The notes under the pieces were generated by a model, which saw only the letters and a list, made by a program, of their open reading frames with translations, was not told the DNA's origin and made no database searches. A program made the translations under genes and the position numbers. A stretch of 64,000 bases of DNA from Prauserella alba (lineage in GTDB: Bacteria; Actinomycetota; Actinomycetes; Mycobacteriales; Pseudonocardiaceae), in the NCBI RefSeq assembly GCF_024171735.1, contig NZ_JAMTCH010000003.1:856841-920840 (forward strand), in the 5' to 3' direction. Each line of letters begins with the position of its first letter. Position 1 is the stretch's first letter. This document shows positions 1 to 64,000 of this stretch, piece after piece.

Positions 1-104
1 GGGAGGCGATGCAGCGGCAGGGCAAGTCGCTGCTGCGGATCACGATCGACGACTGGGGACCGATCGCCACCGGCGGGTTCCCTCCCGAACTCGCGGGCGA
101 CTGA
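1..104 (+). CDS. C-terminal end of a truncated protein
   Basis: The window opens inside a plus-strand gene. Reading from base 3 gives about 33 residues ending in PPELAGD before a TGA at 102-104. All third positions but a few are G or C, as expected for a real gene here. The visible tail contains a short acidic and glycine-rich stretch (IDDWGPIATGG). Too little is present to assign a family, and no function is claimed. It is convergent with the TenA-like gene that follows. Confidence 0.5.
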   Translation, partial: EAMQRQGKSLLRITIDDWGPIATGGFPPELAGD

Positions 105-272
105 GCCCGCGTCCCCGGCCGACCCGCCGTGGTCCCCTCGCGAACCGTTCCCGAGGGGCCACGGCGGCCTCCAGGCGGTGGCCGTCGGCTGGTGCGGCCC
201 GCCCGCCGATCATCGACCGGCCTTCCGCGGTCACCGGGCCGTGGCCACTGTTCGGCGGCTGCAGGTACACCG

Positions 273-298
273 CTACAGATACACGGCTACAGATACAC
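273..298. repeat. Short tandem duplication at the end of the TenA-like gene
   Basis: The 12-nt unit ctacagatacac occurs at 273-284 and again at 287-298, with a partial third copy just upstream (gtacac at 265-270). The second copy overlaps the stop codon of the TenA-like gene, so the Val-Tyr-Leu-stop ending is duplicated in the downstream DNA. This looks like a replication-slippage scar with no obvious function. Confidence 0.6.
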
Positions 299-919
299 CG
301 CGTCGTGGAAGGTGATCTCGGCGTCGAGCATTCCGGTGAACCATGCGGCGAGCCGGCCGTCGGGCACGTCGGCGGGAAGTTCGTCGACGGCCGCGCCGAG
401 TGCGTCGACGCCGGAGACGAACGGGTCACGGGCGTGCAGGGCGACCCAGTCGGCGATCGGCCCGGCGGGCGGTGTCCCGTCGCGGTGGGTGCGGGTGCAC
501 CAGGTCAGATACAGCGTCTCCGCGGCGAACATGACGGTGGTGACAGCCGCGTAGCCGCCGTCCTCGGCGACCGCGACGGCGTAGTCCGACAGCACCGAGG
601 CGGCGCGGCGCGCCGCCTCGGACACGTCCGCCGCGACCGGCCACGCCGCGCGCGCCGCCGTGAAGTACTCCGTCTGCTCGGTCGTCAGCCCGTGCAGCGC
701 CTCGGCGTTGCGGGTGACGGCTCGCCAGTGCGGTGCCTGCCAGGCGGCGAGCCCGTGCAGCCGAGCCGCGGTGTCGACGAATCCGGCTTCGAACTCCAGG
801 TACCGCGCGAATTCCGGGTCACCGATCGTGCCGTCGTGGACGTCCCGGACGAACCGCATGCCCGTCGCCCGTTCGAGCGCGGGCGTGCAGGTGCGCAGGA
901 GCCGGCGCGATCGGCTCAC
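287..919 (-). CDS. TenA-like (TENA/THI-4/PqqC fold) protein, probable TenA_E type
   Basis: The 210-residue product has the length and all-helical pattern of the TenA/thiaminase II family, whose members cleave C-N bonds of aminopyrimidines or related amines. It ends in the helix pattern typical of the family (MLDAEITFHDAVYL). Where classical TenA proteins carry the catalytic Cys-Trp, this one reads FAAETLYLTW, with Glu and no Cys. That resembles the TenA_E subgroup, whose substrates are less defined. The chosen GTG start at 919 overlaps the stop of the preceding gene (GTGA), implying translational coupling. It is the last gene of the LacI-linked gene series, so its substrate is probably a breakdown product of the imported compound rather than thiamine. 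Confidence is good for the fold and low for the substrate. Confidence 0.75.
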   Translation of the reverse strand: MSRSRRLLRTCTPALERATGMRFVRDVHDGTIGDPEFARYLEFEAGFVDTAARLHGLAAWQAPHWRAVTRNAEALHGLTTEQTEYFTAARAAWPVAADVSEAARRAASVLSDYAVAVAEDGGYAAVTTVMFAAETLYLTWCTRTHRDGTPPAGPIADWVALHARDPFVSGVDALGAAVDELPADVPDGRLAAWFTGMLDAEITFHDAVYL

Positions 920-1659
920 GCCGCGAGCCAGTCGATCAGGCCGCCGAACACGGCCGCGTAGCCCGGCCACTGTTCGCAGAACTCGGGCGGGGCCCAGTGC
1001 GGTGAGCAGTCGGAGGTGAACACGGCGGTGCGGCCGTCGCCGTAGCCGCCGACCGCGACGAGTGGGTCGTCGCCGATCGTGGCGAGGACGTCGGTGGCGG
1101 GCCGCGGGCGCACCCGGTTGTAGCCGAGCAGCCGCGGCCACTCGCCGCTCACCCCGCCGAGCGCCGGATGGTCGGCGACGACCCGCCCACGGGCACCCGC
1201 CGGCAGCTCCACCCGGTCGTCCTCGGGCAGCAGGTCCACCGGCAGCACCTCGTGCAGCACCGTGTTACGGTAGGCGGCCTTGGCCTCGAACCCGGTGAAC
1301 GACAGGTAGCCGCCCACCATCAGCAGGCCCCCGCCCGCGCCGACCCAGTCACGCAGCGCGGCGAGGCGGTCGCCACCGGGTCGTGCCCCTTCGAAGACCG
1401 ACGGCGCGAGCTGCACCGAGTTCGCGCCGATGTCGGACAGCACGACGGCGTCGTAGGCATCCAGCGCCGCCCGGTCGTCGGGGAAGTCCGACGGCACGAG
1501 GTGCGCGGGCAGGTGTACGACGTCGTGCCCGCGCGAGGTCAGTGCCGTCCGCAGCGGCGCGACACCCTCGACGTACGAACTCGTGACGAACGAGTCCACT
1601 CCTTTGATGTGCGTGGACTGCGTGATCCAGCTTTCACCTGCGATCAGTACTCGTGCCAC
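916..1659 (-). CDS. GATase1-like (PF07090-type) class I glutamine amidotransferase-like protein
   Basis: The 247-residue product starts ARVLIAGESWITQSTHIKG and continues SFVTSSYVEG, the signature of the family annotated as putative cytoplasmic glutamine amidotransferases (GATase1_like). The middle (WVGAGGGLLMVGGYLSFTG) and end (AAVFGGLIDWLAA) fit the Rossmann-like class I amidotransferase fold, but no canonical Cys-His-Glu triad is obvious. The true reaction is unknown. The GTG at 1659 was chosen because AAGGGAA lies about 8 nt upstream and because family members start exactly here. It follows the phosphotriesterase-like gene after a 98-nt gap, the only sizeable gap in this series, and it overlaps the TenA-like gene by 4 nt. 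Confidence 0.75.
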   Translation of the reverse strand: MARVLIAGESWITQSTHIKGVDSFVTSSYVEGVAPLRTALTSRGHDVVHLPAHLVPSDFPDDRAALDAYDAVVLSDIGANSVQLAPSVFEGARPGGDRLAALRDWVGAGGGLLMVGGYLSFTGFEAKAAYRNTVLHEVLPVDLLPEDDRVELPAGARGRVVADHPALGGVSGEWPRLLGYNRVRPRPATDVLATIGDDPLVAVGGYGDGRTAVFTSDCSPHWAPPEFCEQWPGYAAVFGGLIDWLAA

Positions 1660-1757
1660 GGAGAGGTTCCCTTCCTGGTTGCTGGTCGAGACCCCGGCTC
1701 GGGGATGCGGGGCCGGTGGTGAAACGTGATTCGGTGGGGATGCGGCGGGTGGGTGTC

Positions 1758-2798
1758 TCAGGCGCGCGCGGCGGCCTCGAACAGTCGTGCCGGGTTGGCA
1801 CGCAGCAGCGCCGACGTCACCTCGGCGGGCACACCGAGTTCGTGCAGTCGGGCCGTGAACAGCGTCGGCACGTACCGGAAACCGTTGCCGCCGTGTGCGG
1901 TGAGCATGCTCTTGAGGAACACGTCGTGGCTGAGCAGCAGCCGGTCGGCGAAGCCGTCGCCGATCAGCCCGGTGATCGCCCTGGCCGTGTCGGCCGGTGC
2001 GGGTGACTGGCCTTCCCCCGGGTAGCGGAACGGCATGCCGATCATGTCGAACTCCAGCCAGACGCCGCGCCGCGCGACGGACCGCTGGTACTCGGCGTCG
2101 TGGCCGGACGGGTCCATGTGGCACAGCACGACGGCGCCGGGCGCCGCGCCGACGTCGTCGAGGACGATGTCGAGTACCTCGTGGGCCCGGCGCTGCCATC
2201 CCGGCAGGTGCACGTACAGCGGGACGCCGGCTTCGCGCTGCGCGACGGCGGCGGCGCGCAGCGCGAGGCCTTCGGCGTCGGTGAAGGCGGGGGAGACGCC
2301 GATCTCACCGATCACTCCGGGGGAGATTCCCGAGGTGCCCGCGCCCGTCCGGAACTCGTCGAGCAGCGACGCCGCCAGCGTCTGTTCGTCCGTTGTGGAC
2401 AGGCCGGGTGGGTGGAACTTCTCCAGGTACCAACCCGATCCCATGACGATCCGCACTCCGGTGCGTACGGACAGCTCCTTGAGCGCCGACGGGTCCCTGC
2501 CCAGTCCCGGTGGGGTGACGTCGACGACCGTGCCGCCGCCCGCCGCGGCGAACGCCGCCAGATCGTCGGCCACCGGGCCCGGGTCGTCCAGCGTGCAGTG
2601 GTCACGGCACGCGTACGGCTCCTCGCGCAGCAGCCAGGCGATCTGCGGGCCTGTCTCGGCGTCGCGCAGCCACGCCAGCCCCGGATCGGCGGGCGGGCCG
2701 ACCGCCGCCCGCACGTCGTTGTGCAGATGCTCGTGGGTGAGGGTCAGCCCGAGGTCGGTGGCCGCGACCCTGCCGGTGACCGTGGTGACGGCGGTCAT
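1758..2798 (-). CDS. Phosphotriesterase-family metal-dependent hydrolase (lactonase-like)
   Basis: A 346-residue TIM-barrel protein of the phosphotriesterase (PTE) branch of the amidohydrolase superfamily. The HxH metal pair is at residues 22 and 24 (LTHEHLHND). A later His lies in VHLPGW, another in CHMDPS, and the terminal Asp in SHDVF. At the position of the bridging carboxylated Lys of bacterial PTE, the motif reads VIGEIGVS, so Glu would bridge the two metals as in the E. coli PTE-homology protein subgroup. Members of these branches hydrolyse lactones or esters more often than organophosphates. The ATG overlaps the stop of the permease gene (ACATGA), tying it to the importer operon. A role in opening a lactone or ester intermediate of the imported sugar is inferred. 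Confidence 0.85.
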   Translation of the reverse strand: MTAVTTVTGRVAATDLGLTLTHEHLHNDVRAAVGPPADPGLAWLRDAETGPQIAWLLREEPYACRDHCTLDDPGPVADDLAAFAAAGGGTVVDVTPPGLGRDPSALKELSVRTGVRIVMGSGWYLEKFHPPGLSTTDEQTLAASLLDEFRTGAGTSGISPGVIGEIGVSPAFTDAEGLALRAAAVAQREAGVPLYVHLPGWQRRAHEVLDIVLDDVGAAPGAVVLCHMDPSGHDAEYQRSVARRGVWLEFDMIGMPFRYPGEGQSPAPADTARAITGLIGDGFADRLLLSHDVFLKSMLTAHGGNGFRYVPTLFTARLHELGVPAEVTSALLRANPARLFEAAARA

Positions 2799-3817
2799 GT
2801 GCGCCGTGCCGTCAGGTGGGAGACCAGCTGGGCGAGCGACCGCCCGCGCAGGTTGATCCAGATCGCCGCGATCAGCACCAGGCCCGTCACGATCGGGGTG
2901 AGGAACGGGCTCACGCCCATCAGCGTCAGGCCGTTGGCGATCATGCCGGTGATCAGTGCGCCGATGACCGTGCCGACGATCGTGCCGCGGCCGCCGAACA
3001 GGTTCGTGCCGCCCAGCACCACGGCCGCGATGACGGTGAGCTCGAACCCCTCCGCCGCGTTCGCCGACCCCGAACCGAGCCGTGCCGCCGTGAGGATGCC
3101 TGCCGCTCCGGCGGCGAGGCCCGTCAGCATCAGGGTGATCATCTTGATGCGGCGCGTGTTCACGCCGGCACGGCGCACCGACTCCTCCTGTGCGCCGATG
3201 CCGTTGACGTAGCGGCCGAAGCGCATGCGTGACAACAGGATCCCGCCCGCGACGGTGGTCGCCAGCGCGATCCACGCCAGCGCCGAGAAGCCGAGGAACT
3301 CGGCCTCGCCGATCTTCGCGACGAACAGCCGCCGGTCGATCGGGACCGAGAAGCCTTCCGTCCACAGCAGAGCGAACCCTCGGATGATCGACATCGCCGC
3401 GAGGGTGACGATGAACGGCGGAATGTTCTGGTACGCAGACAGCCAGCCGTTGACCGAGCCCCAGAACAGGCCCGCCAGCAGGCCCACCACGATGACGAGC
3501 GACGAGTCCAGGCCCAGCTGCAGCAGCTCGGCCGTCATCGCCGCCACGAACGCGACGGTGGAGCCGACCGACAGGTCGATCTGCCCTGTCGTGATCACGA
3601 ACGTCATCGCGATCGCCACGATCAGCGTGATCGCCACCTGCGTCGCCAGATTCGACATGTTGCCGAACGTCAGGAAGTTCGGCGACGCCAGCCCGAACCC
3701 GATGAACAGTGCCACCGTGACGCCGAGCATCGCGACGGTCGCCTTGTTCACCCGTTCCCACCACGACGGCTGTGCCGCCAGGTCCCGCTGCGGCGGGGAC
3801 TCGACCTGCGTCGTCAT
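2795..3817 (-). CDS. CUT2-family sugar ABC transporter permease (RbsC-like)
   Basis: The 340-residue membrane protein has 8-10 hydrophobic segments and the characteristic sequence ITTGQIDLSVGS near residue 80, found in permeases of the ribose/xylose/AI-2 (CUT2) importers. A second hallmark, AVVLGGTNLFGGRGT near residue 270, is also present. It forms the membrane channel with the neighbouring ATPase and binding protein. The ATG overlaps the ATPase stop (GCATGA) and its own stop overlaps the next start. Only one permease gene is present, so the channel is probably a homodimer. Confidence 0.9.
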   Translation of the reverse strand: MTTQVESPPQRDLAAQPSWWERVNKATVAMLGVTVALFIGFGLASPNFLTFGNMSNLATQVAITLIVAIAMTFVITTGQIDLSVGSTVAFVAAMTAELLQLGLDSSLVIVVGLLAGLFWGSVNGWLSAYQNIPPFIVTLAAMSIIRGFALLWTEGFSVPIDRRLFVAKIGEAEFLGFSALAWIALATTVAGGILLSRMRFGRYVNGIGAQEESVRRAGVNTRRIKMITLMLTGLAAGAAGILTAARLGSGSANAAEGFELTVIAAVVLGGTNLFGGRGTIVGTVIGALITGMIANGLTLMGVSPFLTPIVTGLVLIAAIWINLRGRSLAQLVSHLTARRT

Positions 3818-4650
3818 GCGGCCTCCTCGGTCGTGGTGTTCGAGCGGGTGATCATCCCGACGAGCGTCTCGATGTCGAGGTCGGCGATCGCGGCGTCGTC
3901 GACGCTCCGCCCCTCGTACATGACGGTGATGCGGTCGCACACCTCGAACAGGTCCTGCAGCCGGTGGGTGATGAGGATGACGCCGACCCCGCGGGCCGCC
4001 ACCTCGCGGATCATGCGCAGCACCTGCCGCACCTCCGCGACCGCCAGCGCGGCCGTGGGCTCGTCGAGGATCAGCACCTTCGGCTGGAACGACACGGCGC
4101 GGGCGATCGCGACCGCCTGCCGCTGCCCGCCGGAGAGTTCGCCGATCTCCTGGTACGTCGAGCGCACCCGTACGTGCAATGTGGACAGCATCTCGGCTGC
4201 CTGACGGTGCATCTCGGCACGGTCGACGAACGGTCCCCGGCGTGGTTCCCGGCCGAGGAACAGGTTGCTGGCGACGTCGAGCGTGTCGCACAGGGCCAGG
4301 TCCTGATAGACGATGCCGATGTGCTCGGCGCGCGCGTCGGCCGGGCTGTGGAACCGGACCTGCCTGCCGCCCACGGTGATCGAGCCCGCGTCGTGCCGGA
4401 TCGCCCCTGCCAGGACCTTCATCAGCGTCGACTTTCCCGCGCCGTTGTCGCCGACGAGGCCGAGTACCTCGCCGGTGCCCAGCCGGAGGTCGACCCCGCG
4501 CAGCGATTGCACCGCGCCGAACGACTTCGTGATGCCCTCGAGCGTGACGAGCGTGTCGCCGCTCCGTCCATCACCGCTCCGTCCATCACCGCTCCGCCCA
4601 TCAACGACCTGCCCGTCACCGACCTGCGTGCCGCTGCTCTCGTGACTCAT
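3814..4650 (-). CDS. Sugar ABC transporter ATP-binding protein, single nucleotide-binding domain
   Basis: A 278-residue ATPase. After an unusual N-terminal tail of GDGRS repeats (about residues 11-32), the ABC domain begins at LVTLEGITKSFG. Walker A is GDNGAGKST near residue 68, the signature motif is LSGGQRQAVAIARA, Walker B is VLILDEPTAAL, and the switch His is in ITHRLQ. Many CUT2 ATPases carry two fused domains; this one has a single domain, like the FrcA-type group, so two copies would pair with the permease. It overlaps its neighbours by 4 nt on both sides. Confidence 0.9.
   Translation of the reverse strand: MSHESSGTQVGDGQVVDGRSGDGRSGDGRSGDTLVTLEGITKSFGAVQSLRGVDLRLGTGEVLGLVGDNGAGKSTLMKVLAGAIRHDAGSITVGGRQVRFHSPADARAEHIGIVYQDLALCDTLDVASNLFLGREPRRGPFVDRAEMHRQAAEMLSTLHVRVRSTYQEIGELSGGQRQAVAIARAVSFQPKVLILDEPTAALAVAEVRQVLRMIREVAARGVGVILITHRLQDLFEVCDRITVMYEGRSVDDAAIADLDIETLVGMITRSNTTTEEAA
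4560..4604. repeat. 15-bp tandem repeat (3 copies) inside the ABC ATPase gene
   Basis: The unit cgctccgtccatcac is repeated at 4560-4574 and 4575-4589, with a slightly changed third copy at 4590-4604. In the coding direction it encodes GDGRS-type pentapeptides in the N-terminal tail of the ATPase. The period is a multiple of three, so copy-number changes would keep the frame. Confidence 0.85.
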
Positions 4651-5660
4651 CCCCGCTCCAGGTAGTAGAGGTACTCGGACACGTTGTCCGGGGTGACGAT
4701 CTGGGTCGGCACCGGAATGTCGGCGGGCACGTCGCGTCCGCAGACCAGATCGATCGCCGCGTTCATCGACTGATAGCCGAACTCGAACGTGTTCTGCTGC
4801 ACGACACCCTTGATCCAGCCGGCGCGCAGCCCGTCGACCGCCTGTGCCGACAGGTCCCAGCCGACGACGTCGATGTCGTCGCTGCGCTGCTGGCTCGTCA
4901 CCGCAGCGGCGAGGCCGATGAGGGCGGGTTCGCCGGTCGCGTAGGCGTACGGCAGATCCGGGTTCCCGGTGAGCAGGTTCTCGGCCACCGTCTGCGCCTG
5001 CTCCTGGATGTTGCGACCGTCCACCACGTGCCGGATCGCCATGCCGCCCTCGGTCACGCGGTCGGTGAAGCCCTTCTGCCGTTGGAGCTGCACGGTGCTG
5101 TTGAGGGCGCCGACGATCCCGACGTCGCCCTCGCCGCCGCTGAGTTCGAGCAGTGCCTCGCCGAGCTGCTGGCCGCCCTCGGCGTTCGCCGTGCCCACCT
5201 GCGTCGAGACCGCCTTGTCGTCGACGACGGCGTCGACGGCGACCACCGGCACTCCCGCGGCGTCCGCCCTGCGGATCGCAGGCCGGATGCCGTCGGTGTC
5301 GACCGCGTCGACGATGATCGCGTCGAAGTCGTTCGCCACGAGGTTGTCGATCGCGTTCGCCTGCTTCTGCGAGTCGTCGTCACCGTTGACCACCTGCACG
5401 TCGGCGCCTGCCTGCTGTGCGACGTCCTCGGCGCCGGTGATGATCTGGTTGAAGAACAGTGCCTGCAGGTTGATCGGCACGATGCCGATCTTCGGCCGGC
5501 CGCCGTCGACCTCGCAGGATTCGACCACCTCGGCCGGCGGGGGCGGGCCCTGCTGTTGGGCCCGCGCCTCGGCCGCCATCTCCCGCCGTGCCGCGGTGTC
5601 GCAGGCGGTGGCCACGAGCAATGAGCCCAGTGCGGCGAGCGCGATCAGCTTGCGTCGCAT
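4647..5660 (-). CDS. Sugar-binding lipoprotein of the CUT2 ABC importer
   Basis: A 337-residue type I periplasmic-binding protein (Peripla_BP_4 group). It has a lipoprotein signal, with a basic start (MRRK), a hydrophobic core and lipobox VATAC with Cys20, so it is anchored to the outer face of the membrane. The mature part starts near KIGIVPINLQALFFNQI and contains the family patterns NGDDDSQKQANAIDNL and DAIIVDAVD. Sugar specificity cannot be read from the sequence. An AAGGAG ribosome site lies 8 nt before the ATG. The first 16 nt overlap the end of the kinase gene. Its stop overlaps the ATPase start. Confidence 0.9.
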   Translation of the reverse strand: MRRKLIALAALGSLLVATACDTAARREMAAEARAQQQGPPPPAEVVESCEVDGGRPKIGIVPINLQALFFNQIITGAEDVAQQAGADVQVVNGDDDSQKQANAIDNLVANDFDAIIVDAVDTDGIRPAIRRADAAGVPVVAVDAVVDDKAVSTQVGTANAEGGQQLGEALLELSGGEGDVGIVGALNSTVQLQRQKGFTDRVTEGGMAIRHVVDGRNIQEQAQTVAENLLTGNPDLPYAYATGEPALIGLAAAVTSQQRSDDIDVVGWDLSAQAVDGLRAGWIKGVVQQNTFEFGYQSMNAAIDLVCGRDVPADIPVPTQIVTPDNVSEYLYYLERG

Positions 5661-6568
5661 GGTGTTCGCTCCTTTCCGGGCGACCCGCTGTCCGGGCCGG
5701 ATCCGCCGGTGTCGAGACGGGACTGCACCGCGGCGCGGTGGGGGAGTCCGGCGCGCGCACCGGCGCGCGTGCAGGACAGTCCTGCGGCCACGGCCGCGAA
5801 CCGGGCGGCGCGTGCGGGTGGGGTGCCCCGTGCGAGTTCGGTGCAGTAGGCGCCGACGAAGCAGTCACCGGCGCCCGTCGAGTCCACAACGGACACCTCG
5901 ATCGGTGGGATCGACTCCGGCTGCCCTTGCGGCGGGATGAGCAGCGCCCCGCGGCCGCCGTCGGTGACGACCAGGTGGACGCCGTGTCGGCGGGCCAGCT
6001 GTGCGCAGGCGTCGTCGTCGCCGAGCAGTGCCGTCGCCTGGGAGCGCCCGAGCACGACGTGCTCCGCGGCGGTGAGCGCGGCGAGCGCCGCGGCCCGGGT
6101 CTCGCAGCCGTCGAGATCGACCACCACCCGGGTTGCCCTGTCCGGCAGGACCGAGGCGGCCTCGGGGAAGCGGTAGCCGTCCAGGTAGAGCCAGCCGCCG
6201 GCGGCCCGCCGGGCCGCTTCGGCGATGTCGGCGCCGTCGAGGTCGTCGTCCTGGCTGATGATCGATCGTTCGCCGTCCGGGGTGAGCAGCACGAGTGCGG
6301 TCGTCAGCTGTGCGTTCCGGCGGGTGGGGCTCACGTCGACGCCGTCGGCGGCGAGGGTGTCGAGGAAGGCCGTCGACAGGGCGTCCGTGCCGACGGCACC
6401 GGCGAACCGGGCGTCGGCGCCGAGCCGGGCGGCGGCCGCCGCGGCGTTGGCCGCCATGCCACCGTCGCCCCGCTCGACCGCCACGGCCTGGATCCGCTGC
6501 CCGGCGGCGGGCAGGGCAGGTACGGCGGCGGTGACGTCGCTGTTGGCGTACCCGCAGAACACGATCAC
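5645..6568 (-). CDS. PfkB/ribokinase-family carbohydrate kinase
   Basis: A 307-residue kinase. The N-terminal PfkB pattern is DGGMAANAAAAAARLGADARFAG in broken form near residue 34 onward, and the C-terminal signature DSTGAGDCFVGAY near residue 240 supplies the catalytic Asp and the anion hole. Members phosphorylate ribose, fructose, adenosine, tagatose-phosphate and similar substrates, and the substrate here is unknown. The GTG at 6568 overlaps the stop of the BtpA gene (GTGA). The C-terminal 16 nt run into the binding-protein gene. Its place between a BtpA-type enzyme and an importer suggests it phosphorylates the imported compound or a derivative. Confidence 0.85.
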   Translation of the reverse strand: MIVFCGYANSDVTAAVPALPAAGQRIQAVAVERGDGGMAANAAAAAARLGADARFAGAVGTDALSTAFLDTLAADGVDVSPTRRNAQLTTALVLLTPDGERSIISQDDDLDGADIAEAARRAAGGWLYLDGYRFPEAASVLPDRATRVVVDLDGCETRAAALAALTAAEHVVLGRSQATALLGDDDACAQLARRHGVHLVVTDGGRGALLIPPQGQPESIPPIEVSVVDSTGAGDCFVGAYCTELARGTPPARAARFAAVAAGLSCTRAGARAGLPHRAAVQSRLDTGGSGPDSGSPGKERTPCDAS

Positions 6569-7419
6569 GGCAGGACCGCGCCCGCCCGCTCGGCGGCCGT
6601 GGTCAGTTCGCGGACCTTGGCCGGATCGACGCGTCCCCACCAGCGGCCGTTGTCTTTCACCGACGAGGCCACGATGACGCCGTCGCAGGCGGGCAGTAGC
6701 TCGCCGATGTTGCCGGAGGTGATGCCGGAGCCGATGACGACGGGCAGGCTCGTGTGGTCCTTGATGCCGGCCACCTCGTCGACGGCGGCGGCGTCGCCGG
6801 TACGGGAGCCGGTGGCGATGAGCACGTCGGCGTCGAAGAACTCGGCGTCCTCGGTCTGTTCGGCGAGCGTTCGGTCGGCGACGATCGCGTGGGCGCCGTG
6901 CTTGACGTGGACGTCGGCGAACACCTTCACCGGGCCCGCGCCGATGCGGCTGCGATAGCGGGTGGCGTCGGCCGCCTGGCCTTCGATGATGCCCTCGTTG
7001 GCGACGTAGGCGTTGGCCCACTGGTTGACCCGCACGAATCCGCCGCCGCCGGACCACGCCGAGGCGATCGCGCACTCGGCGGCGTTGGACAGCACGCTCA
7101 CTCCGACGCTGCGGTCGGTCGCGTCCTGTACGGCGGCGGTGACGACGGCCATCGCGGCCGCCGTTTCGTAGCCGTGCCTGCCGGGTTTCGGGAACGGGAT
7201 GTCCCAGTGGTTCTCCACGATGACGCCGTGGCAGCCGCCGTCGAGGTACGTGCGGGCCTCGTCGACGGCGAACGAGCGGATGTCGGCCATCGGCGTCCCG
7301 GTGTAGTGCGGGCTGCCGGGCAGGGCGGGCAGGTGCACGACGCCGAGCACGACCTTGTCGGTGCCGAACAGTTCACGCAGTGCGTGCGGTTTGGGAGGGA
7401 AGACTCCGAGAGTGCTCAT
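6565..7419 (-). CDS. BtpA/SgcQ-family TIM-barrel protein
   Basis: The 284-residue product matches the BtpA family: the opening KVVLGVVHLPALPGSP, the central GVIVENHWDIPF, NQWANAYVANEGIIEG and the C-terminal VVIGSGITSGNIGELL. The family was named after a photosystem I biogenesis factor, but members such as SgcQ sit in sugar-utilisation operons and are presumed sugar-phosphate enzymes. It is the first gene of the LacI-linked operon, and its start lies about 131 nt downstream of the predicted start of transcription. The ATG at 7419 has only a weak ribosome site (AGAG). The chemical step is not known. Confidence 0.85.
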   Translation of the reverse strand: MSTLGVFPPKPHALRELFGTDKVVLGVVHLPALPGSPHYTGTPMADIRSFAVDEARTYLDGGCHGVIVENHWDIPFPKPGRHGYETAAAMAVVTAAVQDATDRSVGVSVLSNAAECAIASAWSGGGGFVRVNQWANAYVANEGIIEGQAADATRYRSRIGAGPVKVFADVHVKHGAHAIVADRTLAEQTEDAEFFDADVLIATGSRTGDAAAVDEVAGIKDHTSLPVVIGSGITSGNIGELLPACDGVIVASSVKDNGRWWGRVDPAKVRELTTAAERAGAVLP

Positions 7420-7527
7420 CTGTGCTCTCTGTGCTCGGTGGGGTGTCGGGAGGCGGGTTCGGCGAGCGCGGCGGTGCCGCGGCCGCCGACGGGTGTTCGG
7501 TCGCGGGAGGCGATGACTCCGGCGTGT

Positions 7528-7539
7528 GCAATCGATTGC
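7528..7539. promoter_or_regulatory. LacI-type operator (perfect palindrome GCAATCGATTGC)
   Basis: The 12-bp palindrome GCAATCGATTGC is a textbook LacI/GalR-family half-site pair with the central CG. It lies between the divergent lacI-type gene and the transport operon, a few bases downstream of the predicted transcription start of the operon, where binding would block RNA polymerase. A weaker half-match (aaacgattgca, 7652-7662) overlaps the TTG start of the regulator and could serve autoregulation. Confidence 0.8.
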
Positions 7540-7556
7540 CTGGCGAATTGCGGAGT

Positions 7557-7586
7557 AGGTTAGAGAGATGTTCGGTGAAAGGTCAA
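7557..7586 (-). promoter_or_regulatory. Probable sigma-A-type promoter of the sugar operon
   Basis: On the minus strand, TTGACC (7586-7581) is followed after 18 nt by TAACCT (7562-7557), a good -35/-10 pair for an actinobacterial housekeeping promoter. The LacI-type operator begins 17 nt beyond the -10, consistent with repression. This is inferred from sequence only. Confidence 0.55.
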
Positions 7587-7657
7587 TGGTTTAGCCTGGG
7601 ACGAGGCCAGGGGAACCGATTAAGTTCCGGTGTCACACCACGCGGAGAGGTAAACGA

Positions 7658-8671
7658 TTGCAGCGGGTAACGATCGCGGACGTCGCACGCCGCGCCGGTG
7701 TCTCGACGGCCACGGTCTCCCGTGCGCTGTCGGGCGGGCGCAAGGTCTCGGCCGACGTCGCCGACCGGGTCCGCGAGGCAGCCCAGGAACTCGGCTACGC
7801 GGTGAACCCCATCGCGCGCGCCCTGCGCGTGAGCCGTACCGACACCGTCGGCATGGTCGTGCCGAGCATCCGGAACCCCTTCTTCACCGCGCTGGTCGAG
7901 AGTGTGGAGCATGCGCTCGGCGCCGACGGCAAGGAACTGCTGCTCTGTGACGCCCAGTCCGACCCCGTCACGGAGGCCCGCCGCTTGGACGCCCTTGTGA
8001 CCCGCAACGTCGACGGCATCATCGTCAGCCCGTGTCACGGCACCGACAGCACCCCGGCGGTGCAGCGGACCGCCGAACGGCTGCCGCTCGTCCAGCTCGA
8101 CCGCTTCGTCGGCGGGACCAGTACCGACTGGGTCGGGGTGGACGACATCGCCGCGATGCGCGCGGTCGTGGAACACGTCCGTGAGGGCGGCGCGCGGTCG
8201 GCGGCATACCTCGGCGCCCGGCTCACCAATTCCTCGAGCGAACTCCGTCACGCCGGATTCCTTCGCCACGCCGAGGAACTCGACCTCGAAACCGGACCAC
8301 AGTGGACGCTCCTCGGCGACTACAGCGTGGAATGGGGCGAACGCGCGGTGGGCCTGCTCGCCGACTCCGGGCGACTACCGGAGGCCCTCGTGTGCGCCGA
8401 CGACCTGATCGCGCTCGGCGCAGTGCGTGCCTGCCGTACCCGTGGCATCACGGTGCCCGACCGGATGCAGGTCACCGGGTTCGACAACATCGAGTTCACC
8501 CGGCTCGCCGAGCCGCCGCTGACCACCGTGGACCAGCCGACCCGGCGGATCGCCGACGAGGCGGTGCGGCTGCTGGCCGATGCCGCGGGCGACGGGCCTG
8601 CGGCGCGCGACGCCGCACACGTCGCGCTGGTGCCGAAGCTCGTCGTCCGGGACAGCACCCGCACGGGCTGA
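7658..8671 (+). CDS. LacI-family transcriptional regulator of the sugar operon
   Basis: The 337-residue regulator has an N-terminal helix-turn-helix (TIADVARRAGVSTATVSRALSG, given here as its core AGVSTATVSRALSG), the hinge region (LGYAVNPIARALR) and a C-terminal periplasmic-binding-like effector domain (MVVPSIRNPFF, DGIIVSPC, TGFDNIEF). It is expected to repress the divergent operon until the imported sugar or a phosphate derivative binds. The start is TTG at 7658, where family members begin, with GGAGAGG 8 nt upstream. It is transcribed away from the BtpA-led operon, with the perfect operator in the shared intergenic space. Confidence 0.9.
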   Translation: MQRVTIADVARRAGVSTATVSRALSGGRKVSADVADRVREAAQELGYAVNPIARALRVSRTDTVGMVVPSIRNPFFTALVESVEHALGADGKELLLCDAQSDPVTEARRLDALVTRNVDGIIVSPCHGTDSTPAVQRTAERLPLVQLDRFVGGTSTDWVGVDDIAAMRAVVEHVREGGARSAAYLGARLTNSSSELRHAGFLRHAEELDLETGPQWTLLGDYSVEWGERAVGLLADSGRLPEALVCADDLIALGAVRACRTRGITVPDRMQVTGFDNIEFTRLAEPPLTTVDQPTRRIADEAVRLLADAAGDGPAARDAAHVALVPKLVVRDSTRTG

Positions 8672-8825
8672 CGCGGCCCCGCCGGTCCCCGCTGCTCCGG
8701 ACGCCTGCGGTGCGGTGCCACGGTTGTACCACCGGAAACCACAACTCCTCGGCAGTGTCGCCCGCAGGCGAGGGGTGGAGGCCGGGTGTGACCCGGAGAG
8801 CGAAGAGGATGCAACGGGGAGCGGC

Positions 8826-9188
8826 ATGGCGGGTTTCGGTGCGGTACCCGACGAACTGCGACAGACGGCCGGGCGCATCGCCCAGACGGTGGAGCGGGCC
8901 GCGGAGGTCGCGTGGCAGGGGCCCGGTGGGAACTACGGGCACGGCGACATCCAGTCGGCGTGGGGCCGATTCATGGACGACGTCGACCGGCAACTGCGCT
9001 CGCTCCGGGAACGGGCAGGCGAACACGGCAGTGGGCTGCGTGACGCGGCCGACCGATACCTGGAGCAGGAGCAGGAGGGGCTGGGCGTCTTCTCCGAACT
9101 GCAGGAAGCGGTCGAGCGGTCCCCGCAGACGCCCGCGCTCGGCGCGGCGCCGGGGCGGATCGCGAGCGTGCTGGACGGGGGCGTCTAG
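8826..9188 (+). CDS. EspC/WXG-like type VII secretion target protein
   Basis: The 120-residue helical protein has the length and pattern of ESX-secreted EspC- and WXG100-like proteins: an N-terminal helix (VPDELRQTAGRIAQTVERAAEV), a turn with Trp-Gln-Gly-Pro-Gly and a second helix ending in a Tyr-x3-Glu-like secretion cue (YLEQEQE). It is joined stop-to-start to the next gene, a probable T7SS-secreted protein, so the two are probably made and exported together as partners. No ESX core component (EccC, EccD, MycP) is in the window. A GGGAGC ribosome site precedes the ATG. Confidence 0.6.
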   Translation: MAGFGAVPDELRQTAGRIAQTVERAAEVAWQGPGGNYGHGDIQSAWGRFMDDVDRQLRSLRERAGEHGSGLRDAADRYLEQEQEGLGVFSELQEAVERSPQTPALGAAPGRIASVLDGGV

Positions 9189-10427
9189 GTGGTCGCGCAG
9201 CTCGGGCAGACGACGGACCCGAAACAGCTCATTCCGGGGGAGCCGGAGCAGATCGCCGCGGATCTGCGGGGAATCGTCGGCAACCTCGGCACCGTCGGCG
9301 AGGTCGGCGGACTGTTGGGGCAGATTGATCCGCAGAACTGGACCGGTGACGCGAGCACCGCGTTCCGGGACGTGTTCTCCGCCGAACCGCCGAGGTGGAC
9401 GGAACTGGTCGACACCGTCGCCAGGGGTGGGCAGACGCTCGCGGACTTCGCCGACGTGCTGGCCTGGGGGCAGCGCGAGGCGCAGCGCGCGATCGAGCTG
9501 CACACCCAGGCCCAGGCGGCCGGCCGCGCCGCGATGGCACAGCACCAGGTGCACGCCGCGGCAGGCGCGCCGGCGCAGCAGGCCGACCCCGGCGGCGGAC
9601 TACTGGCCGAGGCACAGGCCGTGCTCGACAACGCCCGGCAACGGGTCGACGCGGTCGGTGCGCAGCTGGCGTCGAAGCTCGGCCTTCAACCCGACGGGCA
9701 GGGCGGCTACGGCCGCGAACACGAGCGGATCCACGAACGACGGACGGACCGGTCCTGGGGCGGTTCGCAGGGACTCAAGGAGGACCCCGTCGCGCGGCTG
9801 GTCGACACGCTCGGTATCGGACTGCCCAGTGCGAGCGCGCAGGCCGAAGCAGGCGTGAGTGTCGCCGAGGGCGAGCTCGGTGGCGAGTTCGACCACGGCC
9901 CGCTCGCGGGGCGGGGAACACTCGGCGGATCCGTGCTCGGGGCGAGCGCAGGCGCCGACGCGTCGGCCGATCTCACCGGCGTGTCGGCGGGCGCGGGTGC
10001 CGAGGCGCACGCTGCGCGGGGCAGTGCCGAGGGCGGACTCGACTTCGGTCCGCTCGGCGTGAACGGCCAGGCCAACGCCGCGGTCGAGGCCACGGCGAAC
10101 GCGAACGCCGACGTCGGGCTGACCGGTATCGATGCGGCCGCCGACGCGTTCGCCGGGGCACGGGCGGACGTCGGGGCCGGTGTCGAGATCGCCGGTATCG
10201 GGGCGGGTGTCAACGCCGAGGGCTGGGCGGGCGCGGGTGCCGAGGCCGGGCTGCAGTTCGGCATGGGCGAGGACGGCAAGTTCCACGTCGGAGGCGATCT
10301 CGGCCTCGGAGCAGGACTCGGCGGCAAACTCGGTGGCGGGATCACGGTCGATCCGGGCCAGCTCACCGAGTCCGTCACCGGAGCGGCCGACACCGTCGGC
10401 TCGATGGTGCGCGACCTGGGCTGGTGA
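9189..10427 (+). CDS. Putative type VII-secreted protein with Ala/Gly-rich C-terminal region
   Basis: The 412-residue product begins with a WXG-like helical bundle (about 1-180) containing the turn NWTGDAST near residue 51, typical of the large T7SS-secreted proteins of Actinomycetota. A charged linker (residues 175-200) follows. The rest (about 215-400) is a low-complexity domain of recurring AGADASADLTG, AGAGAEAHAARG and NANADVGLTGID-type units. It resembles the repetitive passenger of some actinobacterial surface proteins, and no toxin motif is visible. The GTG directly follows the TAG of the EspC-like gene, and the stop overlaps the start of the LpqN-like gene. Export through an ESX system encoded elsewhere is inferred. 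Confidence 0.65.
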   Translation: MVAQLGQTTDPKQLIPGEPEQIAADLRGIVGNLGTVGEVGGLLGQIDPQNWTGDASTAFRDVFSAEPPRWTELVDTVARGGQTLADFADVLAWGQREAQRAIELHTQAQAAGRAAMAQHQVHAAAGAPAQQADPGGGLLAEAQAVLDNARQRVDAVGAQLASKLGLQPDGQGGYGREHERIHERRTDRSWGGSQGLKEDPVARLVDTLGIGLPSASAQAEAGVSVAEGELGGEFDHGPLAGRGTLGGSVLGASAGADASADLTGVSAGAGAEAHAARGSAEGGLDFGPLGVNGQANAAVEATANANADVGLTGIDAAADAFAGARADVGAGVEIAGIGAGVNAEGWAGAGAEAGLQFGMGEDGKFHVGGDLGLGAGLGGKLGGGITVDPGQLTESVTGAADTVGSMVRDLGW

Positions 10428-11098
10428 CGATGCTGCCCGTTCCGATCGAGTTCACGCTGCCCGACGGTTGGCGCTCCGTGCCACCGGAACGGACCGGCGC
10501 ACCGGACGTGGAGTTCCTCGCGGTGCACCCAGGGTCGAGCGCGGGTTTCACCGCGACGATCGCCGTGACCGGCCGGGTGCGCGAGGACGGGGCGGGCCTC
10601 GACGAACTCGCCGACGAGTCCGCGCGGAGCCTGGCAGAGCACGCCGTGGCCGTGAAGGTCGGCAGGCGCGAACGGTCCGGCGACGAGACGAGCGGCAGCC
10701 TGACGCAGGCCCTCGGCCTGCGGGTACGGACCGGTGGCGAGCTCACCGATCTGGCGCAGCTGCGGACGTTCCTCACGGTCCCCGAACGCACGGGTACCGG
10801 CCGACTGCTCGTCGTCGACGTCGTGCTGACGGCCACGCCCACCCAACTGGCCGAACTGATCGCCGACTTCCAGGCGTTCGTCGGCGGCATCCGGCCGGAC
10901 CTGTCGGGTTCGCGCAGGCGTCCTGCCCCGCCCCGGCCACCGGAAGGGACAGCTCATCCGCAGACACCGCATCCACAGACGCCGCACCCACAAGCACCGC
11001 ATCCACAGGCGCCGCATGCACGGGCACGGCCACCGGCGCCGCGGCTGCCGCCGCACTCGCCGCCGCGGCGGCCGGGCAGGCATCGCAGGGAACCGTGA
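10424..11098 (+). CDS. LpqN/DUF1795-like protein of the T7SS module, with a possibly frameshifted tail
   Basis: Residues 1-165 (from IEFTLPDGWRSVPPE to FQAFVGGIRPDL) match the alpha/beta LpqN-like fold often found in actinobacterial type VII loci; there is no signal peptide. The GTG at 10424 overlaps the preceding stop (GTGA); an ATG at 10430 is an alternative. The last 60 residues are His-Pro-Gln repeats (PHPQTPHPQAPHP) with poor third-position GC. The -1 frame of the same stretch, open to 11115, gives an Ala/Thr/Ser-rich tail ending SQGTVTGGVA with much better codon statistics. A one-base deletion near 10900-10925 or a sequencing error may have swapped the tail. Fold assignment is moderate. 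Confidence 0.6.
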   Translation: MTMLPVPIEFTLPDGWRSVPPERTGAPDVEFLAVHPGSSAGFTATIAVTGRVREDGAGLDELADESARSLAEHAVAVKVGRRERSGDETSGSLTQALGLRVRTGGELTDLAQLRTFLTVPERTGTGRLLVVDVVLTATPTQLAELIADFQAFVGGIRPDLSGSRRRPAPPRPPEGTAHPQTPHPQTPHPQAPHPQAPHARARPPAPRLPPHSPPRRPGRHRREP

Positions 11099-11232
11099 CG
11101 GGCGGGGTGGCATGACAAGCACCCGGCGGTGCGGCGGAGTCCCACGACAGTGAACGACGGGCCACGACGGCGACGAACATCCGCGATCGGGCGAGCATCC
11201 GCGATCCACGCGCGGCGAGGACGGAGGGACAG

Positions 11233-11742
11233 GTGACCGACCCCGGGCAGGACCTGATGCGGCGCATCGAGGCGATCGACACGGCGGCGGCCGACAACGC
11301 GCGGGCCGCGGAGGCCTACCGGCAGGTCACCGAGGAACTGGCGGAGGTGACCGGCACGGCGACGTCGGAGGACGGCGTCGTCACGGTGGTCGCGACCGCC
11401 GACGGCGGCGTCAGCCGGGTGAGGTTCACCGGTGGTGTTCGCGACGTGGCGCCGGAGACGTTGTCGGCGTCGGTGACGCACACGATCGCGCAGGCCCGCT
11501 ACGCCGCGGCGAGGCGCCAGGCCGAGGTGGTGCGACGCGGTTTCGGCGACACGGATCTGCTCGACCGGGTACTGGACGCCGATGCGCGGGTGTTCGGCGA
11601 CCGCAGGCCCGCCGACCCCGGACCGCCGCCGGAACCGCAGTACGTCCCGCGGGCGCCGTCGTCGGGCCGAGCGGGTGGCCGCGGCGACTACCCGGAACCG
11701 TATGACTACTCAGAGTTTTCGTATCTCCGCAGAGGTCGCTGA
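11233..11742 (+). CDS. YbaB/EbfC-family DNA-binding protein
   Basis: The 169-residue protein has the YbaB/EbfC domain in its first 110 residues (SEDGVVTVVATADGGVSRVRF is the typical beta-hairpin region, followed by a long helix) and a proline-rich tail (ADPGPPPEPQYVPRAP). YbaB proteins are small nucleoid-associated proteins, and paralogues of this kind recur beside ESX genes (compare EspL). The GTG at 11233 has GGAGGG about 6 nt upstream. It closes the T7SS module and is probably co-transcribed with it despite the 134-nt gap. Confidence 0.7.
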   Translation: MTDPGQDLMRRIEAIDTAAADNARAAEAYRQVTEELAEVTGTATSEDGVVTVVATADGGVSRVRFTGGVRDVAPETLSASVTHTIAQARYAAARRQAEVVRRGFGDTDLLDRVLDADARVFGDRRPADPGPPPEPQYVPRAPSSGRAGGRGDYPEPYDYSEFSYLRRGR

Positions 11743-11855
11743 TCCGGCCGATTTTGTAGGCAGTTCGACCGACAAACCCTTCCTGTGAGTGTCGTTAGCG
11801 TCGGCGACGCACCGGGCGACCGGCCGGTGGCCATCACGTTCAGGTGGGGGACACG

Positions 11856-13904
11856 ATGACGTCGATCGACATCGGCATGCTCGGGGAACTGGATGTGCGC
11901 GTGGCCGGCGCACCGGTGCTCATCCCGGGCGGTAAACAGCGGCTCCTGCTCGCGGCGCTCACGCTCCGCGCGGGGCGGTTGCTGACCACCGAGGAGCTCA
12001 TCGACCGGGTGTGGGGCGAGGAGCCTCCGGAGACGGCGCGCACGACGCTGCGGGGCTACGTCAAACGGTTGCGGACGGGGTTCTCCCGCGCCGGGACGGA
12101 CACCGCCATCGAGGCGGTCTCCGGTGGCTATCGGCTCTGCGTGTGCCCCGAGGACATCGACCTGGAGCGGTTCCGGGCGCTGCGGCGGGAGGCGGCCGAG
12201 GTATCGGCTCCGGCCACGGCCTGGCGGAACGGCGCCGGCGAACCCGCGGCGGACGGGGTACCGCCCGGCAGGCGTGGCCACGCCGAGGAACTCCGACGAC
12301 TGCAGGACGCGCTCGCACGGTGGCGCGGACGGGCGTTGAGCGGACTCGAACCGATGCCGTGGGTCGTCAGCGCGGCCGACGCGGCCGAGGAGGAGTACCT
12401 CCAAGTGTGCGAACGGCGCGCGGAACTGCGGCTCGAACTCGGCGAGGCGGAACGTGCCGTGTCCGAACTGCGCCCGCTCACCACCGCGCATCCGCACCGG
12501 GAGAGCCTGTGGACGCGGCTGCTGCTGGCGCTGCACCACAGCGGCCGGACGGCCGAGGCCCTGCTCACCTACGACGAGGTGCGGCGCATGCTGGCCGACG
12601 GTCTCGGTGTCGAACCCTGCGCGAGCCTGCGCGGCGTGCACGAGCGACTGCTCCGCGAGGACGGCCCGCAGCGCGCCCCGTCGGTGGGGAGTCGCCGGAC
12701 CGCGCCGGCGCCACCCGCCACGGCACCGGCCACTCCGACACGACCCGGCGAGACGCGGCCCGGCGAGGTGCCGCCCGAGACGGGGCAGCAGGGCGGTGAC
12801 CACGGCCCCGCCACCGGCGCGGTGGTCACCGTCGACACCGTCGCGGCGGCCGCGCCCGGATCGGTGAGTGGGCCGACCGCGGCGGCCGATGCGCCGCATC
12901 CGTTACCCGGGCGGCAGCGGGAACTCGCCGTGCTCGACGGCGCGCTCGGCCCGGGACGGGCACGGCTCGTCGTCGTCGACGGTCCGGGGGGCGTCGGCAA
13001 GACGGCACTGGTCTCCCACTGGGTGCGCTCGGCAGCCACGGAGACACCGGAGCAGAACCTGCCGCAGCCGCGTTTTCCGGGTGGTGTGCTGCACGTGGAC
13101 CTGCGCGGCTTCGACCCCGAACCACCGCTGACGGCGGCCGAAGCCTTGACCGACCTGCTCGTCCAGGCGGGCTGCGCGGTGAGCGAGTTGCCGGCCGACC
13201 CGCTGGCGCTCGCGGCGCTGCTGCGCCGGGCGACGGCGCGGAACCGCACGTTGGTCGTGCTCGACAACGCCAGGGACGCCGCGCAGGTGCGGCCGCTGCT
13301 TCCGGGTGGCACCTCGGCCGCGGTCGTCACCAGCCAGAACCAGTTGCGCGGGCTGGTCGCCCGTGACGGTGCGGTGCGGGTGAGTGTGCGGCCGCTGGGC
13401 CCGCAGGACGGCGCGCGTGTGCTGGCCACGCTGACCGGCGTCACTCCCGGGGACCCGGCCGACCTCTACGAGCTGGTCGACCTGTGCGACGGACTGCCGC
13501 TGGCACTGCGGATCGTGGCAGGGGACCTCGCCGAGGACCTCACCCACGGCGGGGAGCCGGATCCGGCGTTGCTCGCGGGCAGGCTGGCTGCCGAAGCCAC
13601 GCGGCTCGACCAGCTCGACGCAGGGGACGCGGCCACGAACATGCGTGCGGTGCTGACGCGGGCACACGCGCAGCTCACCCCGGCCCAGGCCGAACTGCTG
13701 CACGTGCTGGCGGCCGGAGGGAAGCTGGACTTCGACGTCGACGACGTCGCAGGCCTTACCGGTCGTGGCCGGAACGAGGCGCGGACGCTCGTGCGCGGAC
13801 TCGTCATGGTGAACCTCGTCGCCCAGCGCGGCCCGGACACCTTCCGGCTCGGTGACCTGCACCGGCTCGCCGCCGTGGAGCGGCGGCAGGCGGACGTCCG
13901 GTGA
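11856..13904 (+). CDS. SARP-family (AfsR/DnrI-like) transcriptional activator with NTPase domain
   Basis: A 682-residue regulator. It has an N-terminal winged-helix DNA-binding domain (MLGELDVRVAG to SGGYRL, residues 6-95) and a bacterial transcriptional activation domain (about 100-255, with LRLELGEAERAVSELRPL and the ending MLADGLGVEPCASLRGVHERLL). A Pro/Thr-rich linker follows, then an NB-ARC-like ATPase with P-loop DGPGGVGKTALV near residue 375 and a Walker B-like LVVLDNAR. Unlike AfsR it lacks a TPR region. The ATG at 11856 is preferred because GGGGG lies 5 nt upstream; GTG at 11844 is possible. No biosynthetic cluster is nearby, so its targets are elsewhere or are its neighbours. Confidence 0.85.
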   Translation: MTSIDIGMLGELDVRVAGAPVLIPGGKQRLLLAALTLRAGRLLTTEELIDRVWGEEPPETARTTLRGYVKRLRTGFSRAGTDTAIEAVSGGYRLCVCPEDIDLERFRALRREAAEVSAPATAWRNGAGEPAADGVPPGRRGHAEELRRLQDALARWRGRALSGLEPMPWVVSAADAAEEEYLQVCERRAELRLELGEAERAVSELRPLTTAHPHRESLWTRLLLALHHSGRTAEALLTYDEVRRMLADGLGVEPCASLRGVHERLLREDGPQRAPSVGSRRTAPAPPATAPATPTRPGETRPGEVPPETGQQGGDHGPATGAVVTVDTVAAAAPGSVSGPTAAADAPHPLPGRQRELAVLDGALGPGRARLVVVDGPGGVGKTALVSHWVRSAATETPEQNLPQPRFPGGVLHVDLRGFDPEPPLTAAEALTDLLVQAGCAVSELPADPLALAALLRRATARNRTLVVLDNARDAAQVRPLLPGGTSAAVVTSQNQLRGLVARDGAVRVSVRPLGPQDGARVLATLTGVTPGDPADLYELVDLCDGLPLALRIVAGDLAEDLTHGGEPDPALLAGRLAAEATRLDQLDAGDAATNMRAVLTRAHAQLTPAQAELLHVLAAGGKLDFDVDDVAGLTGRGRNEARTLVRGLVMVNLVAQRGPDTFRLGDLHRLAAVERRQADVR

Positions 13905-13936
13905 TCGTGCGTCTGGGGGTGGCACGATCACCGGAC
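13896..13936. terminator. Bidirectional hairpin terminator between the SARP and response-regulator genes
   Basis: Perfect 15-bp inverted repeat (13896-13910 with 13922-13936), 11-nt loop. It overlaps the SARP stop codon and lies 32 nt beyond the stop of the convergent response regulator. There is no T-run, as usual in this group. Confidence 0.7.
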
Positions 13937-13967
13937 GATCCCGCTCGGTGCCTGTCGGGCCGGGTCA

Positions 13968-14621
13968 TCAGAGGTCGTCGACGCTGATGAGCCCGTCCTG
14001 GATGGCCCGCGCGACCAGGGCGGCCTTGCTGCGCGCAGGCCTGCCCGCGTTGGCGTACTTCAGCCGTACGCGGTCGAGGTAGGTCGTGACGGTCTTCGGG
14101 GACAGGTTCAGCCGCTGGGCCACGAGGTCCCGCGACTCGGACTGGAACCATTCGACCAGCACTTCCTCCTCGCGGATCGACAGTTTCGGCCGATCGGAGC
14201 TGGTGTTGGCCGACAGGGCGCCCGCCAGTGCGGGCGGGGTGTACGGCCGGTCCCGCGCGGCCGCCAGGGTGGCCGACACCAGGTGGTCGGCGCCCTCCGT
14301 CTTGGTCAGGAAGGTCACGGCGCCCAGGTCGAGGCAGGTCAGCGCGGTCTGCTCGTCGTCGCGCATGGTGTAGACGATGACGTTCCTGCCCGCGTCGACG
14401 AGCCGGCGCAGTTCGCCGAAGGCCGGCGTGGTCTGGCCCGCCAGCTGCAGGTCGAACACCACGACGTCCGCGGCGTCCCCGGGTGGCAGCCACGCGGTCT
14501 TCGACGTCGCGCCGCTGGCAGCGACCCGCAGTGGCTCCGGCGCAGCCGCGTACCACTGTTCGATGCCGACGAGCATCGCGGGATGATCGTCCACGACCGT
14601 CACGGTGATTTCGTCCGCCAT
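13968..14621 (-). CDS. NarL/LuxR-type response regulator
   Basis: A 217-residue regulator with an intact receiver domain: acidic pair in VVDDHPAM, phosphoacceptor Asp in VVVFDLQL (near 57), Thr in VIVYTMRDD and Lys in FLTKTEG. A C-terminal LuxR-type helix-turn-helix follows (LSIREEEVL, then LNLSPKTVTTYLDRVRLKY). It shares a 22-nt overlap with the degenerate kinase gene upstream and forms one transcript with both kinase genes. Targets are not evident. Confidence 0.9.
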   Translation of the reverse strand: MADEITVTVVDDHPAMLVGIEQWYAAAPEPLRVAASGATSKTAWLPPGDAADVVVFDLQLAGQTTPAFGELRRLVDAGRNVIVYTMRDDEQTALTCLDLGAVTFLTKTEGADHLVSATLAAARDRPYTPPALAGALSANTSSDRPKLSIREEEVLVEWFQSESRDLVAQRLNLSPKTVTTYLDRVRLKYANAGRPARSKAALVARAIQDGLISVDDL

Positions 14622-15877
14622 ACCGCCTCCACCCAGAGTTTCCCGTTCGTCGTGGTCGTCGTGATCTCGGTGCGGGACCGTCGCTCGGTGTCGACCGCGG
14701 CGGCGATCTCGGCGGGGGCGTCGGCCACGACGCTCACGCGGACCGCCGCCGGGGTGCGCACCACTGTGGCACGGGCCGTGGAGCGGGCCGATGCGAGCAC
14801 CGCCGCGGCCGGCGCCACCAGCTCCTGCCGTACCGGCTGCGGTACCGGACGGACCTCACCGCGTACCGCGAGCTGTACCGACACGCCCTGCCGCTCGGCG
14901 ACGTCGATGCCCGCGCGCAGCTCGTGCAGCAGCGGGTCCGACACGTCGTCGGTCTCGGCGAAGAGCTGCCGCATCCGGGCCGTTTCGATGGCGGCGCGCC
15001 TGCGCACCCTCTCGTCGCCCGGGTCGAGCGCGCCGTAGGCCAGGCCGGTGAGGAGCGGCACCGTGGTGTCGAGCAGCCGGGCGTAGCGGGCCTGGTGGTC
15101 GCGGTGCGTGGCCTCGGCGATCTCCTCCGCGGTGCGGGTGCGTTCCTCACGTCGGGCGGCTTCGCCCGCGTCGGAGGCGGTGTGGTGCAGCACCACGGCG
15201 AGCAGGGCCACCGCGATCTCCAACCCGAACACCGAGACGGACACCATGCCCATCTGGACCGTGATGTGCCGCTCTGGCACGCCTTTGAACAGCACCTCGG
15301 CGACGGTGACCAGCGCATGGCACGCGAAGAACACCGCGATCGTGCGCATGCGCATCGGCAGCAGCAGGGCGAGGATGTACCAGCCGGCGATGCCGAACGA
15401 CCAGTCGTCGGCGACCAGGAGCAGCTCGGCCGGAATCGGCATCGACGCCAGGGCTGCGGCGGCCACGCACACGCCGCACAGTGCGAACGCCAGTGCGCGC
15501 GGCATCGGCCTGGGGTGCACCACGCCGGCCGCGATCGCCACGGCGACGCAGGCCAGCATGACGAACGCCACCAGTTCGGTCCACCAGGGGCCGAAGCGGT
15601 CGTGGTTGGCGATCAGCTGGGGAAGGCAGCTGGTGAGCTGCACGGCCACGCCGACGAGCAGGACCGCCGTTTGGGCACCCCGCACCAGCCGGTCCCGCAC
15701 CTGCTCGGCCGGCTGCCCGAGCGGCGGTGACCGCAGCGGTACCGGTGCGTGCCCGCTCGTGGGGTCGCCGGGCGTGGCCACCGTGCCCAATGCCGACGTG
15801 TCGGATGCCTCCGTGCCGGATGCGACGGTGCCGGATGCGGGCGTGGCGGGGTGGGTGGCGGTGGCGTGGTCAGTCAT
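14600..15877 (-). CDS. Degenerate histidine kinase-like membrane protein
   Basis: The 425-residue product has a long Thr/Ser/Ala-rich N-terminus, about 5-6 hydrophobic segments (residues 70-230) and a cytoplasmic region resembling the NarL-type kinase family. The phosphoacceptor motif, which in active enzymes reads LHDT, is LLDT here (YARLLDTTVPLL). The C-terminal third lacks the ATP-binding N, G1 and G2 boxes. It is therefore probably unable to autophosphorylate and may be a sensing or regulatory partner. It overlaps the intact kinase gene upstream and the response-regulator gene downstream, so all three should be co-expressed. Confidence 0.7.
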   Translation of the reverse strand: MTDHATATHPATPASGTVASGTEASDTSALGTVATPGDPTSGHAPVPLRSPPLGQPAEQVRDRLVRGAQTAVLLVGVAVQLTSCLPQLIANHDRFGPWWTELVAFVMLACVAVAIAAGVVHPRPMPRALAFALCGVCVAAAALASMPIPAELLLVADDWSFGIAGWYILALLLPMRMRTIAVFFACHALVTVAEVLFKGVPERHITVQMGMVSVSVFGLEIAVALLAVVLHHTASDAGEAARREERTRTAEEIAEATHRDHQARYARLLDTTVPLLTGLAYGALDPGDERVRRRAAIETARMRQLFAETDDVSDPLLHELRAGIDVAERQGVSVQLAVRGEVRPVPQPVRQELVAPAAAVLASARSTARATVVRTPAAVRVSVVADAPAEIAAAVDTERRSRTEITTTTTNGKLWVEAVWRTKSP

Positions 15878-16940
15878 GCCAGCTCCAGCGGACCGTCGTG
15901 CCGTGGCCGGGAGCGGATTCGATCACCGCGGTGCCGCCGGTGTCGGCCATGCGCCCGGAGATCGACTCGCTCGTGCCGTGGTGGTGGTCGCCGACGGCGG
16001 CCGGGTCGAAGCCGCTGCCGTCGTCGGCCAGCGTGACCTCGACCCCGCCCGCCGAGCCCTGCACCCGCAGGCGGGCTTCGGCCACCCCGGAATGGCGGGC
16101 GACGTTCTCCACCGCCTCGCGTACCCCGTGGGAGATCGCCAGGGCGGGCCGCGCAGGTAGGGGAAGTGTCTCGGGGGCGTCCCAGGCCACGTCGACGAGG
16201 GGGTGTGCGGTCGCCTGCCGGAGCAGGACCGGGAGGTCGACGGTGCCCTGCCGGGTGCCCGGCGGAGCGGGAACGGTGGTGATCGCGTCGAGGTCCCGGC
16301 GCGCGCGGTCGGGCAGCCACGTGTCCTGGGGCGCACCGGCGCCGAGGGACACCATCATCAGCGTGGCGCTGGCCGTGTCGTGCAGCGTGGCGAGGTATTC
16401 GCGTTCGGTGCTACGGCGGGCCGCCGCGACCTCGGCGGCGCGCCGCTGAGCGGCCGCGCGTTCCCGTGCACGGTCGGCCGCACGGGCGCGGGAACGGATC
16501 AGCAGGAACACGCAGCGGGCCAGCAGGGCGTCGAGCAGCAGCCTGGCCCCGAACAGTGCGGCGTCGGCAAGCGGGCGCGCCATCGCCGCGCCGGCGACGT
16601 AGGACCCGGCGGCGACGACGGTGACCAGCAGTGCGAGCCGGGGCCGGCTCGGCAGCTCGAACTGGATGCCGATGCTCGTGATGCTCGCGACCGCGAATGC
16701 CCAGCCGTTGTACGGGCCGATGGCCGTCCAGGGCTGGGTGAGTTCCACCGTGAGCAGTGCGACGACCGCCGCGGCGACGACCAGGGCCGGTGCGGCGTGG
16801 TGCGGGGCCCGCCACGTCCACCACGCCGACAGGCCGCACCACGCGATGGTGACCGCCGCGACCAGCACCGCAGGTTCGTAGCGGTCCGGCACGCCGATCA
16901 TGGCGAGCACGACACAGGCGAGCACCACGGCGATCCGCAC
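15870..16940 (-). CDS. Membrane sensor histidine kinase (NarL-type)
   Basis: The 356-residue protein has 5-6 hydrophobic segments (residues 1-150), then a coiled linker and the HisKA_3 motif LATLHDTASATLMMV with the phosphoacceptor His. Its ATPase domain has the N-box-like HGVREAVENVARHSG and G-box DDGSGFDP. It should phosphorylate the response regulator two genes downstream. GTG at 16940 is the first standard start, but near-perfect third-position GC continues upstream in the same frame to about 17027, and that N-terminal extension has no standard start codon. The true start may be an unusual codon, or a frameshift may have removed it. Confidence 0.8.
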   Translation of the reverse strand: MRIAVVLACVVLAMIGVPDRYEPAVLVAAVTIAWCGLSAWWTWRAPHHAAPALVVAAAVVALLTVELTQPWTAIGPYNGWAFAVASITSIGIQFELPSRPRLALLVTVVAAGSYVAGAAMARPLADAALFGARLLLDALLARCVFLLIRSRARAADRARERAAAQRRAAEVAAARRSTEREYLATLHDTASATLMMVSLGAGAPQDTWLPDRARRDLDAITTVPAPPGTRQGTVDLPVLLRQATAHPLVDVAWDAPETLPLPARPALAISHGVREAVENVARHSGVAEARLRVQGSAGGVEVTLADDGSGFDPAAVGDHHHGTSESISGRMADTGGTAVIESAPGHGTTVRWSWHD

Positions 16941-17274
16941 ACCGACCGCGTAGCGGCGGAGGGCGGCGTACAGCTTCGCCTCCGTGGGGCCCGCGTTCGC
17001 CGGGCCGGTCGTGCTCGCCTGCCGGATCGGTGCTCACCTCGTTTGCGCCGTCTGCGCGTGCGTGCGCGCGGTCCCCGTGTCCCGGGTCTCCCCGAAAGTG
17101 CGAGCGGAGGTTACCGCTCGCCACCGACGGCCGATCCGCCGTATGCACCGTCATCAGCGGAAACCGGCACAACAGGGACGAAACGCCGCGAGGGCTGCGA
17201 GGCCGGGCGGGTGGCGGCGTCCGAACGGCGCGGGGACGGCAGGCCGCCGACAGCGGCCGCCAGGGCGACAGGCG

Positions 17275-18777
17275 TCAGGACAGCGGCACGGTCACCGGGG
17301 TCGATCCGTTCACCGAGAACCAGCACACGAACTCGCTGACCAGGTCGAATTCCACGGCGACCGGCGCGGTTCCACTGTCGTCGCCGAGCTGGGCGGGCAC
17401 GTCGAGTCGGACCGCGACGGTCACCTCCTCGCCCGGGGCGATGCCGCTCCCGGGCAGTGGGATCCGCCCACCGGAATCGGAGAGCCGGTCGCTCACTGCG
17501 CCGTCGGCCGTGTGCACACGCGCGCCGAGGAACACGGGGCCGTGCGCCGCGTCGGACGGCAGCCAGGTGCGGGTGCCGGTGTTGCGCAGCAGACACGTCC
17601 CGTGGACCGTCGCGCCGGACGCGGATGTGACGACCTCGACGTCGGACAACGTCACGTCGGCGCAGAGCCCGTCCGCCGCGCGGCTGTCGGGTGTCTCGAC
17701 ACCGTCGCGGCGGAGCACGAACATGCGCCGGTCGCCGATCGCCGCGCGCGTGGGCTCCGGGAACACCGAGCCGTCGGTGTGGCCGGCCAGCACGTCCTGG
17801 AACGTCGGCAGGTCGACCCACTGCGGTGCCGAGTCGAGCAGGCAGAGCCGCAGATCGGCGAACCCGACCCGGCGCGCCCGCTCCCACAGCTGTTCGATCA
17901 CCACGTCGTTCTCGAGCACCCCGAAATGCCGCATCTCGTACTGCGACTGCGGTTGCAGCGAATGCTCGGGGCCCGGCTCGGCGAAAGCGGCGAGACCTCC
18001 CGGCCGCAACACCCGGGCGAACTCGGCGAGCACGCGGTCGGGGTTCGGCACGTGGTGGAGTGCGTCGTAGGACAGGATCCGGTCGACACTGCCGTCCGGC
18101 AGCGCGATGTGGTGGCCGTCGAAGGTCAGGAACTCCGGTTCGGGCCGGTCTCCGAGCACGGGCTGGCGCGCGTACAGTTCGCGGCCCAGCGCGAGCGCCG
18201 ACGACGAGACGTCCGCGGCGATCACGTGGCAGCCGAGCTGCGTGAGCAGGCGGCTCGTCCAGCAGGTGCCCGCGCCGAAGTCCAGCACCGTCATGCCCGC
18301 CGCCGGCTGCAGGCCGCGCAGCACCTGGCCGAACGTCACCAGCAGATCGGCGGCCTCGCCGGGTTCCTTGAACGGCTTCGTCAGCAGCAGTTCGGTGTCG
18401 TCGAGCGAGGAGAAGTACTCCTCGGCGGTGGCGGCCAGCTCCTCGACAGTCGTGGTGCGGACGAGTTCGGCTGCGTCGACGAACTCGGGGTCACGTGCGG
18501 CCGCCGCTCGGGTGTCGGCGGCCTCCGGAGCGGGCGCCTGCTCGGGGGAGAGCCTGTCTGCGAACTCGTCGGAGCTCGCGAGTGCCGCGCACAACTGCGG
18601 CCTCGACAGCTCCCCGCAGTGCAGCCGCTCGGTGTAGTACGCCAGCCCGTCGGCGTCCGGCGCTCGGCCGAGGATCAACCGGTAGGCGCGGTCGACGACG
18701 GCCGCCGCGGTGTCGGCGTCGGTCGCCGTGTCGGTCGCGGTGTCGGCATCGGCTGCGGTGGCTGCGGGTGTGCTCAT
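17275..18777 (-). CDS. DUF4214 / SAM-dependent methyltransferase / Ig-like fusion protein
   Basis: A 500-residue protein in three parts. After an Ala/Thr/Asp-repeat start, residues 27-75 (VVDRAYRLILGRAPDADGL to SSDEF) match DUF4214, a small helical domain found in surface-layer and glycosylation proteins. Residues about 145-340 form a class I methyltransferase (VLDFGAGTCWTSRLL is the SAM loop; LSYDALHHVPNP, RVLRPGGLAAFAEPG). Residues about 380-500 are a beta-rich Ig-like domain (TWLPSDAAHGPVFLGARV). The likely substrate is a glycan or lipid-linked sugar, by family context only. It is monocistronic. Confidence 0.75.
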   Translation of the reverse strand: MSTPAATAADADTATDTATDADTAAAVVDRAYRLILGRAPDADGLAYYTERLHCGELSRPQLCAALASSDEFADRLSPEQAPAPEAADTRAAAARDPEFVDAAELVRTTTVEELAATAEEYFSSLDDTELLLTKPFKEPGEAADLLVTFGQVLRGLQPAAGMTVLDFGAGTCWTSRLLTQLGCHVIAADVSSSALALGRELYARQPVLGDRPEPEFLTFDGHHIALPDGSVDRILSYDALHHVPNPDRVLAEFARVLRPGGLAAFAEPGPEHSLQPQSQYEMRHFGVLENDVVIEQLWERARRVGFADLRLCLLDSAPQWVDLPTFQDVLAGHTDGSVFPEPTRAAIGDRRMFVLRRDGVETPDSRAADGLCADVTLSDVEVVTSASGATVHGTCLLRNTGTRTWLPSDAAHGPVFLGARVHTADGAVSDRLSDSGGRIPLPGSGIAPGEEVTVAVRLDVPAQLGDDSGTAPVAVEFDLVSEFVCWFSVNGSTPVTVPLS

Positions 18778-18880
18778 CGCCGTCGAGGCTAGCGAACGGT
18801 TTCGGCGCGACCGCGACGTTCCGCCGAAACCGGCTGTGCCGGCCGGTGCGTCGTCGCCGAGCGCCCGGCAGGCGACCGTG

Positions 18881-19852
18881 TCACGCCGTCGGATCCACCA
18901 CGACCTTGCCGAGTACCGCCCGGTCGTCGAGCTGCGCGACCGCCTCGCCCGCCCGGGACAGGGGATAGGTCGCCGCGATCGGCGGATCGACGACGCCGGA
19001 GCCGAGGTAGGGCAGCAGCACGTCCCACTCCGCGCGGAGGCGCGCCGGATCGGCCAGGGCGTAGGCGCCCCACGCGACCCCGCGGACGTCGATGTTGTTC
19101 AGCAGCAGGCGGTTGACCTTGACGGTGGGGATGTCGCCCGCGGTGAATCCGATGACCAGCAGTCTGCCCAGTGGCGCGAGGCTGCGGAGGGAGTCGGTGA
19201 AGCGGTCGCCGCCGACCGGGTCGACCACCACGTCGACGCCGCGGCCCCCGGTGAGCTCGGCGACCGAGTCCTTGAAACCGTCGGCGAGGACGACGTCGTG
19301 CGAGCCGACCGACGACACGAACCGCGCCTTGTCCTCTGTGGACACCACGGAGACGACGTGTGCACCCATCGCCGAGGCGAGCTGGATGGTGGCCGTGCCG
19401 ATGCCGCCGGCTGCACCGTGCACGAGCACCGTCTCGCCCCGCTGCAGCTGTCCTCGCTTGAGCAGTGCGAAGGTCATGGTCAGGTAGTTCATCGGCAGGC
19501 ACGCGCCCGCGGCGAAACTCATCGCGTCCGGCAGCGGAAACACGTTGGTTACCGGTGCGAGGACCTGTTCCGCGAAGGCGCCCGTGGTGGTGCTGGCGGC
19601 GACGCGGTCACCGGGGGAGAAGCCGGAACCGGCCGGGGCCTCACGGACGACACCAGCGAGCTCCCCGCCGAGCGTGAACGGCGGCTCCGGCTTGTACTGG
19701 TACATGTTCTTCGTCATCAGCAGGTCGGGGAAGTTGACCCCGGCCGACTTGACGTCGATGAGGACCTGGCCGTCGCCCGGCGTCGGCGCGGGAGCGTCGG
19801 TGACCTCCAGAGCCGTCGGGCCGTCGGTGCGGGTGACCGTCGCTGCGTACAT
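18881..19852 (-). CDS. Zinc-independent quinone oxidoreductase-like MDR-family NAD(P)H oxidoreductase
   Basis: The 323-residue protein belongs to the medium-chain dehydrogenase/reductase superfamily, quinone reductase group: an N-terminal GroES-like domain (GVNFPDLLMTK, LGGELAGVV, GDRVAA) and a Rossmann domain with VLVHGAAGGIGTATIQLA and DVVVDPVGGDRF. No structural or catalytic zinc Cys cluster is visible. It probably reduces quinones or enones with NADPH. The ATG at 19852 has AAGG directly upstream. A 51-bp palindrome separates it from the proline dehydrogenase gene upstream. Confidence 0.85.
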   Translation of the reverse strand: MYAATVTRTDGPTALEVTDAPAPTPGDGQVLIDVKSAGVNFPDLLMTKNMYQYKPEPPFTLGGELAGVVREAPAGSGFSPGDRVAASTTTGAFAEQVLAPVTNVFPLPDAMSFAAGACLPMNYLTMTFALLKRGQLQRGETVLVHGAAGGIGTATIQLASAMGAHVVSVVSTEDKARFVSSVGSHDVVLADGFKDSVAELTGGRGVDVVVDPVGGDRFTDSLRSLAPLGRLLVIGFTAGDIPTVKVNRLLLNNIDVRGVAWGAYALADPARLRAEWDVLLPYLGSGVVDPPIAATYPLSRAGEAVAQLDDRAVLGKVVVDPTA

Positions 19853-19960
19853 CCTTGTGCGCGCCTTTCGCCGTTGATCATCGATCGCAGCGAGTCTATG
19901 GCCGCGACCTGCCGTGGGACAGCCCTCGACGGTCCGCAGGCCGGCGTGACACGGCCAACA

Positions 19961-20011
19961 CCCCCGGGGGCACCCTGGTTGCATTGAATGCAACCAGGGT
20001 GCCCCCGGGGG
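19961..20011. terminator. 51-bp perfect palindrome, probable terminator of the proline operon
   Basis: Two perfectly complementary 25-nt arms (19961-19985 and 19987-20011) are separated by a single G. The arms carry cccccggggg at the outer ends and ttgcatt/aatgcaa at the centre. It starts 18 nt past the proline dehydrogenase stop and lies upstream of the oxidoreductase gene. The stem is long enough to form a very stable RNA hairpin or DNA cruciform, with no T-run. A dispersed palindromic element is an alternative. Confidence 0.7.
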
Positions 20012-20029
20012 GAGTTGTTCGGCGGGCGC

Positions 20030-20986
20030 CTACTTCTGCGAGGTCAACGCCCGGAGGAACAGCGCCAGGTTGGCCGGTTTCTCCGCGAGGCGGCGCATGA
20101 AGTAGCCGTACCATTCGGTGCCGTACGGCAGATACACGCGCAGCTGACGTTGTTGCCCGACGAGCCGGAGCTGTTCGGTGTCGCGGATGCCGTAGAGCAT
20201 CTGCAGCTCGTACTCGTCGCTGCTGCGGCCCGACTCGGCAGCCAGGCGCAGCCCCGCCTCGACCATCGCCGGATCGTGCGTCGCGACCATCGGATAGCCC
20301 CGTCCGTTCATCAGCACCCGCAGGCACCGCCCGTACGCTTCGTCGACGGCATCGCCCTGGTGGGCCACGCTCGGGGGCTCGGCGTAGGCGCCCTTGCACA
20401 GCCGGATACGGGACCCCGGCCCGGACAGGTCGGCGCAGTCGGCCTCGGTGCGCTTGAGGTAGGCCTGCAGCACCGTGCCCAGGTGCGGGAAGTCGCTGCG
20501 AAGCTCGCGCACGATCGACAACGTCGAATCGGTAGTCGTGTGGTCCTCGGCGTCGACCGTGACCCACACCCCCGCCTCGTCGGCCGCGGCGGCGATCTTG
20601 TGCGCGTTCTCCAGCGCGATCCGATCGCCGTCGGCCCCCAGGAACTGGCCGAGGGCCGACAGCTTCAACGACACCTCCACCGGCCGCGGTCCGTCCGCCG
20701 CGGCCTGCCTGCCGGCCAGCGGCGCGAGGGCCGACAGCAGCGACAGATACGCCTGTACGGTCGCGGTCGCCTGCGCGGTGTCGGTGGTGTCCTCGCCGAG
20801 GTGGTCGATCGTGATGAACCGGCCCGAGGCGAGGATGTCGCGGGACGTCGCGAGCGCCTGTTGCTCGGTCTCACCGGCCACGAAACGGTCGACGACCTTG
20901 CGGGTGAGCGCGATCCGGGAGGCCATCCGTTCGAGGCGCTTCGACCTCGCCGCGGCGAGCAGGCCGGTGCGCAGCGGAGACGGCAT
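20030..20986 (-). CDS. Proline dehydrogenase
   Basis: The 318-residue FAD enzyme oxidises proline to pyrroline-5-carboxylate. The family signatures are visible: ITIDHLGEDTT near residue 55, VSLKLSALGQ, TVDAEDHTTTDST, RIRLCKGAYAEP and the C-terminal YLPYGTEWYGYFMRRLAEKP. It is the single-domain actinobacterial form rather than the PutA fusion. ATG at 20986 has AGGGGG about 10 nt upstream. A GTG at 20995 overlapping the stop of the P5C dehydrogenase gene (GTGA) is also possible. It is co-transcribed with and downstream of that gene. Confidence 0.92.
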   Translation of the reverse strand: MPSPLRTGLLAAARSKRLERMASRIALTRKVVDRFVAGETEQQALATSRDILASGRFITIDHLGEDTTDTAQATATVQAYLSLLSALAPLAGRQAAADGPRPVEVSLKLSALGQFLGADGDRIALENAHKIAAAADEAGVWVTVDAEDHTTTDSTLSIVRELRSDFPHLGTVLQAYLKRTEADCADLSGPGSRIRLCKGAYAEPPSVAHQGDAVDEAYGRCLRVLMNGRGYPMVATHDPAMVEAGLRLAAESGRSSDEYELQMLYGIRDTEQLRLVGQQRQLRVYLPYGTEWYGYFMRRLAEKPANLALFLRALTSQK

Positions 20987-20991
20987 GGTGA

Positions 20992-22629
20992 TCACACCCC
21001 CTGGTGCGGGTAGCGGTGATCGGTCGGGGCCACGAACGTCTCCTTGACGGAGCGTGCCGAGGCCCATCGCAGCAGGTTCTGCGGCGACCCGGCCTTGTCG
21101 TTGGTGCCCGAGGCGCGGGCGCCGCCGAACGGCTGCTGGCCCACGATCGAACCGGTCGGTTTGTCATTGATGTAGAAGTTGCCCGCGGCGAACCGCAGCT
21201 TCTCCGACGCCCTGGCCACGGCGTCGCGGTCGTCCGCGATCACCGCGCCGGTCAGGGCGTACGCCGAGCCGGTGTCCACCGTCTCCAGGATCTCATCGAA
21301 TGTGCCCGGCTTCGAGTCGTCGTAGACGTGGATCGCCAGGATCGGGCCGAAGTACTCCTGCTGGAACGCCTCGTCGGTCGGGTCGTCACCGAGCAGGATC
21401 GTCGGCTCGACGAAGTAGCCGACGCTGTCGTCGGCGCCGCCGCCCGCGGCGATCGTCAGCCCCGGCGTCGACTTGGCACGCTCCAGCGCTGCGGCGTTGC
21501 GGTCGAACGAGCGCTTGTCGATGACGGCGCCGCCGTAGTTCGACAGGTCCGCCACGTCGCCGTAGGAGAGGGCATTGGTCTTGGCGATGAGGTCCTCGCC
21601 CATCTTCGCCCATACGGACTGCGGGATGAAGGCGCGCGAGGCCGCGGAGCACTTCTGGCCCTGGTAGTCGAACGCGCCGCGGATCAGGGCCGTCGTGAGG
21701 ATCTCGGGGTTGGCCGAACTGTGCGCGACGACGAAGTCCTTGCCGCCGGTCTCGCCGACCAGGCGCGGGTACGAGTGGTAACGCGAGATGTTGGTGCCCA
21801 CCTCGCGCCACAGGGTCTGGAACGTCTGCGTGGAGCCGGTGAAGTGGATGCCGGACAGGCGAGGGTCGGCCAGCACGACGTCGGAGATGTCGGGCCCGGG
21901 GCCGGTGACGAGGTTGATGACGCCCTTGGGCAGGCCTGCGGCTTCGAGCAGCTGCATCGTCAGGTACGCCGACACGGCCTGGGTGTCGGACGGCTTCCAC
22001 ACGACCGTGTTGCCCATCAGCGCGGGCGCGGTCGGCAGGTTGCCCGCGATGGCGGTGAAGTTGAACGGAGTGACCGCGTAGACGAACCCTTCGAGGGGGC
22101 GGTATTCGACGCGGTTCCACACGCCGGGCACCGACAACGGCTGCTCGGTCATCAGCTGGCGGGCGAAGTGGACGTTGAACCGCCAGAAGTCGATGAGTTC
22201 GCACGGAGCGTCGATCTCGGCCTGGTAGGCGGTTTTCGACTGGCCGAGCATCGTCGCGGCGGCGATGGTCTCGCGCCACGGACCGGACAGCAGGTCGGCG
22301 GCGCGCAGGAAGATCGCGGCCCGCTCGTCGAACGGCATGGCCGCCCACGCGGGAGCGGCGGCGCCCGCCGCTTCGACGGCGTCGCCGACGTCCTGCCGTG
22401 TGGCGTGGGTGAACGTGCCGAGCACGGAGGCGTGCTTGTGCGGCTGCACGACGTTCTGCACGGTCGTCGCACTGCGCCGGTGCTCGCCGTCGATGACGTG
22501 GTGGACCTCGGTGGGGCTGGCGTCCAGCTCGGCCAGCTTCGCCTGCAGCCGGGCGCGTTCGGGCGTGCCGGGCGCGTACGAGTTGACCGGTTCGTTCGCG
22601 GGCTGCGGAACGTTGGTGATGCCGTCCAT
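20992..22629 (-). CDS. pruA: Delta-1-pyrroline-5-carboxylate dehydrogenase
   Basis: The 545-residue aldehyde dehydrogenase converts glutamate semialdehyde (from P5C) to glutamate, the second step of proline use. Catalytic Cys is in GQKCSAASR and the general-base Glu in LVGETGGKDF; the NAD-binding stretch FTGSTQTFQ is present, as is the C-terminal INDKPTGSIVGQQPFGG typical of single-domain P5C dehydrogenases. A strong AAGGAGG site lies about 10 nt before the ATG. It is followed directly by proline dehydrogenase, and is divergent from the PucR-type regulator with a patterned intergenic region. Confidence 0.94.
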   Translation of the reverse strand: MDGITNVPQPANEPVNSYAPGTPERARLQAKLAELDASPTEVHHVIDGEHRRSATTVQNVVQPHKHASVLGTFTHATRQDVGDAVEAAGAAAPAWAAMPFDERAAIFLRAADLLSGPWRETIAAATMLGQSKTAYQAEIDAPCELIDFWRFNVHFARQLMTEQPLSVPGVWNRVEYRPLEGFVYAVTPFNFTAIAGNLPTAPALMGNTVVWKPSDTQAVSAYLTMQLLEAAGLPKGVINLVTGPGPDISDVVLADPRLSGIHFTGSTQTFQTLWREVGTNISRYHSYPRLVGETGGKDFVVAHSSANPEILTTALIRGAFDYQGQKCSAASRAFIPQSVWAKMGEDLIAKTNALSYGDVADLSNYGGAVIDKRSFDRNAAALERAKSTPGLTIAAGGGADDSVGYFVEPTILLGDDPTDEAFQQEYFGPILAIHVYDDSKPGTFDEILETVDTGSAYALTGAVIADDRDAVARASEKLRFAAGNFYINDKPTGSIVGQQPFGGARASGTNDKAGSPQNLLRWASARSVKETFVAPTDHRYPHQGV

Positions 22630-22713
22630 GGACCTCGAGCCTCCTTCGTGTGCGATGCGAGCGGGATCGCCGCACGGGCAGTGAAGCAGGGCGTGAGCGC
22701 CCGTAAACTGAGC

Positions 22714-22756
22714 CGATCGGACAAAGTCCGTGCGAATACTTCGTGCGATCGGACAA
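22714..22756. promoter_or_regulatory. Candidate operator of the divergent proline locus
   Basis: The 11-mer cgatcggacaa is repeated at 22714-22724 and 22746-22756 (32-bp offset, about three helical turns). The first copy overlaps the palindrome CGGAC-AAA-GTCCG (22718-22730). They lie 85-130 bp in front of the P5C dehydrogenase start and 30-72 bp in front of the regulator start, where a PucR/PruR-type activator would bind. Confidence 0.6.
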
Positions 22757-22785
22757 CGACCGCGCGGGTGGGAGGGAAACATCGG

Positions 22786-24414
22786 ATGGCGGACAGCGGG
22801 CGCGCGATCACGCTGCGCGAACTCGTCGACGCGCTCGACACCGCCGTGGTGGGCGGCGTCGTGGGTGATCCGTCCGTCGTGGTCTCGTCGGTGGCGCTCG
22901 TCGACGGCGCGGAGCTCGCCGACGGCGGACCAGCGGGGGAGAAGACCCCGGCGCCCGACCTGTGCGTGCACGTCGGGGTGCGTCACGACGAGGAGCTGGC
23001 GTACTTCGCCGCGCTCACCGGACGGCCCGTGAGCCTGCGCCCCCGCGCCGTGCTGTCGAAGACGTCGTCGCGGGAGGTGCACGAGGCGGCTCGCAACGCG
23101 GGCGTGGCGTTCGTCGAGGTGCATCCCCGGGCGCGCTGGGATCATGTCTTTCCGCGGGTGCAGGGCATGCTCGACCGCAGCCACCGGCATCCGGACGCGC
23201 CCGCGGACCCCGACCTGCTCGCCGCCGACACGGACCTGTTCGACCTGGCGCAGAGCGTCGCGCGCAACGCGGGCGGAATGGTGTCGATCGAGGATTCCGC
23301 CTCGCGGGTGCTGGCCCACTCGCCGTCCGACGAGACCGCCGACGAGCTGCGCACCCTGTCCATCCTCGGGCGGGAAGGCCCGCGCGACTACCTGCGGGTG
23401 CTGCACCGGTGGGGCGTGTACGACCGGCTGCGGACCGGTGACGAGGTCATCGACGTGCCCGAGCACACCGAGCTGGGAACGAAAAGGCGGCTGGTCGTCG
23501 GTATCCGTGAACCGGCCGACGACGGGGAGACCGGGCGGACGCTGGGTTCGATCTGGCTGCAGCAGGGTGAGCAGCCGTTCTCCTCGGACGCGGCCGACGT
23601 GCTGCGGGGCGCCGCGGCGATCGCGGCACGGATCATCGTGCGCACCCACAACGCACCGTCCACGGAGGAGCTGCTCATCCAGCGGCTGTTCGGACTGCAC
23701 GGTGAGGGCGTGGACGTGCCGTCACTGGCGGGCGCGCTGAACCTGCCCTCGGCAGGTCCGGTCGCGGTGATCGGGTTCGCGGCCTCGGAACAGGGACGTC
23801 TCGCGCGTACGGGCAGCGTGCTGCGACTGCACGCGAGCGCGTTCCGCCGCGATTCGGTCACGACGATGCTCGGCGACCGCGCCTACGTCCTGCTGCCCGG
23901 GTACAGCTCGCAGCAGGCGGTCGCCGCGTGGGCGCGGCAGTTGGTCGGGACCCTCGAGGACACCCGTTCGGTGGTGCTGCGCGCGGCCATCGCGGGCGGG
24001 GTCGCCCGGCTCGGGGACGTCGCGGCTGCGCGTGCCGAGGTCGACCGGGTGCTGGACGGCACCGCCGACATCCCGCCGCAGGGGCGGGTGACGACGCTCG
24101 CCGAATCACGGACGGCGGTGCTGCTGGGCGAGATCCTTGACATGGTGGGCTCGCGGCCGGAGATGCACGATCCGCGGGTGGAGGCGCTGAGCGCGTACGA
24201 CCAGCGGCACGGCGCGGAGCTGCGTGCGAGCGCCGCGGCGTTCCTGGCCTGTCATGGTGAGGTCCGCACCGCGGCCGAACGCGTACGGGTGCATCCGAAC
24301 ACGCTGCGGTATCGCCTGCGCCGCGTGGAGCAACTCACCGGCCTGGACCTGCGCGACCCCTCGGACCGGCTGTTGCTGGAACTCCAGCTCGCGGTGCGGT
24401 CTCGCCGCCGTTGA
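22786..24414 (+). CDS. PucR/CdaR-type helix-turn-helix regulator, probable proline-use activator
   Basis: The 542-residue protein has an N-terminal sensory region, a central GGDEF-like CdaR region (LRAAIAGGVARLGDVAAARAEVDRVL) and a C-terminal PucR helix-turn-helix (CHGEVRTAAERVRVHPNTLRYRLRRVEQLTG). Regulators with this architecture next to proline dehydrogenase genes activate them in response to proline (PruR). The ATG at 22786 was chosen for the GGAGGG site about 8 nt upstream. The gene is divergent from the proline operon. Confidence 0.85.
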   Translation: MADSGRAITLRELVDALDTAVVGGVVGDPSVVVSSVALVDGAELADGGPAGEKTPAPDLCVHVGVRHDEELAYFAALTGRPVSLRPRAVLSKTSSREVHEAARNAGVAFVEVHPRARWDHVFPRVQGMLDRSHRHPDAPADPDLLAADTDLFDLAQSVARNAGGMVSIEDSASRVLAHSPSDETADELRTLSILGREGPRDYLRVLHRWGVYDRLRTGDEVIDVPEHTELGTKRRLVVGIREPADDGETGRTLGSIWLQQGEQPFSSDAADVLRGAAAIAARIIVRTHNAPSTEELLIQRLFGLHGEGVDVPSLAGALNLPSAGPVAVIGFAASEQGRLARTGSVLRLHASAFRRDSVTTMLGDRAYVLLPGYSSQQAVAAWARQLVGTLEDTRSVVLRAAIAGGVARLGDVAAARAEVDRVLDGTADIPPQGRVTTLAESRTAVLLGEILDMVGSRPEMHDPRVEALSAYDQRHGAELRASAAAFLACHGEVRTAAERVRVHPNTLRYRLRRVEQLTGLDLRDPSDRLLLELQLAVRSRRR

Positions 24415-24475
24415 CGGCGCCCGGCCGGGAGGCCGCGCCCGCCCCGGTCGGAGGTGTCACCGGCGCCGGCGGTGT

Positions 24476-25210
24476 TCAGTCGCCGGTGTACTCGGCGTGG
24501 CGGGACTGCAGCAGGGCGAGTACGGCCGCGGGCCGGCCGGCGAACCGTTCGGCCGGCAGTAAGGTCAGGCACGCGCCGTCGTGCCCGGTCACCACGATGT
24601 GATTGCGGTAGTGGCGCGGGAAGGTCCACCGCCTGCCCACGAACGTCCAGCCGCGGCCGATCGAGGCGACCTCGGACCACGGCGTCTCGACGTATCCACC
24701 CCCGTCGGGCACGGCGAGACCCCGACCGTTGACCAGGAGCGGAGCGGGCCTGCGGGCGCGCGGGTGGAAGGCCGCCACTGCGCCCGCAAGAGCGATGAGC
24801 CCGCCGATCACGAACATCACGGGCTCCGGCTCGCCGTCGCTCCGCCAGGACCCGACGGCCGCGACGACGAGCGTGGTTCCCAGCACCAGCGTCGCCAGTG
24901 CCGAGGACAGGCGGATGCCCCGGCGTGGGATCGCCGTCGCCGCGACGCCGCCGTGGGTGATCGGATACCCGGGTGCGCCGCCGCGGCGGCCGTTCGGCAA
25001 CGCCAGCAGCACGAGGACGACACCGCACGCGGCGAGCAGGACGCGACCGCCCGCCGGTGCGTCGACCACGGGCAGCCCGGCGCAGACCACCATGGCGAGC
25101 CCGAACAGGCTGAGCAGTACCGGCACCATCAGGTTCGCGCGGGTGCGCCAGCCGCTGCCGTCCGGCCCGCGGCGGGCGAGTGGGGGTTCGGGCGTTGTCA
25201 CACCCGGCAT
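24476..25210 (-). CDS. Membrane protein with PH-like domain, unknown function
   Basis: The 244-residue product has four hydrophobic segments in two pairs (about residues 30-80 and 105-155). A soluble C-terminus follows that resembles the PH-like fold of bacterial membrane proteins (GRGLAVPDGGGYVETPWSEVASIG, given as its core ETPWSEVASIG; then HIVVTGHDG). No enzymatic motif is present. It is convergent with the PucR regulator and divergent from the symporter, with a short shared promoter region. Confidence 0.7.
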   Translation of the reverse strand: MPGVTTPEPPLARRGPDGSGWRTRANLMVPVLLSLFGLAMVVCAGLPVVDAPAGGRVLLAACGVVLVLLALPNGRRGGAPGYPITHGGVAATAIPRRGIRLSSALATLVLGTTLVVAAVGSWRSDGEPEPVMFVIGGLIALAGAVAAFHPRARRPAPLLVNGRGLAVPDGGGYVETPWSEVASIGRGWTFVGRRWTFPRHYRNHIVVTGHDGACLTLLPAERFAGRPAAVLALLQSRHAEYTGD

Positions 25211-25335
25211 GGTCCCAGTCCCGGCCGTGTGGACAGGCCGCTACGGGTCCCACGATCTGGGACGTGGAAGACGGGGCGGGGCCGCCGTGTTGTCGATACC
25301 GGATCTATCGGCAACCACCGTCTCGGAGCGGCTTC

Positions 25336-26697
25336 GTGTCCTTGCTGCGCGTGTATACGAAACCCGCGGTCTTCGCGTCCGCGGTCATCGGTTCTCTTCT
25401 GCTCGGCGCCGGGCTGGGCGCGGTGGCTCGCGTCACCGGCACGACCTGGCTCGCCGAGGTGCTGGACCACGTCGGTTCGGTGTTCACCACCCTGCTGCAG
25501 ATCGCGGTGGTGCCGCTGGTGTTCACCGCGATCATCGTCGGCATCAACAGCCTCCGCGGGCTCGGCGGCGGGCGTACCGCGGCCCGCCTCGGCGGGAAGA
25601 CCGTCGCGTGGTTCGCCACGACGTCCCTGATCGCCGTGCTGATCGGGATCGGAGTCGGCCTGCTGTTCGACCCGGGTAGTAGTGGCCTCGGCGGGGCCGA
25701 GGCCACGGCGGAGAACGCCGAGAAGGCTGCCGGCAGCGTCGGGGAGTGGGGTTCGTGGACGGCGTTCCTCGACGGCATCGTGCCGGACAACTTCGTCGCC
25801 GCATTCGCCGAAGGCCAGACGCTCCAGGTGCTGTTCCTGGCTCTGGTGATCGGCGCCGCGGCCTACAGCCTGGGTGAGCGCGCCGCTCCGTTCGTCGACG
25901 TGGTCACGAGCGTGTTCGAGATCATCCAGCGGTACCTCGGCTGGATCGTGCGGCTGGCCCCGCTGGGCATCCTCGGCCTCATCGGTTCCGCCGTGGCCGA
26001 GTACGGCGATTCGCTGTTCCGGCCGCTGCTGTCGATGACGGTGGCCGTTTACGTCGGCAGCGGACTGGTCATGTTCGTCGTCTATCCGACGTTGCTCCGC
26101 GTCGTGGCGCGGGTGAGCCCGGGGCGCTTCTTCGGCAAGGCGTGGACGGCCATCCAGTTCGCATTCGTGTCGCAGTCGTCGGGTGCGACGCTGCCGTTGA
26201 CGCGGCAGACGACGGTGAACCTGGGCGTGGACCCCGGCTACGCCGCGTTCGCCACCCCGCTCGCCAGTGCGACCAAAATGGACGGTTGTGCCGCGGTGTT
26301 CCCCGCCATCGGCGCGATCTTCATCGCCAACATCTCCGGAGTGTCGTTGAGCGCCGGACAGTATCTCGGCATCGTCGTGGTGGCGGTGTTCGGCGCGCTC
26401 GCGACGGCGGGCACCACGGGCTGGCTCACCGCGCTCACGCTCACCGGCACGGTCATCGGGCTCGACCCGGCGCAGGTCGCCACGGGCATCGCGCTGATCT
26501 ACTCGGTGAACCCGATCATGGACATGATGCGCACGGCGACGAACGTCGCGGGTCAGATCGCGGTACCGACCGTGGTCGCACGAACCGAGGGACTGCTCGA
26601 CGACGAGGTGCTCCGCGCCCCGAGTGCGCCACCGCTGTTGACGGACACCGGTGCCAGGGCGAGCGAGGAGAACGCCAAGGCGGGCGCCACCGTCTGA
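25336..26697 (+). CDS. Dicarboxylate/amino acid:cation symporter (DAACS family)
   Basis: The 453-residue carrier has eight to ten membrane segments and the two re-entrant signatures of the glutamate/aspartate/C4-dicarboxylate family: a serine-rich loop in SQSSGATLPLTRQ and the substrate/cation motif MDGCAAVFPAIGA, followed by PIMDMMRTATNVAG. The position after MDG is Cys rather than the more common Thr or Ala, so specificity is uncertain between glutamate and dicarboxylates. Import with Na+ or H+ is expected. GTG at 25336 is preferred for the GGAG about 7 nt upstream and because the first transmembrane helix follows directly. Confidence 0.88.
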   Translation: MSLLRVYTKPAVFASAVIGSLLLGAGLGAVARVTGTTWLAEVLDHVGSVFTTLLQIAVVPLVFTAIIVGINSLRGLGGGRTAARLGGKTVAWFATTSLIAVLIGIGVGLLFDPGSSGLGGAEATAENAEKAAGSVGEWGSWTAFLDGIVPDNFVAAFAEGQTLQVLFLALVIGAAAYSLGERAAPFVDVVTSVFEIIQRYLGWIVRLAPLGILGLIGSAVAEYGDSLFRPLLSMTVAVYVGSGLVMFVVYPTLLRVVARVSPGRFFGKAWTAIQFAFVSQSSGATLPLTRQTTVNLGVDPGYAAFATPLASATKMDGCAAVFPAIGAIFIANISGVSLSAGQYLGIVVVAVFGALATAGTTGWLTALTLTGTVIGLDPAQVATGIALIYSVNPIMDMMRTATNVAGQIAVPTVVARTEGLLDDEVLRAPSAPPLLTDTGARASEENAKAGATV

Positions 26698-26782
26698 CAC
26701 GCCGACCGGCAGGCGGTCGGTCGGCCTTCAGCGGTCGGCTCCTGCCGGGCCCGCGTGGCGCGGACCGGAGTAGATGTCACGG

Positions 26783-26824
26783 AGCGAGGCGCGCGTTTCC
26801 ACGGTGTGGATCGCGCGCCTCGCT
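26783..26824 (+). terminator. Hairpin terminator behind the symporter gene
   Basis: 13-nt arms 26783-26795 (agcgaggcgcgcg) and 26812-26824 pair perfectly, and the loop itself contains tccac-ggt-gtgga, extending the stem. It lies 86 nt past the symporter stop. Confidence 0.7.
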
Positions 26825-27035
26825 GTTGTGGCCGGTGTCGTGACGGTGTGAGTGGTCCGAACCACAAGGAGGACGCACGCGTGCGGCGGGTGGTGTTCGT
26901 CCCGGACCGTTCCGGTGGGAGTGAACAGCGGGCCGCACGGTCGAGGTGAAGAAGCGTCACGGGAGAGGCGCGGAGAAGAGCGTCTGCAACGAAGAGATGC
27001 CCACCACAAACGGCATCGAGAACAAAAGAGGCATA

Positions 27036-27071
27036 CACAGAAGAAGAGCCCCAGGCCGATGGCCTGGGGCT
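27036..27071 (-). terminator. Rho-independent terminator of tRNA-Lys
   Basis: On the minus strand, agccccaggcc-atc-ggcctggggct (27071-27047) is followed by cttcttctg, a hairpin plus T-rich tail immediately behind the tRNA-Lys CCA end. Confidence 0.85.
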
Positions 27072-27072
27072 G

Positions 27073-27148
27073 TGGTGCGCCGTCAGGGACTCGAACCCCG
27101 AACCCGCTGGTTAAGAGCCAGCTGCTCTGCCTATTGAGCTAACGGCGC
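27073..27148 (-). tRNA. tRNA-Lys (anticodon CTT)
   Basis: The minus strand gives a full cloverleaf starting GCGCCGTTAGCTCAATAGGC. The 7-bp acceptor GCGCCGT/ACGGCGC is intact, and the anticodon stem GCTGG/CCAGC holds loop CTCTTAA, so the anticodon is CTT. The T arm is GGGGTTCGAGTCCC. CCA is encoded (27075-27073). A possible -10 box TAATCT lies at 27227-27222, about 75 nt upstream. Confidence 0.95.
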
Positions 27149-27425
27149 GTCACACGAATGGAAACTCGGCCGTTCCGGCCTGCTCGGCTCGGCGTCCGCC
27201 GTCTCCCTTGCGACGGGAAAAAGATTAGCACGGTGTGTACCGGCCCCGAACGGCCCCCCTCCGTTCCGTATCGCCCCACGTCGGCGCCGGGTGTCGAGGA
27301 GATGGCAACGAATCGGGGTGTGTGCGCGTCTCACTCGTATTACCGCCGCCCGCTATACGGCCTGTGATCCGGCAGACTGGCGGCATTCGCACGAAGGAAT
27401 GACAACGTCAACTGAAAGGTTGTCG

Positions 27426-28634
27426 ATGGGGCGTTGGGGGATGGCCGCACCCGGCAGCTGGGCGCGGCTGGCAACGATCATGGCCGTCGGGGGTGTGCTC
27501 GCGGCGGGCTGCACGTCGACGGGGCAGGAGCGTGGCACGGGCGGCGATGGGGGTGGGCCCGCGGACACGACGCGGCCGCCGCAGCCGGCCGAGCTGGACC
27601 TGTCGGTGAAGCAGGGCGCCGGCGACGTCGCCCCCGGGCGCGGGTTCACGGCCACGGTGCAGCACGGCACGATCACCGAGGCCTCCCTGGTGGGCGAGGA
27701 CGGCACCGTCGTCGACGGCGCGATGACCCTGCAGGACACCGCGTGGCGGGCGTCCGAGGCGCTCGGGTACGGCAAGACCTACACGTTGGAGGCGACCGCC
27801 GAGGGTGACGACGGCGAGACCGTCACGGAGAAGGCGACGTTCACGACGGTCGTGCCGCAGGGGCAGGCCGAGGTGTATCTCAACGTGCAGGAGGGTCAGC
27901 AGGTCGGCGTCGGTATGCCCCTGGCGTTCACGTTCAGCACCGACGTGCCCGATCGTGAGCTCGCCGAGCGGGCGCTGCGAATCCGCAGCGACAACGACAC
28001 CGAGGGTGCGTTCCGCTGGCGTAACGACTCCGAGGTGACGTGGCGGCCGAAGGAGCACTGGCAGCCGGGCACGAAGGTGACCGTCGACGCGGCGATCTAC
28101 GGCAAGCCGCTCGGCGGCGGCATGTACGGCGCGGGGGATCGGAAGGTCTCGTTCGAGGTCGGCCGCAAGGTCACCGCGATCGCCGACGGGAAGTCGCACC
28201 ACATGTCCGTGTTCGTCGACGGCGAACGGGTCCGGCGCATGCCGATCTCGATGGGTAAGCCGTCCTCGCCCACACCGGACGGCACGTACACCGTGATGAG
28301 CGAGCACAACGGGTACACGATGGATTCCAGTACCTACGGCGTGCCGACCGACAGCGGCGACGGCTACCGGCTGTGGGTCGAATACGCCACGCGGATGTCG
28401 TACTCGGGCATCTTCTACCACTCGGCGCCGTGGTCGGTCGGGCAACAGGGCAACACCAACACCAGTCACGGGTGCATCAACCTGGCTCCCGACGACGCCG
28501 CGTGGTTGATGAAGAACTCGAAGCCGGGTGACGTGATCACGGTGCGCAACTCCGGCGGGCAGCCCCTCGACTGGACCGACGGCTGGAGCGTCTGGCAGCT
28601 GTCGTGGGACGAGTGGACCTCGGAGGAGGCCTGA
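27426..28634 (+). CDS. L,D-transpeptidase lipoprotein (Ig-like domains plus YkuD domain)
   Basis: The 402-residue cell-wall enzyme makes 3-3 crosslinks in peptidoglycan. A lipoprotein signal ends in lipobox LAAGC (Cys29). Two Ig-like domains follow (about 50-150 and 150-255, the second starting VVPQGQAEVYLNVQEGQ), then the YkuD catalytic domain (about 260-390). The active-site pattern is FYHSAPWSVGQQ followed by TSHGCINLAP, giving the catalytic His, Ser-His-Gly-Cys and Asn. This is the typical Ldt architecture of Actinomycetota. ATG at 27426 was chosen because GAAAGG lies 6 nt upstream; ATG at 27399 has its purine-rich site too close. Confidence 0.93.
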   Translation: MGRWGMAAPGSWARLATIMAVGGVLAAGCTSTGQERGTGGDGGGPADTTRPPQPAELDLSVKQGAGDVAPGRGFTATVQHGTITEASLVGEDGTVVDGAMTLQDTAWRASEALGYGKTYTLEATAEGDDGETVTEKATFTTVVPQGQAEVYLNVQEGQQVGVGMPLAFTFSTDVPDRELAERALRIRSDNDTEGAFRWRNDSEVTWRPKEHWQPGTKVTVDAAIYGKPLGGGMYGAGDRKVSFEVGRKVTAIADGKSHHMSVFVDGERVRRMPISMGKPSSPTPDGTYTVMSEHNGYTMDSSTYGVPTDSGDGYRLWVEYATRMSYSGIFYHSAPWSVGQQGNTNTSHGCINLAPDDAAWLMKNSKPGDVITVRNSGGQPLDWTDGWSVWQLSWDEWTSEEA

Positions 28635-28757
28635 GGAGCCTGCCCCGCCTCCGCGCGGACGGGCGACGTGGAACGCCCCCGGGGAGTGTGTCCCTGGGCG
28701 CCCGGCCGCGGGACACACGGTGGCTCCGGTCTCCGTGTGGTCGTCCGGGTCTCCGCC

Positions 28758-28787
28758 GGGCTCGCGGGCCCCGGGCTCGCGGGCCCC
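28758..28787. repeat. 15-bp tandem repeat, two copies
   Basis: gggctcgcgggcccc occurs twice head to tail (28758-28772, 28773-28787) in the 179-bp gap between the convergent L,D-transpeptidase and AHSA1-like genes. Each unit contains gggcccc and the pair can fold into GC-rich hairpins, so it may also act as terminator. Confidence 0.7.
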
Positions 28788-28813
28788 GGGGTTGCGATTT
28801 CCGGGGTGCTCGT

Positions 28814-29281
28814 TCAGTCGAGCAGCGCCGCGTACCGCCGCAGATACAGCGGCCAGCCGCCGTCACTGCCGACGCCGCCCGCGACGGCCTCCCAGCCCGG
28901 GCCGTGCCGGTCGATGTACCGGTGTTCCAGTTCGAGTCGGGTTCGCTCGGTGTCTCGGCCACGAACCGGATCTCCACCTCGCTGGCGTTCTCCGGGTGGG
29001 TCTCCAGTTGCCGTGTCGGGCCGATGTCCCAGCTGAACACCACCCGGTTCGGCGGCTCGTACGCGAGCACGCGTGCCCACCGGCATTCGCTGCCGTCCTC
29101 GGCGCGGTCGTAGATGTGCCCGCCCACGCGCGGCTCGAAGACCGTCTCGGTGATCGGTGAGCAGGTCGTGCTCCTTCGGCTTGACGTCGCCGAACCGCTC
29201 GGTGAAGGTGCCGAAGGCCTTGTCGAGGGGTGCCTCGACGACGATCTGCTGCCGCACCACCGAGGTCTGTGCCTGCGTCAT
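28814..29281 (-). pseudogene. AHSA1/SRPBCC-family protein with two compensating frameshifts
   Basis: Residues 1-43 (from TSVVRQQIVVEAPLDKAFGTF to KPKEHDLL) and the C-terminus (TRLELEHRYIDRHGPGWEAV to LYLRRYAALLD) lie in one frame and match the SRPBCC/AHSA1-like family. The middle homologous part (ITETVFEPRVGGHIYDRA, then VLAYEPPNRVVFSW and EVEIRFVAETP) is only readable in a second frame, between about 29150 and 28945. The frame therefore shifts once and later returns. The outer frame stays open, so a 155-residue protein with a nonsense core could be made. Either it is a decayed gene or two sequencing errors are present. It is coupled to the ArsR gene (ATGA), a common partnership, with GAGGAGG before the ATG. 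Confidence 0.75.
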
Positions 29282-29631
29282 TCTTCCTCCTCGAACTGAT
29301 TTTCTGCGCCGGCCGTGGCGTGACCGCCCCGGCCGGCGGCGATGTCCTGGTATCCGGTGAGGGCCCTGCTCCAGAACGTCTCCAGCTGGTCCCGCAGGGC
29401 TGCCACTCCGGCCGGGTTGAGCCGGTAGATCCGTCTCGTTCCCGCGGTGCGCTCCGCGACCAGGTCGGCGTTCTTCAGCACCTTCAGGTGCTGGGAGACG
29501 GCCGGCCTGCTGACCGGTAGCTCGTCGGCGAGTTCCCCGACAGCCAGCTCCTTCCCTGCCAGGCAGGCCATGATCGCCCGCCGGGTGGGGTCGCCGATCG
29601 CTTCCCACACGTCCGATCCGTAAGTCTCCAC
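29278..29631 (-). CDS. ArsR-family helix-turn-helix repressor
   Basis: The 117-residue winged-helix regulator contains WEAIGDPTRRAIMACL and the recognition region LPVSRPAVSQHLKVLKNADLV. The metal-binding ELCVCDL motif of metal sensors is absent, as usual for the subgroup paired with AHSA1-like genes. It starts with GTG at 29631. A -10-like TAGACT lies 8 nt before the start with no ribosome site, so the mRNA may be leaderless. The overlapping palindrome suggests autoregulation of the ArsR-AHSA1 operon. Confidence 0.88.
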   Translation of the reverse strand: METYGSDVWEAIGDPTRRAIMACLAGKELAVGELADELPVSRPAVSQHLKVLKNADLVAERTAGTRRIYRLNPAGVAALRDQLETFWSRALTGYQDIAAGRGGHATAGAENQFEEEE

Positions 29632-29636
29632 GAACG

Positions 29637-29652
29637 GTAAGTCTAGGCTTAC
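29637..29652. promoter_or_regulatory. Inverted repeat GTAAG-N6-CTTAC, probable ArsR operator
   Basis: The 16-bp inverted repeat covers the -10 region of the arsR-type promoter, and its half gtaagtct recurs inside the first codons (29621-29628). Binding here would occlude RNA polymerase. Confidence 0.6.
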
Positions 29653-29786
29653 GTTATGCGGGGCGCAATCTGTGCGCGGAGGCGGTGTGCGCGGAGGCGG
29701 CGTCGCAAGGGCGGTGTGGCCGGCGGCCCCGGTTCGCTACAGACCGTCGCTCGTGTGGGGTCCGGGCGAGTCCGGGGTCCACGGAG

Positions 29787-29822
29787 ACAAAAAAGAACCC
29801 CGGAGGGAGTGCCTCCGGGGTT
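29787..29822 (-). terminator. Rho-independent terminator of tRNA-His
   Basis: On the minus strand 11-bp arms aaccccggagg/cctccggggtt with a 5-nt loop are followed by ctttttt. It lies 26 nt past the CCA end of tRNA-His. Confidence 0.88.
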
Positions 29823-29847
29823 GGTAACCGCGTGTATTGCAGTTGCG

Positions 29848-29924
29848 TGGGGTGAATGACGGGGCTCGAACCCGCGACCTCCTGGACCACAACCAGGTGC
29901 TCTACCAGCTGAGCTACATCCACC
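29848..29924 (-). tRNA. tRNA-His (anticodon GTG)
   Basis: The minus strand reads GTGGATGTAGCTCAGCTGGT onward, with acceptor GTGGATG/CATTCAC, the extra 5' G(-1) opposite discriminator C that marks tRNA-His, and anticodon loop TTGTGGT between CCTGG and CCAGG (anticodon GTG). The T arm is GCGGGTTCGAGCCCCG and CCA is encoded at 29850-29848. A -10-like TACGAT lies about 35 nt upstream, and a short hairpin (gagccgct-g-agcggctc) sits in the leader. Confidence 0.95.
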
Positions 29925-30020
29925 ATGCGAGCCGCTGAGCGGCTCGGCTGACATATCGTAGCGCACCGCCTCCGCCCGGTTTCGGGGAGGTCCACCACCG
30001 GTGGTCGGGGCGCCGAGCGG

Positions 30021-30623
30021 TCACGACGTCGCGGTGGTCTTCTCGGCTGCGGCGCGTGCTTCGTCGCTGCTCGGCCCGGGGTGGGGTACGAACGCCGTGG
30101 CGCGATAGTAGCGCAGTTCGGCGATCGACTCCTTGATGTCGGCCAGTGCGCGGTGGGCGAGGCCCTTCTCCGGCTTCGCGTAGTACACCCGCGGGTACCA
30201 GCGGCGAACGAGTTCCTTGACCGACGACACGTCCACCATGCGGTAGTGCAGGTGGGCGTCGAGCGCCGGCATGTCGCGCGCGATGTAGCCGCGGTCGGTG
30301 CCGATCGAGTTGCCGGCCAGGGGAGCGGTCTGCGCCTCGGGCACGTACCGCTTGATGTGGTCGAGCACCTGTTGTTCGGCGTCGGCGAGGGCGATCGTCG
30401 AGCGGCGGACCTCGTCGGTCAGCCCCGACTTCTCATGCATCTCGGCCACGACGTCCGGCATGTTCGCCAGTGCCTCGTCGTCGGCGTGGATGACGAGGTC
30501 GAGGCCGTCGTCGAGCACGTTGAGGTCGGCGTCGGTGATGAGTACGGCGATCTCGATCAGTGCGTCGGTCGCGAGATCGAGTCCCGTCATTTCGCAGTCG
30601 ATCCAGACTAGACGGTCAGTCAC
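30021..30623 (-). CDS. orn: Oligoribonuclease
   Basis: The 200-residue DEDDh exonuclease degrades 2-5 nt RNA fragments and pGpG. The first catalytic pair is in [10 protein letters not shown] (Asp9, Glu11), the next Asp in [15 protein letters not shown], and the final His/Asp pair in [15 protein letters not shown]. Length and motifs match the family closely. The GTG at 30623 is the only plausible start. Monocistronic; a hairpin (30804-30828) lies in the region upstream. Confidence 0.95.
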
Positions 30624-30926
30624 CCGGCCACACTAACGCGCGGCCCGCGGTGTGGTGCGCAGTGCCGTGCGCCGTGCCGCTCGCCGTCGTGTCAGCGGTC
30701 CGGGTGGCGCCGGACGGGAGGCGTGTCATTGAGGCGGGCCGTGGCGCGAGTGGACCCTTCGCGACGTCCGGAGGCGAACGCACGTCGACACTCGCGTCAC
30801 GCGCCCCGGAAAACCCCGCCTTCCGGGGAATCGGCGCTGTCGCTCCGGAATTCATCGATCTAGCGTTCGAATCACTCCTGAAACGACGGCGAGGCCCGGA
30901 TGCCCGGGCGGGAACTGGGGGACGCG
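30624..30926. other. 303-bp intergenic region between divergent orn and glycosylase genes
   Basis: No gene is seen. A hairpin with 8-nt arms ccccggaa/ttccgggg (30804-30811 with 30821-30828) lies in the middle. A pair cgcgagtg...cactcgcg spans about 30748-30796. The last 60 bp are comparatively AT-rich (aattcatcgatctagcg) and probably hold the promoter of the glycosylase gene. Confidence 0.5.
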
Positions 30927-32054
30927 ATGGGGTTCGGCTGGAACGGAGCCGGCAACGGGGAAACCGGCCGGGTGGGGCTCGGCAGTGTGCGCACGGGTCC
31001 GGGGTGGCGGCCCGCCGCGGTCTCCGACGGGCCCGGTCCGGCCGTGACGACACGGCTCGAACCGGCCGGCCGGGACGACATCGCCCTGACGGCGTCCGGC
31101 AGCGCCGCGCACGCGGTCGCCCCCGCCGTCGGTCGTGACCTGTGGGGCGCCGACGAGCTGCGGCTGGCGTTCCTCCTGGACGGTGTCTGGCGCGCGGTCG
31201 GGGTGCACGTGCGGCGCCGATCGCCCGCGATGCTGGAGCTGCAGGTCACCGGTGCAGCCACGGGTGAGGGCGCTACCGATGATGGGGCTGCCGATGATGG
31301 GGCTGCCGACCAGGGGGCTGCCGGTGCCGTGTCGCAGGCCGACGCGGACCGGGCGGTGTCACAGGCCCGCCGCATACTCTCGTTGGACTGCGACGGCGCG
31401 GCGTTCGCTGCCCGGGCCCGCGGTGACGGCGTACTCGACGGACTCCGGAAGGCCTCCCCGGGGACGCGGCCGATCCTGTTCGGGTCGCCCTACGAGGCCG
31501 CGTGCTGGGCCGTGGTCTGCCAGGGACTGCGGACGCCGCAGGCGGTCGCCATGTATGCGCGGGTGGTCACGCGGTACGGGCGGGTCGTTCCCGTCGGAGG
31601 CCGCCGCCGGGCGGTCGTCGCACCGCCCTCGGAGCTGCGGGCGGTCTCGCCAGCGACGAGATTGTCGGTGGGCAAGCGCGAGCGCCTGGCGATCGTCGCC
31701 GATGCTGCGGCGTCCGGCCTGCTCGATGCGACGGCACTGCGGGCGATGGATCCCGGCGAGGCCGTCGAGCTCGTCCGGCAGCTCCCCGGGATAGGGCCGC
31801 TGTCCGCCGAGCTGATCGTGGCCCGCGGGGCGGGGCACCCCGATGTGTTTCCCGCGCACGACCGGTGGCTGCTGGCGGCGATGCGCGACCTCTACGACCG
31901 GCCGCCCGCCGAGGTGGCCGAGCAGTGGCGGCCGTACCGGAGTTGGGCGAGCTTCGTGATCAGGTCTGCCGTGATGCTCCGGGATGGGGGACTCCGGGGC
32001 GGGGAGAGCCGGGACGCGGTGCTCCGGGACGTTCGTGGCGGGGTGTCACCATGA
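30927..32054 (+). CDS. AlkA-like DNA-3-methyladenine glycosylase (HhH-GPD superfamily)
   Basis: The 375-residue repair enzyme carries the helix-hairpin-helix LPGIGPLSAELIVARGAG followed by the catalytic Asp in FPAHDRWLL (about residues 287-315), plus the upstream substrate region FGSPYEAACWAVVCQGLRTPQAV. The N-terminal 110 residues form the AlkA-like first domain, interrupted by an Ala/Asp/Gly repeat (about 115-132). It removes alkylated purines in base-excision repair. ATG at 30927 is preferred over ATG at 30900 because GGGGGA lies 6 nt upstream. Confidence 0.8.
   Translation: MGFGWNGAGNGETGRVGLGSVRTGPGWRPAAVSDGPGPAVTTRLEPAGRDDIALTASGSAAHAVAPAVGRDLWGADELRLAFLLDGVWRAVGVHVRRRSPAMLELQVTGAATGEGATDDGAADDGAADQGAAGAVSQADADRAVSQARRILSLDCDGAAFAARARGDGVLDGLRKASPGTRPILFGSPYEAACWAVVCQGLRTPQAVAMYARVVTRYGRVVPVGGRRRAVVAPPSELRAVSPATRLSVGKRERLAIVADAAASGLLDATALRAMDPGEAVELVRQLPGIGPLSAELIVARGAGHPDVFPAHDRWLLAAMRDLYDRPPAEVAEQWRPYRSWASFVIRSAVMLRDGGLRGGESRDAVLRDVRGGVSP
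31276..31320. repeat. 15-bp tandem repeat in the glycosylase gene
   Basis: ccgatgatggggctg is present at 31276-31290 and 31291-31305, with a changed third copy at 31306-31320. It encodes a DDGAA-type pentapeptide repeat in a surface loop and keeps the frame. Confidence 0.8.
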
Positions 32055-32083
32055 TCCGACAGCCGTTGTGGTGAGCTGGCGCC

Positions 32084-32809
32084 GTGCAGGACCGTATCGA
32101 CGACATCACCCGGGCGTTCGACCTGGACGCCACCACTGCGGGCACCATCATTCTGATCAGCGGCGTGGCCGCCCTGATCGTGGTGATCTCCGGGACGCCG
32201 TGGCGGTTGGCGCGCAACGTGCTGACGATCGTCCACGAGGCCGGCCACGCGCTCGCGGCACTCGTGGTGGGCAGGCGGTTGCAGGGAATTCGGCTGCATT
32301 CGGACACCTCCGGAGTGACGGTCTCGCGGGGCCGTCCCGAAGGGCCCGGCATGGTGCTCACGTCCCTGGCGGGCTATCCGGCGCCAGCACTGCTCGGGCT
32401 GCTGTTCTCGTGGCTGGTGTGGGCCGAGCAGCTCTCGGCGGTCCTGGGCGTCACCGCGGTGCTGCTGCTCGGCGTGCTGATCCTCATCCGCAACGCCTAC
32501 GGGGTCTTCTCCGTGCTGGTCTCGGCGGCGGTGCTGGGTGCCGTGGCGTGGTTCGCCCCGCCCGGGGTGCAGGCCGTGTTCGTGTACGTCGTGACGTGGT
32601 TCCTGATCCTCGGTGGGGTTCGGCCGCTGTTCGAGCTGCAGAGCAAGCGCCGTCGCGGCGCCGCCCGCGATTCGGACATCGACCAGCTGGCCCGGCTCAC
32701 CGGGCTGCCTGCGGCGCTGTGGCTGCTCGTGCTCGGAGTCCTGATCGGAGGATGTGCCGTCGTGGGCGGGATGTTGCTCGTCGACCCGGCCGTCGGCGGG
32801 CCGCTGTAG
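32084..32809 (+). CDS. M50B-like membrane protein (HEAGH motif)
   Basis: The 241-residue protein has six to seven membrane segments. It contains VHEAGHALAALVVGRRL near residue 50, which carries the HExxH zinc motif of the M50B family, and a later GYPAPALLG stretch. Members resemble site-2 proteases but most have no proven proteolytic activity. It starts with GTG 29 nt after the glycosylase stop, so co-transcription is possible; no anti-sigma substrate is visible nearby. Confidence 0.75.
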   Translation: MQDRIDDITRAFDLDATTAGTIILISGVAALIVVISGTPWRLARNVLTIVHEAGHALAALVVGRRLQGIRLHSDTSGVTVSRGRPEGPGMVLTSLAGYPAPALLGLLFSWLVWAEQLSAVLGVTAVLLLGVLILIRNAYGVFSVLVSAAVLGAVAWFAPPGVQAVFVYVVTWFLILGGVRPLFELQSKRRRGAARDSDIDQLARLTGLPAALWLLVLGVLIGGCAVVGGMLLVDPAVGGPL

Positions 32810-32947
32810 CGCCTTGAGCAGGTGCCCGACCCGGGACCGGCCGTGGGCGCGCACCGGCCGTGGGGCACACTGAGAAGTCGACACCGTGACGATGACGGTG
32901 CGGACGACTGCGGGCCGACGGCCCGCGAGCGGGGAAGGGCTCTGGCT

Positions 32948-34189
32948 GTGACGGACGAGGTCGCCAAGGCTGTCGAGGAGTGCGCGCGGGTGGCGAAGCA
33001 CGCGGCGCCGTCGTTGGCGACCGCGCCGGACGAGGCGATCGACGCCGCTCTGACCGCGATGGCCGACCGTCTCGTCGAGCACCGTGCCGACATCCTCGCC
33101 GCCAACGACGCCGACGTGACCCGTGCGCGCGCCGAGGGCATGAGCGCGGGTCTGCTCGACCGGCTCACCATCACCGAGGACCGCCTGACCGGAATGGCCG
33201 ACCAGCTCCGCCTGCTCGCGGGCGCACCGCACCAGCAGCGTTCGGTCGACGTGTCGGCGCTCGACGGCGGGCTGAAGCTCGTCGAGCGGCGCAGGCCGGT
33301 CGGCGTCATCGGCGCCAACTACGAGGCACGGCCCAACGTGACGGTCGACGTGGCGTCGCAGCTGGTCAAGTCGCGCAACGCGGGTGTCCTGCGCACCGGC
33401 TCGGCCGCGCTCGGCTCGGCCCAGCGGTTGATCGAGACCGTCGTCGCTCCCGCCCTGACCGCGGCCGGTATCGACGCCGGTGTCGTCCAGCTGGTTCCGC
33501 GCACCGAACGGGACGCCGCGGCGGCGCTCGTGCGCCTGCCGGATCTCGTGCCGCTGGTCATCCTGCGCGGCAGCGGTGAGACCACCCGCGCGCTCGCGGC
33601 CGAGGGCGCACAGTGCGGCGTGCGCACGCTCGCGCACGCCGACGGCGGCGGCGTGCTGTACGTCGACGAGGCGGCCGACGCCGGCACGGTGGCCGCTCTC
33701 GTCGGTGGCAGCCTCGACCGGCTCGGCGTCTGCAACCGGCTCAACCTGCTGCTGGTCCACTCCGCGGTCTACGACCGCCTGTGGCCGGTCATCTCCGAGG
33801 CCCTCGCCGGCCGCGGGGTGACCCCGTCGCTGCCGCCGCACGAGCACGCGATCGGCTACGAGTGGGCACTCGACTCGGACCGTGAGGCCACGGTCACCGT
33901 GTCCACCGTCGACGGCCTCACCGAGGCCGTGGCGATCGCCAACGAACAGACCTCCGGCCTCGCGGCGGGTATCGCCACCGAGGACGCCGCCGCGGCCGAG
34001 GCCTTCTTCGACGCATATCAGGGCACCGGCGTGTTCTGGAACGCCCCGACCCGGCTGCTCGACGGCTTCAAGCTGCTCGGCGTGCCGGAGACCGGCATCA
34101 ACCTGGACCGCGTGCCCGGTCCGCGTGGCCCGGTCACCTACACCGACCTGTACGTCCGCCAGTACGCCGTTCTCCCGGCGTCGCGGTGA
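32948..34189 (+). CDS. proA: Gamma-glutamyl phosphate reductase
   Basis: The 413-residue enzyme reduces gamma-glutamyl phosphate to glutamate semialdehyde, the second step of proline synthesis. Family patterns include PVGVIGANYEARPNVTVDVA in two parts (PVGVIGANYEARPN, VTVDVASQL), the catalytic Cys in LGVCNRLN and the ending LYVRQYAVLPASR. The GTG at 32948 has GGGGAAGGG about 9 nt upstream. proB is not adjacent. The proline degradation genes lie 12 kb away on the other strand. Confidence 0.95.
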   Translation: MTDEVAKAVEECARVAKHAAPSLATAPDEAIDAALTAMADRLVEHRADILAANDADVTRARAEGMSAGLLDRLTITEDRLTGMADQLRLLAGAPHQQRSVDVSALDGGLKLVERRRPVGVIGANYEARPNVTVDVASQLVKSRNAGVLRTGSAALGSAQRLIETVVAPALTAAGIDAGVVQLVPRTERDAAAALVRLPDLVPLVILRGSGETTRALAAEGAQCGVRTLAHADGGGVLYVDEAADAGTVAALVGGSLDRLGVCNRLNLLLVHSAVYDRLWPVISEALAGRGVTPSLPPHEHAIGYEWALDSDREATVTVSTVDGLTEAVAIANEQTSGLAAGIATEDAAAAEAFFDAYQGTGVFWNAPTRLLDGFKLLGVPETGINLDRVPGPRGPVTYTDLYVRQYAVLPASR

Positions 34190-34294
34190 ACGCACCCCCA
34201 CCGCCGCAGCACCTGTGGCCGGTGGTCACCTCTGTCGGGGATGTCACGGCCGTGGCGTCGCCGCACATTCCCCGGATCAGGAAGGTCCACCAAC

Positions 34295-36262
34295 GTGAAC
34301 GACTCCGCCACCGGCGACAGCACCGATAGCGCCACCGGCGCCGCGGCCACGCCGGACGACAACGACACCGCCGGCGACCCCAACGCCGCACATTCCCACG
34401 CTGCCGCCGAGCAGACCGACGCCGACACGGCCGATGCTGACACCGCGGACGCAACCGACGGCGCGGACGCAACCGACGTCGCCGACACGGCCGCCGCCGA
34501 CACCGACACCACGGACGCAACCGACGGCGTGGACGCAGCCGACGTCGCCGACACCGGGAAATCCGGGGAGGACGACGAGGCGGGCGTGACGTTCGCCGAT
34601 CTGGACCTGCGTCCGGAACTGCTCAGCGCGCTGTCCGCGCTCGGCTACGAGGAGCCGACCCCCATCCAGCGGGAAGCGATCCCGCCGATGCTGGCCGGGC
34701 GTGACCTCGTCGGACAGGCTGCGACGGGCACCGGCAAGACCGCGGCGTTCGCGTTGCCGATCCTGCAGCGCATCACCGGTCACGGCAAGGGAACCGGACC
34801 CAAGGCACTCGTGCTCACGCCGACCCGTGAACTCGCCGTGCAGGTGTCCGAGGCGCTGCACCGCTACGGCAACGAGCTGGGCACCCGCGTGCTGCCGATC
34901 TACGGTGGCCAGCCCATCGGCAGGCAGCTGAAGGCGCTCGAACGCGGGGTCGACGTCGTGATCGCGACGCCGGGCCGGGCGCTGGACCACCTGTCGCGGG
35001 GAACACTGTCGCTGGGCGAGCTGACCATGGCGGTGCTCGACGAGGCCGACGAGATGCTCGACATGGGCTTCGCCGAGGACATCGACGCGATCTTCGCGGA
35101 AATGCCCGCGCAGCGGCAGACCATGCTGTTCTCCGCGACCATGCCGCCGCGCATCAACGGCCTCGTCAAGCGGTTCCTGACCGACCCGGCGCACATCAGC
35201 GTCGGCAGGGAACGCACCGCGGGCGGTGCCGAATCGCCGATCACGCAGACCGCCTACGTCGTGCCGCGCGGGCACAAGCCCGCGGCGCTGGGCCGCGTAC
35301 TGGACGTCGAATCGCCGGCCGCGGCGATCGTGTTCTGCCGCACCCGCGACGAGGTGGACACCCTCACCGAGACCCTCAACGGCCGGGGATACCGGGCCGA
35401 ACCGCTGCACGGCGGCATGAACCAGCTGCAGCGTGACCGGGTCGTCGAACGGCTCCGCGGATCGAGCGCCGACCTGGTCGTCGCCACCGACGTCGCGGCG
35501 CGCGGGCTCGACATCGATCAGCTCACGCACGTCGTCAACTACAACGTGCCGAGTGCGCCCGAGTCGTACACACACCGGATCGGCCGCGTCGGCCGTGCCG
35601 GCCGCGAAGGCACGGCCATCACGCTGGCCGAGCCGCGGGAACACCGCATGCTCAAGACCATCGAGCGCGTCACCGGCCACAAGATCGCCGTCAAGAAGCT
35701 GCCGACGATCGCGGATCTGCGCGCGCAGCGACTCGAACAGACCCGCTCCTCGCTCACCGAGGCGCTGCAGGACACCGCGGACCTCGACCGGTTCCGCTCG
35801 GTCGTCGAGCCGCTCGCCGACGAGTACGACGTCGTCGAGATCGCGCTCGCCGCGGTCAAGCTGGCGCACGAAGCCGGCGGCTCGATCACCGAGGAGGAAG
35901 AGATTCCCGAGGTGAAGGCGTGGCCGCCGGCGGACGGCAAACGCGGGGCCAAGCGCGAGGCCGGCCAGGGCGGCGGTCCCGGAGGCAAGCAGAAGGGCGC
36001 TCGCGCCGTGGGCCCCGGTATGACACGCCTGTTCGTCGGCGTCGGCCGCACGTCGGGCGTCCGGCCGCAGGATCTCGTCGGCGCGATCGCGGGCGAGTCG
36101 CGACTGCGGGGCCGCGACATCGGCGCGATCGACATCGCCGACCGGTTCTCGCTCGTCGATGTGCCCTCCGGCGCGGCCGACGACGTGATCGCCGCGCTGA
36201 AGGGCGCGAGCATCAAGGGCCGCAAGGCCACGGTGCGCCGCGAGCGGTACCAGAAGAAGTAG
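34295..36262 (+). CDS. DEAD-box RNA helicase (DeaD/CsdA type)
   Basis: The 655-residue helicase starts with about 90 residues of acidic Thr/Ala/Asp repeats, presumably disordered. The core follows: Q motif LGYEEPTPIQREAI, Walker A ATGTGKTAA, PTRELAVQ, TPGR, DEAD box VLDEADEMLDMGF, SAT, and the C-terminal motifs ATDVAARGLDI and HRIGRVGRAGR. After a Lys-rich linker a DbpA-type RNA-binding domain is present (RLFVGVGRTSGVRPQDLVGAI). It unwinds structured RNA in ribosome assembly or mRNA decay. GTG at 34295 has GGAAGG about 10 nt upstream. Confidence 0.93.
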   Translation: MNDSATGDSTDSATGAAATPDDNDTAGDPNAAHSHAAAEQTDADTADADTADATDGADATDVADTAAADTDTTDATDGVDAADVADTGKSGEDDEAGVTFADLDLRPELLSALSALGYEEPTPIQREAIPPMLAGRDLVGQAATGTGKTAAFALPILQRITGHGKGTGPKALVLTPTRELAVQVSEALHRYGNELGTRVLPIYGGQPIGRQLKALERGVDVVIATPGRALDHLSRGTLSLGELTMAVLDEADEMLDMGFAEDIDAIFAEMPAQRQTMLFSATMPPRINGLVKRFLTDPAHISVGRERTAGGAESPITQTAYVVPRGHKPAALGRVLDVESPAAAIVFCRTRDEVDTLTETLNGRGYRAEPLHGGMNQLQRDRVVERLRGSSADLVVATDVAARGLDIDQLTHVVNYNVPSAPESYTHRIGRVGRAGREGTAITLAEPREHRMLKTIERVTGHKIAVKKLPTIADLRAQRLEQTRSSLTEALQDTADLDRFRSVVEPLADEYDVVEIALAAVKLAHEAGGSITEEEEIPEVKAWPPADGKRGAKREAGQGGGPGGKQKGARAVGPGMTRLFVGVGRTSGVRPQDLVGAIAGESRLRGRDIGAIDIADRFSLVDVPSGAADDVIAALKGASIKGRKATVRRERYQKK

Positions 36263-36279
36263 CGCGACCCGGCCGAACG

Positions 36280-36309
36280 GCGGGGCCGGTGATTCGCCAC
36301 CGGCCCCGC
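36280..36309. terminator. Bidirectional hairpin between helicase and cyclase genes
   Basis: 12-bp arms gcggggccggtg (36280-36291) and caccggccccgc (36298-36309) with a 6-nt loop, located between two convergent stop codons. Confidence 0.8.
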
Positions 36310-36328
36310 GGTCACCGTGTAGCCGGCG

Positions 36329-37405
36329 TCAGTCGCCGCGGTCCGTGCGGCCGTCGGGATCGGCGTCGCGATCGGTGTCGGTGCGGTTGAGCCCCAGCAG
36401 GTCGGCCGCGAGCTGCTGGCCGCTCGACACCCGCCTGGTCGTACCCGCGCGCCGCAGCACTCCGGGGCGGAGGCGGCTGTAGCCCCGCACCGAGGTGACG
36501 CGGCGGGACCGCACGTCGTACTCGTCGAGCGTGCCCATTTCGCGGCCGAGTTCGCGGTCCACCAGGACCGTGCCCGGCCTGGCGAGCGACGTCAGCCTGC
36601 TCGCCAGGTTCACCACGGAGCCGTACACGTCGCCGAACCGGCTCAGCACGCGGCCCGCCGCCATGCCGACCCGCACGTGCGGCAGGTCCTCGTCGTCGCC
36701 TGCGCGTTCGGCCAGGGTGAGGGCGATCTCGGCGGCATCGGCGGGCTGGTCGCAGACGAACAGCACCTCGTCGCCGATCATCTTCACGATCCGGCCGCGG
36801 CGGTCGGCGATGATGTCGGAGGCGAGTGCTTCGAAGCGTTCCAGCACGGCGCTCAGCTCGGCCTCGTCGACCCGGCGGGTCATCCGCGTGTAGCCGACCA
36901 TGTCGGCGAAGCCGACGATCTCGGTACGCGACTCCGGTTCCTCGTCGGCACCGGTGAGCAGGCGCGCCGAGTACGCGGCCAGGTGCCGCCGCCAGACGAA
37001 GTTCTGCACCCGCTCCAGCTCCGGCAGCACGCTTTCGACGAGTTTGCCGATGCGGCGTTCGTCGCCCGCCAGCTTCGGGTTGTCGGCCACCAGCGACCAC
37101 AACAGGTCGGCCTGCCATTCGGCGAGCCGTGACAGGTGCAGACCCACGGCACGGGCCACCGACGTCTCGAGTTCCTCGTCGAGCAGCCCCGCCGTCACCA
37201 GCCGGTCGACGATGCGCACGGCTTCGACGTCGGCGTCGGTGAACACGGTCTCGTCGTCGGCGGCGGTCGCCAGGCCCAGGGCACGCCACAGCCGTTTCGT
37301 CCGCTCCGGAGGAACGCCGGCCTTGTCCGCGACCTGCTGTCGCGTGTATTTCCGCTTGCCGTCGAGGAGGATGCGCTCCAGCCGGCGCGCGAGCGCCTCG
37401 TCCAC
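36329..37405 (-). CDS. Class III adenylate cyclase with N-terminal regulatory domain (Rv1264-like)
   Basis: The 358-residue protein pairs an N-terminal helical regulatory half (about 1-165, beginning with a MerR-like helix KYTRQQVADKAGVPPERTKRLWRALG in sections) with a class III cyclase domain. Catalytic features are the metal Asp in VGFADMVGYTRM, the substrate Lys/Asp region in KMIGDEVLFV, and the transition-state Asn in YGSVVNLASRL. The arrangement is that of the pH-sensitive soluble cyclases of mycobacteria. GTG at 37405 lies 6 nt after the stop of the universal stress protein gene, so the two are co-transcribed. Confidence 0.85.
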   Translation of the reverse strand: MDEALARRLERILLDGKRKYTRQQVADKAGVPPERTKRLWRALGLATAADDETVFTDADVEAVRIVDRLVTAGLLDEELETSVARAVGLHLSRLAEWQADLLWSLVADNPKLAGDERRIGKLVESVLPELERVQNFVWRRHLAAYSARLLTGADEEPESRTEIVGFADMVGYTRMTRRVDEAELSAVLERFEALASDIIADRRGRIVKMIGDEVLFVCDQPADAAEIALTLAERAGDDEDLPHVRVGMAAGRVLSRFGDVYGSVVNLASRLTSLARPGTVLVDRELGREMGTLDEYDVRSRRVTSVRGYSRLRPGVLRRAGTTRRVSSGQQLAADLLGLNRTDTDRDADPDGRTDRGD

Positions 37406-37411
37406 GGGGGC

Positions 37412-37861
37412 CTAGGTGGTGTGCACGATCAGCACGTCGACGCCGGATTTCCGCGCCACCTCGGACGGCACCGAACCGAGGATGCGGCCGGCGAGCGTGT
37501 TCAGCCCGCGGTTGCCGACGACGAGCAGGTCGGCGCGACGCTCCTGGGCGGTGCTGCGGAGCGCGTCCACCGGTTCGCCCTTCACGGCCACCGTCTCGAT
37601 GTCACGGGCGCCTGCCTTCAGGGCGCGGTCCCGCGCCGACTGCAGCGTGTCCTCGGCGGGCGCCGAGCCGACCACCTGGTAGGCCTCGTCGCCCAGTTCG
37701 TCCTGGGCGCGGAGCACCTCGTCCTTGCCGGCAGGGAAATAGGCACACACGATCACGACGGTGGCGCCGGCGTCCGCCGCGACGGCGGCGGCCCGGTCCA
37801 CGGCGGCGTAGGACGAATCGGAGCCGTCCGTGCCCACGACGACAGTCTGGTAAGCGGCCAT
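37412..37861 (-). CDS. Universal stress protein (UspA family)
   Basis: The 149-residue single-domain protein has the Usp fold: VVVGTDGSDSSYAAVDRA at the start and the ATP-binding loop VVGNRGLNTLAGRILGSVPS (G-x2-G-x9-GS) near residue 120. Proteins of this ATP-binding class respond to stress and in mycobacteria can bind cAMP. Here the gene is directly followed in the same operon by an adenylate cyclase, which makes a nucleotide-linked role attractive but unproven. Confidence 0.9.
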   Translation of the reverse strand: MAAYQTVVVGTDGSDSSYAAVDRAAAVAADAGATVVIVCAYFPAGKDEVLRAQDELGDEAYQVVGSAPAEDTLQSARDRALKAGARDIETVAVKGEPVDALRSTAQERRADLLVVGNRGLNTLAGRILGSVPSEVARKSGVDVLIVHTT

Positions 37862-37951
37862 GCTTCTCGCATCCTCCAGCGGGCTCGGTGAACCTCGGTG
37901 GTACTGCAGGCCGAACAGTAGCCGGTCGCCGTACCGGGGGCTACACCGTAC

Positions 37952-39073
37952 CTACTCGCGAGTCGCTTCCGTGCCCGACGTACCGGCCGACGCACCGGCG
38001 TGCGCCTTCTGGCCGTTGCGTTTGGCCAGCGAGGAGTCCGAGCCGGACTGTGTGCCCTCCATGGCGGCGTCCACCTCGGCGAGCATCGATTTCGCCGACA
38101 GGACCTGGTCCGACACCTTGTGCCGCAGCGTGCGCAGTGCTTCGACCTTGCCCTTGGCGTCGGCGACGCGCCGCTTGGCGATCTCGGTCGCCTCGTGGAC
38201 CCGGCGGTTGGCCTCCTCGGTGGCCTCGCGCACCCGCCGATTGGCCTCGTCGGTCGCCTCCGCCACGCGGGCGTTGGCCTCGCTGATCGAGTTCTGCTTG
38301 CGCCGGTTCGCGTCCTCCACGGACTCGCGCTGCCGCCGCTCGATGTCGGACTTCGCCTCGGCCTGCTCCTCGGCGACCTCGGCGCGGATCCCGGTGGCCT
38401 CCTCGGTGGCCTCGCGCACCCGGCGCTCGGCTTCGGCCTTGCTCGCGGCCTCCTGCTCGGCGAGCTCGCGCATCGCTTCGGTGCGGCGCGTGGCCATCGC
38501 GATCTCGAAGTCCTCCTCGACCTTGGTGCGGCGCTGCTCGGCCTCGGTGTCGAGGCGGTCGCGCTCGTCCTTGGCCTTGGTGAGGATCGATTCGGCCTCG
38601 GCCCGCGCGTCCGCGATGACCTTGCGGTGCTCGGCCTCCATCTCGCGGCGCCGCTCGGCCAGCTCGGTCAGCAGTTGTTCGTACCGGGCGCGCATCGCGC
38701 TGGCGTCGGCCTCGGCCTTGGCGCGGATGTGGCCCGCCTCGGCCTCGGCGCGCGCCTGCGTGTCGGCGGCCTCCTCCTGCGCGAGCCGCAGCATGCGCTG
38801 GAGCCGTTCCGAGAGTCCCTCGATCGTCGTCGGCGGCTGCGCGAGCCGGTCGACCTGGCCCCGCAGGTCGTCGATCTCGACGCGGGCCGACTCGAGTTGT
38901 TTCGCCAGATCGCCGGCTTGGGAGATCGCCGCGTCGCGGTCGGAGGTGAGCATCCGCAGGTCGGCGTCCAGCCGTTCCAGATGCTCATCCACCTGTGCCC
39001 GGCTGTAGCCGCGCTTCTCGAAGTCGAAGCCGGCCCCCAGCGGCACGAGATCCCGTTCGTCGCCAAGGCTCAT
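37952..39073 (-). CDS. DivIVA-domain coiled-coil protein
   Basis: The 373-residue protein begins with a DivIVA-like membrane-binding and dimerisation region (GAGFDFEKRGYSRAQVDEHLERL). It continues as a nearly uninterrupted, highly charged coiled coil to about residue 330, including 11-12-residue repeats of the type EATEEANRRVH, then a short Ser/Gly/Ala tail. Such proteins act in polar growth or cytoskeletal organisation in Actinomycetota. No enzymatic domain is present. The gene is alone on its strand. Confidence 0.85.
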   Translation of the reverse strand: MSLGDERDLVPLGAGFDFEKRGYSRAQVDEHLERLDADLRMLTSDRDAAISQAGDLAKQLESARVEIDDLRGQVDRLAQPPTTIEGLSERLQRMLRLAQEEAADTQARAEAEAGHIRAKAEADASAMRARYEQLLTELAERRREMEAEHRKVIADARAEAESILTKAKDERDRLDTEAEQRRTKVEEDFEIAMATRRTEAMRELAEQEAASKAEAERRVREATEEATGIRAEVAEEQAEAKSDIERRQRESVEDANRRKQNSISEANARVAEATDEANRRVREATEEANRRVHEATEIAKRRVADAKGKVEALRTLRHKVSDQVLSAKSMLAEVDAAMEGTQSGSDSSLAKRNGQKAHAGASAGTSGTEATRE

Positions 39074-39406
39074 GTCCCCACCCTAACCGCACGCGTGATC
39101 GCCACGCCGCCGAATGCGCCCGTGGTGTCGCAGTGCTTCACACGGGGTTCACAGCCGGGTCGGGGCCCGCATGTCGAGCAGTCACCGATTCCGCCGTGCG
39201 CTGGGAAAACGGTGACGTCCGGACCAACGTCGGCGGCATTGACCGCCGGCATCCGGAGGCGCATGCTGATGACTAGGGGCCGCCGTCGTCACCACCTCGT
39301 CCGGCAGGCGCGCACCAGCTCACCTGCCGGCGCGTGGTCGGCGGTCGACCCCGGCGGCGGTCACATCGTGTGCCCGCCGTGGGCCGACCTCCAGGAGGTG
39401 ATCACG
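39074..39406. other. 333-bp intergenic region with a possible promoter for the SPW gene
   Basis: No gene is supported. TTGACC (39239-39244), 17 nt, then CATGCT (39262-39267) is a plausible plus-strand promoter that would give a leader of roughly 130 nt. Nothing resembling a known riboswitch was recognised in that leader. Confidence 0.4.
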
Positions 39407-39784
39407 ATGGCCGGATCGTCGACTCATCCGGCACGTCCGTGGACCCGACCGCACGACTGGGCCGAAGTGGTTCTCGGTGCGGTACTGGCCCTGTCTCCGC
39501 TCTGGTTCAGTACCGATACCGGGGCAGCGTGGACCATGTCCGTACTCGGCGCGCTCATCGCCATCGACGGGCTCGTCTCACTGGCCATGCCCGGCATGAT
39601 CGTCGGCGAGGGAATCCAGGTGGTACTCGGTGCGCTGGCGTTCGTGTCCCCGTGGGTGATGGGCTACACGGCCTTCACCGGCGCGGCGTGGACGTCCTGG
39701 ATCATCGGCGGGCTGACCGTGCTCATCGGCGCGGCAGCGGTGCCGGTGGCCAGCGCGGCACATCGGATGGCGGGTCAGCACTAG
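39407..39784 (+). CDS. SPW-repeat membrane protein
   Basis: The 125-residue product has four membrane helices and two copies of the Ser-Pro-Trp type motif (LSPLWFSTD and VSPWVMGYT), each within a two-helix repeat typical of the SPW family of unknown function. ATG at 39407 is chosen for the CCAGGAGG ribosome site 8 nt upstream; an in-frame GTG at 39398 overlaps that site and is unlikely. Confidence 0.85.
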   Translation: MAGSSTHPARPWTRPHDWAEVVLGAVLALSPLWFSTDTGAAWTMSVLGALIAIDGLVSLAMPGMIVGEGIQVVLGALAFVSPWVMGYTAFTGAAWTSWIIGGLTVLIGAAAVPVASAAHRMAGQH

Positions 39785-39798
39785 CGGCCGGAACTGTC

Positions 39799-39828
39799 GC
39801 TCACGGCGTTCCCGGCGACGCCGTGAGC
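39799..39828. terminator. Hairpin between SPW and epimerase genes
   Basis: 10-bp arms gctcacggcg/cgccgtgagc (39799-39808, 39819-39828) with a 10-nt loop between convergent stops. Confidence 0.7.
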
Positions 39829-39851
39829 GCAGCGGCCCGCCCGCGCCCGGA

Positions 39852-40298
39852 TCAGGCGGGCTCGACCAGTTCCACGAGCACGCCGCCCGCGTCCTTGGGG
39901 TGCACGAAGTTGACGCTGCTGCCCGCGGTCCCGCGTTTGGCCTCGGGGTAGAGCATCCGCAAGCCCTTGTCGCGCAACGCTTGTGCGGCGGCCTCGACGT
40001 CGGTGACCCGGTAGGCGAGCTGCTGCAGCCCCGGCCCCTTGGAGTCGAGGAACTTCGCGATCGTCGAGTCCTCTCGAAGCGGGGCGAGCAGTTGCACCGC
40101 GGTCCCGCCCTCGTCACCAGGAGCGTGCAGCATCGCCTCGCGCACGCCCTGTTCCTCGTTGACCTCCACGTGGGTCGCTTCGAGGCCGAAGCTGTCACGG
40201 TAGAACGCGATCGCCTCGTCCAGGTCGGCGACGGCGACGCCGACGTGGTCGATCGTCGTGATGTACGGCGCCATCGCCGCGGTTGCCTGCTGCTGCAT
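39852..40298 (-). CDS. mce: Methylmalonyl-CoA epimerase
   Basis: The 148-residue vicinal-oxygen-chelate protein interconverts 2R- and 2S-methylmalonyl-CoA. Metal ligands are in the characteristic places: His in TTIDHVGVAVADLD, Gln/His in the middle (VQLLAPL and LQQLAYRV) and the final Glu in GVLVELVEP; NFVHPKDAGG is a family hallmark. TATCCT lies 6 nt before the ATG, suggesting a leaderless mRNA. It is divergent from an acetyl-CoA acetyltransferase gene, a frequent actinobacterial arrangement. Confidence 0.92.
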   Translation of the reverse strand: MQQQATAAMAPYITTIDHVGVAVADLDEAIAFYRDSFGLEATHVEVNEEQGVREAMLHAPGDEGGTAVQLLAPLREDSTIAKFLDSKGPGLQQLAYRVTDVEAAAQALRDKGLRMLYPEAKRGTAGSSVNFVHPKDAGGVLVELVEPA

Positions 40299-40490
40299 AC
40301 GCGCAGGATAGGGCCGTCGACGCGGCCGTTGGGGTGCGCTTGTTCACACCGTGGGTTGTGCCGCCGCGGCGCCGGTTCCGGCCCCGGCAGCCGGTATCGT
40401 TCCCGGTAACAATGTCGTTGGTGCGCCGTGCCACGCGAGGCGCGGGCGAGCCGGCGCCGGGAAGCATCGTCAACGCTTGGAGGAAGACAC

Positions 40491-41675
40491 GTGTCCGGTT
40501 CCGTGATCCTGGGGGCGGCCCGCACGCCGATCGGGCGGTTGCTCGGTTCGTTGAAGGACTTCTCGGGAGCCCAGCTCGGCGGTGTCGCCATCAAGGCCGC
40601 GCTCGAACAGGCGGGCGTTGCGCCGGAGAAGGTGCAGTACACGATCATGGGCCAGGTGCTGACCGCGGGCGCCGGCCAGATCCCGGCGCGGCAGGCCGCC
40701 GTCGACGCCGGCATCCCGATGGACGTGCCCGCGCTGTCGATCAACAAGGTGTGCCTGTCCGGACTCGACGCGATCGCGCTCGCCGACCAGCTCGTGCGGG
40801 CGGGCGAGTTCGACCTCGTCGTGGCGGGTGGCCAGGAGTCGATGACCCAGGCGCCGCACCTGCTGCCGAAGTCGCGCTCGGGCTTCAAGTACGGCGACAC
40901 GACGCTCGTCGACCACATGGCCTTCGACGGCCTGCACTGCGCGTTCGACCAGGTCGCGATGGGGGCGTCGACGGAGAAGTACAACACCCGCCACGGTCTG
41001 ACCCGCGAGCAGCAGGACGAGTTCGCCGCACGGTCGCACCAGCGCGCGGCGAAGGCGATCGCCGACGGCGCCTTCGCCGCCGAACTGGCTCCCGTCGAGG
41101 TGCCGCAACGCAAGGGCGACCCGGTCGTGTTCGACACCGACGAAGGCGTGCGGGGCGACACCACGGCGGAGTCGCTGGGAACACTGCGCCCGGCGTTCGC
41201 CGCCGACGGCACGATCACGGCGGGTACGGCCTCGCAGATCTCCGACGGTGCCGCCGCGGTCGTCGTGGCGAGCCCCGCGATGGCCGAGCAGCTGGGCCTG
41301 ACCCCGCTGGCCGAGATCGGTGCACACGGCGTCGTCGCAGGCCCCGACGCCAGCCTGCACGAACAGCCGTCGAACGCCGTGAACGCGGCCCTGCGCAAGG
41401 CCGGGCTCGACGCCTCGGCGCTGGACCTGGTGGAGATCAACGAGGCGTTCGCAGCCGTCGGCCTGGTCTCGACCGACAAGCTCGGCGTCGACCCGGAGAT
41501 CGTGAACGTCAACGGCGGCGCGATCGCGCTCGGTCATCCCATCGGCGCCTCCGGCGCGCGGCTGGCCGTGCACCTGGTGCACGAGCTGCGCCGCCGCGGT
41601 GGTGGACTCGGTGCGGCCTCGCTGTGCGGTGGCGGGGGACAGGGCGACGCGTTGCTGCTGAACGTGCCCGCGTAG
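40491..41675 (+). CDS. Acetyl-CoA C-acetyltransferase (thiolase)
   Basis: The 394-residue thiolase condenses or cleaves acetoacetyl-CoA. The acylated nucleophile is Cys88 ([11 protein letters not shown]), the general-base pair is in [10 protein letters not shown] and [11 protein letters not shown], and NEAFAAV is the family motif. A clear GGAGG site lies about 7 nt before the GTG at 40491. Divergent from the epimerase gene, linking it to propionate/odd-chain and acetoacetyl-CoA metabolism. Confidence 0.93.
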
Positions 41676-41694
41676 TCGGCCCACCCAGCACGTC

Positions 41695-41727
41695 CGGCGC
41701 CGGTGAGCCCCGCGGCTCCCGGCGCCG
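41695..41727. terminator. Hairpin between thiolase and LysR genes
   Basis: Arms cggcgccgg (41695-41703) and ccggcgccg (41719-41727), with additional gag/ctc pairing inside, between convergent stops. Confidence 0.6.
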
Positions 41728-41780
41728 ACGTGTGTCCGGGACCGGTGCCGGCCGCGGCCGGTCGTCGTGGTCACGGCCGG

Positions 41781-42710
41781 TCAGCGCGGTTGCGGGGCCT
41801 CCGTGGGCAGCAACTGTGCGGCGACCTCGTTGATCTCGTCGAGCGCCTCGGTGACGAGCGGGTGGCTCGCGTGGCCGCTGCGGGTCGCGGCGATCACCCG
41901 GCGTGCGGGTGCGGGATCGCCGGACAGCGGGACGCGGGCCACGGGACGGTCGTCGTGCAACCGCGCCAGCCGGGGCACCAGGATCACGCCGAGCCGCCGG
42001 GCGACGAGCGCCGCCCCGGTGTCCCATTCGTCGGCGTAGTGCGCGATGTTCGGGGAGAAACCCGCCGCGGTGCATGCCGTGCGCACCAGGTCGTGGTAAG
42101 CGGTGCCGGGCCGGCCGACGATCCACTCCTGTTCGGCCGCGTCGGCCAGTGTGACCCGGCGGCGCGCGGTGAACGGGTGGTCCGCGGGCACGACCAGGTC
42201 GAGCGGATCGTCCAGCAGCGGTTGCTGGTGGAACCGGTCGTCACCGGTCGGCGGCGTGTGCGCCGTGTTGATCACCAGGGCCAGATCCGCGTCGCCTGCC
42301 AGGAGCAGATCGAAACACCGTCCTGGCTCGGCCTCGATGACGCGCATGCGCACATGGGGGTGCCGATCGCGCAGGGTCGCCGCGACCGGGGGAAGCAGGT
42401 GGGTGGCCGACGTCGAGAAGCCGCACACGGTGAACGGTCCGCTGGGTTCACCGGAGAGCGTCGCGAGCTCGGCGTAGGCACGTTCGGCCTGCGCGGACAG
42501 CACGTCGACGTGCCGCAGCACGGTGCGCGCCGCCGTGGTCAGCCGGATTCCGCGGCCCTGCGTCTCGAGCAGCGGGACGCCGAGTTCCTCGGAGAGCTGG
42601 CGCAGCTGGTAGGAGACCGCCGACGGCGTGTAGTGCGAGGCCGCCGCGGCGGCGGTGACGGTGCCGTGCCGGGCGACGAGTTGGAGCACCCGCAACTTCG
42701 GATCGATCAT
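41781..42710 (-). CDS. LysR-family transcriptional regulator
   Basis: The 309-residue regulator has the N-terminal winged helix (LRVLQLVARHGTVTAAAAASHYTPSAVSYQLRQL in sections; the recognition helix is TPSAVSYQLRQLSEEL) and an effector-binding domain with VCGFSTSATHLLPP and VVPADHPF. It belongs to the group beside transporter genes and is divergent from an MFS exporter, which it probably controls. ATG at 42710 corresponds to the usual start; a longer in-frame start at 42776 would run through the AT-rich operator region. Confidence 0.88.
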   Translation of the reverse strand: MIDPKLRVLQLVARHGTVTAAAAASHYTPSAVSYQLRQLSEELGVPLLETQGRGIRLTTAARTVLRHVDVLSAQAERAYAELATLSGEPSGPFTVCGFSTSATHLLPPVAATLRDRHPHVRMRVIEAEPGRCFDLLLAGDADLALVINTAHTPPTGDDRFHQQPLLDDPLDLVVPADHPFTARRRVTLADAAEQEWIVGRPGTAYHDLVRTACTAAGFSPNIAHYADEWDTGAALVARRLGVILVPRLARLHDDRPVARVPLSGDPAPARRVIAATRSGHASHPLVTEALDEINEVAAQLLPTEAPQPR

Positions 42711-42723
42711 GCAGTCATTTTGC

Positions 42724-42743
42724 ACGATAAAGATGACAATCGT
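42724..42743. promoter_or_regulatory. AT-rich LysR-type operator candidate
   Basis: acgat-N10-atcgt lies in an unusually AT-rich 60-bp island between the divergent LysR and MFS genes, close to the T-N11-A pattern bound by LysR proteins. The same island probably contains both promoters. Confidence 0.45.
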
Positions 42744-42791
42744 TTGATTCTCCTCAAGAAAGTATTTCGGCATCATGGCCGTGTGCTGCTG

Positions 42792-44264
42792 ATGGAACGT
42801 CTCGCGTCCCCTCGTCCTGCCCCACGCCTCACGTCACCGGCGAGCACCGGTGCCTACGTATTGGTCGTGCTGACTTTCGGTGCCTACCTGCCGAGCACGC
42901 TGTACCCGGCGTACCAGCAGGCCTTCGGTATCGACGATCTGACGATGACCGTGGTGTACGCGACGTTCGCCCTGGTCAGTGCTCCGGCGCTGCTGCTGTT
43001 CGGGCAGGCGACCGATGCGCTCGGCGCCCGCCCGGTGCTGCGCGGGGCGCTGCTCGTCGCGGCGGCCGGTTCGGCGTGTTTCGTGTTCGCCACCGACACC
43101 ACCTGGCTGCTGGTGGGCCGTGGGGCCCAGGGGCTCGCACTGGGCGCGGCGACGGCGGCAGCGAGCGCGCTGACGTCGCTCCACGGCGGCAGGCGGGTCG
43201 CCCCCGCGGCGCTGGCCGGCATCGCGTTCGTGGGCGGCACCGCCGCGGGACCGGTCGTCGGCGGGCTGCTCGCGCGGTACGCGCCCGCCCCGGAAACGTT
43301 GCCGTTCGCTCTCCACCTCGGACTGCTGGCGATCGGGTGGCGCCTCGTGTCGGGGCTCGGCGGCACCGCCCCCGGGATGACCGTGGCGGCCGGTGTTCCG
43401 GGCCTCGCGGGGTGGCGCCCCACGAAACCGGCGATCCCGCGTGGCATGCGCCGGGTGTTCGCCTCGGCGGCGGCCGCGGGGTTCGTCGCGTGGACGGTGG
43501 CCGGGCTGTTCCTGGCGATCATTCCGACGCTGCTCGACCGTGCGGGGCAGTCGAACCCGGCGGTGACGGGCGCGATCCTCGGCCTGGTGCTGGTGTGTTC
43601 CGTGGCGACCCAGCCGCTCGTGGGCAGGTTGCATGACCGGCGAGCACAGGTCCTCGGGCTCGCGGCACTGTTGACGAGCCTGGCGCTGCTGGCGGTCACG
43701 GCGGGTGGATCGACAGTGGTGACCCTCGTCGCCGCGGTGATCGCCGGCGCGGGGCACGGCCTGGCGTACGGCGGTGCGTCGGCGGCCGTCGACGCTGTCG
43801 CGCCCGTCGTCCGCAAGGGGGCGATCACCGGTGCGCTGCATGTCGCGTTCTACCTCGGCTCCGGGGCGCCCGCCGTCGTGGTCGGGCTGATCACCCTCGG
43901 GCATCCGCTCACCACGGCGACGACCTGGGTCACGGCCGCTGCGGCGGCGCTGGTGCCACTGGTCGCGGTGGCGGTCGTCACCTTCCAGCGACCGGCGTAC
44001 CCCGTCCACCGGCCGCGCGTGTGGTGGCCGGGCGGCCGGTGGCGCGGCGGCGGTATCCGCAGGGCGGCCGCGCCGTCCCGGACTGCTGACGGTGTGCCGT
44101 CGCGGGAACGCCGGATCCGGCACGTGGTCGCGCATCCGGGCAGAGGACCGGCGTTCCTGCGCCCACGCACCCGGCCGGCCGAACGTCGGCGCCGCCGCGC
44201 ACGCGGCCCGAGCGTCCGGCGGACCCGGCCGGTCAGGCGGGCGGGCGGCAGCGGAGGACGGTGA
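42792..44264 (+). CDS. MFS transporter with an unusual basic C-terminal tail
   Basis: The 490-residue carrier has 12 hydrophobic segments (about residues 20-395). The family loop between helices 2 and 3 reads FGQATDALGARPVLRGALL and the mirrored one VGRLHDRRAQVLGL, typical of major-facilitator drug or metabolite exporters. After the last helix (AVAVVTFQRPAYPV) about 95 residues rich in Arg/Gly follow to the stop at 44264, overlapping the convergent manA gene by 32 bp. That tail is not typical of the family and may reflect a lost stop codon. ATG at 42792 is taken; GTG at 42783 is in frame and neither has a clear ribosome site. Confidence 0.8.
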   Translation: MERLASPRPAPRLTSPASTGAYVLVVLTFGAYLPSTLYPAYQQAFGIDDLTMTVVYATFALVSAPALLLFGQATDALGARPVLRGALLVAAAGSACFVFATDTTWLLVGRGAQGLALGAATAAASALTSLHGGRRVAPAALAGIAFVGGTAAGPVVGGLLARYAPAPETLPFALHLGLLAIGWRLVSGLGGTAPGMTVAAGVPGLAGWRPTKPAIPRGMRRVFASAAAAGFVAWTVAGLFLAIIPTLLDRAGQSNPAVTGAILGLVLVCSVATQPLVGRLHDRRAQVLGLAALLTSLALLAVTAGGSTVVTLVAAVIAGAGHGLAYGGASAAVDAVAPVVRKGAITGALHVAFYLGSGAPAVVVGLITLGHPLTTATTWVTAAAAALVPLVAVAVVTFQRPAYPVHRPRVWWPGGRWRGGGIRRAAAPSRTADGVPSRERRIRHVVAHPGRGPAFLRPRTRPAERRRRRARGPSVRRTRPVRRAGGSGGR

Positions 44265-45276
44265 CGTCGCCGGACAGCTCCACCGTGCCCGCCCCGTAGG
44301 GCACGACGACGGTGTCACCCCGCGCGATCGGCGTCTCGCCGTGCTGGGAGGCCAGGGTCCCCGCGCCGTCGAGCGCCACGAGCACGGCGAACCCCGGCGT
44401 GAGCGTGAGCGTGCCGGCAGGCGCAATGTGGGGGAGCAGGCGCTCGGCGCGGAAGAAACCGTCGGCGAGCGGGGCGAGCAGTTCGGCCGCCGCAGGGTCG
44501 GCGGCTTCGCCGTCGGCAGGTTCGCCGCCGCGCCGGATGAGCGAGGTCAGTCGCTGCTCGTCCCAGCCGGAGGTGTCGAGAACCTGCAACGCCGTGTCGA
44601 AACCGAGCCCCAGGTGGCCCTGCTCGGGTGAGCCGAGGAAGTCACGCCACTCCATGGTGAGCGAGAAGTCGGTGGGCTGCTGGAGCTCGACGACGAACAC
44701 GCCCGCGCCGATCGCGTGCGGCAGGCCCGCCGGGATCACGACCGTGTCGCCCGGTGCGACCGGGACGGCGTTGAGCGCCGCCAGCATCGACGGTGCGTCC
44801 TGGTCGCGCACCCAGTCGCGGACCGTCGCGGCGGCGAGTGTCTCGCGGAATCCGGTGTAGACGGTCGGATCGTCGCCGGTGGTTCCGACGACGATCCACG
44901 CCTCGGTCTTGCCGAAGTGCGAGTCGAAGTGCGCGCGGGCGAACCGGTCGTCGGGGTGGAAGTGGACGGGCAGCCGCTGGCCGGCGTCGAGCAGTTTCAC
45001 CAGCAGCGCGGTCGAATCGCCGAACCGCCGCAGGTGCGGGTCGCCGAGCCAGCCCCGTGGATCCGCGGTGACGGCGTCGGCCAGCCACCGGCCGTCGGGC
45101 AGGCGCGTCAGCCCGTCGGGACCGCCCGTGAACCGCGTGGTCGTCGAGGCGATCCAGTCCTCGGGGCCGTAGTCGCGGGCCTCGTCGCCGCGCAGCGCGG
45201 CGATGGCGGCCCCGCCGCGGTAGAACTGCGGCGGCTGGTTGGCGGGCAGGACGATCGGTTCGAGTGGCTCCGGCAC
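44233..45276 (-). CDS. manA: Mannose-6-phosphate isomerase, class I
   Basis: The 347-residue type I phosphomannose isomerase interconverts mannose 6-phosphate and fructose 6-phosphate. Zinc ligands are in LPVHFHPDDRFAR and the following KTEAW, and in PAGLPHAIGAGVFVVELQQPTDFS. It feeds GDP-mannose synthesis for glycolipids and glycans. GTG at 45276 is chosen because the conserved start LEPIVLPANQPP follows. Its 3' end overlaps the tail of the convergent MFS gene. Confidence 0.88.
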   Translation of the reverse strand: MPEPLEPIVLPANQPPQFYRGGAAIAALRGDEARDYGPEDWIASTTTRFTGGPDGLTRLPDGRWLADAVTADPRGWLGDPHLRRFGDSTALLVKLLDAGQRLPVHFHPDDRFARAHFDSHFGKTEAWIVVGTTGDDPTVYTGFRETLAAATVRDWVRDQDAPSMLAALNAVPVAPGDTVVIPAGLPHAIGAGVFVVELQQPTDFSLTMEWRDFLGSPEQGHLGLGFDTALQVLDTSGWDEQRLTSLIRRGGEPADGEAADPAAAELLAPLADGFFRAERLLPHIAPAGTLTLTPGFAVLVALDGAGTLASQHGETPIARGDTVVVPYGAGTVELSGDVTVLRCRPPA

Positions 45277-45465
45277 GGCTCCGCACTGTAGGCCACGCGC
45301 GGGGCGCACGGGACTCCCGCACGCCACGGGCGCGGCCTGGTCCGGGCTTCGCGCCGCCGCGGTCCGGTGTCCGTAGGGTGACCGGCCGTAGGGCGGCCGG
45401 CCCCACGGCTGACGACGCCACAGGCCGACCGGCCCGACCGATTCGAACGCAACAGGGGAGCGACG

Positions 45466-46101
45466 ATGTCGGAGGCGGCGAACGAGCGAGCCGCGGTGGG
45501 CGGGTCACTGCGGGACAGTGTCATTCCGGCCGTGACCGGTCTGCTGGCCGGTGCGGCGGTCGCCTGGTCGTATTACGACGACGTCCTCCGCTCGTTGGCG
45601 CACACCTTCACGGTATGGGTGGTGCTGGCGGTTCTGGTCGCCCGTCGGCGCACGCCGGCGGATGCGTATGCGCGCGTGACGGCGCTGCTACTCGCGGCGG
45701 TCGCGTCGTTCTACGGTTTCCGCTCGGTTTTCTACGTGGTGCTGTACGGCGGTTTCTATCCGCCGCCACTCATGCGCCTGGTGACGTGGTTCGTGTTGGC
45801 GCTGGTGGCGGGCCTGGTGCTGGCGTTCGTCCTGCGTCACGTCGGTGTCGACGGCTGGTGGGGTGCACTCGCGTGTGCGGGCGCGATCGGGCTTGTCATC
45901 GGCGACCTGGTGCGCCGGTTCGACGCCGACGATGTGGCGCTGTTGGCGGTTTCGGGTGCGGCGGTCGGCGTGATCGCGTGGCTCGGAGTTCCGTCGGCGC
46001 GCCAGGCCGCACGGGTCGCCGCTGCCGTCGTGCCCTGCGCCGTGCTCGGATTCGGTGTCGTCCTGCTGCCGGACCTGTTCGAAGACCTCGTGATGTGGTG
46101 A
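45466..46101 (+). CDS. DUF6518-type membrane protein
   Basis: The 211-residue protein is made of six to seven hydrophobic segments and has no catalytic motif. The sequence around LAGAAVAWSYYDDVLRSLAHTFTVW (in parts) and YGGFYPPPLMRL is typical of small actinobacterial integral membrane proteins grouped as DUF6518. GGGGAGCG lies about 4 nt before the ATG. Function unknown. Confidence 0.7.
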   Translation: MSEAANERAAVGGSLRDSVIPAVTGLLAGAAVAWSYYDDVLRSLAHTFTVWVVLAVLVARRRTPADAYARVTALLLAAVASFYGFRSVFYVVLYGGFYPPPLMRLVTWFVLALVAGLVLAFVLRHVGVDGWWGALACAGAIGLVIGDLVRRFDADDVALLAVSGAAVGVIAWLGVPSARQAARVAAAVVPCAVLGFGVVLLPDLFEDLVMW

Positions 46102-46160
46102 CGCCGTGACTGATCTGGTGGCACCGTGACTCGTGGCACCGCGACTGATCTGGTGACCGC
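46096..46160. repeat. Imperfect tandem repeats of about 17-20 bp
   Basis: Units beginning tggtg(a/g)c(g/a)ccg and ending gactgatc recur at 46096-46115, 46116-46130 (shortened), 46133-46150 and partly from 46151. They begin at the stop codon of the membrane protein gene and fill part of the gap to the convergent MetE-like gene. Confidence 0.65.
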
Positions 46161-46211
46161 GGGCGCCGTGCGTGCTTCGACCGCGGTGGTCCCGGCGGCA
46201 CGTCGCAGGTG

Positions 46212-47333
46212 TCAGCCCCAGACCTTCGCGGCGGTCTCGACGATCAGCTCGAGTTTGCGGAGCTGCTCGTCCTCGGTGATGTCGTTGCCCTCCTCGGTGG
46301 AGGAGAAGCCGCATTGCGGGGACAGGCAGAGCTGGTCGACGTCGATGTACCGGGACGCCTGTTCGATGCGCCGGCGCAGCCCGTCCACCGTCTCCAGCTC
46401 GCCGCGTTTGGTCGTGACCAGGCCGAGCACGACGTACTTGTCCTTGGGGACGTGACGCAGCGGTTCGAACCCGCCGGAACGTTCGTCGTCGAATTCGAGG
46501 AAGTAACCGTCCACGTCGAGCTCGTTGAACAGTGCCTCCGCGACGAAGTCGTAGCTGCCCTCCGCGGCCCAGGACGAACGGTAGTTGCCGCGGCACAGGT
46601 GGGTGGTGATCGCCATGTCGTCGGGCTTGGCGGCGATCGCGGCGTTCATCGTCCGGATGTTGCGCAGGTGGAGCGTCTCGGGGTCGAAGCCCATCTCGGC
46701 GACGAGCTCGCGTTGCGCGGGGTCGTTGAGGTAGGCGAGGCTCGTGTCGTCGAGCTGCAGGTACCGGCACCCGCCTTCGCCGACGGCCGCGACCTGTGCG
46801 GCGTACGCGGCGCCGAGATCGGCGAAGAAGTCCTCGAGATCCGGGTAGACGCCGGGATCGACGGCCGCCCTGCCGCCGCGGTAGTAGACCATGCTCGGCG
46901 ACGGGATCGTGAGTTTCGGCGTGACTCCGGTGTCTACAATGGACTTCAGGAAGTCGAAATGGTCCCCGAAGATCGGGTGGCGGAGACCGACCGTGCCGTC
47001 GACCTTCAGGCCCGACGGGCTGAACTCCAGTTCACCGCCGGCGTTGCGGAACGTCACGTGCAGCTTCTCGTCGCTCGCCGAGATCCCGTCGAGCTGGTAG
47101 ATGAAGTCCATGTGCCACGACGAGCGCCGGAACTCGCCGTCGGTGGCCGACCGCAGGCCGACCTTGCGCTGCATGTCGACGACCCCGCGGATCGCCTCGT
47201 CCTCGACGGCTCGTAGCTGTTCGGCCGTGATGGCGCCTTGGGCGGCCTGCGTCCGCGCCTCGTGGAGTACGGCCGGGCGCAACAGGCTGCCGACGTGGTC
47301 CGCGCGGAACGGCGGTGTTCGACGCTGAGTCAT
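46212..47333 (-). CDS. MetE-like (cobalamin-independent methionine synthase family) protein
   Basis: The 373-residue protein corresponds to the C-terminal catalytic half of MetE, the YxjG/YxjH-like short form. It starts FRADHVGSLLRP and contains DGEFRRSSWHMDF, LQLDDTSLAYL, and the zinc-site regions THLCRGN and LCLSPQCGFSST. Full MetE is about twice as long, so the methyl donor and acceptor may differ (S-methyl compounds in related proteins). Monocistronic with a 337-bp upstream region. Confidence 0.85.
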   Translation of the reverse strand: MTQRRTPPFRADHVGSLLRPAVLHEARTQAAQGAITAEQLRAVEDEAIRGVVDMQRKVGLRSATDGEFRRSSWHMDFIYQLDGISASDEKLHVTFRNAGGELEFSPSGLKVDGTVGLRHPIFGDHFDFLKSIVDTGVTPKLTIPSPSMVYYRGGRAAVDPGVYPDLEDFFADLGAAYAAQVAAVGEGGCRYLQLDDTSLAYLNDPAQRELVAEMGFDPETLHLRNIRTMNAAIAAKPDDMAITTHLCRGNYRSSWAAEGSYDFVAEALFNELDVDGYFLEFDDERSGGFEPLRHVPKDKYVVLGLVTTKRGELETVDGLRRRIEQASRYIDVDQLCLSPQCGFSSTEEGNDITEDEQLRKLELIVETAAKVWG

Positions 47334-47670
47334 GGTCGTATCGTCACACGGTCACCGGTACCCATCAACGGCTCCGAGGGCGAACCCGACCCCGAACACG
47401 TCCCGGGGCGGTAGTCGTTCCGGTCCCGGGACGGTAGCGGTGGACGCCGCGGGTTCGGCCGGGAAACGCCCCGCGGGGCAGCGCACCCGAAGTGGTGACA
47501 ATGCGCACCATGCGGTTACATGTGGTCACTATCTCACCAGGTCACGCCGATGTTCGTGAGTACGGTCACGGAACCCGTGGGCATGTTGCGCGTCACTGGC
47601 GGCGTTGGCGTATACAGCAAGTGACGTGGCCGCCGTCCGTGGCGGCACAATCCGAGCGGAGGAGGAACCG
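47334..47670. other. 337-bp region between divergent MetE-like and DUF3817 genes
   Basis: No convincing gene is present. The part 47515-47640 is less GC-rich, with short elements such as gtatac (47619-47624) that could belong to promoters. No riboswitch (for example SAM or cobalamin) was recognised. Confidence 0.45.
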
Positions 47671-48030
47671 TTGTCGAACAAGGCCGCCGTCTTGTTCCGC
47701 GTGGTCGCCGTGGCCGAGGCGCTGTCGTGGGCCGGCCTGCTGATCGGCATGTTCCTGAAGTACGTCGTCGAGCTCGGCGAGGGCGGCGTGCCCGTGCTCG
47801 GCGCCGTGCACGGCGCGATGTTCGTGGTGTATCTGGCCGTGACGCTGGGCGTCGCGAAGCCGTTGGGCTGGACGGCAGGCACCACCCTCACCGCGCTGCT
47901 GGCGAGCATCCCGCCGCTGTTCACCTGGTGGTTCGAGACGTGGGCGCTGCGCCGCGGCAAGCTCGACGGCCCGCAGAAGTCGCAGCAGGGCGGCACGGCG
48001 CTGTTCCGGCGGGAGCCGGTCGGCGTCTGA
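47671..48030 (+). CDS. DUF3817 membrane protein
   Basis: The 119-residue product has three to four membrane helices and the DUF3817 pattern: RVVAVAEALSWAGLLIGM, VHGAMFVVYLAVTL and PPLFTWWFE. Related proteins are often fused or adjacent to other membrane proteins; the role is unknown. TTG at 47671 is chosen over the upstream GTG at 47605 because GGAGGAGG lies 6-8 nt in front of it. It is convergent with the MarR gene only 8 bp away. Confidence 0.8.
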   Translation: MSNKAAVLFRVVAVAEALSWAGLLIGMFLKYVVELGEGGVPVLGAVHGAMFVVYLAVTLGVAKPLGWTAGTTLTALLASIPPLFTWWFETWALRRGKLDGPQKSQQGGTALFRREPVGV

Positions 48031-48038
48031 GCGGCGGC

Positions 48039-48539
48039 TCACTCCCTGAAGTCGCCTGCCGCCTTGCGCGCCTTGGTGAGTAGGTCGGTGAGCTGCTGTG
48101 TCTGCCGGTCGGTCAGGCCGTGGAGCCCGAAGTCGATGTCGGTGACGGCCTTCGTCGCGACCTCGTAGCGGGCGCGCCCGTCGTCGGTGATCTCGACGAG
48201 AGTCGTGCGCCGGTCCGTCGGATGCGGCAGCCGTGCGACCAGCCCGCCGGACTCCAGTCGGTCGACGATGTTGGTGACGCTCGTGGGGTGCAACTGCAGT
48301 CGTTCGCCCATGACACGCATCGGCAGTGCGCCCTGGCGCGAGAACGTCAGCAGGACCAGCGCCTCGTAGCGGGCGAACGTCAGCCCGTGCGGTTTCAGCG
48401 CGCCGTCGACCGCCGACTGGACGATCTGCTGGACCCGCATCAGACCCGTCACGGCCGCCATGGTGTCGGAAGGCCCGATGCGGTCCTCCCACAGTTGCGC
48501 CGCGCGGGCGATCGGGTCGAACGGCAACGGACGGTTCAT
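48039..48539 (-). CDS. MarR-family transcriptional regulator
   Basis: The 166-residue winged-helix regulator contains TFARYEALVLLTFSRQGALPM and the DNA-binding part LQLHPTSVTNIVDRLESGGLVARLPHPTDRRTTLVEIT in typical order (the conserved wing is DRRTTLVEIT). It probably responds to a small phenolic or acidic ligand. ATG at 48539 begins MNRPLPFDPIA. Its target is not clear because the neighbours are convergent or separately oriented. Confidence 0.88.
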   Translation of the reverse strand: MNRPLPFDPIARAAQLWEDRIGPSDTMAAVTGLMRVQQIVQSAVDGALKPHGLTFARYEALVLLTFSRQGALPMRVMGERLQLHPTSVTNIVDRLESGGLVARLPHPTDRRTTLVEITDDGRARYEVATKAVTDIDFGLHGLTDRQTQQLTDLLTKARKAAGDFRE

Positions 48540-48782
48540 GGCGTTCGAAGTTAGCAGCGCGGGCGGTATCGGCTGGCACGCGCCCCGAGCCGATCGCCGT
48601 CGCCGCCGTCCGCTGCCTCCCGGTCCGCCGCCGCCCGCTCTGTTGCCGCCCCGTCCGCCGTCCGCTGTCGCGGTCGCGTGTGCCGCAGGTGGTGCAGGGC
48701 AGGGCGCGGTCGAGGTAGAACACGGGGCACGAGACGTCCGGCGCACGTGGCGACCGGCACGAGAACCACAGGGAGTCCCATC

Positions 48783-49088
48783 ATGATCGTCGCGTTCAGT
48801 GTCAGCCCGGCCGCCGCTGCCGACTCCGACGGTGGTGTGAGCGAGGCCGTCGCCAGGGCCGTCCGGGTCGTCCGGGACTCCGGCCTGCCGTACCGCACCG
48901 GGTCGATGTTCACCGAGATCGAAGGCGAATGGGACGAGGTGATGGACGTGGTCAAACGGGCGACCGACGCCGCAGGGGAGGGTGCCGCCCGGGTCGGCCT
49001 GGTGATCAAGGCCGACATCCGGCCCGGATACACCGGCCAGCTCGACGCCAAGATCGACCGGGTGCAGGCGCAGCTGCGCGAGCCGTGA
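48783..49088 (+). CDS. MTH1187/YqgV-type thiamine-binding protein
   Basis: The 101-residue ferredoxin-like protein matches the small thiamine-binding family: IVAFSVSP at the start, the ligand region LPYRTGSMFTEIEGEWDEVM and VIKADIRPGYTG near the end. Homologues bind thiamine or hydroxymethylpyrimidine, but the physiological role is unclear. AGGGAG lies 8 nt before the ATG. Confidence 0.85.
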   Translation: MIVAFSVSPAAAADSDGGVSEAVARAVRVVRDSGLPYRTGSMFTEIEGEWDEVMDVVKRATDAAGEGAARVGLVIKADIRPGYTGQLDAKIDRVQAQLREP

Positions 49089-49186
49089 ACCACCGCGCAC
49101 CCGCCTGCCGGAACGGCGCCGAGCTGCGGATTCGTTAGGATTCCACCAGTGACCCAGCTCCCAGTAGTCCGTGCCAGGATGGAACC

Positions 49187-50164
49187 GTGACACAGCCACG
49201 CAACACTCCAGGGGTACCGTCGGCCCTCTCCGGAGCGGTCGACCTGTCCGGTCTGAAGCAGCGCGCCGAGGCCTCGAAGCAGCAGGACGGCCCGTCCGCG
49301 GTGAGCGGTGAGGCGCCGCCGCAGCCCGGTGGGGCCGGTGGCGGTGCCACCGGTGGTGCCGTCATCGACGTGACCGAGTCGTCGTTCCAGGCCGAGATCG
49401 TCGAGCGGTCGATGAACACGCTCGTCGTCGTCGACCTGTGGGCCGAATGGTGCGGGCCGTGCAAGCAGCTCAGCCCGGTACTCGAGAAGCTCGCCGGTGA
49501 GGCGAACGGCGCATGGGTGCTGGCGAAGGTCGACGTCGACGCCAACCCGCGGATCTCGCAGCTGTTCGGCGTGCAGTCCATCCCGACGATCGTGGCGATC
49601 GCCGGCGGCCAGCCCGTCGACGCCTTCTCCGGCGCGCTGCCGGAGCCGGAGATCAAGCAGTGGCTGAACAAGCTGCTGGACGCGCTGCGCGACAAGCTGC
49701 CCGGGATCCGGGCTGCGGAGGAGGGCGCGGCCGCGGAGCCCGCGGAAGAACCGGAGGACGAGCGGTTCACCGAGGCCGAGCACGCGTTCGCCCAGGGCGA
49801 CCTCGCCGCCGCCGAGGCGGCCTACCGGCGGATCCTGGACGCCGAGCCTGCCAACGAACAGGCCAAGGCCGCGCTGAACCAGGTGCGGTTCGCCGCCAGG
49901 GCCGCCGAATCCGACCCGGCGGTGCTCACGAAGGCCGACGCCGACCCGTCCGACCTCGACGCCCAGCTCGCCGCGGCCGACCATCAGGTCGCCCAGCAGC
50001 AGGTCGAGGCGGCGTTCACCCGGCTCATCGACACGATCCGCCGCACGGCCGGCCAGGACCGGGATCGCGTCCGGGAACACCTGGTCGGACTGTTCGAGCT
50101 GTTCGACCCGGCCGACGACCGCGTCGCCAAGGCGCGCCGCGACCTCGCCGGCGCCCTGTTCTGA
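49187..50164 (+). CDS. Thioredoxin-domain/TPR co-chaperone (CnoX/YbbN-like)
   Basis: The 325-residue protein has a disordered N-terminus (1-58), a thioredoxin domain (about 60-170) with the active site WAEWCGPCK (Cys89, Cys92) and a C-terminal TPR-like region (about 190-325, [21 protein letters not shown]). This is the architecture of YbbN/CnoX, a holdase that protects proteins from over-oxidation. The retained CxxC suggests it may also be redox-active. It has its own promoter region and a strong terminator. Confidence 0.9.
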
Positions 50165-50180
50165 GCCTGCCGGACCACAT

Positions 50181-50222
50181 CCGTCCCGCCGGCCGCGGCC
50201 CTGACTGTGGCCGGCGGGACGG
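50181..50222. terminator. Bidirectional terminator between thioredoxin and LysE genes
   Basis: 14-bp perfect arms ccgtcccgccggcc (50181-50194) and its complement (50209-50222) with a 14-nt loop between convergent stops. Confidence 0.85.
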
Positions 50223-50270
50223 TCCGGCGGAAGCGCCGCGGTGCGGCAGCCGCGTGGTGGTCCGGAGTCG

Positions 50271-50891
50271 TCAGCCGAGGGTGCCGGCGAGCGTCGTGAC
50301 GCCGAGGGCGGCGAGCGCCAGGCCCGCGCCGACATCGAGGGTGCGGCGCACCCGCGGCCGGGCCAGCACCGCACCGAGTGCGCCGAGCGCCGTCACGTAG
50401 AGCGTCCACCACAGTGCGGCACAGCCGATCACCAGTCCGCCGAGCAGGAGTGTCTGCAGCGGCACCGAGCCGTCCAGGCGTACGAACTGGGGCATGAACG
50501 TCAGGTAGAAGATCAGCGCCTTCGGGTTGAGCACGTTGCAGGCGAACCCCTGCGCGATCGGTGACCCGGTGCGGCGCACTGCGTTCGGATCGGCCGCGTC
50601 CGGGTGGCGGGACCGGGCGGCGAGGGCGAAGGTCACGCCGAGCGCCGCGAGGTATCCGCCCCCGCAGATGCGGAGGGCCAGCAGTACGTGCGGGTCCGTG
50701 GCCGCCGCGGTGACACCGGCCGCGGCGACGAGTGTCAGCAGTGCGAGGCCGCTGCAGATGCCGATCGTGGTGGCGTGCCCGCGGCGCGGCCCACCGGCGG
50801 CGGTGTTGCGGGTGACCAGCACGAAGTCGGGGCCGGGGATGACGAGCATCAACAGCGTGGTCGCAACGAACACGGGCAGTTGCTGGGGCAT
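50271..50891 (-). CDS. LysE/RhtB-family amino acid exporter
   Basis: The 206-residue membrane protein has six helices and the family motif PGPDFVLVTRNTAAGGPRRG near residue 20, followed by a middle part with NVLNPKALIFYLTFMPQFV. It exports amino acids such as threonine, homoserine or branched-chain compounds. GGGAG lies 6 nt before the ATG at 50891. It is divergent from an Lrp-type regulator, which should control it. Confidence 0.9.
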   Translation of the reverse strand: MPQQLPVFVATTLLMLVIPGPDFVLVTRNTAAGGPRRGHATTIGICSGLALLTLVAAAGVTAAATDPHVLLALRICGGGYLAALGVTFALAARSRHPDAADPNAVRRTGSPIAQGFACNVLNPKALIFYLTFMPQFVRLDGSVPLQTLLLGGLVIGCAALWWTLYVTALGALGAVLARPRVRRTLDVGAGLALAALGVTTLAGTLG

Positions 50892-50941
50892 GGCAGGCTC
50901 CCGCATCGACGGGGACGGACATGCCGCAGCATCGGTGCAGA

Positions 50942-50980
50942 ACCGGAAAAGTTCCACCGGGTCCGGTTAGGGTTTCCGGT
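50942..50980. promoter_or_regulatory. Inverted repeat accggaaa...tttccggt, candidate Lrp operator
   Basis: Perfect 8-bp arms (50942-50949 and 50973-50980), 23 nt apart, end directly at the Lrp start codon and lie about 55 nt upstream of the exporter gene. The spacing fits a dimeric or larger Lrp complex. Confidence 0.5.
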
Positions 50981-51454
50981 ATGGCTAAGAATGCCGAACT
51001 GGATTCGGTGGACGTGCGCATACTGGCGGCGCTGCAGAACGATTCCCGGATCCCCAACAAGGACCTCGCCGCCGCGGTCGGCATCGCGCCCTCGACGTGT
51101 CTCGACCGGGTCAACCGCCTGCGTGAGGCCGGTGTCATCCTCGGCTACAGCGTCCGCGTCGACGCCGAGAAGATCGGACGGCCGCTGCAGGCGCTGCTGT
51201 TCATCCGCGTCCAGCCGCACCGCCGCCCGCTGGTCGACCCGTTCATCCAGCACGTACTGGCGCTGCCGGAGACGCTGGAGCTGTACCACGTGAGCGGACC
51301 GGACGACTTTCTCGTGCACGTGGCCGCCGAGAACCCGCACGAGCTCCAGCGGCTGGTGCTCGACGAGTTCACCGACCGCCCGGAGGTCGCGCTGGTGCAC
51401 ACGAACCTCGTGTTCGAGCGCCGGGACGCGGGGCCGCTCCTGCCGCCCGGTTGA
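50981..51454 (+). CDS. Lrp/AsnC-family transcriptional regulator
   Basis: The 157-residue regulator has the helix-turn-helix LDSVDVRILAALQNDSRIPNKDLAAAVGIAPSTCLDRVNRL (read in parts; the recognition helix is IAPSTCLDRVNRL) and a C-terminal RAM ligand domain (VSGPDDFLVHVAAEN). It probably senses an amino acid and activates the divergent LysE-type exporter. ATG at 50981 matches the family start. Confidence 0.9.
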   Translation: MAKNAELDSVDVRILAALQNDSRIPNKDLAAAVGIAPSTCLDRVNRLREAGVILGYSVRVDAEKIGRPLQALLFIRVQPHRRPLVDPFIQHVLALPETLELYHVSGPDDFLVHVAAENPHELQRLVLDEFTDRPEVALVHTNLVFERRDAGPLLPPG

Positions 51455-51473
51455 CCCGCTCACCGCGACAGGC

Positions 51474-51515
51474 AGTGCCGGACCGGTCTCGACCGTTCGA
51501 TCCCGGTCCGGCACT
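51474..51515. terminator. Bidirectional terminator between Lrp and metallopeptidase genes
   Basis: 13-bp arms agtgccggaccgg (51474-51486) and ccggtccggcact (51503-51515) with a 16-nt loop, between convergent stops. Confidence 0.85.
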
Positions 51516-51536
51516 CGGCGCGGGTGGGGTGCGCTG

Positions 51537-53009
51537 CTACTTGTAGGTCTCCGTGCAGACGGAGGAACCTTCGAGGTAGCCGTTGCGCAGGGCCTCGATG
51601 CGGGCGAACCCGTTGGCGACCCGGTGGCCGTTGATGTCGGCGGCCAGCAGGCTGCGCGGCTGCAGCAGCTCGGCGATCGCCTCGTCCAGGTCGCCGGGGG
51701 ACAGGTACAGCGTCGAGCCGCTGTCGGGGTTGTTGGCGAACTTGGCCCACGCGCCCACGAGGCAGGCCGTGCGCAGCCCGGCCTGACCGCCCTCGGTGGG
51801 CGCGCCGACACCCTCCTGGATGCCCTGCACGTACCGGGACGCCACCTCCGAGAACACGGCGAAGTCGCCGAGCCCCGCGTCGGGCGACTTCTTGCCGGTC
51901 AGCTCGCCCACCTGGTCGGCGGGCTGCCCGATCTTCTCGAGTGTTGCCAGGTCGATGTCCACCTCGTTGGCCTCGCTGCAGTACGACACCGGCGGCGTGG
52001 ACCGGCCCTGCTCACACGCTCCGTCGTCCTCGACGATCTTCGGCGCGTCGACGCCGGTGGCGGAGAACGCCTGATCGAGGCTGCGCTGGACGTGCACCAT
52101 GGTGCCTGCCGTGATCGGTGCCTGGCCCTTCTGCGCCTGGTCGGTCGCGTTCTTGAACGGCACCTCGGTGATGCGCTGCTCGATCTCGGCCTTGTCGATC
52201 TCCGCACACCGCTTGGCTCCGTCCTCGAAGCCGAGCTGCACCGCGTAGGTCCGGTCGAATCCGGAGCCGTGGGCGCCTTGTTCGTTGGCGTGCGCGCCGG
52301 GGGCGTCGCGGATCAGGAACAGCGCGCCGAGCACCTCGTTGACGCCGTCGGACGTCGACAGTTCGAAGTACTTGCTCTTGCCCTCGGCGATCCAGCGCAT
52401 GTACGAACCGGTGAAGCAGTCGGCCTGCTGTTCCTTGACGATCGTCGACGTGCTGTCGTCGATCCCGGCCTTCTCCCCGAGGCGGGTCTGGACCGCGTGC
52501 CCGAACTCGTGGGCCAGCACCGCGGCGATGGCCATGTCACCGAACTTCTCGCGCAGCAGTGGCAGCAGGACGCCGCGGTCCCAGGCGACGAGGTCCTCCG
52601 GCGGACAGTAGAAGGCGTTGAGCGCCATGTCCCGCGTGTTGGTGCCGCAGACCTCCTGCGACTCGCCCTCCGGGTCGTAGGACATGAGCTTGTCGACGTG
52701 TTCGAAGCTCTCGGAGAAGTGCTCCGGCATCTGCTCGTCCCAGTAATCGGTGACGTCGGCGATCGAGGCCAGCGCAAGCCGGTCCTCGATCGCGTCGGTG
52801 GCGCCCTCGGCCTGCACGTCCGGTTTCGCCGCGTCGTCCTTGAGCCCGCTCTCGAAATGCGTCACGGGCAGGCCGGCGACGTCGCCCACCGTCTGCAGCT
52901 CACCGGTGACTCGTTCGCCCGCGCAGGCGGTCGCGGTCAGGGCCACGACGGCCATTCCGGCGATGATCCGTGCTGCGTCGATGCGTCCCGGGCGCCCCCC
53001 TGTCCTCAT
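51537..53009 (-). CDS. Secreted neutral zinc metallopeptidase (YpfJ-like lipoprotein)
   Basis: The 490-residue protein has a signal sequence ending TATAC (Cys29, probable lipidation). A zinc site AVLAHEFGHAVQTRL (HEFGH at 167-171) follows, with the downstream acidic ligand region EQQADCFTGSYMRWI. This pattern defines the putative neutral zinc metallopeptidase family. The C-terminal third (about 300-490) is specific to actinobacterial members. Substrates are unknown, though a cell-surface role is expected. ATG at 53009 is followed directly by the basic n-region (MRTGGRPGR). Confidence 0.85.
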   Translation of the reverse strand: MRTGGRPGRIDAARIIAGMAVVALTATACAGERVTGELQTVGDVAGLPVTHFESGLKDDAAKPDVQAEGATDAIEDRLALASIADVTDYWDEQMPEHFSESFEHVDKLMSYDPEGESQEVCGTNTRDMALNAFYCPPEDLVAWDRGVLLPLLREKFGDMAIAAVLAHEFGHAVQTRLGEKAGIDDSTSTIVKEQQADCFTGSYMRWIAEGKSKYFELSTSDGVNEVLGALFLIRDAPGAHANEQGAHGSGFDRTYAVQLGFEDGAKRCAEIDKAEIEQRITEVPFKNATDQAQKGQAPITAGTMVHVQRSLDQAFSATGVDAPKIVEDDGACEQGRSTPPVSYCSEANEVDIDLATLEKIGQPADQVGELTGKKSPDAGLGDFAVFSEVASRYVQGIQEGVGAPTEGGQAGLRTACLVGAWAKFANNPDSGSTLYLSPGDLDEAIAELLQPRSLLAADINGHRVANGFARIEALRNGYLEGSSVCTETYK

Positions 53010-53132
53010 GGGGGTGCACCTTACTGAGTGGCCGGGCGCGGCACGCAGCGATCCGGACACCGAGTCCCGCCGAATGGTGGTGATCACGCCCCCGCGGCTG
53101 CGCGCCGGTGATCCAGTAGGTTGAATCGCAGC

Positions 53133-55688
53133 ATGAGAGCAGTCCGCCGCTTCACCGTGCACGCGCGCATTCCGGACCAACTGGCGGGGCTCACCGCGCT
53201 GGCGACGAACCTGCGCTGGACGTGGCACCCGCCGACGCGCGACCTGTTCGCGTCGATGGACGACGCGCTGTTCCGGCGGATCCGCGACCCGTTGCGGATG
53301 CTCACCGAGATCCCGGCGGACCGGCTCGACGAGCTCGCCCGCGACGAGGCGTTCCTGAAACGCACCCGCGACGCCGTGGACGGACTGCACCGCTACCTGA
53401 CCGAACCGCGCTGGTACCAGCGGCTGGCCGCCGACCACGAGCGCGTGCCCGGGGCGGTCGCCTACTTCTCGATGGAGTTCGGCGTGCACGAGGCGCTGCC
53501 GAACTATTCCGGTGGTCTCGGCGTGCTCGCGGGGGACCACCTCAAGGCCGCCTCCGACCTGGGGGTGCCGATCATCGGCGTGGGCCCGCTGTACCGCGCC
53601 GGGTACTTCCGCCAGTCGCTCTCGCTCGACGGCTGGCAGGTCGAGCACTACCCGGTGATCGACCCCGACGGACTGCCCCTCGAACCGGTCACCGAGGAGT
53701 CGGGCAGGCCCGCCATGGTGAGCGTCGCCATGCCGGGGGGTCGTGAGCTGCGCGCCCAGATGTGGAAGGCGAGCGTCGGCCGTGCGGTGCTGCTGCTGCT
53801 CGACACCGACGTCGACGGGAACGACGACGATCTGCGGCGGATCACCGACCGCCTCTACGGCGGCGATGCCGACCACCGCATTCGGCAGGAGATCCTCGCC
53901 GGCATCGGTGGTATGCGCGCAGTACGGCGGTACTGCGAACTCACCGGGCATCCGCAGCCGGAGGTGTTCCACACCAACGAGGGGCACGCGGGCTTCCTCG
54001 GCCTGGAACGTGCCGACGAGATCCTCGCCGGCGGCGGTCTCGACTTCGACGAAGCGCTGTCGGCGGTGCGCGCGGGCACGGTCTTCACCACACACACGCC
54101 CGTGCCCGCCGGTATCGACCGGTTCCCCGTCGACCTGGTGCAGCACTATTTCGGTGACGGTGCCCTGCTGCCGCACGTCGACCCGCGGCGGGTCCTCGCG
54201 CTCGGCGCGGAGGACAACCCGGGCATGTTCAACATGGCGCACATGGGGCTGCGGCTGGCCCAGCGCGCCAACGGCGTCTCCGCGCTGCACGGCCGCGTGT
54301 CGCGGCGCATGTTCGCCGGCCTGTGGCCGGGTTTCGACGTCGACGAGGTGCCGGTCCGTTCGGTCACCAACGGCGTGCACGGTCCGACCTGGGTGGCGCG
54401 CGAGATGACCGCGCTGCTCGGCGGCAACGACGAGGAGTGGGGCCACGAGGGCGACGGCAACGGCACGCGCATCGCGGCCGACGTGACCGACGAACAGTTG
54501 TGGGCACTGCGCCGGGAACTGCGGTCCAACCTGGTCGGCGAGGTGCGCAGGCGCGCGCGGGAGGCGTGGCTGCAGCGCGGTGCCTCGGCACTGGAACTGG
54601 GCTGGACGGAGCGGATCTTCGATCCGGACGTGCTCACCGTGGGCTTCGCCAGGCGGGTGCCGACGTACAAGCGGCTGACGCTGATGCTGCGGGACCCGGA
54701 GCGGCTGCGCGCCCTGTTGCTCGACGAACACCGGCCGATCCAGATCGTCGTCGCGGGCAAGTCACATCCGGCCGACGAGGGCGGCAAGGCGCTCATCCAG
54801 CAGATCGTGCGGTTCATCGACGACGATCCCGAGGTGCGCAGGCGCATCGTGTTCCTGCCCGACTACGGCATGCAGATGGCCCGCTATCTGTACCGCGGCT
54901 GTGACGTGTGGCTGAACAATCCGACGCGGCCGCTGGAGGCGTGCGGCACCTCGGGGATGAAGGCGGCGCTCAACGGCTGCCTGAACCTGTCCACCAGCGA
55001 CGGCTGGTGGGACGAGTTCTACGACGGCAGCAACGGCTGGGCGATCCCGACGGCCGACGGGGTCGCCGACCCGCTGCAGCGGGACGATCTGGAGGCCGCC
55101 GCGCTGTACGACCTGCTGGGCCAGCAGATCGCGCCGCTGTTCTACGACCGGGACGAGCGCGGTGTGCCGAAGGGCTGGCTCTCGCGCGTGTGGCACACGC
55201 TGCGCACGCTGGGCCCGAGCGTGCAGGCCTCGCGCATGGTCCGCGAGTACGTCGAGTCGTACTACCTGCCCGCGGCCGAGACGGTCGCGGAGGCCACGGC
55301 CGACGGCTACGCCGGGTCGCGCGCGTTCCACGACTACCGCACGCGCCTGGAGGTGGCCTGGCCGCGGGTGCGCGTCGCCGACACGGAGTTGCTGGCCGAC
55401 GGTGCGGAGACGCTCGTGGTGGGTGCGGACGTGCGGATGCGCGCCCGGGTGGACCTGGCGGGGCTGGACCCCGCCGACGTGGAGGTGCAAGCCGTGGTCG
55501 GCCGGGTCGGGGACACCGATGAGCTGGCCGACGTCGTGCACGTGACGATGGAGCCGGTGGAGCGCGGCGTGTTCGAGGCGCGGCTGCGGTTGCCGCACGC
55601 GGGGGCGCTGGGTTACACCGTGCGCGTGCTGCCGCGGCACCGGCTGTTGGCGAGTCCGGCCGAACTCGGCAAGGTGGTGTCCGCGTGA
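53133..55688 (+). CDS. glgP: Alpha-glucan (glycogen/maltodextrin) phosphorylase
   Basis: The 851-residue enzyme releases glucose 1-phosphate from alpha-1,4-glucans. It belongs to the bacterial short-N-terminus phosphorylase group (starting FTVHARIPDQLAGLTALATNLRW in parts). Signatures include YFSMEFGVHEALPNYSGGLG in sections, FHTNEGHAGF, THTPVPAGIDRF and the cofactor region EACGTSGMKAALNGCLNLST, whose Lys (about residue 610) carries pyridoxal phosphate. No other glycogen genes are adjacent. The ATG at 53133 has no ribosome site and may be leaderless. Confidence 0.93.
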   Translation: MRAVRRFTVHARIPDQLAGLTALATNLRWTWHPPTRDLFASMDDALFRRIRDPLRMLTEIPADRLDELARDEAFLKRTRDAVDGLHRYLTEPRWYQRLAADHERVPGAVAYFSMEFGVHEALPNYSGGLGVLAGDHLKAASDLGVPIIGVGPLYRAGYFRQSLSLDGWQVEHYPVIDPDGLPLEPVTEESGRPAMVSVAMPGGRELRAQMWKASVGRAVLLLLDTDVDGNDDDLRRITDRLYGGDADHRIRQEILAGIGGMRAVRRYCELTGHPQPEVFHTNEGHAGFLGLERADEILAGGGLDFDEALSAVRAGTVFTTHTPVPAGIDRFPVDLVQHYFGDGALLPHVDPRRVLALGAEDNPGMFNMAHMGLRLAQRANGVSALHGRVSRRMFAGLWPGFDVDEVPVRSVTNGVHGPTWVAREMTALLGGNDEEWGHEGDGNGTRIAADVTDEQLWALRRELRSNLVGEVRRRAREAWLQRGASALELGWTERIFDPDVLTVGFARRVPTYKRLTLMLRDPERLRALLLDEHRPIQIVVAGKSHPADEGGKALIQQIVRFIDDDPEVRRRIVFLPDYGMQMARYLYRGCDVWLNNPTRPLEACGTSGMKAALNGCLNLSTSDGWWDEFYDGSNGWAIPTADGVADPLQRDDLEAAALYDLLGQQIAPLFYDRDERGVPKGWLSRVWHTLRTLGPSVQASRMVREYVESYYLPAAETVAEATADGYAGSRAFHDYRTRLEVAWPRVRVADTELLADGAETLVVGADVRMRARVDLAGLDPADVEVQAVVGRVGDTDELADVVHVTMEPVERGVFEARLRLPHAGALGYTVRVLPRHRLLASPAELGKVVSA

Positions 55689-55728
55689 CGCGGGCCCACA
55701 CGCGGGTGGCCGTGGCCGGTCGGTGAGA

Positions 55729-56580
55729 ATGTCCCCCGTGAACGCGGCGCACGACATTCCACGGGACGACTCACGCACCGGCGAGCCGGACAACCTCGAG
55801 GACCTGGTGGTCCACGCCTCGGGCGTCGGGGTCCGGCGGGGCGGCAACAAGTTGCTGACCGATTTCGACTGGTCGGTGGAACTCGACGAACGTTGGGTGA
55901 TCCTCGGCCCGAACGGTGCGGGCAAGACCACGTTGCTCAAGCTTGCGGCGGCGGAGCTGCACCCGACGACGGGCACCGTGCACGTGCTGGGTGAGCAGAT
56001 CGGCCGTACCGACGTGTTCGAACTCCGCACGCGGATCGGCTTCACGTCGGCGGCCGTCAACGTGCGCGTCCCCGGCGAGGAGAAGGTGCGGGACGTCGTG
56101 GTCAGCGCCGGCTATGCGGTCATGGGCCGCTGGCGCGAGCGCTACGACGAGCTCGACACCGAGCGGGCCGACGAGCTGCTGGCGGCCCTCGGCATCGCCC
56201 ACCTGGCCACGCGCGAGTACGGCACGCTCTCCGAGGGTGAGCGCAAACGCACCCTCATCGCCCGCGCGCAGATGACGGACCCGGAACTGCTGCTGCTCGA
56301 CGAGCCGGCCGCGGGCCTCGATCTCGGTGGGCGCGAGGATCTCGTCGCGCGGCTCTCGGAGCTGGCGCTCGATCCGGACGCGCCCGCGATGGCGCTGGTC
56401 ACCCACCACGTGGAGGAGATCCCGCCCGGATTCACCCATGCCCTGTTGCTGTCCGAGGGCCGTACCGTCGCGGCGGGCCTGCTCGACGACGTGCTGACGG
56501 CGGAGAATCTGTCGGCTACGTTCGGCCAGGACCTCGTGCTGGAGCGCTCGGGTGATCGCTTCTTCGCACGACGCAGGTAA
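55729..56580 (+). CDS. Stand-alone ABC transporter ATP-binding protein
   Basis: The 283-residue ATPase has Walker A LGPNGAGKTTLLKL, a signature LSEGERKRTLIARA (SEGE rather than the common SGGQ), Walker B LLLLDEPAAGLDLGG and the switch VTHHVEEIPPG. This resembles the ModF/YlmA-type soluble ABC proteins. No permease or binding-protein gene is adjacent, so transport is unproven. Starts at 55723 (GTG), 55729 (ATG) and 55738 (GTG) are all possible. Confidence 0.85.
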   Translation: MSPVNAAHDIPRDDSRTGEPDNLEDLVVHASGVGVRRGGNKLLTDFDWSVELDERWVILGPNGAGKTTLLKLAAAELHPTTGTVHVLGEQIGRTDVFELRTRIGFTSAAVNVRVPGEEKVRDVVVSAGYAVMGRWRERYDELDTERADELLAALGIAHLATREYGTLSEGERKRTLIARAQMTDPELLLLDEPAAGLDLGGREDLVARLSELALDPDAPAMALVTHHVEEIPPGFTHALLLSEGRTVAAGLLDDVLTAENLSATFGQDLVLERSGDRFFARRR

Positions 56581-56586
56581 GCTTAT

Positions 56587-56598
56587 TACCGACCGGTA
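56587..56598. promoter_or_regulatory. TACCG-AC-CGGTA inverted repeat upstream of the enoyl-CoA hydratase gene
   Basis: The element ttaccgaccggtag lies 46 nt before the hydratase start and resembles operators of TetR regulators of fatty-acid degradation in Actinomycetota and Thermus. No TetR gene is in the window, so the regulator would act in trans. Confidence 0.4.
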
Positions 56599-56643
56599 GC
56601 TTCCGGTCGCAGGCACGTCGAGCAAGCGTTCAAGGAGGAAGGC

Positions 56644-57423
56644 GTGGGCGAGTTCGTACGACTCGAGGTCGAGGCAGGCGTCGGCACCATCAGGCTGGAC
56701 CGGCCGCCGGTCAATGCGCTGAACAATCAGGTGCAGCGCGAGCTCGCCGAGGTCGCGAAGGAGGCCGCGGGCCGCGACGACGTCCGCGCCGTGATCCTCT
56801 ACGGCGGGGAGAAGACGTTCGCGGGCGGTGCCGACATCAAGGAGATGGCGGCCAAGTCCTACGTCGAGATCAACGAGTTCGGCGCCGAACTGCAGGCGTC
56901 GCTGGCCTCGATCGCCGAGCTGCCGAAGCCGACGGTCGCCGCGGTCACCGGCTACGCGCTCGGCGGCGGCCTCGAACTGGCGATGACGGCGGACCGCCGG
57001 GTCGTCGGCGACAACGTGAAGGTCGGCCAGCCGGAGATCCAGCTCGGCATCATCCCGGGTGCGGGCGGTACGCAGCGGCTGACGCGGCTCGTGGGCCCGA
57101 GCAAGGCCAAGGACATCGTCTACACGGGACGGTTCGTCAAGGCCGAGGAGGCGCTGTCGATCGGGCTGGTCGACCAGGTCGTCGCGCCGGACGAGGTGTA
57201 CGCCGCGGCGCACAAGTGGGCTGCGCAGTTCGCCGACGGTCCCGCGGTGGCGCTGAAGGCCGCAAAGGCCGCGATCGACGGCGGCCAGGACATGGATCTG
57301 CGCAACGCACTCAAGCTGGAGACGCAGCTGTTCACGGCGCTGTGGGCGACCGAGGACCAGGCCGCGGGGATGGAGTCGTTCATCGAGAACGGTCCCGGCA
57401 AGGCCGAGTTCAAGGGGAAGTGA
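56644..57423 (+). CDS. Enoyl-CoA hydratase/isomerase family protein
   Basis: The 259-residue crotonase-fold enzyme has the oxyanion-hole regions KTFAGGADIKEM and TGYALGGGLELAM, and the catalytic Glu in GQPEIQLGIIPGAGGTQRL, where one of the two Glu of classical hydratases is visible with the second in GGLELAM. It most likely hydrates enoyl-CoA esters in beta-oxidation. AAGGAGG stands about 6 nt before the GTG. It is followed 2 nt later by a methyltransferase gene. Confidence 0.9.
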   Translation: MGEFVRLEVEAGVGTIRLDRPPVNALNNQVQRELAEVAKEAAGRDDVRAVILYGGEKTFAGGADIKEMAAKSYVEINEFGAELQASLASIAELPKPTVAAVTGYALGGGLELAMTADRRVVGDNVKVGQPEIQLGIIPGAGGTQRLTRLVGPSKAKDIVYTGRFVKAEEALSIGLVDQVVAPDEVYAAAHKWAAQFADGPAVALKAAKAAIDGGQDMDLRNALKLETQLFTALWATEDQAAGMESFIENGPGKAEFKGK

Positions 57424-57425
57424 CC

Positions 57426-58412
57426 GTGTCCGACGCGACGGAACGTCTCGACCCGGCACCGAACCCGCACGCCAGCGCCGACGAGGTCGAGGCCGCCTAC
57501 GCCGATCCGAAACTCGCCAACGTGCTGTACCACGACTGGGAAGCCGGCACGTACGACGAGAAGTGGTCGATCTCGTACGACGAGCGCTGCATCGACTACG
57601 CGACCGACGTGTTCACCGCGGTGGCGGGCACCGACACCGGGCCGTACCCGACCGCGATGGAGTTGGGCAGCGGCACGGGCTTCTTCCTGCTGAACCTGAT
57701 GCAGGGCGGGATGATCAAGAAGGGTTCGGTGACGGACCTGTCGCCCGGCATGGTCGAGGTCGCGCTGCGCAACGCCGAGCAGCTCGGGCTCGACGTGGAC
57801 GGCCGGGTCGCGGACGCCGAACGGATCCCGTACGAGGACGACAGTTTCGACCTCGTGATCGGGCATGCCGTGCTGCACCACATCCCGGACGTCGAGGCGT
57901 CGCTGCGGGAGGTGCTGCGTGTGCTCAAGCCGGGCGGGCGGTTCGTGTTCGCGGGTGAGCCGACGAAGGTCGGCGACTTCTACGCCCGCAAACTCGGTCA
58001 GCTGACCTGGTGGGTGACGACCAACCTGACCAAACTGCCCGCCTTGAGCGGGTGGCGGCGGCCGCAGGCCGAGCTCGACGAGTCCTCGCGCGCTGCGGCG
58101 CTCGAGGCCGTGGTCGACCTGCACACGTTCGATCCGTCCGAATTGGAGCGCACGGCGCTGTCGGCTGGCGCGGTCGACGTCCGGGCGGTCACCGACGAGT
58201 TCAGCGCCGCGCTGGCCGGCTGGCCGATCCGCACGTTCGAGGCCGCGGTTCCGGACGAGAAGCTGACGCTCAGGTGGCGCCTGTTCGCCTACAAGCTGTG
58301 GCTTCGACTGTCCGCAGTGGACAAGAAGCTGTTGTCGAGGATGCTGCCCCGCGAGCTGTTCTACAACGTGATGATCACGGGCACCAAGTCGCCCGAGCCC
58401 GTGGAGTCGTGA
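57426..58412 (+). CDS. Class I SAM-dependent methyltransferase (UbiE-like)
   Basis: The 328-residue protein has the SAM-binding sequence AMELGSGTGFFLLNLMQGG, the following VTDLSPGMVEVAL, the motif HAVLHHIPDVE and the post-motif LRVLKPGGRFVFAGEP. Residues beyond 200 form an extra helical domain with FAYKLWLRLSAVDKKLL. The acceptor is unknown. GTG at 57426 follows the hydratase stop by 2 nt, so both are translated from one mRNA. Confidence 0.88.
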   Translation: MSDATERLDPAPNPHASADEVEAAYADPKLANVLYHDWEAGTYDEKWSISYDERCIDYATDVFTAVAGTDTGPYPTAMELGSGTGFFLLNLMQGGMIKKGSVTDLSPGMVEVALRNAEQLGLDVDGRVADAERIPYEDDSFDLVIGHAVLHHIPDVEASLREVLRVLKPGGRFVFAGEPTKVGDFYARKLGQLTWWVTTNLTKLPALSGWRRPQAELDESSRAAALEAVVDLHTFDPSELERTALSAGAVDVRAVTDEFSAALAGWPIRTFEAAVPDEKLTLRWRLFAYKLWLRLSAVDKKLLSRMLPRELFYNVMITGTKSPEPVES

Positions 58413-58457
58413 TCGGCCCGCGCTGCGGGAGCGCAGGAATCAGGAGCACCGGAACCG

Positions 58458-59648
58458 TTGCCGTACGCCTTCTCACCCGACGACGTCGCCTTCCTGGCCT
58501 CGGCCGAGGGTGAGCGGGCGATCGCGGCCTGTGACGGGCTGGCGCTGACCGACGCGAGTTGGCTGGCGGACGTGACCACCGCGCGCCGTGCCGTGGGCGA
58601 CCGCTATGCCCCGGTGCTGGAAACCGTGCTGTTGCGCCGGAAGGCGGCCTCCAAGCTGGACGGATCGGGCTCGTGGCTGCTGACATCCGATGCGTTGCAG
58701 CAGGCGAGTGCCTCCCCGGTGGCGCGGCATCGTGCCGAGCGGCTCGCCGGCCGGGACGTGCACGACGTGACGTGTTCGATCGGGGCCGACCTGGTGGCGC
58801 TGGCAGGTACGGCGGCGCGGTGCGTGGGGTCCGATCTCGATCCTGCCCGGTTGGCGATGGCACGGCACAACGTCGCGACGGCCGGCGTGACCGCGGCGCT
58901 GGTGCGTGCGGATGCGCTCGCACCGGTCACGCGCGGAGCAGTGGTCGTGGCGGATCCGGCGCGGCGGGACTCGTCGGGGCGCCGCGCGTGGAAGCCCGGC
59001 GACTTCGTGCCTCCGCTGGACGAGGTCGCTTCCGTCTACGCGGGACGCGACCTGGTGGTGAAATGCGCACCCGGGCTCGACCCGTCCATCGCGGGATGGG
59101 CACGTGAGGTCGAGCTCGTCTCGCTCGACGGCCAAGTGCGGGAATCGTGCCTGTGGAGCGACGGGCTCGCCACGGCCCGCAGGCGTGCGACCGTGCTGCG
59201 GAGCGGTACGGCCGGTTCCGCGACGGCGGAATGGACGATCACCGACGACGAACCCGACGACATCGGCGTCGGCGAGCCGGGGGAGTGGATCGTCGACCCG
59301 GACGGCGCCGTCGTCCGGGCCGGTCTGGTGCGGCACTACGGTGCGCGGCACGGCCTGTGGCAGCTGGACGAGCGCATCGCCTACCTGACCGGCGACGAGC
59401 CACCGCCCGGCGTGCGCGCGTTCCGGGTGCTGGAGTTCGGGCGCTACAGCGAGAAGGAGCTGTCGGCGATGCTGCGCCGTCACGACGTGGGCCGGGTGGA
59501 GATCCTCGTGCGAGGACTCGACGTGGATCCGAACACGCTGCGCCGCAGGCTCAAGCCGGCCGGAGCGGGCGAGGCGAGCGTTGTGCTGACCCGGATCGGG
59601 CGCAGGCCCACCGCGCTGCTCTGCAGGGCGGAACGCGTGCCCGCCTGA
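58458..59648 (+). CDS. Methyltransferase with THUMP-like C-terminal domain
   Basis: The 396-residue protein contains a SAM-binding core (HDVTCSIGADLVALAG near 100, VGSDLDPARLAMARHN, VVADPARRDSSGRR) and a C-terminal THUMP-like domain (RVLEFGRYSEKELSAMLRRHDVGRVEILVRG in order, residues about 315-350). It belongs to a conserved but uncharacterised actinobacterial group, and an RNA substrate is suspected from the THUMP-like part. It begins with TTG at 58458 after a GGAG-containing leader; the family start PYAFSPDDVAFL supports this. Confidence 0.82.
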   Translation: MPYAFSPDDVAFLASAEGERAIAACDGLALTDASWLADVTTARRAVGDRYAPVLETVLLRRKAASKLDGSGSWLLTSDALQQASASPVARHRAERLAGRDVHDVTCSIGADLVALAGTAARCVGSDLDPARLAMARHNVATAGVTAALVRADALAPVTRGAVVVADPARRDSSGRRAWKPGDFVPPLDEVASVYAGRDLVVKCAPGLDPSIAGWAREVELVSLDGQVRESCLWSDGLATARRRATVLRSGTAGSATAEWTITDDEPDDIGVGEPGEWIVDPDGAVVRAGLVRHYGARHGLWQLDERIAYLTGDEPPPGVRAFRVLEFGRYSEKELSAMLRRHDVGRVEILVRGLDVDPNTLRRRLKPAGAGEASVVLTRIGRRPTALLCRAERVPA

Positions 59649-59722
59649 ACCGGGCCGGTCGTCACCGAGGAGATCGCGCATTCCGCGTCCGGCGGCGCTC
59701 CCGGTGGGGCAGAATCCGGCGC

Positions 59723-60148
59723 ATGGATATCGAGGTGTTCCTGCTGGTCATGCTGATCATGGCCGTGGTGGTCTGCGTGCTGCTGGTGATCGCGCTGACG
59801 CGGAAGGGCACGGTCGCGACCGTGCCGATGACGAAACGGCGGCAGGTCGTGCGGGTCGACGCACCACCGGACCACGTCTACGCGTGGATCACCCAGCGAT
59901 GGCCCGCCGGCTTCTCCGTCGTCGACACCGACCCCGGGCGTGGCCTCGCGCTGCTCGACTCGGGCATGTCGCTGGCCACCTGGGGGTTCTTCTACCCGGT
60001 CCTGGTGACTCCCGAGCCCACGGGCACGCGCGTGGAGCTCGGCATCAAGTCGAAGGCGATCCAGTACGGCCCGCTGGTGACGCGGCAACACCGGAAGCTG
60101 GCGGACGCAGTGGCCGCCCTCACCCACGGTCGCGTCGAGGCGGGCTGA
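59723..60148 (+). CDS. Membrane-anchored SRPBCC-like small protein, unknown function
   Basis: The 141-residue protein has one N-terminal membrane helix (VFLLVMLIMAVVVCVLLVIAL) followed by a soluble domain whose strand order (RRQVVRVDAPPDHVYAWI, then VELGIKSKA) suggests a START/SRPBCC-like fold. No catalytic residues are evident. GTGGGG lies about 14 nt before the ATG. Directly after the stop the same frame stays open to a TGA at 60218-60220 with gene-like residues (LPELSIYDEIRAGVV). Confidence 0.65.
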   Translation: MDIEVFLLVMLIMAVVVCVLLVIALTRKGTVATVPMTKRRQVVRVDAPPDHVYAWITQRWPAGFSVVDTDPGRGLALLDSGMSLATWGFFYPVLVTPEPTGTRVELGIKSKAIQYGPLVTRQHRKLADAVAALTHGRVEAG

Positions 60149-60294
60149 CCGACGCGCTCGGGCGAGTCCGTCCTGCCGGAGCTCTCGATCTACGACGAGA
60201 TCCGCGCAGGCGTCGTCTGACCGCTACGCCGTTCCCCTGAGGGGAGAGCCGGCCGTGCGGGGATACTCGCGAGCACCCCCGCACGGCCGTCACG

Positions 60295-60789
60295 TCACGA
60301 CTGGCCCGACAGGGCGGCCTCGAACATGCCGGGCTGGTAGGACCCGCCCCGCTGGTGGACGATCACGGCCAGCCGGTTGGCCGCGTTGATCAGGCCGAGG
60401 AGCGCCACGAGCGCCGCGGTCTGATCGTCGTCGTAGTGTTCGCGCACCGCGGCCCACGTCTCGTCCGACACGCCCTGGTGGGCGTCGGCGAGCCGGGTGC
60501 CCTCCTCCGCGAAGGCCAGCGCCGCCCGCTCGGCCGCCGTGAACACCGTGGTCTCCCGCCAGACGGCGACGAGGTTGAGCCGCTCGGCGCTCTCCCCGTG
60601 GGCGGCGGCCTCCTTGGTGTGCATGTCGACGCACCAGCCGCAGCCGTTGATCTGGCTGGCGCGCAGCGAGACGAGTTCCTGGACGGACGTCGGCAGCGGC
60701 GACTCGGTGATGACGGCGCCCGCATTGGCGAACCGTTTGGCGAACTTCAGCGCGACGTCGTTGCCGAACATGTCGAATCGGGTTTCCAT
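60295..60789 (-). CDS. Carboxymuconolactone decarboxylase/AhpD-family protein, ECF41 partner
   Basis: The 164-residue helical protein has the AhpD active-site pattern GCGWCVDMH (Cys50, Cys53, His57), where the CxxC-x3-His arrangement supports peroxide or thiol chemistry. Proteins of this family are the most frequent genomic partners of ECF41 sigma factors. GAGGAGG lies 7 nt before the ATG. Its upstream region contains an exact ECF41-type promoter (TGTCACA-N16-CGTC), divergent from the sigma gene. Confidence 0.92.
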   Translation of the reverse strand: METRFDMFGNDVALKFAKRFANAGAVITESPLPTSVQELVSLRASQINGCGWCVDMHTKEAAAHGESAERLNLVAVWRETTVFTAAERAALAFAEEGTRLADAHQGVSDETWAAVREHYDDDQTAALVALLGLINAANRLAVIVHQRGGSYQPGMFEAALSGQS

Positions 60790-60827
60790 GGCGGTGTCCT
60801 CCTCGTGTGTCGGATGGATGACCACAC

Positions 60828-60854
60828 GACGCCGGTGGCGGGCACGTTGTGACA
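60828..60854 (-). promoter_or_regulatory. ECF41-type promoter of the AhpD-like gene
   Basis: On the minus strand TGTCACA (60854-60848) and CGTC (60831-60828) are separated by 16 nt, as in known ECF41 promoters. The predicted start of transcription lies about 30 nt before the gene. Confidence 0.8.
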
Positions 60855-60912
60855 GCGGCCGGGTGACGGGCACCGCCCCCAACGTTCGCGGCGCCGCAGG
60901 CCGCGGGCGGCC

Positions 60913-60939
60913 TGTCACACCGAGGACGCTCGCGGCGTC
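60913..60939 (+). promoter_or_regulatory. ECF41-type promoter of the sigma factor gene (autoregulation)
   Basis: TGTCACA (60913-60919), 16 nt, CGTC (60936-60939), identical in spacing to the divergent promoter. It lies 30 nt before the sigma gene, so the sigma factor probably drives its own expression. Confidence 0.78.
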
Positions 60940-60969
60940 GTAGGGGTGTCGTCACCGAAGGGAGACCTC

Positions 60970-61881
60970 ATGACCGGCATCGCGCACCCGCCGTCACCGA
61001 ACGCCGACACGGCCACCGAGGTGTTCGTGGCCCACCGGAACCTGCTGTTCACGGTCGCCTACGAGATGCTCGGATCGGCCGCCGACGCCGAGGACGTGCT
61101 TCAGGAGACGTGGCTGAAGTGGACCGGGGTCGAGTTGGCCCGGGTGCGTGACCGGCGGGCGTATCTGGTGCGGATCACGACGAGGCAGGCGCTCACGAGG
61201 ATGCGCGCACTCGGCAGGCGGAAGGAGGCCTACGTCGGTGCGTGGCTGCCCGAACCGCTGACCACCGTGTCCGACGTGGCCGAGGACGTGGAGCTGGCCG
61301 AGAGCGTGTCGATGGCGATGCTGCTGGTGCTGGAGACGCTCTCGCCGACCGAACGTGCGGTGTTCGTGCTGCGGGACGTGTTCGCCGTCGACTACGAGGA
61401 GATCGCCGACGCGGTCGGCAAGAACGCTGCCGCGGTCCGGCAGATCGCCCACCGGGCGCGCGGGCACGTGAGCGCGCGCAGGCCACGGGGTCCGGCCTCC
61501 CCGGACGAGGCGCGGCGGGCGCTCGACGCGTTCCGCCGTGCGGTCGACACGGGTGACCTGCAAGGCCTGCTCGACATCCTGGCTCCGGACGTCGTGCTCA
61601 TCGGTGACGGCGGAGGACTCGCGCAGGCGGTGCCGAACCCGATCGTGGGCTCGGACAAGGTGGGCAGGGTCCTCGCGGCCGGTGCATGGCGGGTGCCCGA
61701 CATCGGCACGCTGGCCCCGGCGAGCGTCAACGGCCACCCCGCGCTCGTGCTGTGGCGCGGGGACGAGGTCGACACGGTCGTGGCGGTGCGCATCGACGAC
61801 GGACTGGTGACCGGTCTCTACGGGGTACGCAACCCGGAGAAGCTCTCCCACATTCGCAGCGCGACGGCCCTGAGCCGCTGA
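60970..61881 (+). CDS. ECF41-group sigma factor with SnoaL-like C-terminal domain
   Basis: The 303-residue sigma factor has region 2 (residues 15-90, LLFTVAYEMLGSAADAEDVLQETWLKW in sections), region 4 (about 125-180, LSPTERAVFVLRDVFAVDYEEIADAVG) and a SnoaL/NTF2-like extension (about 190-300). ECF41 hallmarks are visible: WLPEPL between the sigma regions, DGGG in the extension (LIGDGGGLAQAV) and a near-C-terminal NPEKL (usually NPDKL). In this group the extension replaces an anti-sigma factor as internal regulator. ATG at 60970 has GGGAGA 5 nt upstream. Confidence 0.93.
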   Translation: MTGIAHPPSPNADTATEVFVAHRNLLFTVAYEMLGSAADAEDVLQETWLKWTGVELARVRDRRAYLVRITTRQALTRMRALGRRKEAYVGAWLPEPLTTVSDVAEDVELAESVSMAMLLVLETLSPTERAVFVLRDVFAVDYEEIADAVGKNAAAVRQIAHRARGHVSARRPRGPASPDEARRALDAFRRAVDTGDLQGLLDILAPDVVLIGDGGGLAQAVPNPIVGSDKVGRVLAAGAWRVPDIGTLAPASVNGHPALVLWRGDEVDTVVAVRIDDGLVTGLYGVRNPEKLSHIRSATALSR

Positions 61882-62131
61882 GCCACCGAGCCGAGTCGGA
61901 GCCTGAGCCGCTGAGCCGCGGGGCTGCTGGGCTGCGGAGCTGCCGGGCTGTGGGGCGGGCGCCGAACGGCCGTGCCTCCCGAACCTCGAACGGCCCGCGT
62001 CCGGGGGTTCGGGAGGCGCCGCGAAAAAAATCAGGGAAAAACCTCGGTCGTCGTGTCGAGAATGGGGAGTCGGCTCCGTCCCAGGGACACGAGCGGCCAC
62101 CAGGTGTCGCATGCGACGAAGGAGAGAGACC
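61882..62131. other. 250-bp intergenic region: repeats, hairpin and ECF42-type promoter
   Basis: The 16-mer cctgagccgctgagcc occurs at 61869-61884 (across the sigma stop) and again at 61902-61917. An inverted repeat with 12-bp arms (61974-61985 and 62006-62017, gcctcccgaacc and complement) probably ends the ECF41 transcript. An A-rich tract (62023-62042) precedes the ECF42-type promoter. Confidence 0.6.
62054..62080 (+). promoter_or_regulatory. ECF42-type promoter of the DGPF/sigma operon
   Basis: TGTCGA (62054-62059) and CGTC (62077-62080) are 17 nt apart, in agreement with the -35/-10 elements described for ECF42 promoters. It lies 52 nt before the YciI/DGPF gene, suggesting positive autoregulation of the operon. 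Confidence 0.65.
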
Positions 62132-62539
62132 ATGAAGTACCTGCTGCTGAAGCACTACCGGGGCGGACCGGAGCCGGTCGTCGACTACGAAACGATCGAC
62201 CACTGGAGCCCGGACGAGGTCGACGCGCACATGCGTTACATGAGCGATTTCGCGTCGAAACTCGAAGCCACGGGTGAGTTCGTCGACGCCCAGGCGCTGG
62301 CTCCCGAGGGCACGTTCGTGCGCTACGACGGAGAAGGGCGCCCGCCCGTGACGGACGGGCCGTTCGCCGAGACCAAGGATCTCGTCGCGGGCTGGATGGT
62401 GATCGACGTCGAGTCCCACGAGCGGGCGCTCGAACTGGCGGGGGAGTTGTCGGCCGCACCCGGACCGGGCGGCGAACCGATCCACGAATGGCTCGAACTG
62501 CGGCCGTTCATGTCGAACAAGGCCGAGACCGCCGAGTGA
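62132..62539 (+). CDS. YciI-like DGPF-domain protein, ECF42 partner
   Basis: The 135-residue ferredoxin-like protein contains VTDGPFAETKDLVAGWMVID, with the DGPF motif at residues 75-78 that names the family. Genes of this kind are the standard neighbours of ECF42 sigma genes; their biochemical role is unknown. AAGGAGAG precedes the ATG. Its stop overlaps the sigma start (GTGA), so the two are translationally coupled. Confidence 0.92.
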   Translation: MKYLLLKHYRGGPEPVVDYETIDHWSPDEVDAHMRYMSDFASKLEATGEFVDAQALAPEGTFVRYDGEGRPPVTDGPFAETKDLVAGWMVIDVESHERALELAGELSAAPGPGGEPIHEWLELRPFMSNKAETAE

Positions 62540-63687
62540 ACCCGTCGGCGCTGCGGGAGCTGGTGCCCGCGGTGATCGGGGTACTGGTCCGGCGCGGGGC
62601 GGATTTCGCCTCGGCCGAGGACGCGGTGCAGGAAGCCGTGATCCGGGCGTTGGAGACGTGGTCCGACGACCCGTCCAGGGGAGACCCCGTGCGTGACCCC
62701 AAGGCCTGGCTGATCGCGACGTCGTGGCGCCGGTTCCTCGACGCCGCGCGCGCCGAGGAGTCGCGGCGGGGGCGTGAGGCCGTGGTGGCGGCCGAGCCCC
62801 CGCCGGGGCCGGGGCCGGCCGCGGACGACACGCTGCGGCTGTACTTCCTCTGTGCGCACCCGTCGCTGACGCCCGCGTCTGCGGTCGCGCTGACGCTGCG
62901 TGCGGTCGGCGGGCTCACCACGCAGCAGATCGCGGCCGCCTACCTCGTTCCCGAGGCGACGATGGCCCAGCGCATCAGCAGGGCGAAGCGGCGCATCGCG
63001 GGGCAGTCGCTGGACCGGGCCGGTGACCCGGCCACGGTGCTTCGGGTGCTGTATCTCGTTTTCAACGAGGGTTACGGCGGTGACGTCGACCTGGCCGCGG
63101 AGGCCATCCGGCTCACCCGGCAGCTCGCCGCGCTGACCGACGAGCCGGAGGTGGCCGGTCTGCTGGCGCTCATGCTGCTGCACCATGCACGTCGCGACGC
63201 CCGCACCGACGCCGACGGGCGGCTCGTTCCGTTGGCGGAGCAGGATCGCCGCCGGTGGGACACCGGGCTGATCGCGGAGGGCGTGGAGATCCTGCAGACC
63301 GCGCTGGCGCGGGACCGGCTCGGTGAGTACCAGGCACAGGCGGCGATCGCCGCGTTGCACGCCGACGCCCCGGCGCCGGCCGAGACGGACTGGCCGCAGA
63401 TCGTCGAGTGGTACGACGAACTGCTGCGGCTCACCGGCAGCCCGGTGGTGCAGTTGAACCGGGCCGTGGCGGTGGGGGAGGCCGACGGGCCGCGTGCGGG
63501 GCTGGCGGCGCTGGGTGAGGTGGATCCGGGGCTGCCCCGCCACACCGCCGCGTCGGCCTACCTGCACGAGCGCGCCGGCGAGATCGGGCGCGCGGCGGAC
63601 CTGTACGCCGAGGCGGCCCGCTCCGCCACGAGCGTTCCCGAGCGCGATCACCTCATCCGGCGGGCCGCACGGCTGCGGGGCTCGTGA
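62536..63687 (+). CDS. ECF42-group sigma factor with TPR-like C-terminal extension
   Basis: The 383-residue sigma factor has region 2 (ASAEDAVQEAVIRALETW, then DPKAWLIATSWRRFLDAARAE), region 4 (LTLRAVGGLTTQQIAAAYLVPEATMAQRISRAKRRI) and a long helical extension (about 180-380, with LYLVFNEGYGG, LNRAVAVGEADGPRAGLA and AYLHERAGEIGRAADLYAEAA) characteristic of ECF42. No anti-sigma gene is present. It is coupled to the DGPF protein gene by a 4-nt overlap. Confidence 0.92.
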   Translation: MNPSALRELVPAVIGVLVRRGADFASAEDAVQEAVIRALETWSDDPSRGDPVRDPKAWLIATSWRRFLDAARAEESRRGREAVVAAEPPPGPGPAADDTLRLYFLCAHPSLTPASAVALTLRAVGGLTTQQIAAAYLVPEATMAQRISRAKRRIAGQSLDRAGDPATVLRVLYLVFNEGYGGDVDLAAEAIRLTRQLAALTDEPEVAGLLALMLLHHARRDARTDADGRLVPLAEQDRRRWDTGLIAEGVEILQTALARDRLGEYQAQAAIAALHADAPAPAETDWPQIVEWYDELLRLTGSPVVQLNRAVAVGEADGPRAGLAALGEVDPGLPRHTAASAYLHERAGEIGRAADLYAEAARSATSVPERDHLIRRAARLRGS

Positions 63688-63887
63688 CCGAGCTGGCGGT
63701 GGACACGCAGCACGGCGGCCCTCCGTTCGTCGCGGCGCGCGCCCCCGGAGCCATCGGATGAGCCAGATTGAGCCATTCGTGATGCCGCCCCGTTTCACCG
63801 GACAACGCCGATGTTTTCCCTGTTAGGAGCGCTCGGTGCGGCTTCTTGCGCGGACTCTCGACGCAGCATGAGTCGGCTGGGGGTTGA

Positions 63888-63910
63888 TATGGCATCACTG
63901 TGATGCCATA
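63888..63910. promoter_or_regulatory. 23-bp perfect palindrome upstream of the last gene
   Basis: tatggcatca-ctg-tgatgccata has two 10-nt arms and a 3-nt centre. It ends 8 nt before the ATG and overlaps a -10-like element (catagt), so a dimeric protein bound here would block transcription. Autoregulation by the following gene product is likely. Confidence 0.7.
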
Positions 63911-63918
63911 GTTGAGCC

Positions 63919-64000
63919 ATGGAGTTGAACGTGTACGTGGACAACCTCGGTCGTGAGTTCGCCGCGCTCGCCGATGCCGGCGGCGAGGAAGCTCGCGCGC
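63919..64000 (+). CDS. N-terminus of a probable HicB-like/ribbon-helix-helix regulator (cut by window end)
   Basis: Only 27 residues are visible (MELNVYVDNLGREFAALAD, then AGGEEARA). The start resembles actinobacterial proteins annotated as HicB-family antitoxins or regulators, which usually sit behind an autoregulatory palindrome as here. No ribosome site is seen and a -10-like sequence lies close to the ATG, so the mRNA may be leaderless. Family assignment is from memory of the N-terminal pattern and is tentative. Confidence 0.5.
   Translation, partial: MELNVYVDNLGREFAALADAGGEEARA

Follow-up and report, generated by a model that had tools for sequence, protein, structure and literature searches.

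Organization of the locus

The window, the whole 64,000-nt stretch of Prauserella alba DNA that was analysed, carries eight minus-strand genes running from position 7419 down to 287, divergent from a lacI-type gene. These encode, in order, a BtpA/SgcQ-family TIM barrel (6565..7419; PF03437, 7e-66, and TIGR00259), a PfkB-family kinase that we propose to be a riboside 5'-kinase (5645..6568; PF00294, 6e-39), a CUT2-type substrate-binding lipoprotein (SBP; 4647..5660; PF13407 (Peripla_BP_4), 9e-50), a CUT2-type ATPase with a single nucleotide-binding domain (3814..4650; ABC_tran, 4e-33), a CUT2-type permease (2795..3817; PF02653 (BPD_transp_2), 8e-43), a PTE-family binuclear metal hydrolase that is a proposed amide hydrolase (1758..2798; PF02126, 2e-46), a GATase1-like protein without a nucleophile cysteine (916..1659; PF07090, 9e-92, 307.6 bits) and a TenA_E-like protein that is a proposed amide/C-N hydrolase (287..919; TENA_THI-4, PF03070, 1.4e-4). 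The divergent gene (7658..8671, plus strand) has a TTG start and encodes a LacI-family regulator (PF00356 and PF13377 (Peripla_BP_3)). An earlier note, made from the sequence alone, had assigned the products to the BtpA, PfkB, CUT2, PTE, GATase1-like, TenA and LacI families, and profile searches agree with every assignment, that of TenA marginally. The coordinates also bear out its description of six overlapping minus-strand genes (7419 to 1758), a 98-nt gap (1660-1757) between the PTE and GATase1-like genes and a final coupled pair; the overlaps are of 4 nt within the six-gene run, with 16 nt for the PfkB/SBP pair, and of 4 nt between the GATase1-like and TenA-like genes.

Between lacI and the operon, where the earlier note had placed a LacI operator, lies the palindrome GCAATCGATTGC (7528..7539). 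It is the only match in the window at one mismatch or fewer, with 0.12 expected by chance. All 46 of the homologous loci that keep the full nine-gene order (see below) have it in the corresponding intergenic region with at most two mismatches, versus 7 of 920 shuffles. From its sequence and position, it is a predicted LacI operator. The best NCBIfam relatives of the regulator are PurR, GntR, RbsR and CytR, all scoring far under their cut-offs. A divergent LacI-family regulator with a palindromic operator, both conserved in relatives, is the arrangement of a LacI-controlled CUT2-type catabolic operon.

Conservation of the gene set

Of the 80 BtpA-anchored loci with the best scores, 46 have the nine genes in exactly the same order and orientation; the nine also stand together in five of seven genomes of the genus (window included), the other two lacking BtpA. 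Because the genes stay together in these loci and genomes, we consider the operon to be a real unit and not a product of chance. The set is conserved in many actinobacteria, Streptomyces among them, and rearranged versions are found in rhizobia (including Rhizobium johnstonii 3841, on pRL9; L128, 11039-19211), Pantoea, Paracoccus and one Bacillota genome. The co-occurrence check proposed in the earlier note was thus run, and homologous clusters, across phyla, do keep these genes together, in line with its suggestion of an undescribed LacI-linked catabolic operon. A search of the literature on the gene set found nothing beyond PMC13432705. For the cluster of Sinorhizobium meliloti M162 (L111), a megablast search of the plasmid collection gave no other Sinorhizobium record among the 30 matches listed. 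S. meliloti SMb20484 was considered as a lead to induction data and set aside, as the available text of PMC4961836 assigns this gene to psicose.

BtpA-family protein, kinase and importer

Membership of the first protein in the BtpA/SgcQ family is clear (TIGR00259, 195 bits, cut-off 153; PF03437, 223 bits, cut-off 30). Its AF2 model (pLDDT 91.6) predicts a TIM barrel of the ribulose-phosphate-binding type. The Foldseek neighbours are mostly phosphate-binding barrels, with thiamine phosphate synthase first, and the reactions of these fold neighbours are mostly on phosphorylated compounds. Ten residues (E69, D73, N112, R130, E142, D169, H171, K173, D198 and K255) are found unchanged in all 101 close homologues; across another set of 36 sequences, three of them distant, only R130 and D198 show no variation, each of the other eight being conserved in at least 90%. 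We found no enzymatic reaction in the literature for either the BtpA/SgcQ or the PF07090 family. The name of model NF045918 ties cyanobacterial BtpA to photosystem I biogenesis, and we know of no reaction for that protein.

The PfkB kinase has GGMAAN where the ribokinase type has GGKGAN, and scores 127 bits against the TIGR02152 ribokinase model (cut-off 300) and 27.7 bits against the pseudouridine kinase model (cut-off 540). A profile search of the Pfam type gave no match to the PsuG family among the nine cluster proteins. In a motif survey, kinases adjoining a nucleoside hydrolase had GGKGAN in 18 of 18 cases, and those adjoining BtpA had GGM[AGT]AN in 44 of 91.

The importer is of the CUT2 type, having a Peripla_BP_4 binding protein, a BPD_transp_2 permease and a single-domain ATPase. 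The binding protein carries a lipobox in its sequence, and its nearest solved chain is 5hsg (240 bits, against 90 bits for the runner-up). Scores against the ribose (rbs) models fall below the cut-offs (RbsB, 73 versus 337 bits; ribose permease, 198 versus 398 bits). The ATPase is 278 aa in length with one ABC_tran match, versus about 500 positions in CUT2 models, a form that had gone unmentioned in the earlier note.

PTE-like, GATase1-like and TenA-like proteins

The nearest solved chains to the PTE-like protein are 3k2g and 3rhg, followed by PTER (9efa). PTER, a hydrolase of N-acetyltaurine and N-acetyl-beta-alanine, is described in the available text of PMC11374699 and PMC13311154 as an amide hydrolase with the metal ligands H, H, E, H, H and D, and its R204 and R233 are named there as docking contacts. 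By alignment, the PTE-like protein has the same ligand set, including the Glu, as H22, H24, E165, H197, H227 and D292, which are present in 87 of 87 sequences (window included). In contrast, the substrate-site arginines R204 and R233 of PTER correspond to W201 and P230 in the window protein; P230 occurs in 87 of 87 sequences and W201 in at least 97%. The Glu metal bridge had been taken in the earlier note as suggesting lactone or ester opening. Because an amidase shares the ligand set, the bridge is no specific sign of that chemistry.

The elbow of the GATase1-like protein has a cysteine in none of 90 homologues; the motif GG-Y-x-S is found in 81 of them, and the other nine also lack Cys. With no nucleophile cysteine in 90 homologues, this protein is not a class I glutamine amidotransferase. 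Its AF2 model (pLDDT 97.1) has STM3548 (2gk3) and STM1381 (3soz) as top Foldseek matches. The TenA-like protein scores only marginally against PF03070 (22.2 bits, cut-off 22), and a profile built from four homologues matches 1z72 at 2.8e-23. In an alignment to 3ibx it has Ala at the Cys position, with Ala-Glu versus the Cys-Gly of the Helicobacter pylori thiaminase; numbered without the start residue, A132 is found in at least 97% of homologues and E133 in 59 of 59. The protein is thus of the TenA fold family, with another residue in place of the active-site Cys and a Glu beside it, a combination that we take to define TenA_E. The place of a TenA_E-like protein in the gene set, as the earlier note had it, stands for 54 of the 80 best BtpA-anchored loci (37 with both TenA and M20, 17 with TenA alone); it is not universal, six loci having M20 alone and 20 neither, and no TenA match was obtained in any of 43 loci anchored on the GATase1-like gene.

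Exchange of BtpA for a nucleoside hydrolase

These 43 GATase1-like-anchored loci were drawn from whole genomes, and partners were counted within 7 kb. BtpA is present in nine of them and a nucleoside hydrolase in 19, while none has both and 15 have neither. An amidase of the M20 or M42 type is found in 35 of the 43. The M20 companions belong to three different subfamilies, with members matching ArgE/DapE, carbamoylase or aminoacylase models. Conversely, a nucleoside hydrolase lies within 9 kb of BtpA in only 1 of 80 loci, about 8 kb away. The 5.6-Mb genome that holds the window has two nucleoside hydrolase genes, a density of about 0.005 per 15 kb, although a single genome is a thin background; both PF01156 genes lie outside the 64-kb window, which has none.

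In one actinobacterial class, the core M20-LacI / SBP-ATPase-permease-PTE-GATase1-like is whole in 11 of 13 loci, and in these the next genes encode a nucleoside hydrolase (PF01156) and a ribokinase-like PfkB. The other two are locus L143, the visible half of this arrangement, and L148, whose GATase1-like gene is truncated where the contig ends. Bacillota and two plasmids (L028, L132) provide further exchange lineages, but without PTE; in Bacillota, the GATase1-like gene, M20 and a nucleoside hydrolase occur together in 6 of 12 loci, one of which (L151) has a nucleoside hydrolase scoring 359 bits against PF01156. The idea that Bacillota importers are of a nucleoside type was dropped, the one tested (L151) being nearest to B6 transporter models, under their cut-offs. 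Plasmid clusters L132 and L133, which have nicotinate phosphoribosyltransferase, PRPP synthetase and an LLM oxidoreductase, presumably serve another N-ribosyl pathway.

Proposed pathway

Of the substrates that the earlier note had guessed at, a nucleoside-like compound is now the best supported, as a nucleoside hydrolase and a ribokinase stand where relatives have BtpA and PfkB. We propose that the operon directs LacI-controlled uptake and breakdown of an N-ribosyl compound whose aglycone contains one or more amide, ureido or N-acyl bonds, and we give this reading a probability of roughly 0.55. Going by the protein families, the CUT2 importer would take up the riboside and the PfkB kinase would phosphorylate the ribosyl 5'-OH. 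BtpA would then split the phosphorylated sugar from the aglycone, yielding a pentose 5-phosphate for central metabolism; cleavage of a phospho-riboside is suggested for BtpA by its fold and by the exchange of BtpA and PfkB for a nucleoside hydrolase and a ribokinase. The amide-bearing aglycone would be degraded by the PTE-like and TenA_E-like proteins and, in relatives, by M20/M42 hydrolases, a role suggested by the enzyme families and by how often they recur; the PTER metal ligands of the PTE-like protein also favour amide chemistry. The GATase1-like protein, which lacks the cysteine, may act close to the sugar-aglycone chemistry. The difference in kinase motif between partners of BtpA and of nucleoside hydrolase counts in favour as well, as does RikA of Salmonella, a ribose kinase (available text of PMC13432705). 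A precedent for the order of steps is PsuK/PsuG, where a kinase acts first and the phospho-nucleoside is then cleaved (available text of PMC9247573).

Several observations count against this reading. The 12 exchange loci represent one lineage and one event. BtpA and nucleoside hydrolase are both missing from 15 of the 43 GATase1-like loci (11 of them with an amidase), and 20 of the 80 BtpA loci lack both TenA and M20, several of the latter being cut by contig ends. No M20 gene lies in the window's cluster, the E. coli sgcQ operon has a PTS and no nucleoside gene, and among kinases adjoining BtpA the GGK motif is kept in 24 of 91, with 23 of 91 giving no motif by the rule used.

A dihydrouridine route is no more than a candidate form of the pathway, with ring opening by PTE and a ureidase step by M20; by annotation, no dihydropyrimidinase-type gene was present among the genes listed for the Bacillota loci lacking PTE. 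A bolder and distinctly unlikely version holds that BtpA/SgcQ is a new 5'-phospho-riboside-cleaving family and that the operon salvages amino-acid-bearing modified ribonucleosides from RNA turnover, such as N6-threonylcarbamoyladenosine. Here M20, PTE and TenA would free the amino acid from the carbamoyl or acyl group that links it, and ribose would be released by BtpA or the nucleoside hydrolase. The sole pointer to threonine comes from two distant GATase1-like loci. Each has a match that passes the cut-off of the threonine synthase model, and one also has threonine ammonia-lyase-like and Rid-like genes, under the cut-offs.

If an N-ribosyl compound is indeed the substrate, the operon would serve a nucleoside-like nutrient of actinobacteria, rhizobia, Pantoea and others, and automatic annotation would be put right for at least two families. 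BtpA/SgcQ is a widespread family, as is the PF07090 "glutamine amidotransferase" one. The exchange of BtpA and kinase for nucleoside hydrolase and ribokinase makes BtpA function directly testable.

Alternative explanations

Catabolism of a sugar-amino acid adduct (Amadori compound or glycosylamine), with PfkB phosphorylating the sugar part in the way of fructoselysine 6-kinase, a deglycase or isomerase role for BtpA and release of the amino acid by the amidases, is rather unlikely in our view. A distant GATase1-like gene does lie beside fructoselysine 6-kinase, SIS and oxoprolinase A/B genes on Ti plasmid pTiA47a, but its product is just 36% identical, and the window kinase scores 36 bits against the fructoselysine 6-kinase model (cut-off 247). 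Further support comes from BtpA with eIF2B-like and SIS proteins in one locus (L095), a KdsD/GutQ-like SIS protein in another (L153), companion amidases of the amino-acid deacylase type, IGPS and TrpA among the fold neighbours of BtpA, and a very weak BtpA profile match to phosphoribosylanthranilate isomerase (E-value: 0.03). Against all of these stands the recurrent alternative to BtpA, which is a nucleoside hydrolase (19 of 43 GATase1-like loci). A route of the kind suggested in the earlier note, with a phosphorylated or amino sugar whose lactone or ester the PTE-like protein would open, is improbable. The PTE family includes phospho-furanose lactonases, although the match to NF045706 is weak (37.6 bits, cut-off 630), and an MBL protein annotated to the N-acyl homoserine lactonase family adjoins the GATase1-like gene in one locus (L029). 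The shared ligand set of the amidase PTER (available text of PMC13311154) and the M20/M42 amidases of 35 of 43 loci argue the other way.

Salvage of a thiamine-like pyrimidine would have TenA_E and M20 in deformylase/aminohydrolase roles, in the manner of the YlmB/TenA pairing, with BtpA as a ThiE-type barrel. The TenA-like protein of 54 of 80 BtpA loci is consistent with this, as are thiamine phosphate synthase as the best Foldseek neighbour of BtpA and the appearance of TenI. However, such a route has no place for the sugar-type importer, the LacI regulator, the ribokinase or the nucleoside hydrolase, TenA is without a match in 26 of 80 BtpA loci and all 43 GATase1-like loci, and the M20 members match other models (ArgE/DapE, carbamoylase or aminoacylase), making it very improbable. 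Finally, a plain ribose/xylose operon with coincidental neighbours could account for the CUT2 importer and the ribokinase-family kinase, and RikA is a ribose kinase (available text of PMC13432705). We give it almost no credence: coincidental adjacency is refuted by the 46 of 80 loci in which all nine genes keep their exact order and by the recurrence of the set in other phyla.

Comparison with known systems

The cluster was compared with four further systems. In E. coli, the sgc operon (sgcX, sgcB, sgcC, sgcQ, sgcA and sgcE) likewise joins a BtpA-family enzyme to a phosphorylating step, and it has an M42 protein; it differs in having a PTS in place of ABC importer and PfkB, an epimerase, and no PTE, GATase1-like or TenA gene, and its SgcQ shares 26% identity with the window BtpA. 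The PsuK/PsuG pair, a PfkB kinase followed by conversion of a 5'-phospho-nucleoside into ribose 5-phosphate and base (available text of PMC9247573), is similar in proposed logic only and has no counterpart of the window's aglycone enzymes. The nucleoside hydrolase and ribokinase of Rih/RbsK routes are the pair that occupies, in relatives, the position of BtpA and PfkB behind the same core, whereas the window cluster has no nucleoside hydrolase and its kinase has GGMAAN rather than GGKGAN.

The Salmonella locus STM3547-STM3550 comprises rikA, a GATase1-like gene, a DMT transporter gene and a PTE gene, and its authors suggested an unidentified carbon source (PMC13432705, section 2.6, in the text available). 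As the four genes are described there, the locus differs from the window in having a DMT transporter and no BtpA, TenA or CUT2 importer. It resembles the window in bringing together PfkB kinase, GATase1-like and PTE-like genes, and its STM3548 (2gk3) comes closest in fold to the window GATase1-like protein.

Gene arrangement and operator

In the window sequence, lacI (7658-8671, plus strand) and the eight minus-strand genes that face away from it lie where the earlier note had placed them, and its family assignments for all nine are borne out by Pfam or NCBIfam matches, of which that of TenA alone is marginal (22.2 bits, cut-off 22). On the minus strand, BtpA starts at 7419 (ATG), PfkB at 6568 (GTG), the CUT2 binding protein (SBP) at 5660, the ATPase at 4650, the permease at 3817 and the PTE-like protein at 2798 (all ATG); after a 98-nt gap follow the GATase1-like (1659) and TenA-like (919) proteins, both with GTG. 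The gene overlaps are the outcome of these start codons (7419 to 2798; 1659/919). A profile of four TenA-like homologues matched the solved TenA-like chain 1z72 (2.8e-23). When up to one mismatch is allowed, the 64-kb window has a single copy of the LacI-type operator GCAATCGATTGC (7528-7539). The closest relative of solved structure for the binding protein is 5hsg (240 bits). The ATPase gene (3814-4650) encodes one nucleotide-binding domain (278 aa) against about 500 positions in the matched CUT2 models; the adjoining genes are CUT2-like in other respects.

Conservation of the operon

A seven-row BtpA alignment, run as a profile search on contigs of 84,980 species, found at least 574 relatives, of which the best 80 were taken; being the most similar, these loci favour actinobacteria and some are closely related to one another. 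The nearest named loci among them are from Prauserella species. The genes do stay together, as the operon proposed in the earlier note requires: the exact window order (LacI(-), BtpA, PfkB, SBP, ATPase, permease, PTE, GATase1-like, TenA) was found in 46 of the best 80 loci, and rearranged sets occur in other phyla. PfkB, SBP, ATPase, permease, PTE and GATase1-like genes all lie within 9 kb in 51/80 (PfkB itself in 71/80), and all six are present in 42 of the 58 loci having at least 7 kb on each side. The operator was found in 41 of the 46 intergenic regions with at most one mismatch and in 46/46 with at most two, compared with 0/920 and 7/920 base shuffles, respectively. Five of seven genomes of the genus, the window's included, carry the full nine-gene set. 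Rearranged sets with TenA are found on plasmids of Rhizobium leguminosarum, R. johnstonii 3841, Paracoccus and Pantoea (the last with an M20 gene besides), and sets with an M20 hydrolase and without TenA on plasmids of Aureimonas, Pararhizobium, Agrobacterium vitis and S. meliloti M162; a Salinibacillus (Bacillota) genome (locus L102) carries a rearranged set with M20. The operon is real and kept across phyla, and is read as an inducible import-and-catabolism operon; the literature searched contains no description of it, apart from a four-gene relative in Salmonella.

On the Klebsiella pneumoniae plasmid pEBSI041-2, typed as conjugative IncL/M, a permease-PTE-GATase1-like-M20 piece (L129, 6123-15555) is flanked by IS26 copies.

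Exchange of BtpA for a nucleoside hydrolase

To counter the BtpA bias, the GATase1-like alignment (A2) was used as the anchor in four whole-genome draws: the window's phylum (5/198 genomes), one class of that phylum (13/149, two genomes being common to both draws), Bacillota, the phylum of Salinibacillus (13/348), and Pseudomonadota, the phylum of Phyllobacterium (13/349, 16 places). Of 45 distinct places, 43 were mapped; the two omitted, the locus in the window and the one in genome G388 (taken to be L102), both have BtpA without a nucleoside hydrolase in their maps. Within 7 kb of the 43 anchors, BtpA was found at 9, a nucleoside hydrolase at 19, both at 0 and neither at 15, with M20 at 34, M42 at 1, TenA at 0 and PTE at 21. 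The 21 loci with PTE have a nucleoside hydrolase (12), BtpA (6) or neither (3, one of them cut). By draw, the nucleoside hydrolase was present in 0/2 (phylum), 12/13 (class), 6/12 (Bacillota) and 1/16 (Pseudomonadota) loci. In the class, whose loci are one lineage and counted as one event, 11/13 have the full core M20-LacI|SBP-ATPase-permease-PTE-GATase1-like, followed by genes for a nucleoside hydrolase (in L124, PF01156 at 331.9 bits) and for a ribokinase-like PfkB (TIGR02152, 278 bits, cut-off 300); L143 shows the core only as far as its contig extends, and L148 ends within the GATase1-like gene. GATase1-like and nucleoside hydrolase genes are also neighbours in further lineages, without PTE: in the six Bacillota loci with a nucleoside hydrolase, which all have M20, and on plasmids from Rhodococcus WAY2 and Arthrobacter crystallopoietes (with ribokinase). 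Of the best 80 BtpA loci, L040 is the only one where a nucleoside hydrolase lies within 9 kb. Two such genes are present in the 5.6 Mb of the window's genome, or about 0.005 expected per 15 kb, a background that other genomes may exceed.

Proposed sugar chemistry

The simplest account is that BtpA and PfkB act on a phosphorylated substrate as the nucleoside hydrolase and ribokinase do on a free one. Both pairs would yield a pentose 5-phosphate and the aglycone. PfkB would phosphorylate first and BtpA cleave second, an order suggested because of the fold of the BtpA model (pLDDT 91.6). Its neighbours include thiamine phosphate synthase, IGPS, TrpA, HisF, ribulose-phosphate epimerase and hexulose-phosphate synthase; the same C-terminal region also gives weak matches at the sequence level. 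Ten polar residues, including D169, H171 and K173, are invariant in 101/101 close homologues, and in a set that includes three distant members each is kept to at least 90%. BtpA is hereby given a concrete, testable predicted role, and a second family without known function a conserved place.

Kinases beside the nucleoside hydrolase have GGKGAN in 18/18, while the 91 beside BtpA have GGM[AGT]AN (44), a retained GGK (24) or no motif by the rule used (23). In ribokinase, the GGK lysine contacts ribose. RikA, the Salmonella relative, is reported to be a good ribose kinase; the authors of that study suspect that the locus serves an unknown substrate (PMC13432705). PsuK/PsuG is a known pair with the logic proposed for BtpA and PfkB (PMC9247573).

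Proposed aglycone enzymes and variable companions

The solved chains nearest to the PTE-like protein are 3k2g and 3rhg, then PTER. The PTER metal residues, reported as H26, H28, E169, H201, H230 and D298 (PMC11374699, PMC13311154), correspond to H22, H24, E165, H197, H227 and D292, conserved in 87/87, whereas the docking contacts R204 and R233 reported there are W201 and P230. Because the former are kept and the latter replaced, the protein is predicted to have the metal centre of an amidase with a different pocket. At the positions of Cys-Gly in the H. pylori thiaminase, the TenA-like protein has Ala-Glu. The GATase1-like model (pLDDT 97.1) matched STM3548 and STM1381 first, next 3rht, and after these GH42 galactosidases and ThuA-like proteins. 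A glutamine amidotransferase is ruled out, as the elbow cysteine is found in 0/90 homologues.

Among the best 80 BtpA loci, 37 have TenA and M20, 17 TenA alone, 6 M20 alone and 20 neither. The M20 proteins tested fall into three subfamilies: a hydantoinase/carbamoylase (L023, TIGR01879) and an amidohydrolase (L098, TIGR01891), both above cut-off, and ArgE/DapE deacylases (TIGR01910), above cut-off in L149, L151 and L170 and below it in L040, L027 and L175. M42 proteins occur in L126 and the E. coli sgc operon. Because different amide hydrolases are recruited to the same place, the substrate is suggested to carry an amide, ureido or N-acyl bond. The importer also varies (CUT2, MFS (PF07690), DMT, oligopeptide-type or other ABC systems).

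Evidence against an N-ribosyl substrate

Several observations stand against the N-ribosyl reading. The 15/43 GATase1-like loci with neither BtpA nor nucleoside hydrolase are one; another is a Ti-plasmid GATase1-like relative (36% identity) in a neighbourhood resembling Amadori-opine catabolism. The E. coli sgc operon lacks a nucleoside gene, and B6 transporter models, though below cut-off, come closest to the Bacillota importer that was tested. BtpA also occurs with TenA and two PfkB kinases in Streptomyces, Sciscionella and one genome of the window's family, in loci with no PTE or GATase1-like match and, in those named, an MFS transporter. Within the N-ribosyl reading, threonylcarbamoyl-type nucleosides would be no more than a bold proposal for the substrate.

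Other contexts

A second architecture (L068, L069, L071, L073, L075, L078 and L019) comprises PfkB, a GntR/UTRA regulator, a second PfkB, BtpA, TenA and an MFS transporter, with no adjoining PTE, GATase1-like or CUT2 matches; MFS and GntR were verified by Pfam in L069 and L019. In L095 (8865-12915), BtpA (10001-10819) precedes two proteins, one eIF2B/ribose-1,5-bisphosphate-isomerase-like and one with a SIS domain, and follows a protein without Pfam or NCBIfam match that by eye resembles an unassigned one in L174 (4169-5383). In the E. coli K-12 sgc operon (L112, 2107-7652), SgcQ, named "putative nucleoside triphosphatase" in RefSeq, aligns with BtpA at 26%, and SgcX, "putative endoglucanase with Zn-dependent exopeptidase domain", matches Peptidase_M42.

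Distant GATase1-like genes in L159 (9052-13905) and L160 (9123-17792) lie with CUT2-type transporter genes, M20 and a match above cut-off to a threonine synthase model; L159 additionally has threonine ammonia-lyase-like, Rid-like and aldehyde ferredoxin oxidoreductase-like genes, all below cut-offs. In L132 (A. crystallopoietes pLDW-10) and L133 (a Rhodococcus rhodochrous BX2 plasmid), the GATase1-like gene occurs with LacI, a ribokinase or PfkB kinase, PRPP synthetase, nicotinate phosphoribosyltransferase, HAD phosphatase, LLM oxidoreductase, amidohydrolase and tautomerase, and in L132 also a nucleoside hydrolase; these clusters look like a ribosylation-dependent pathway of N-heterocycle degradation.
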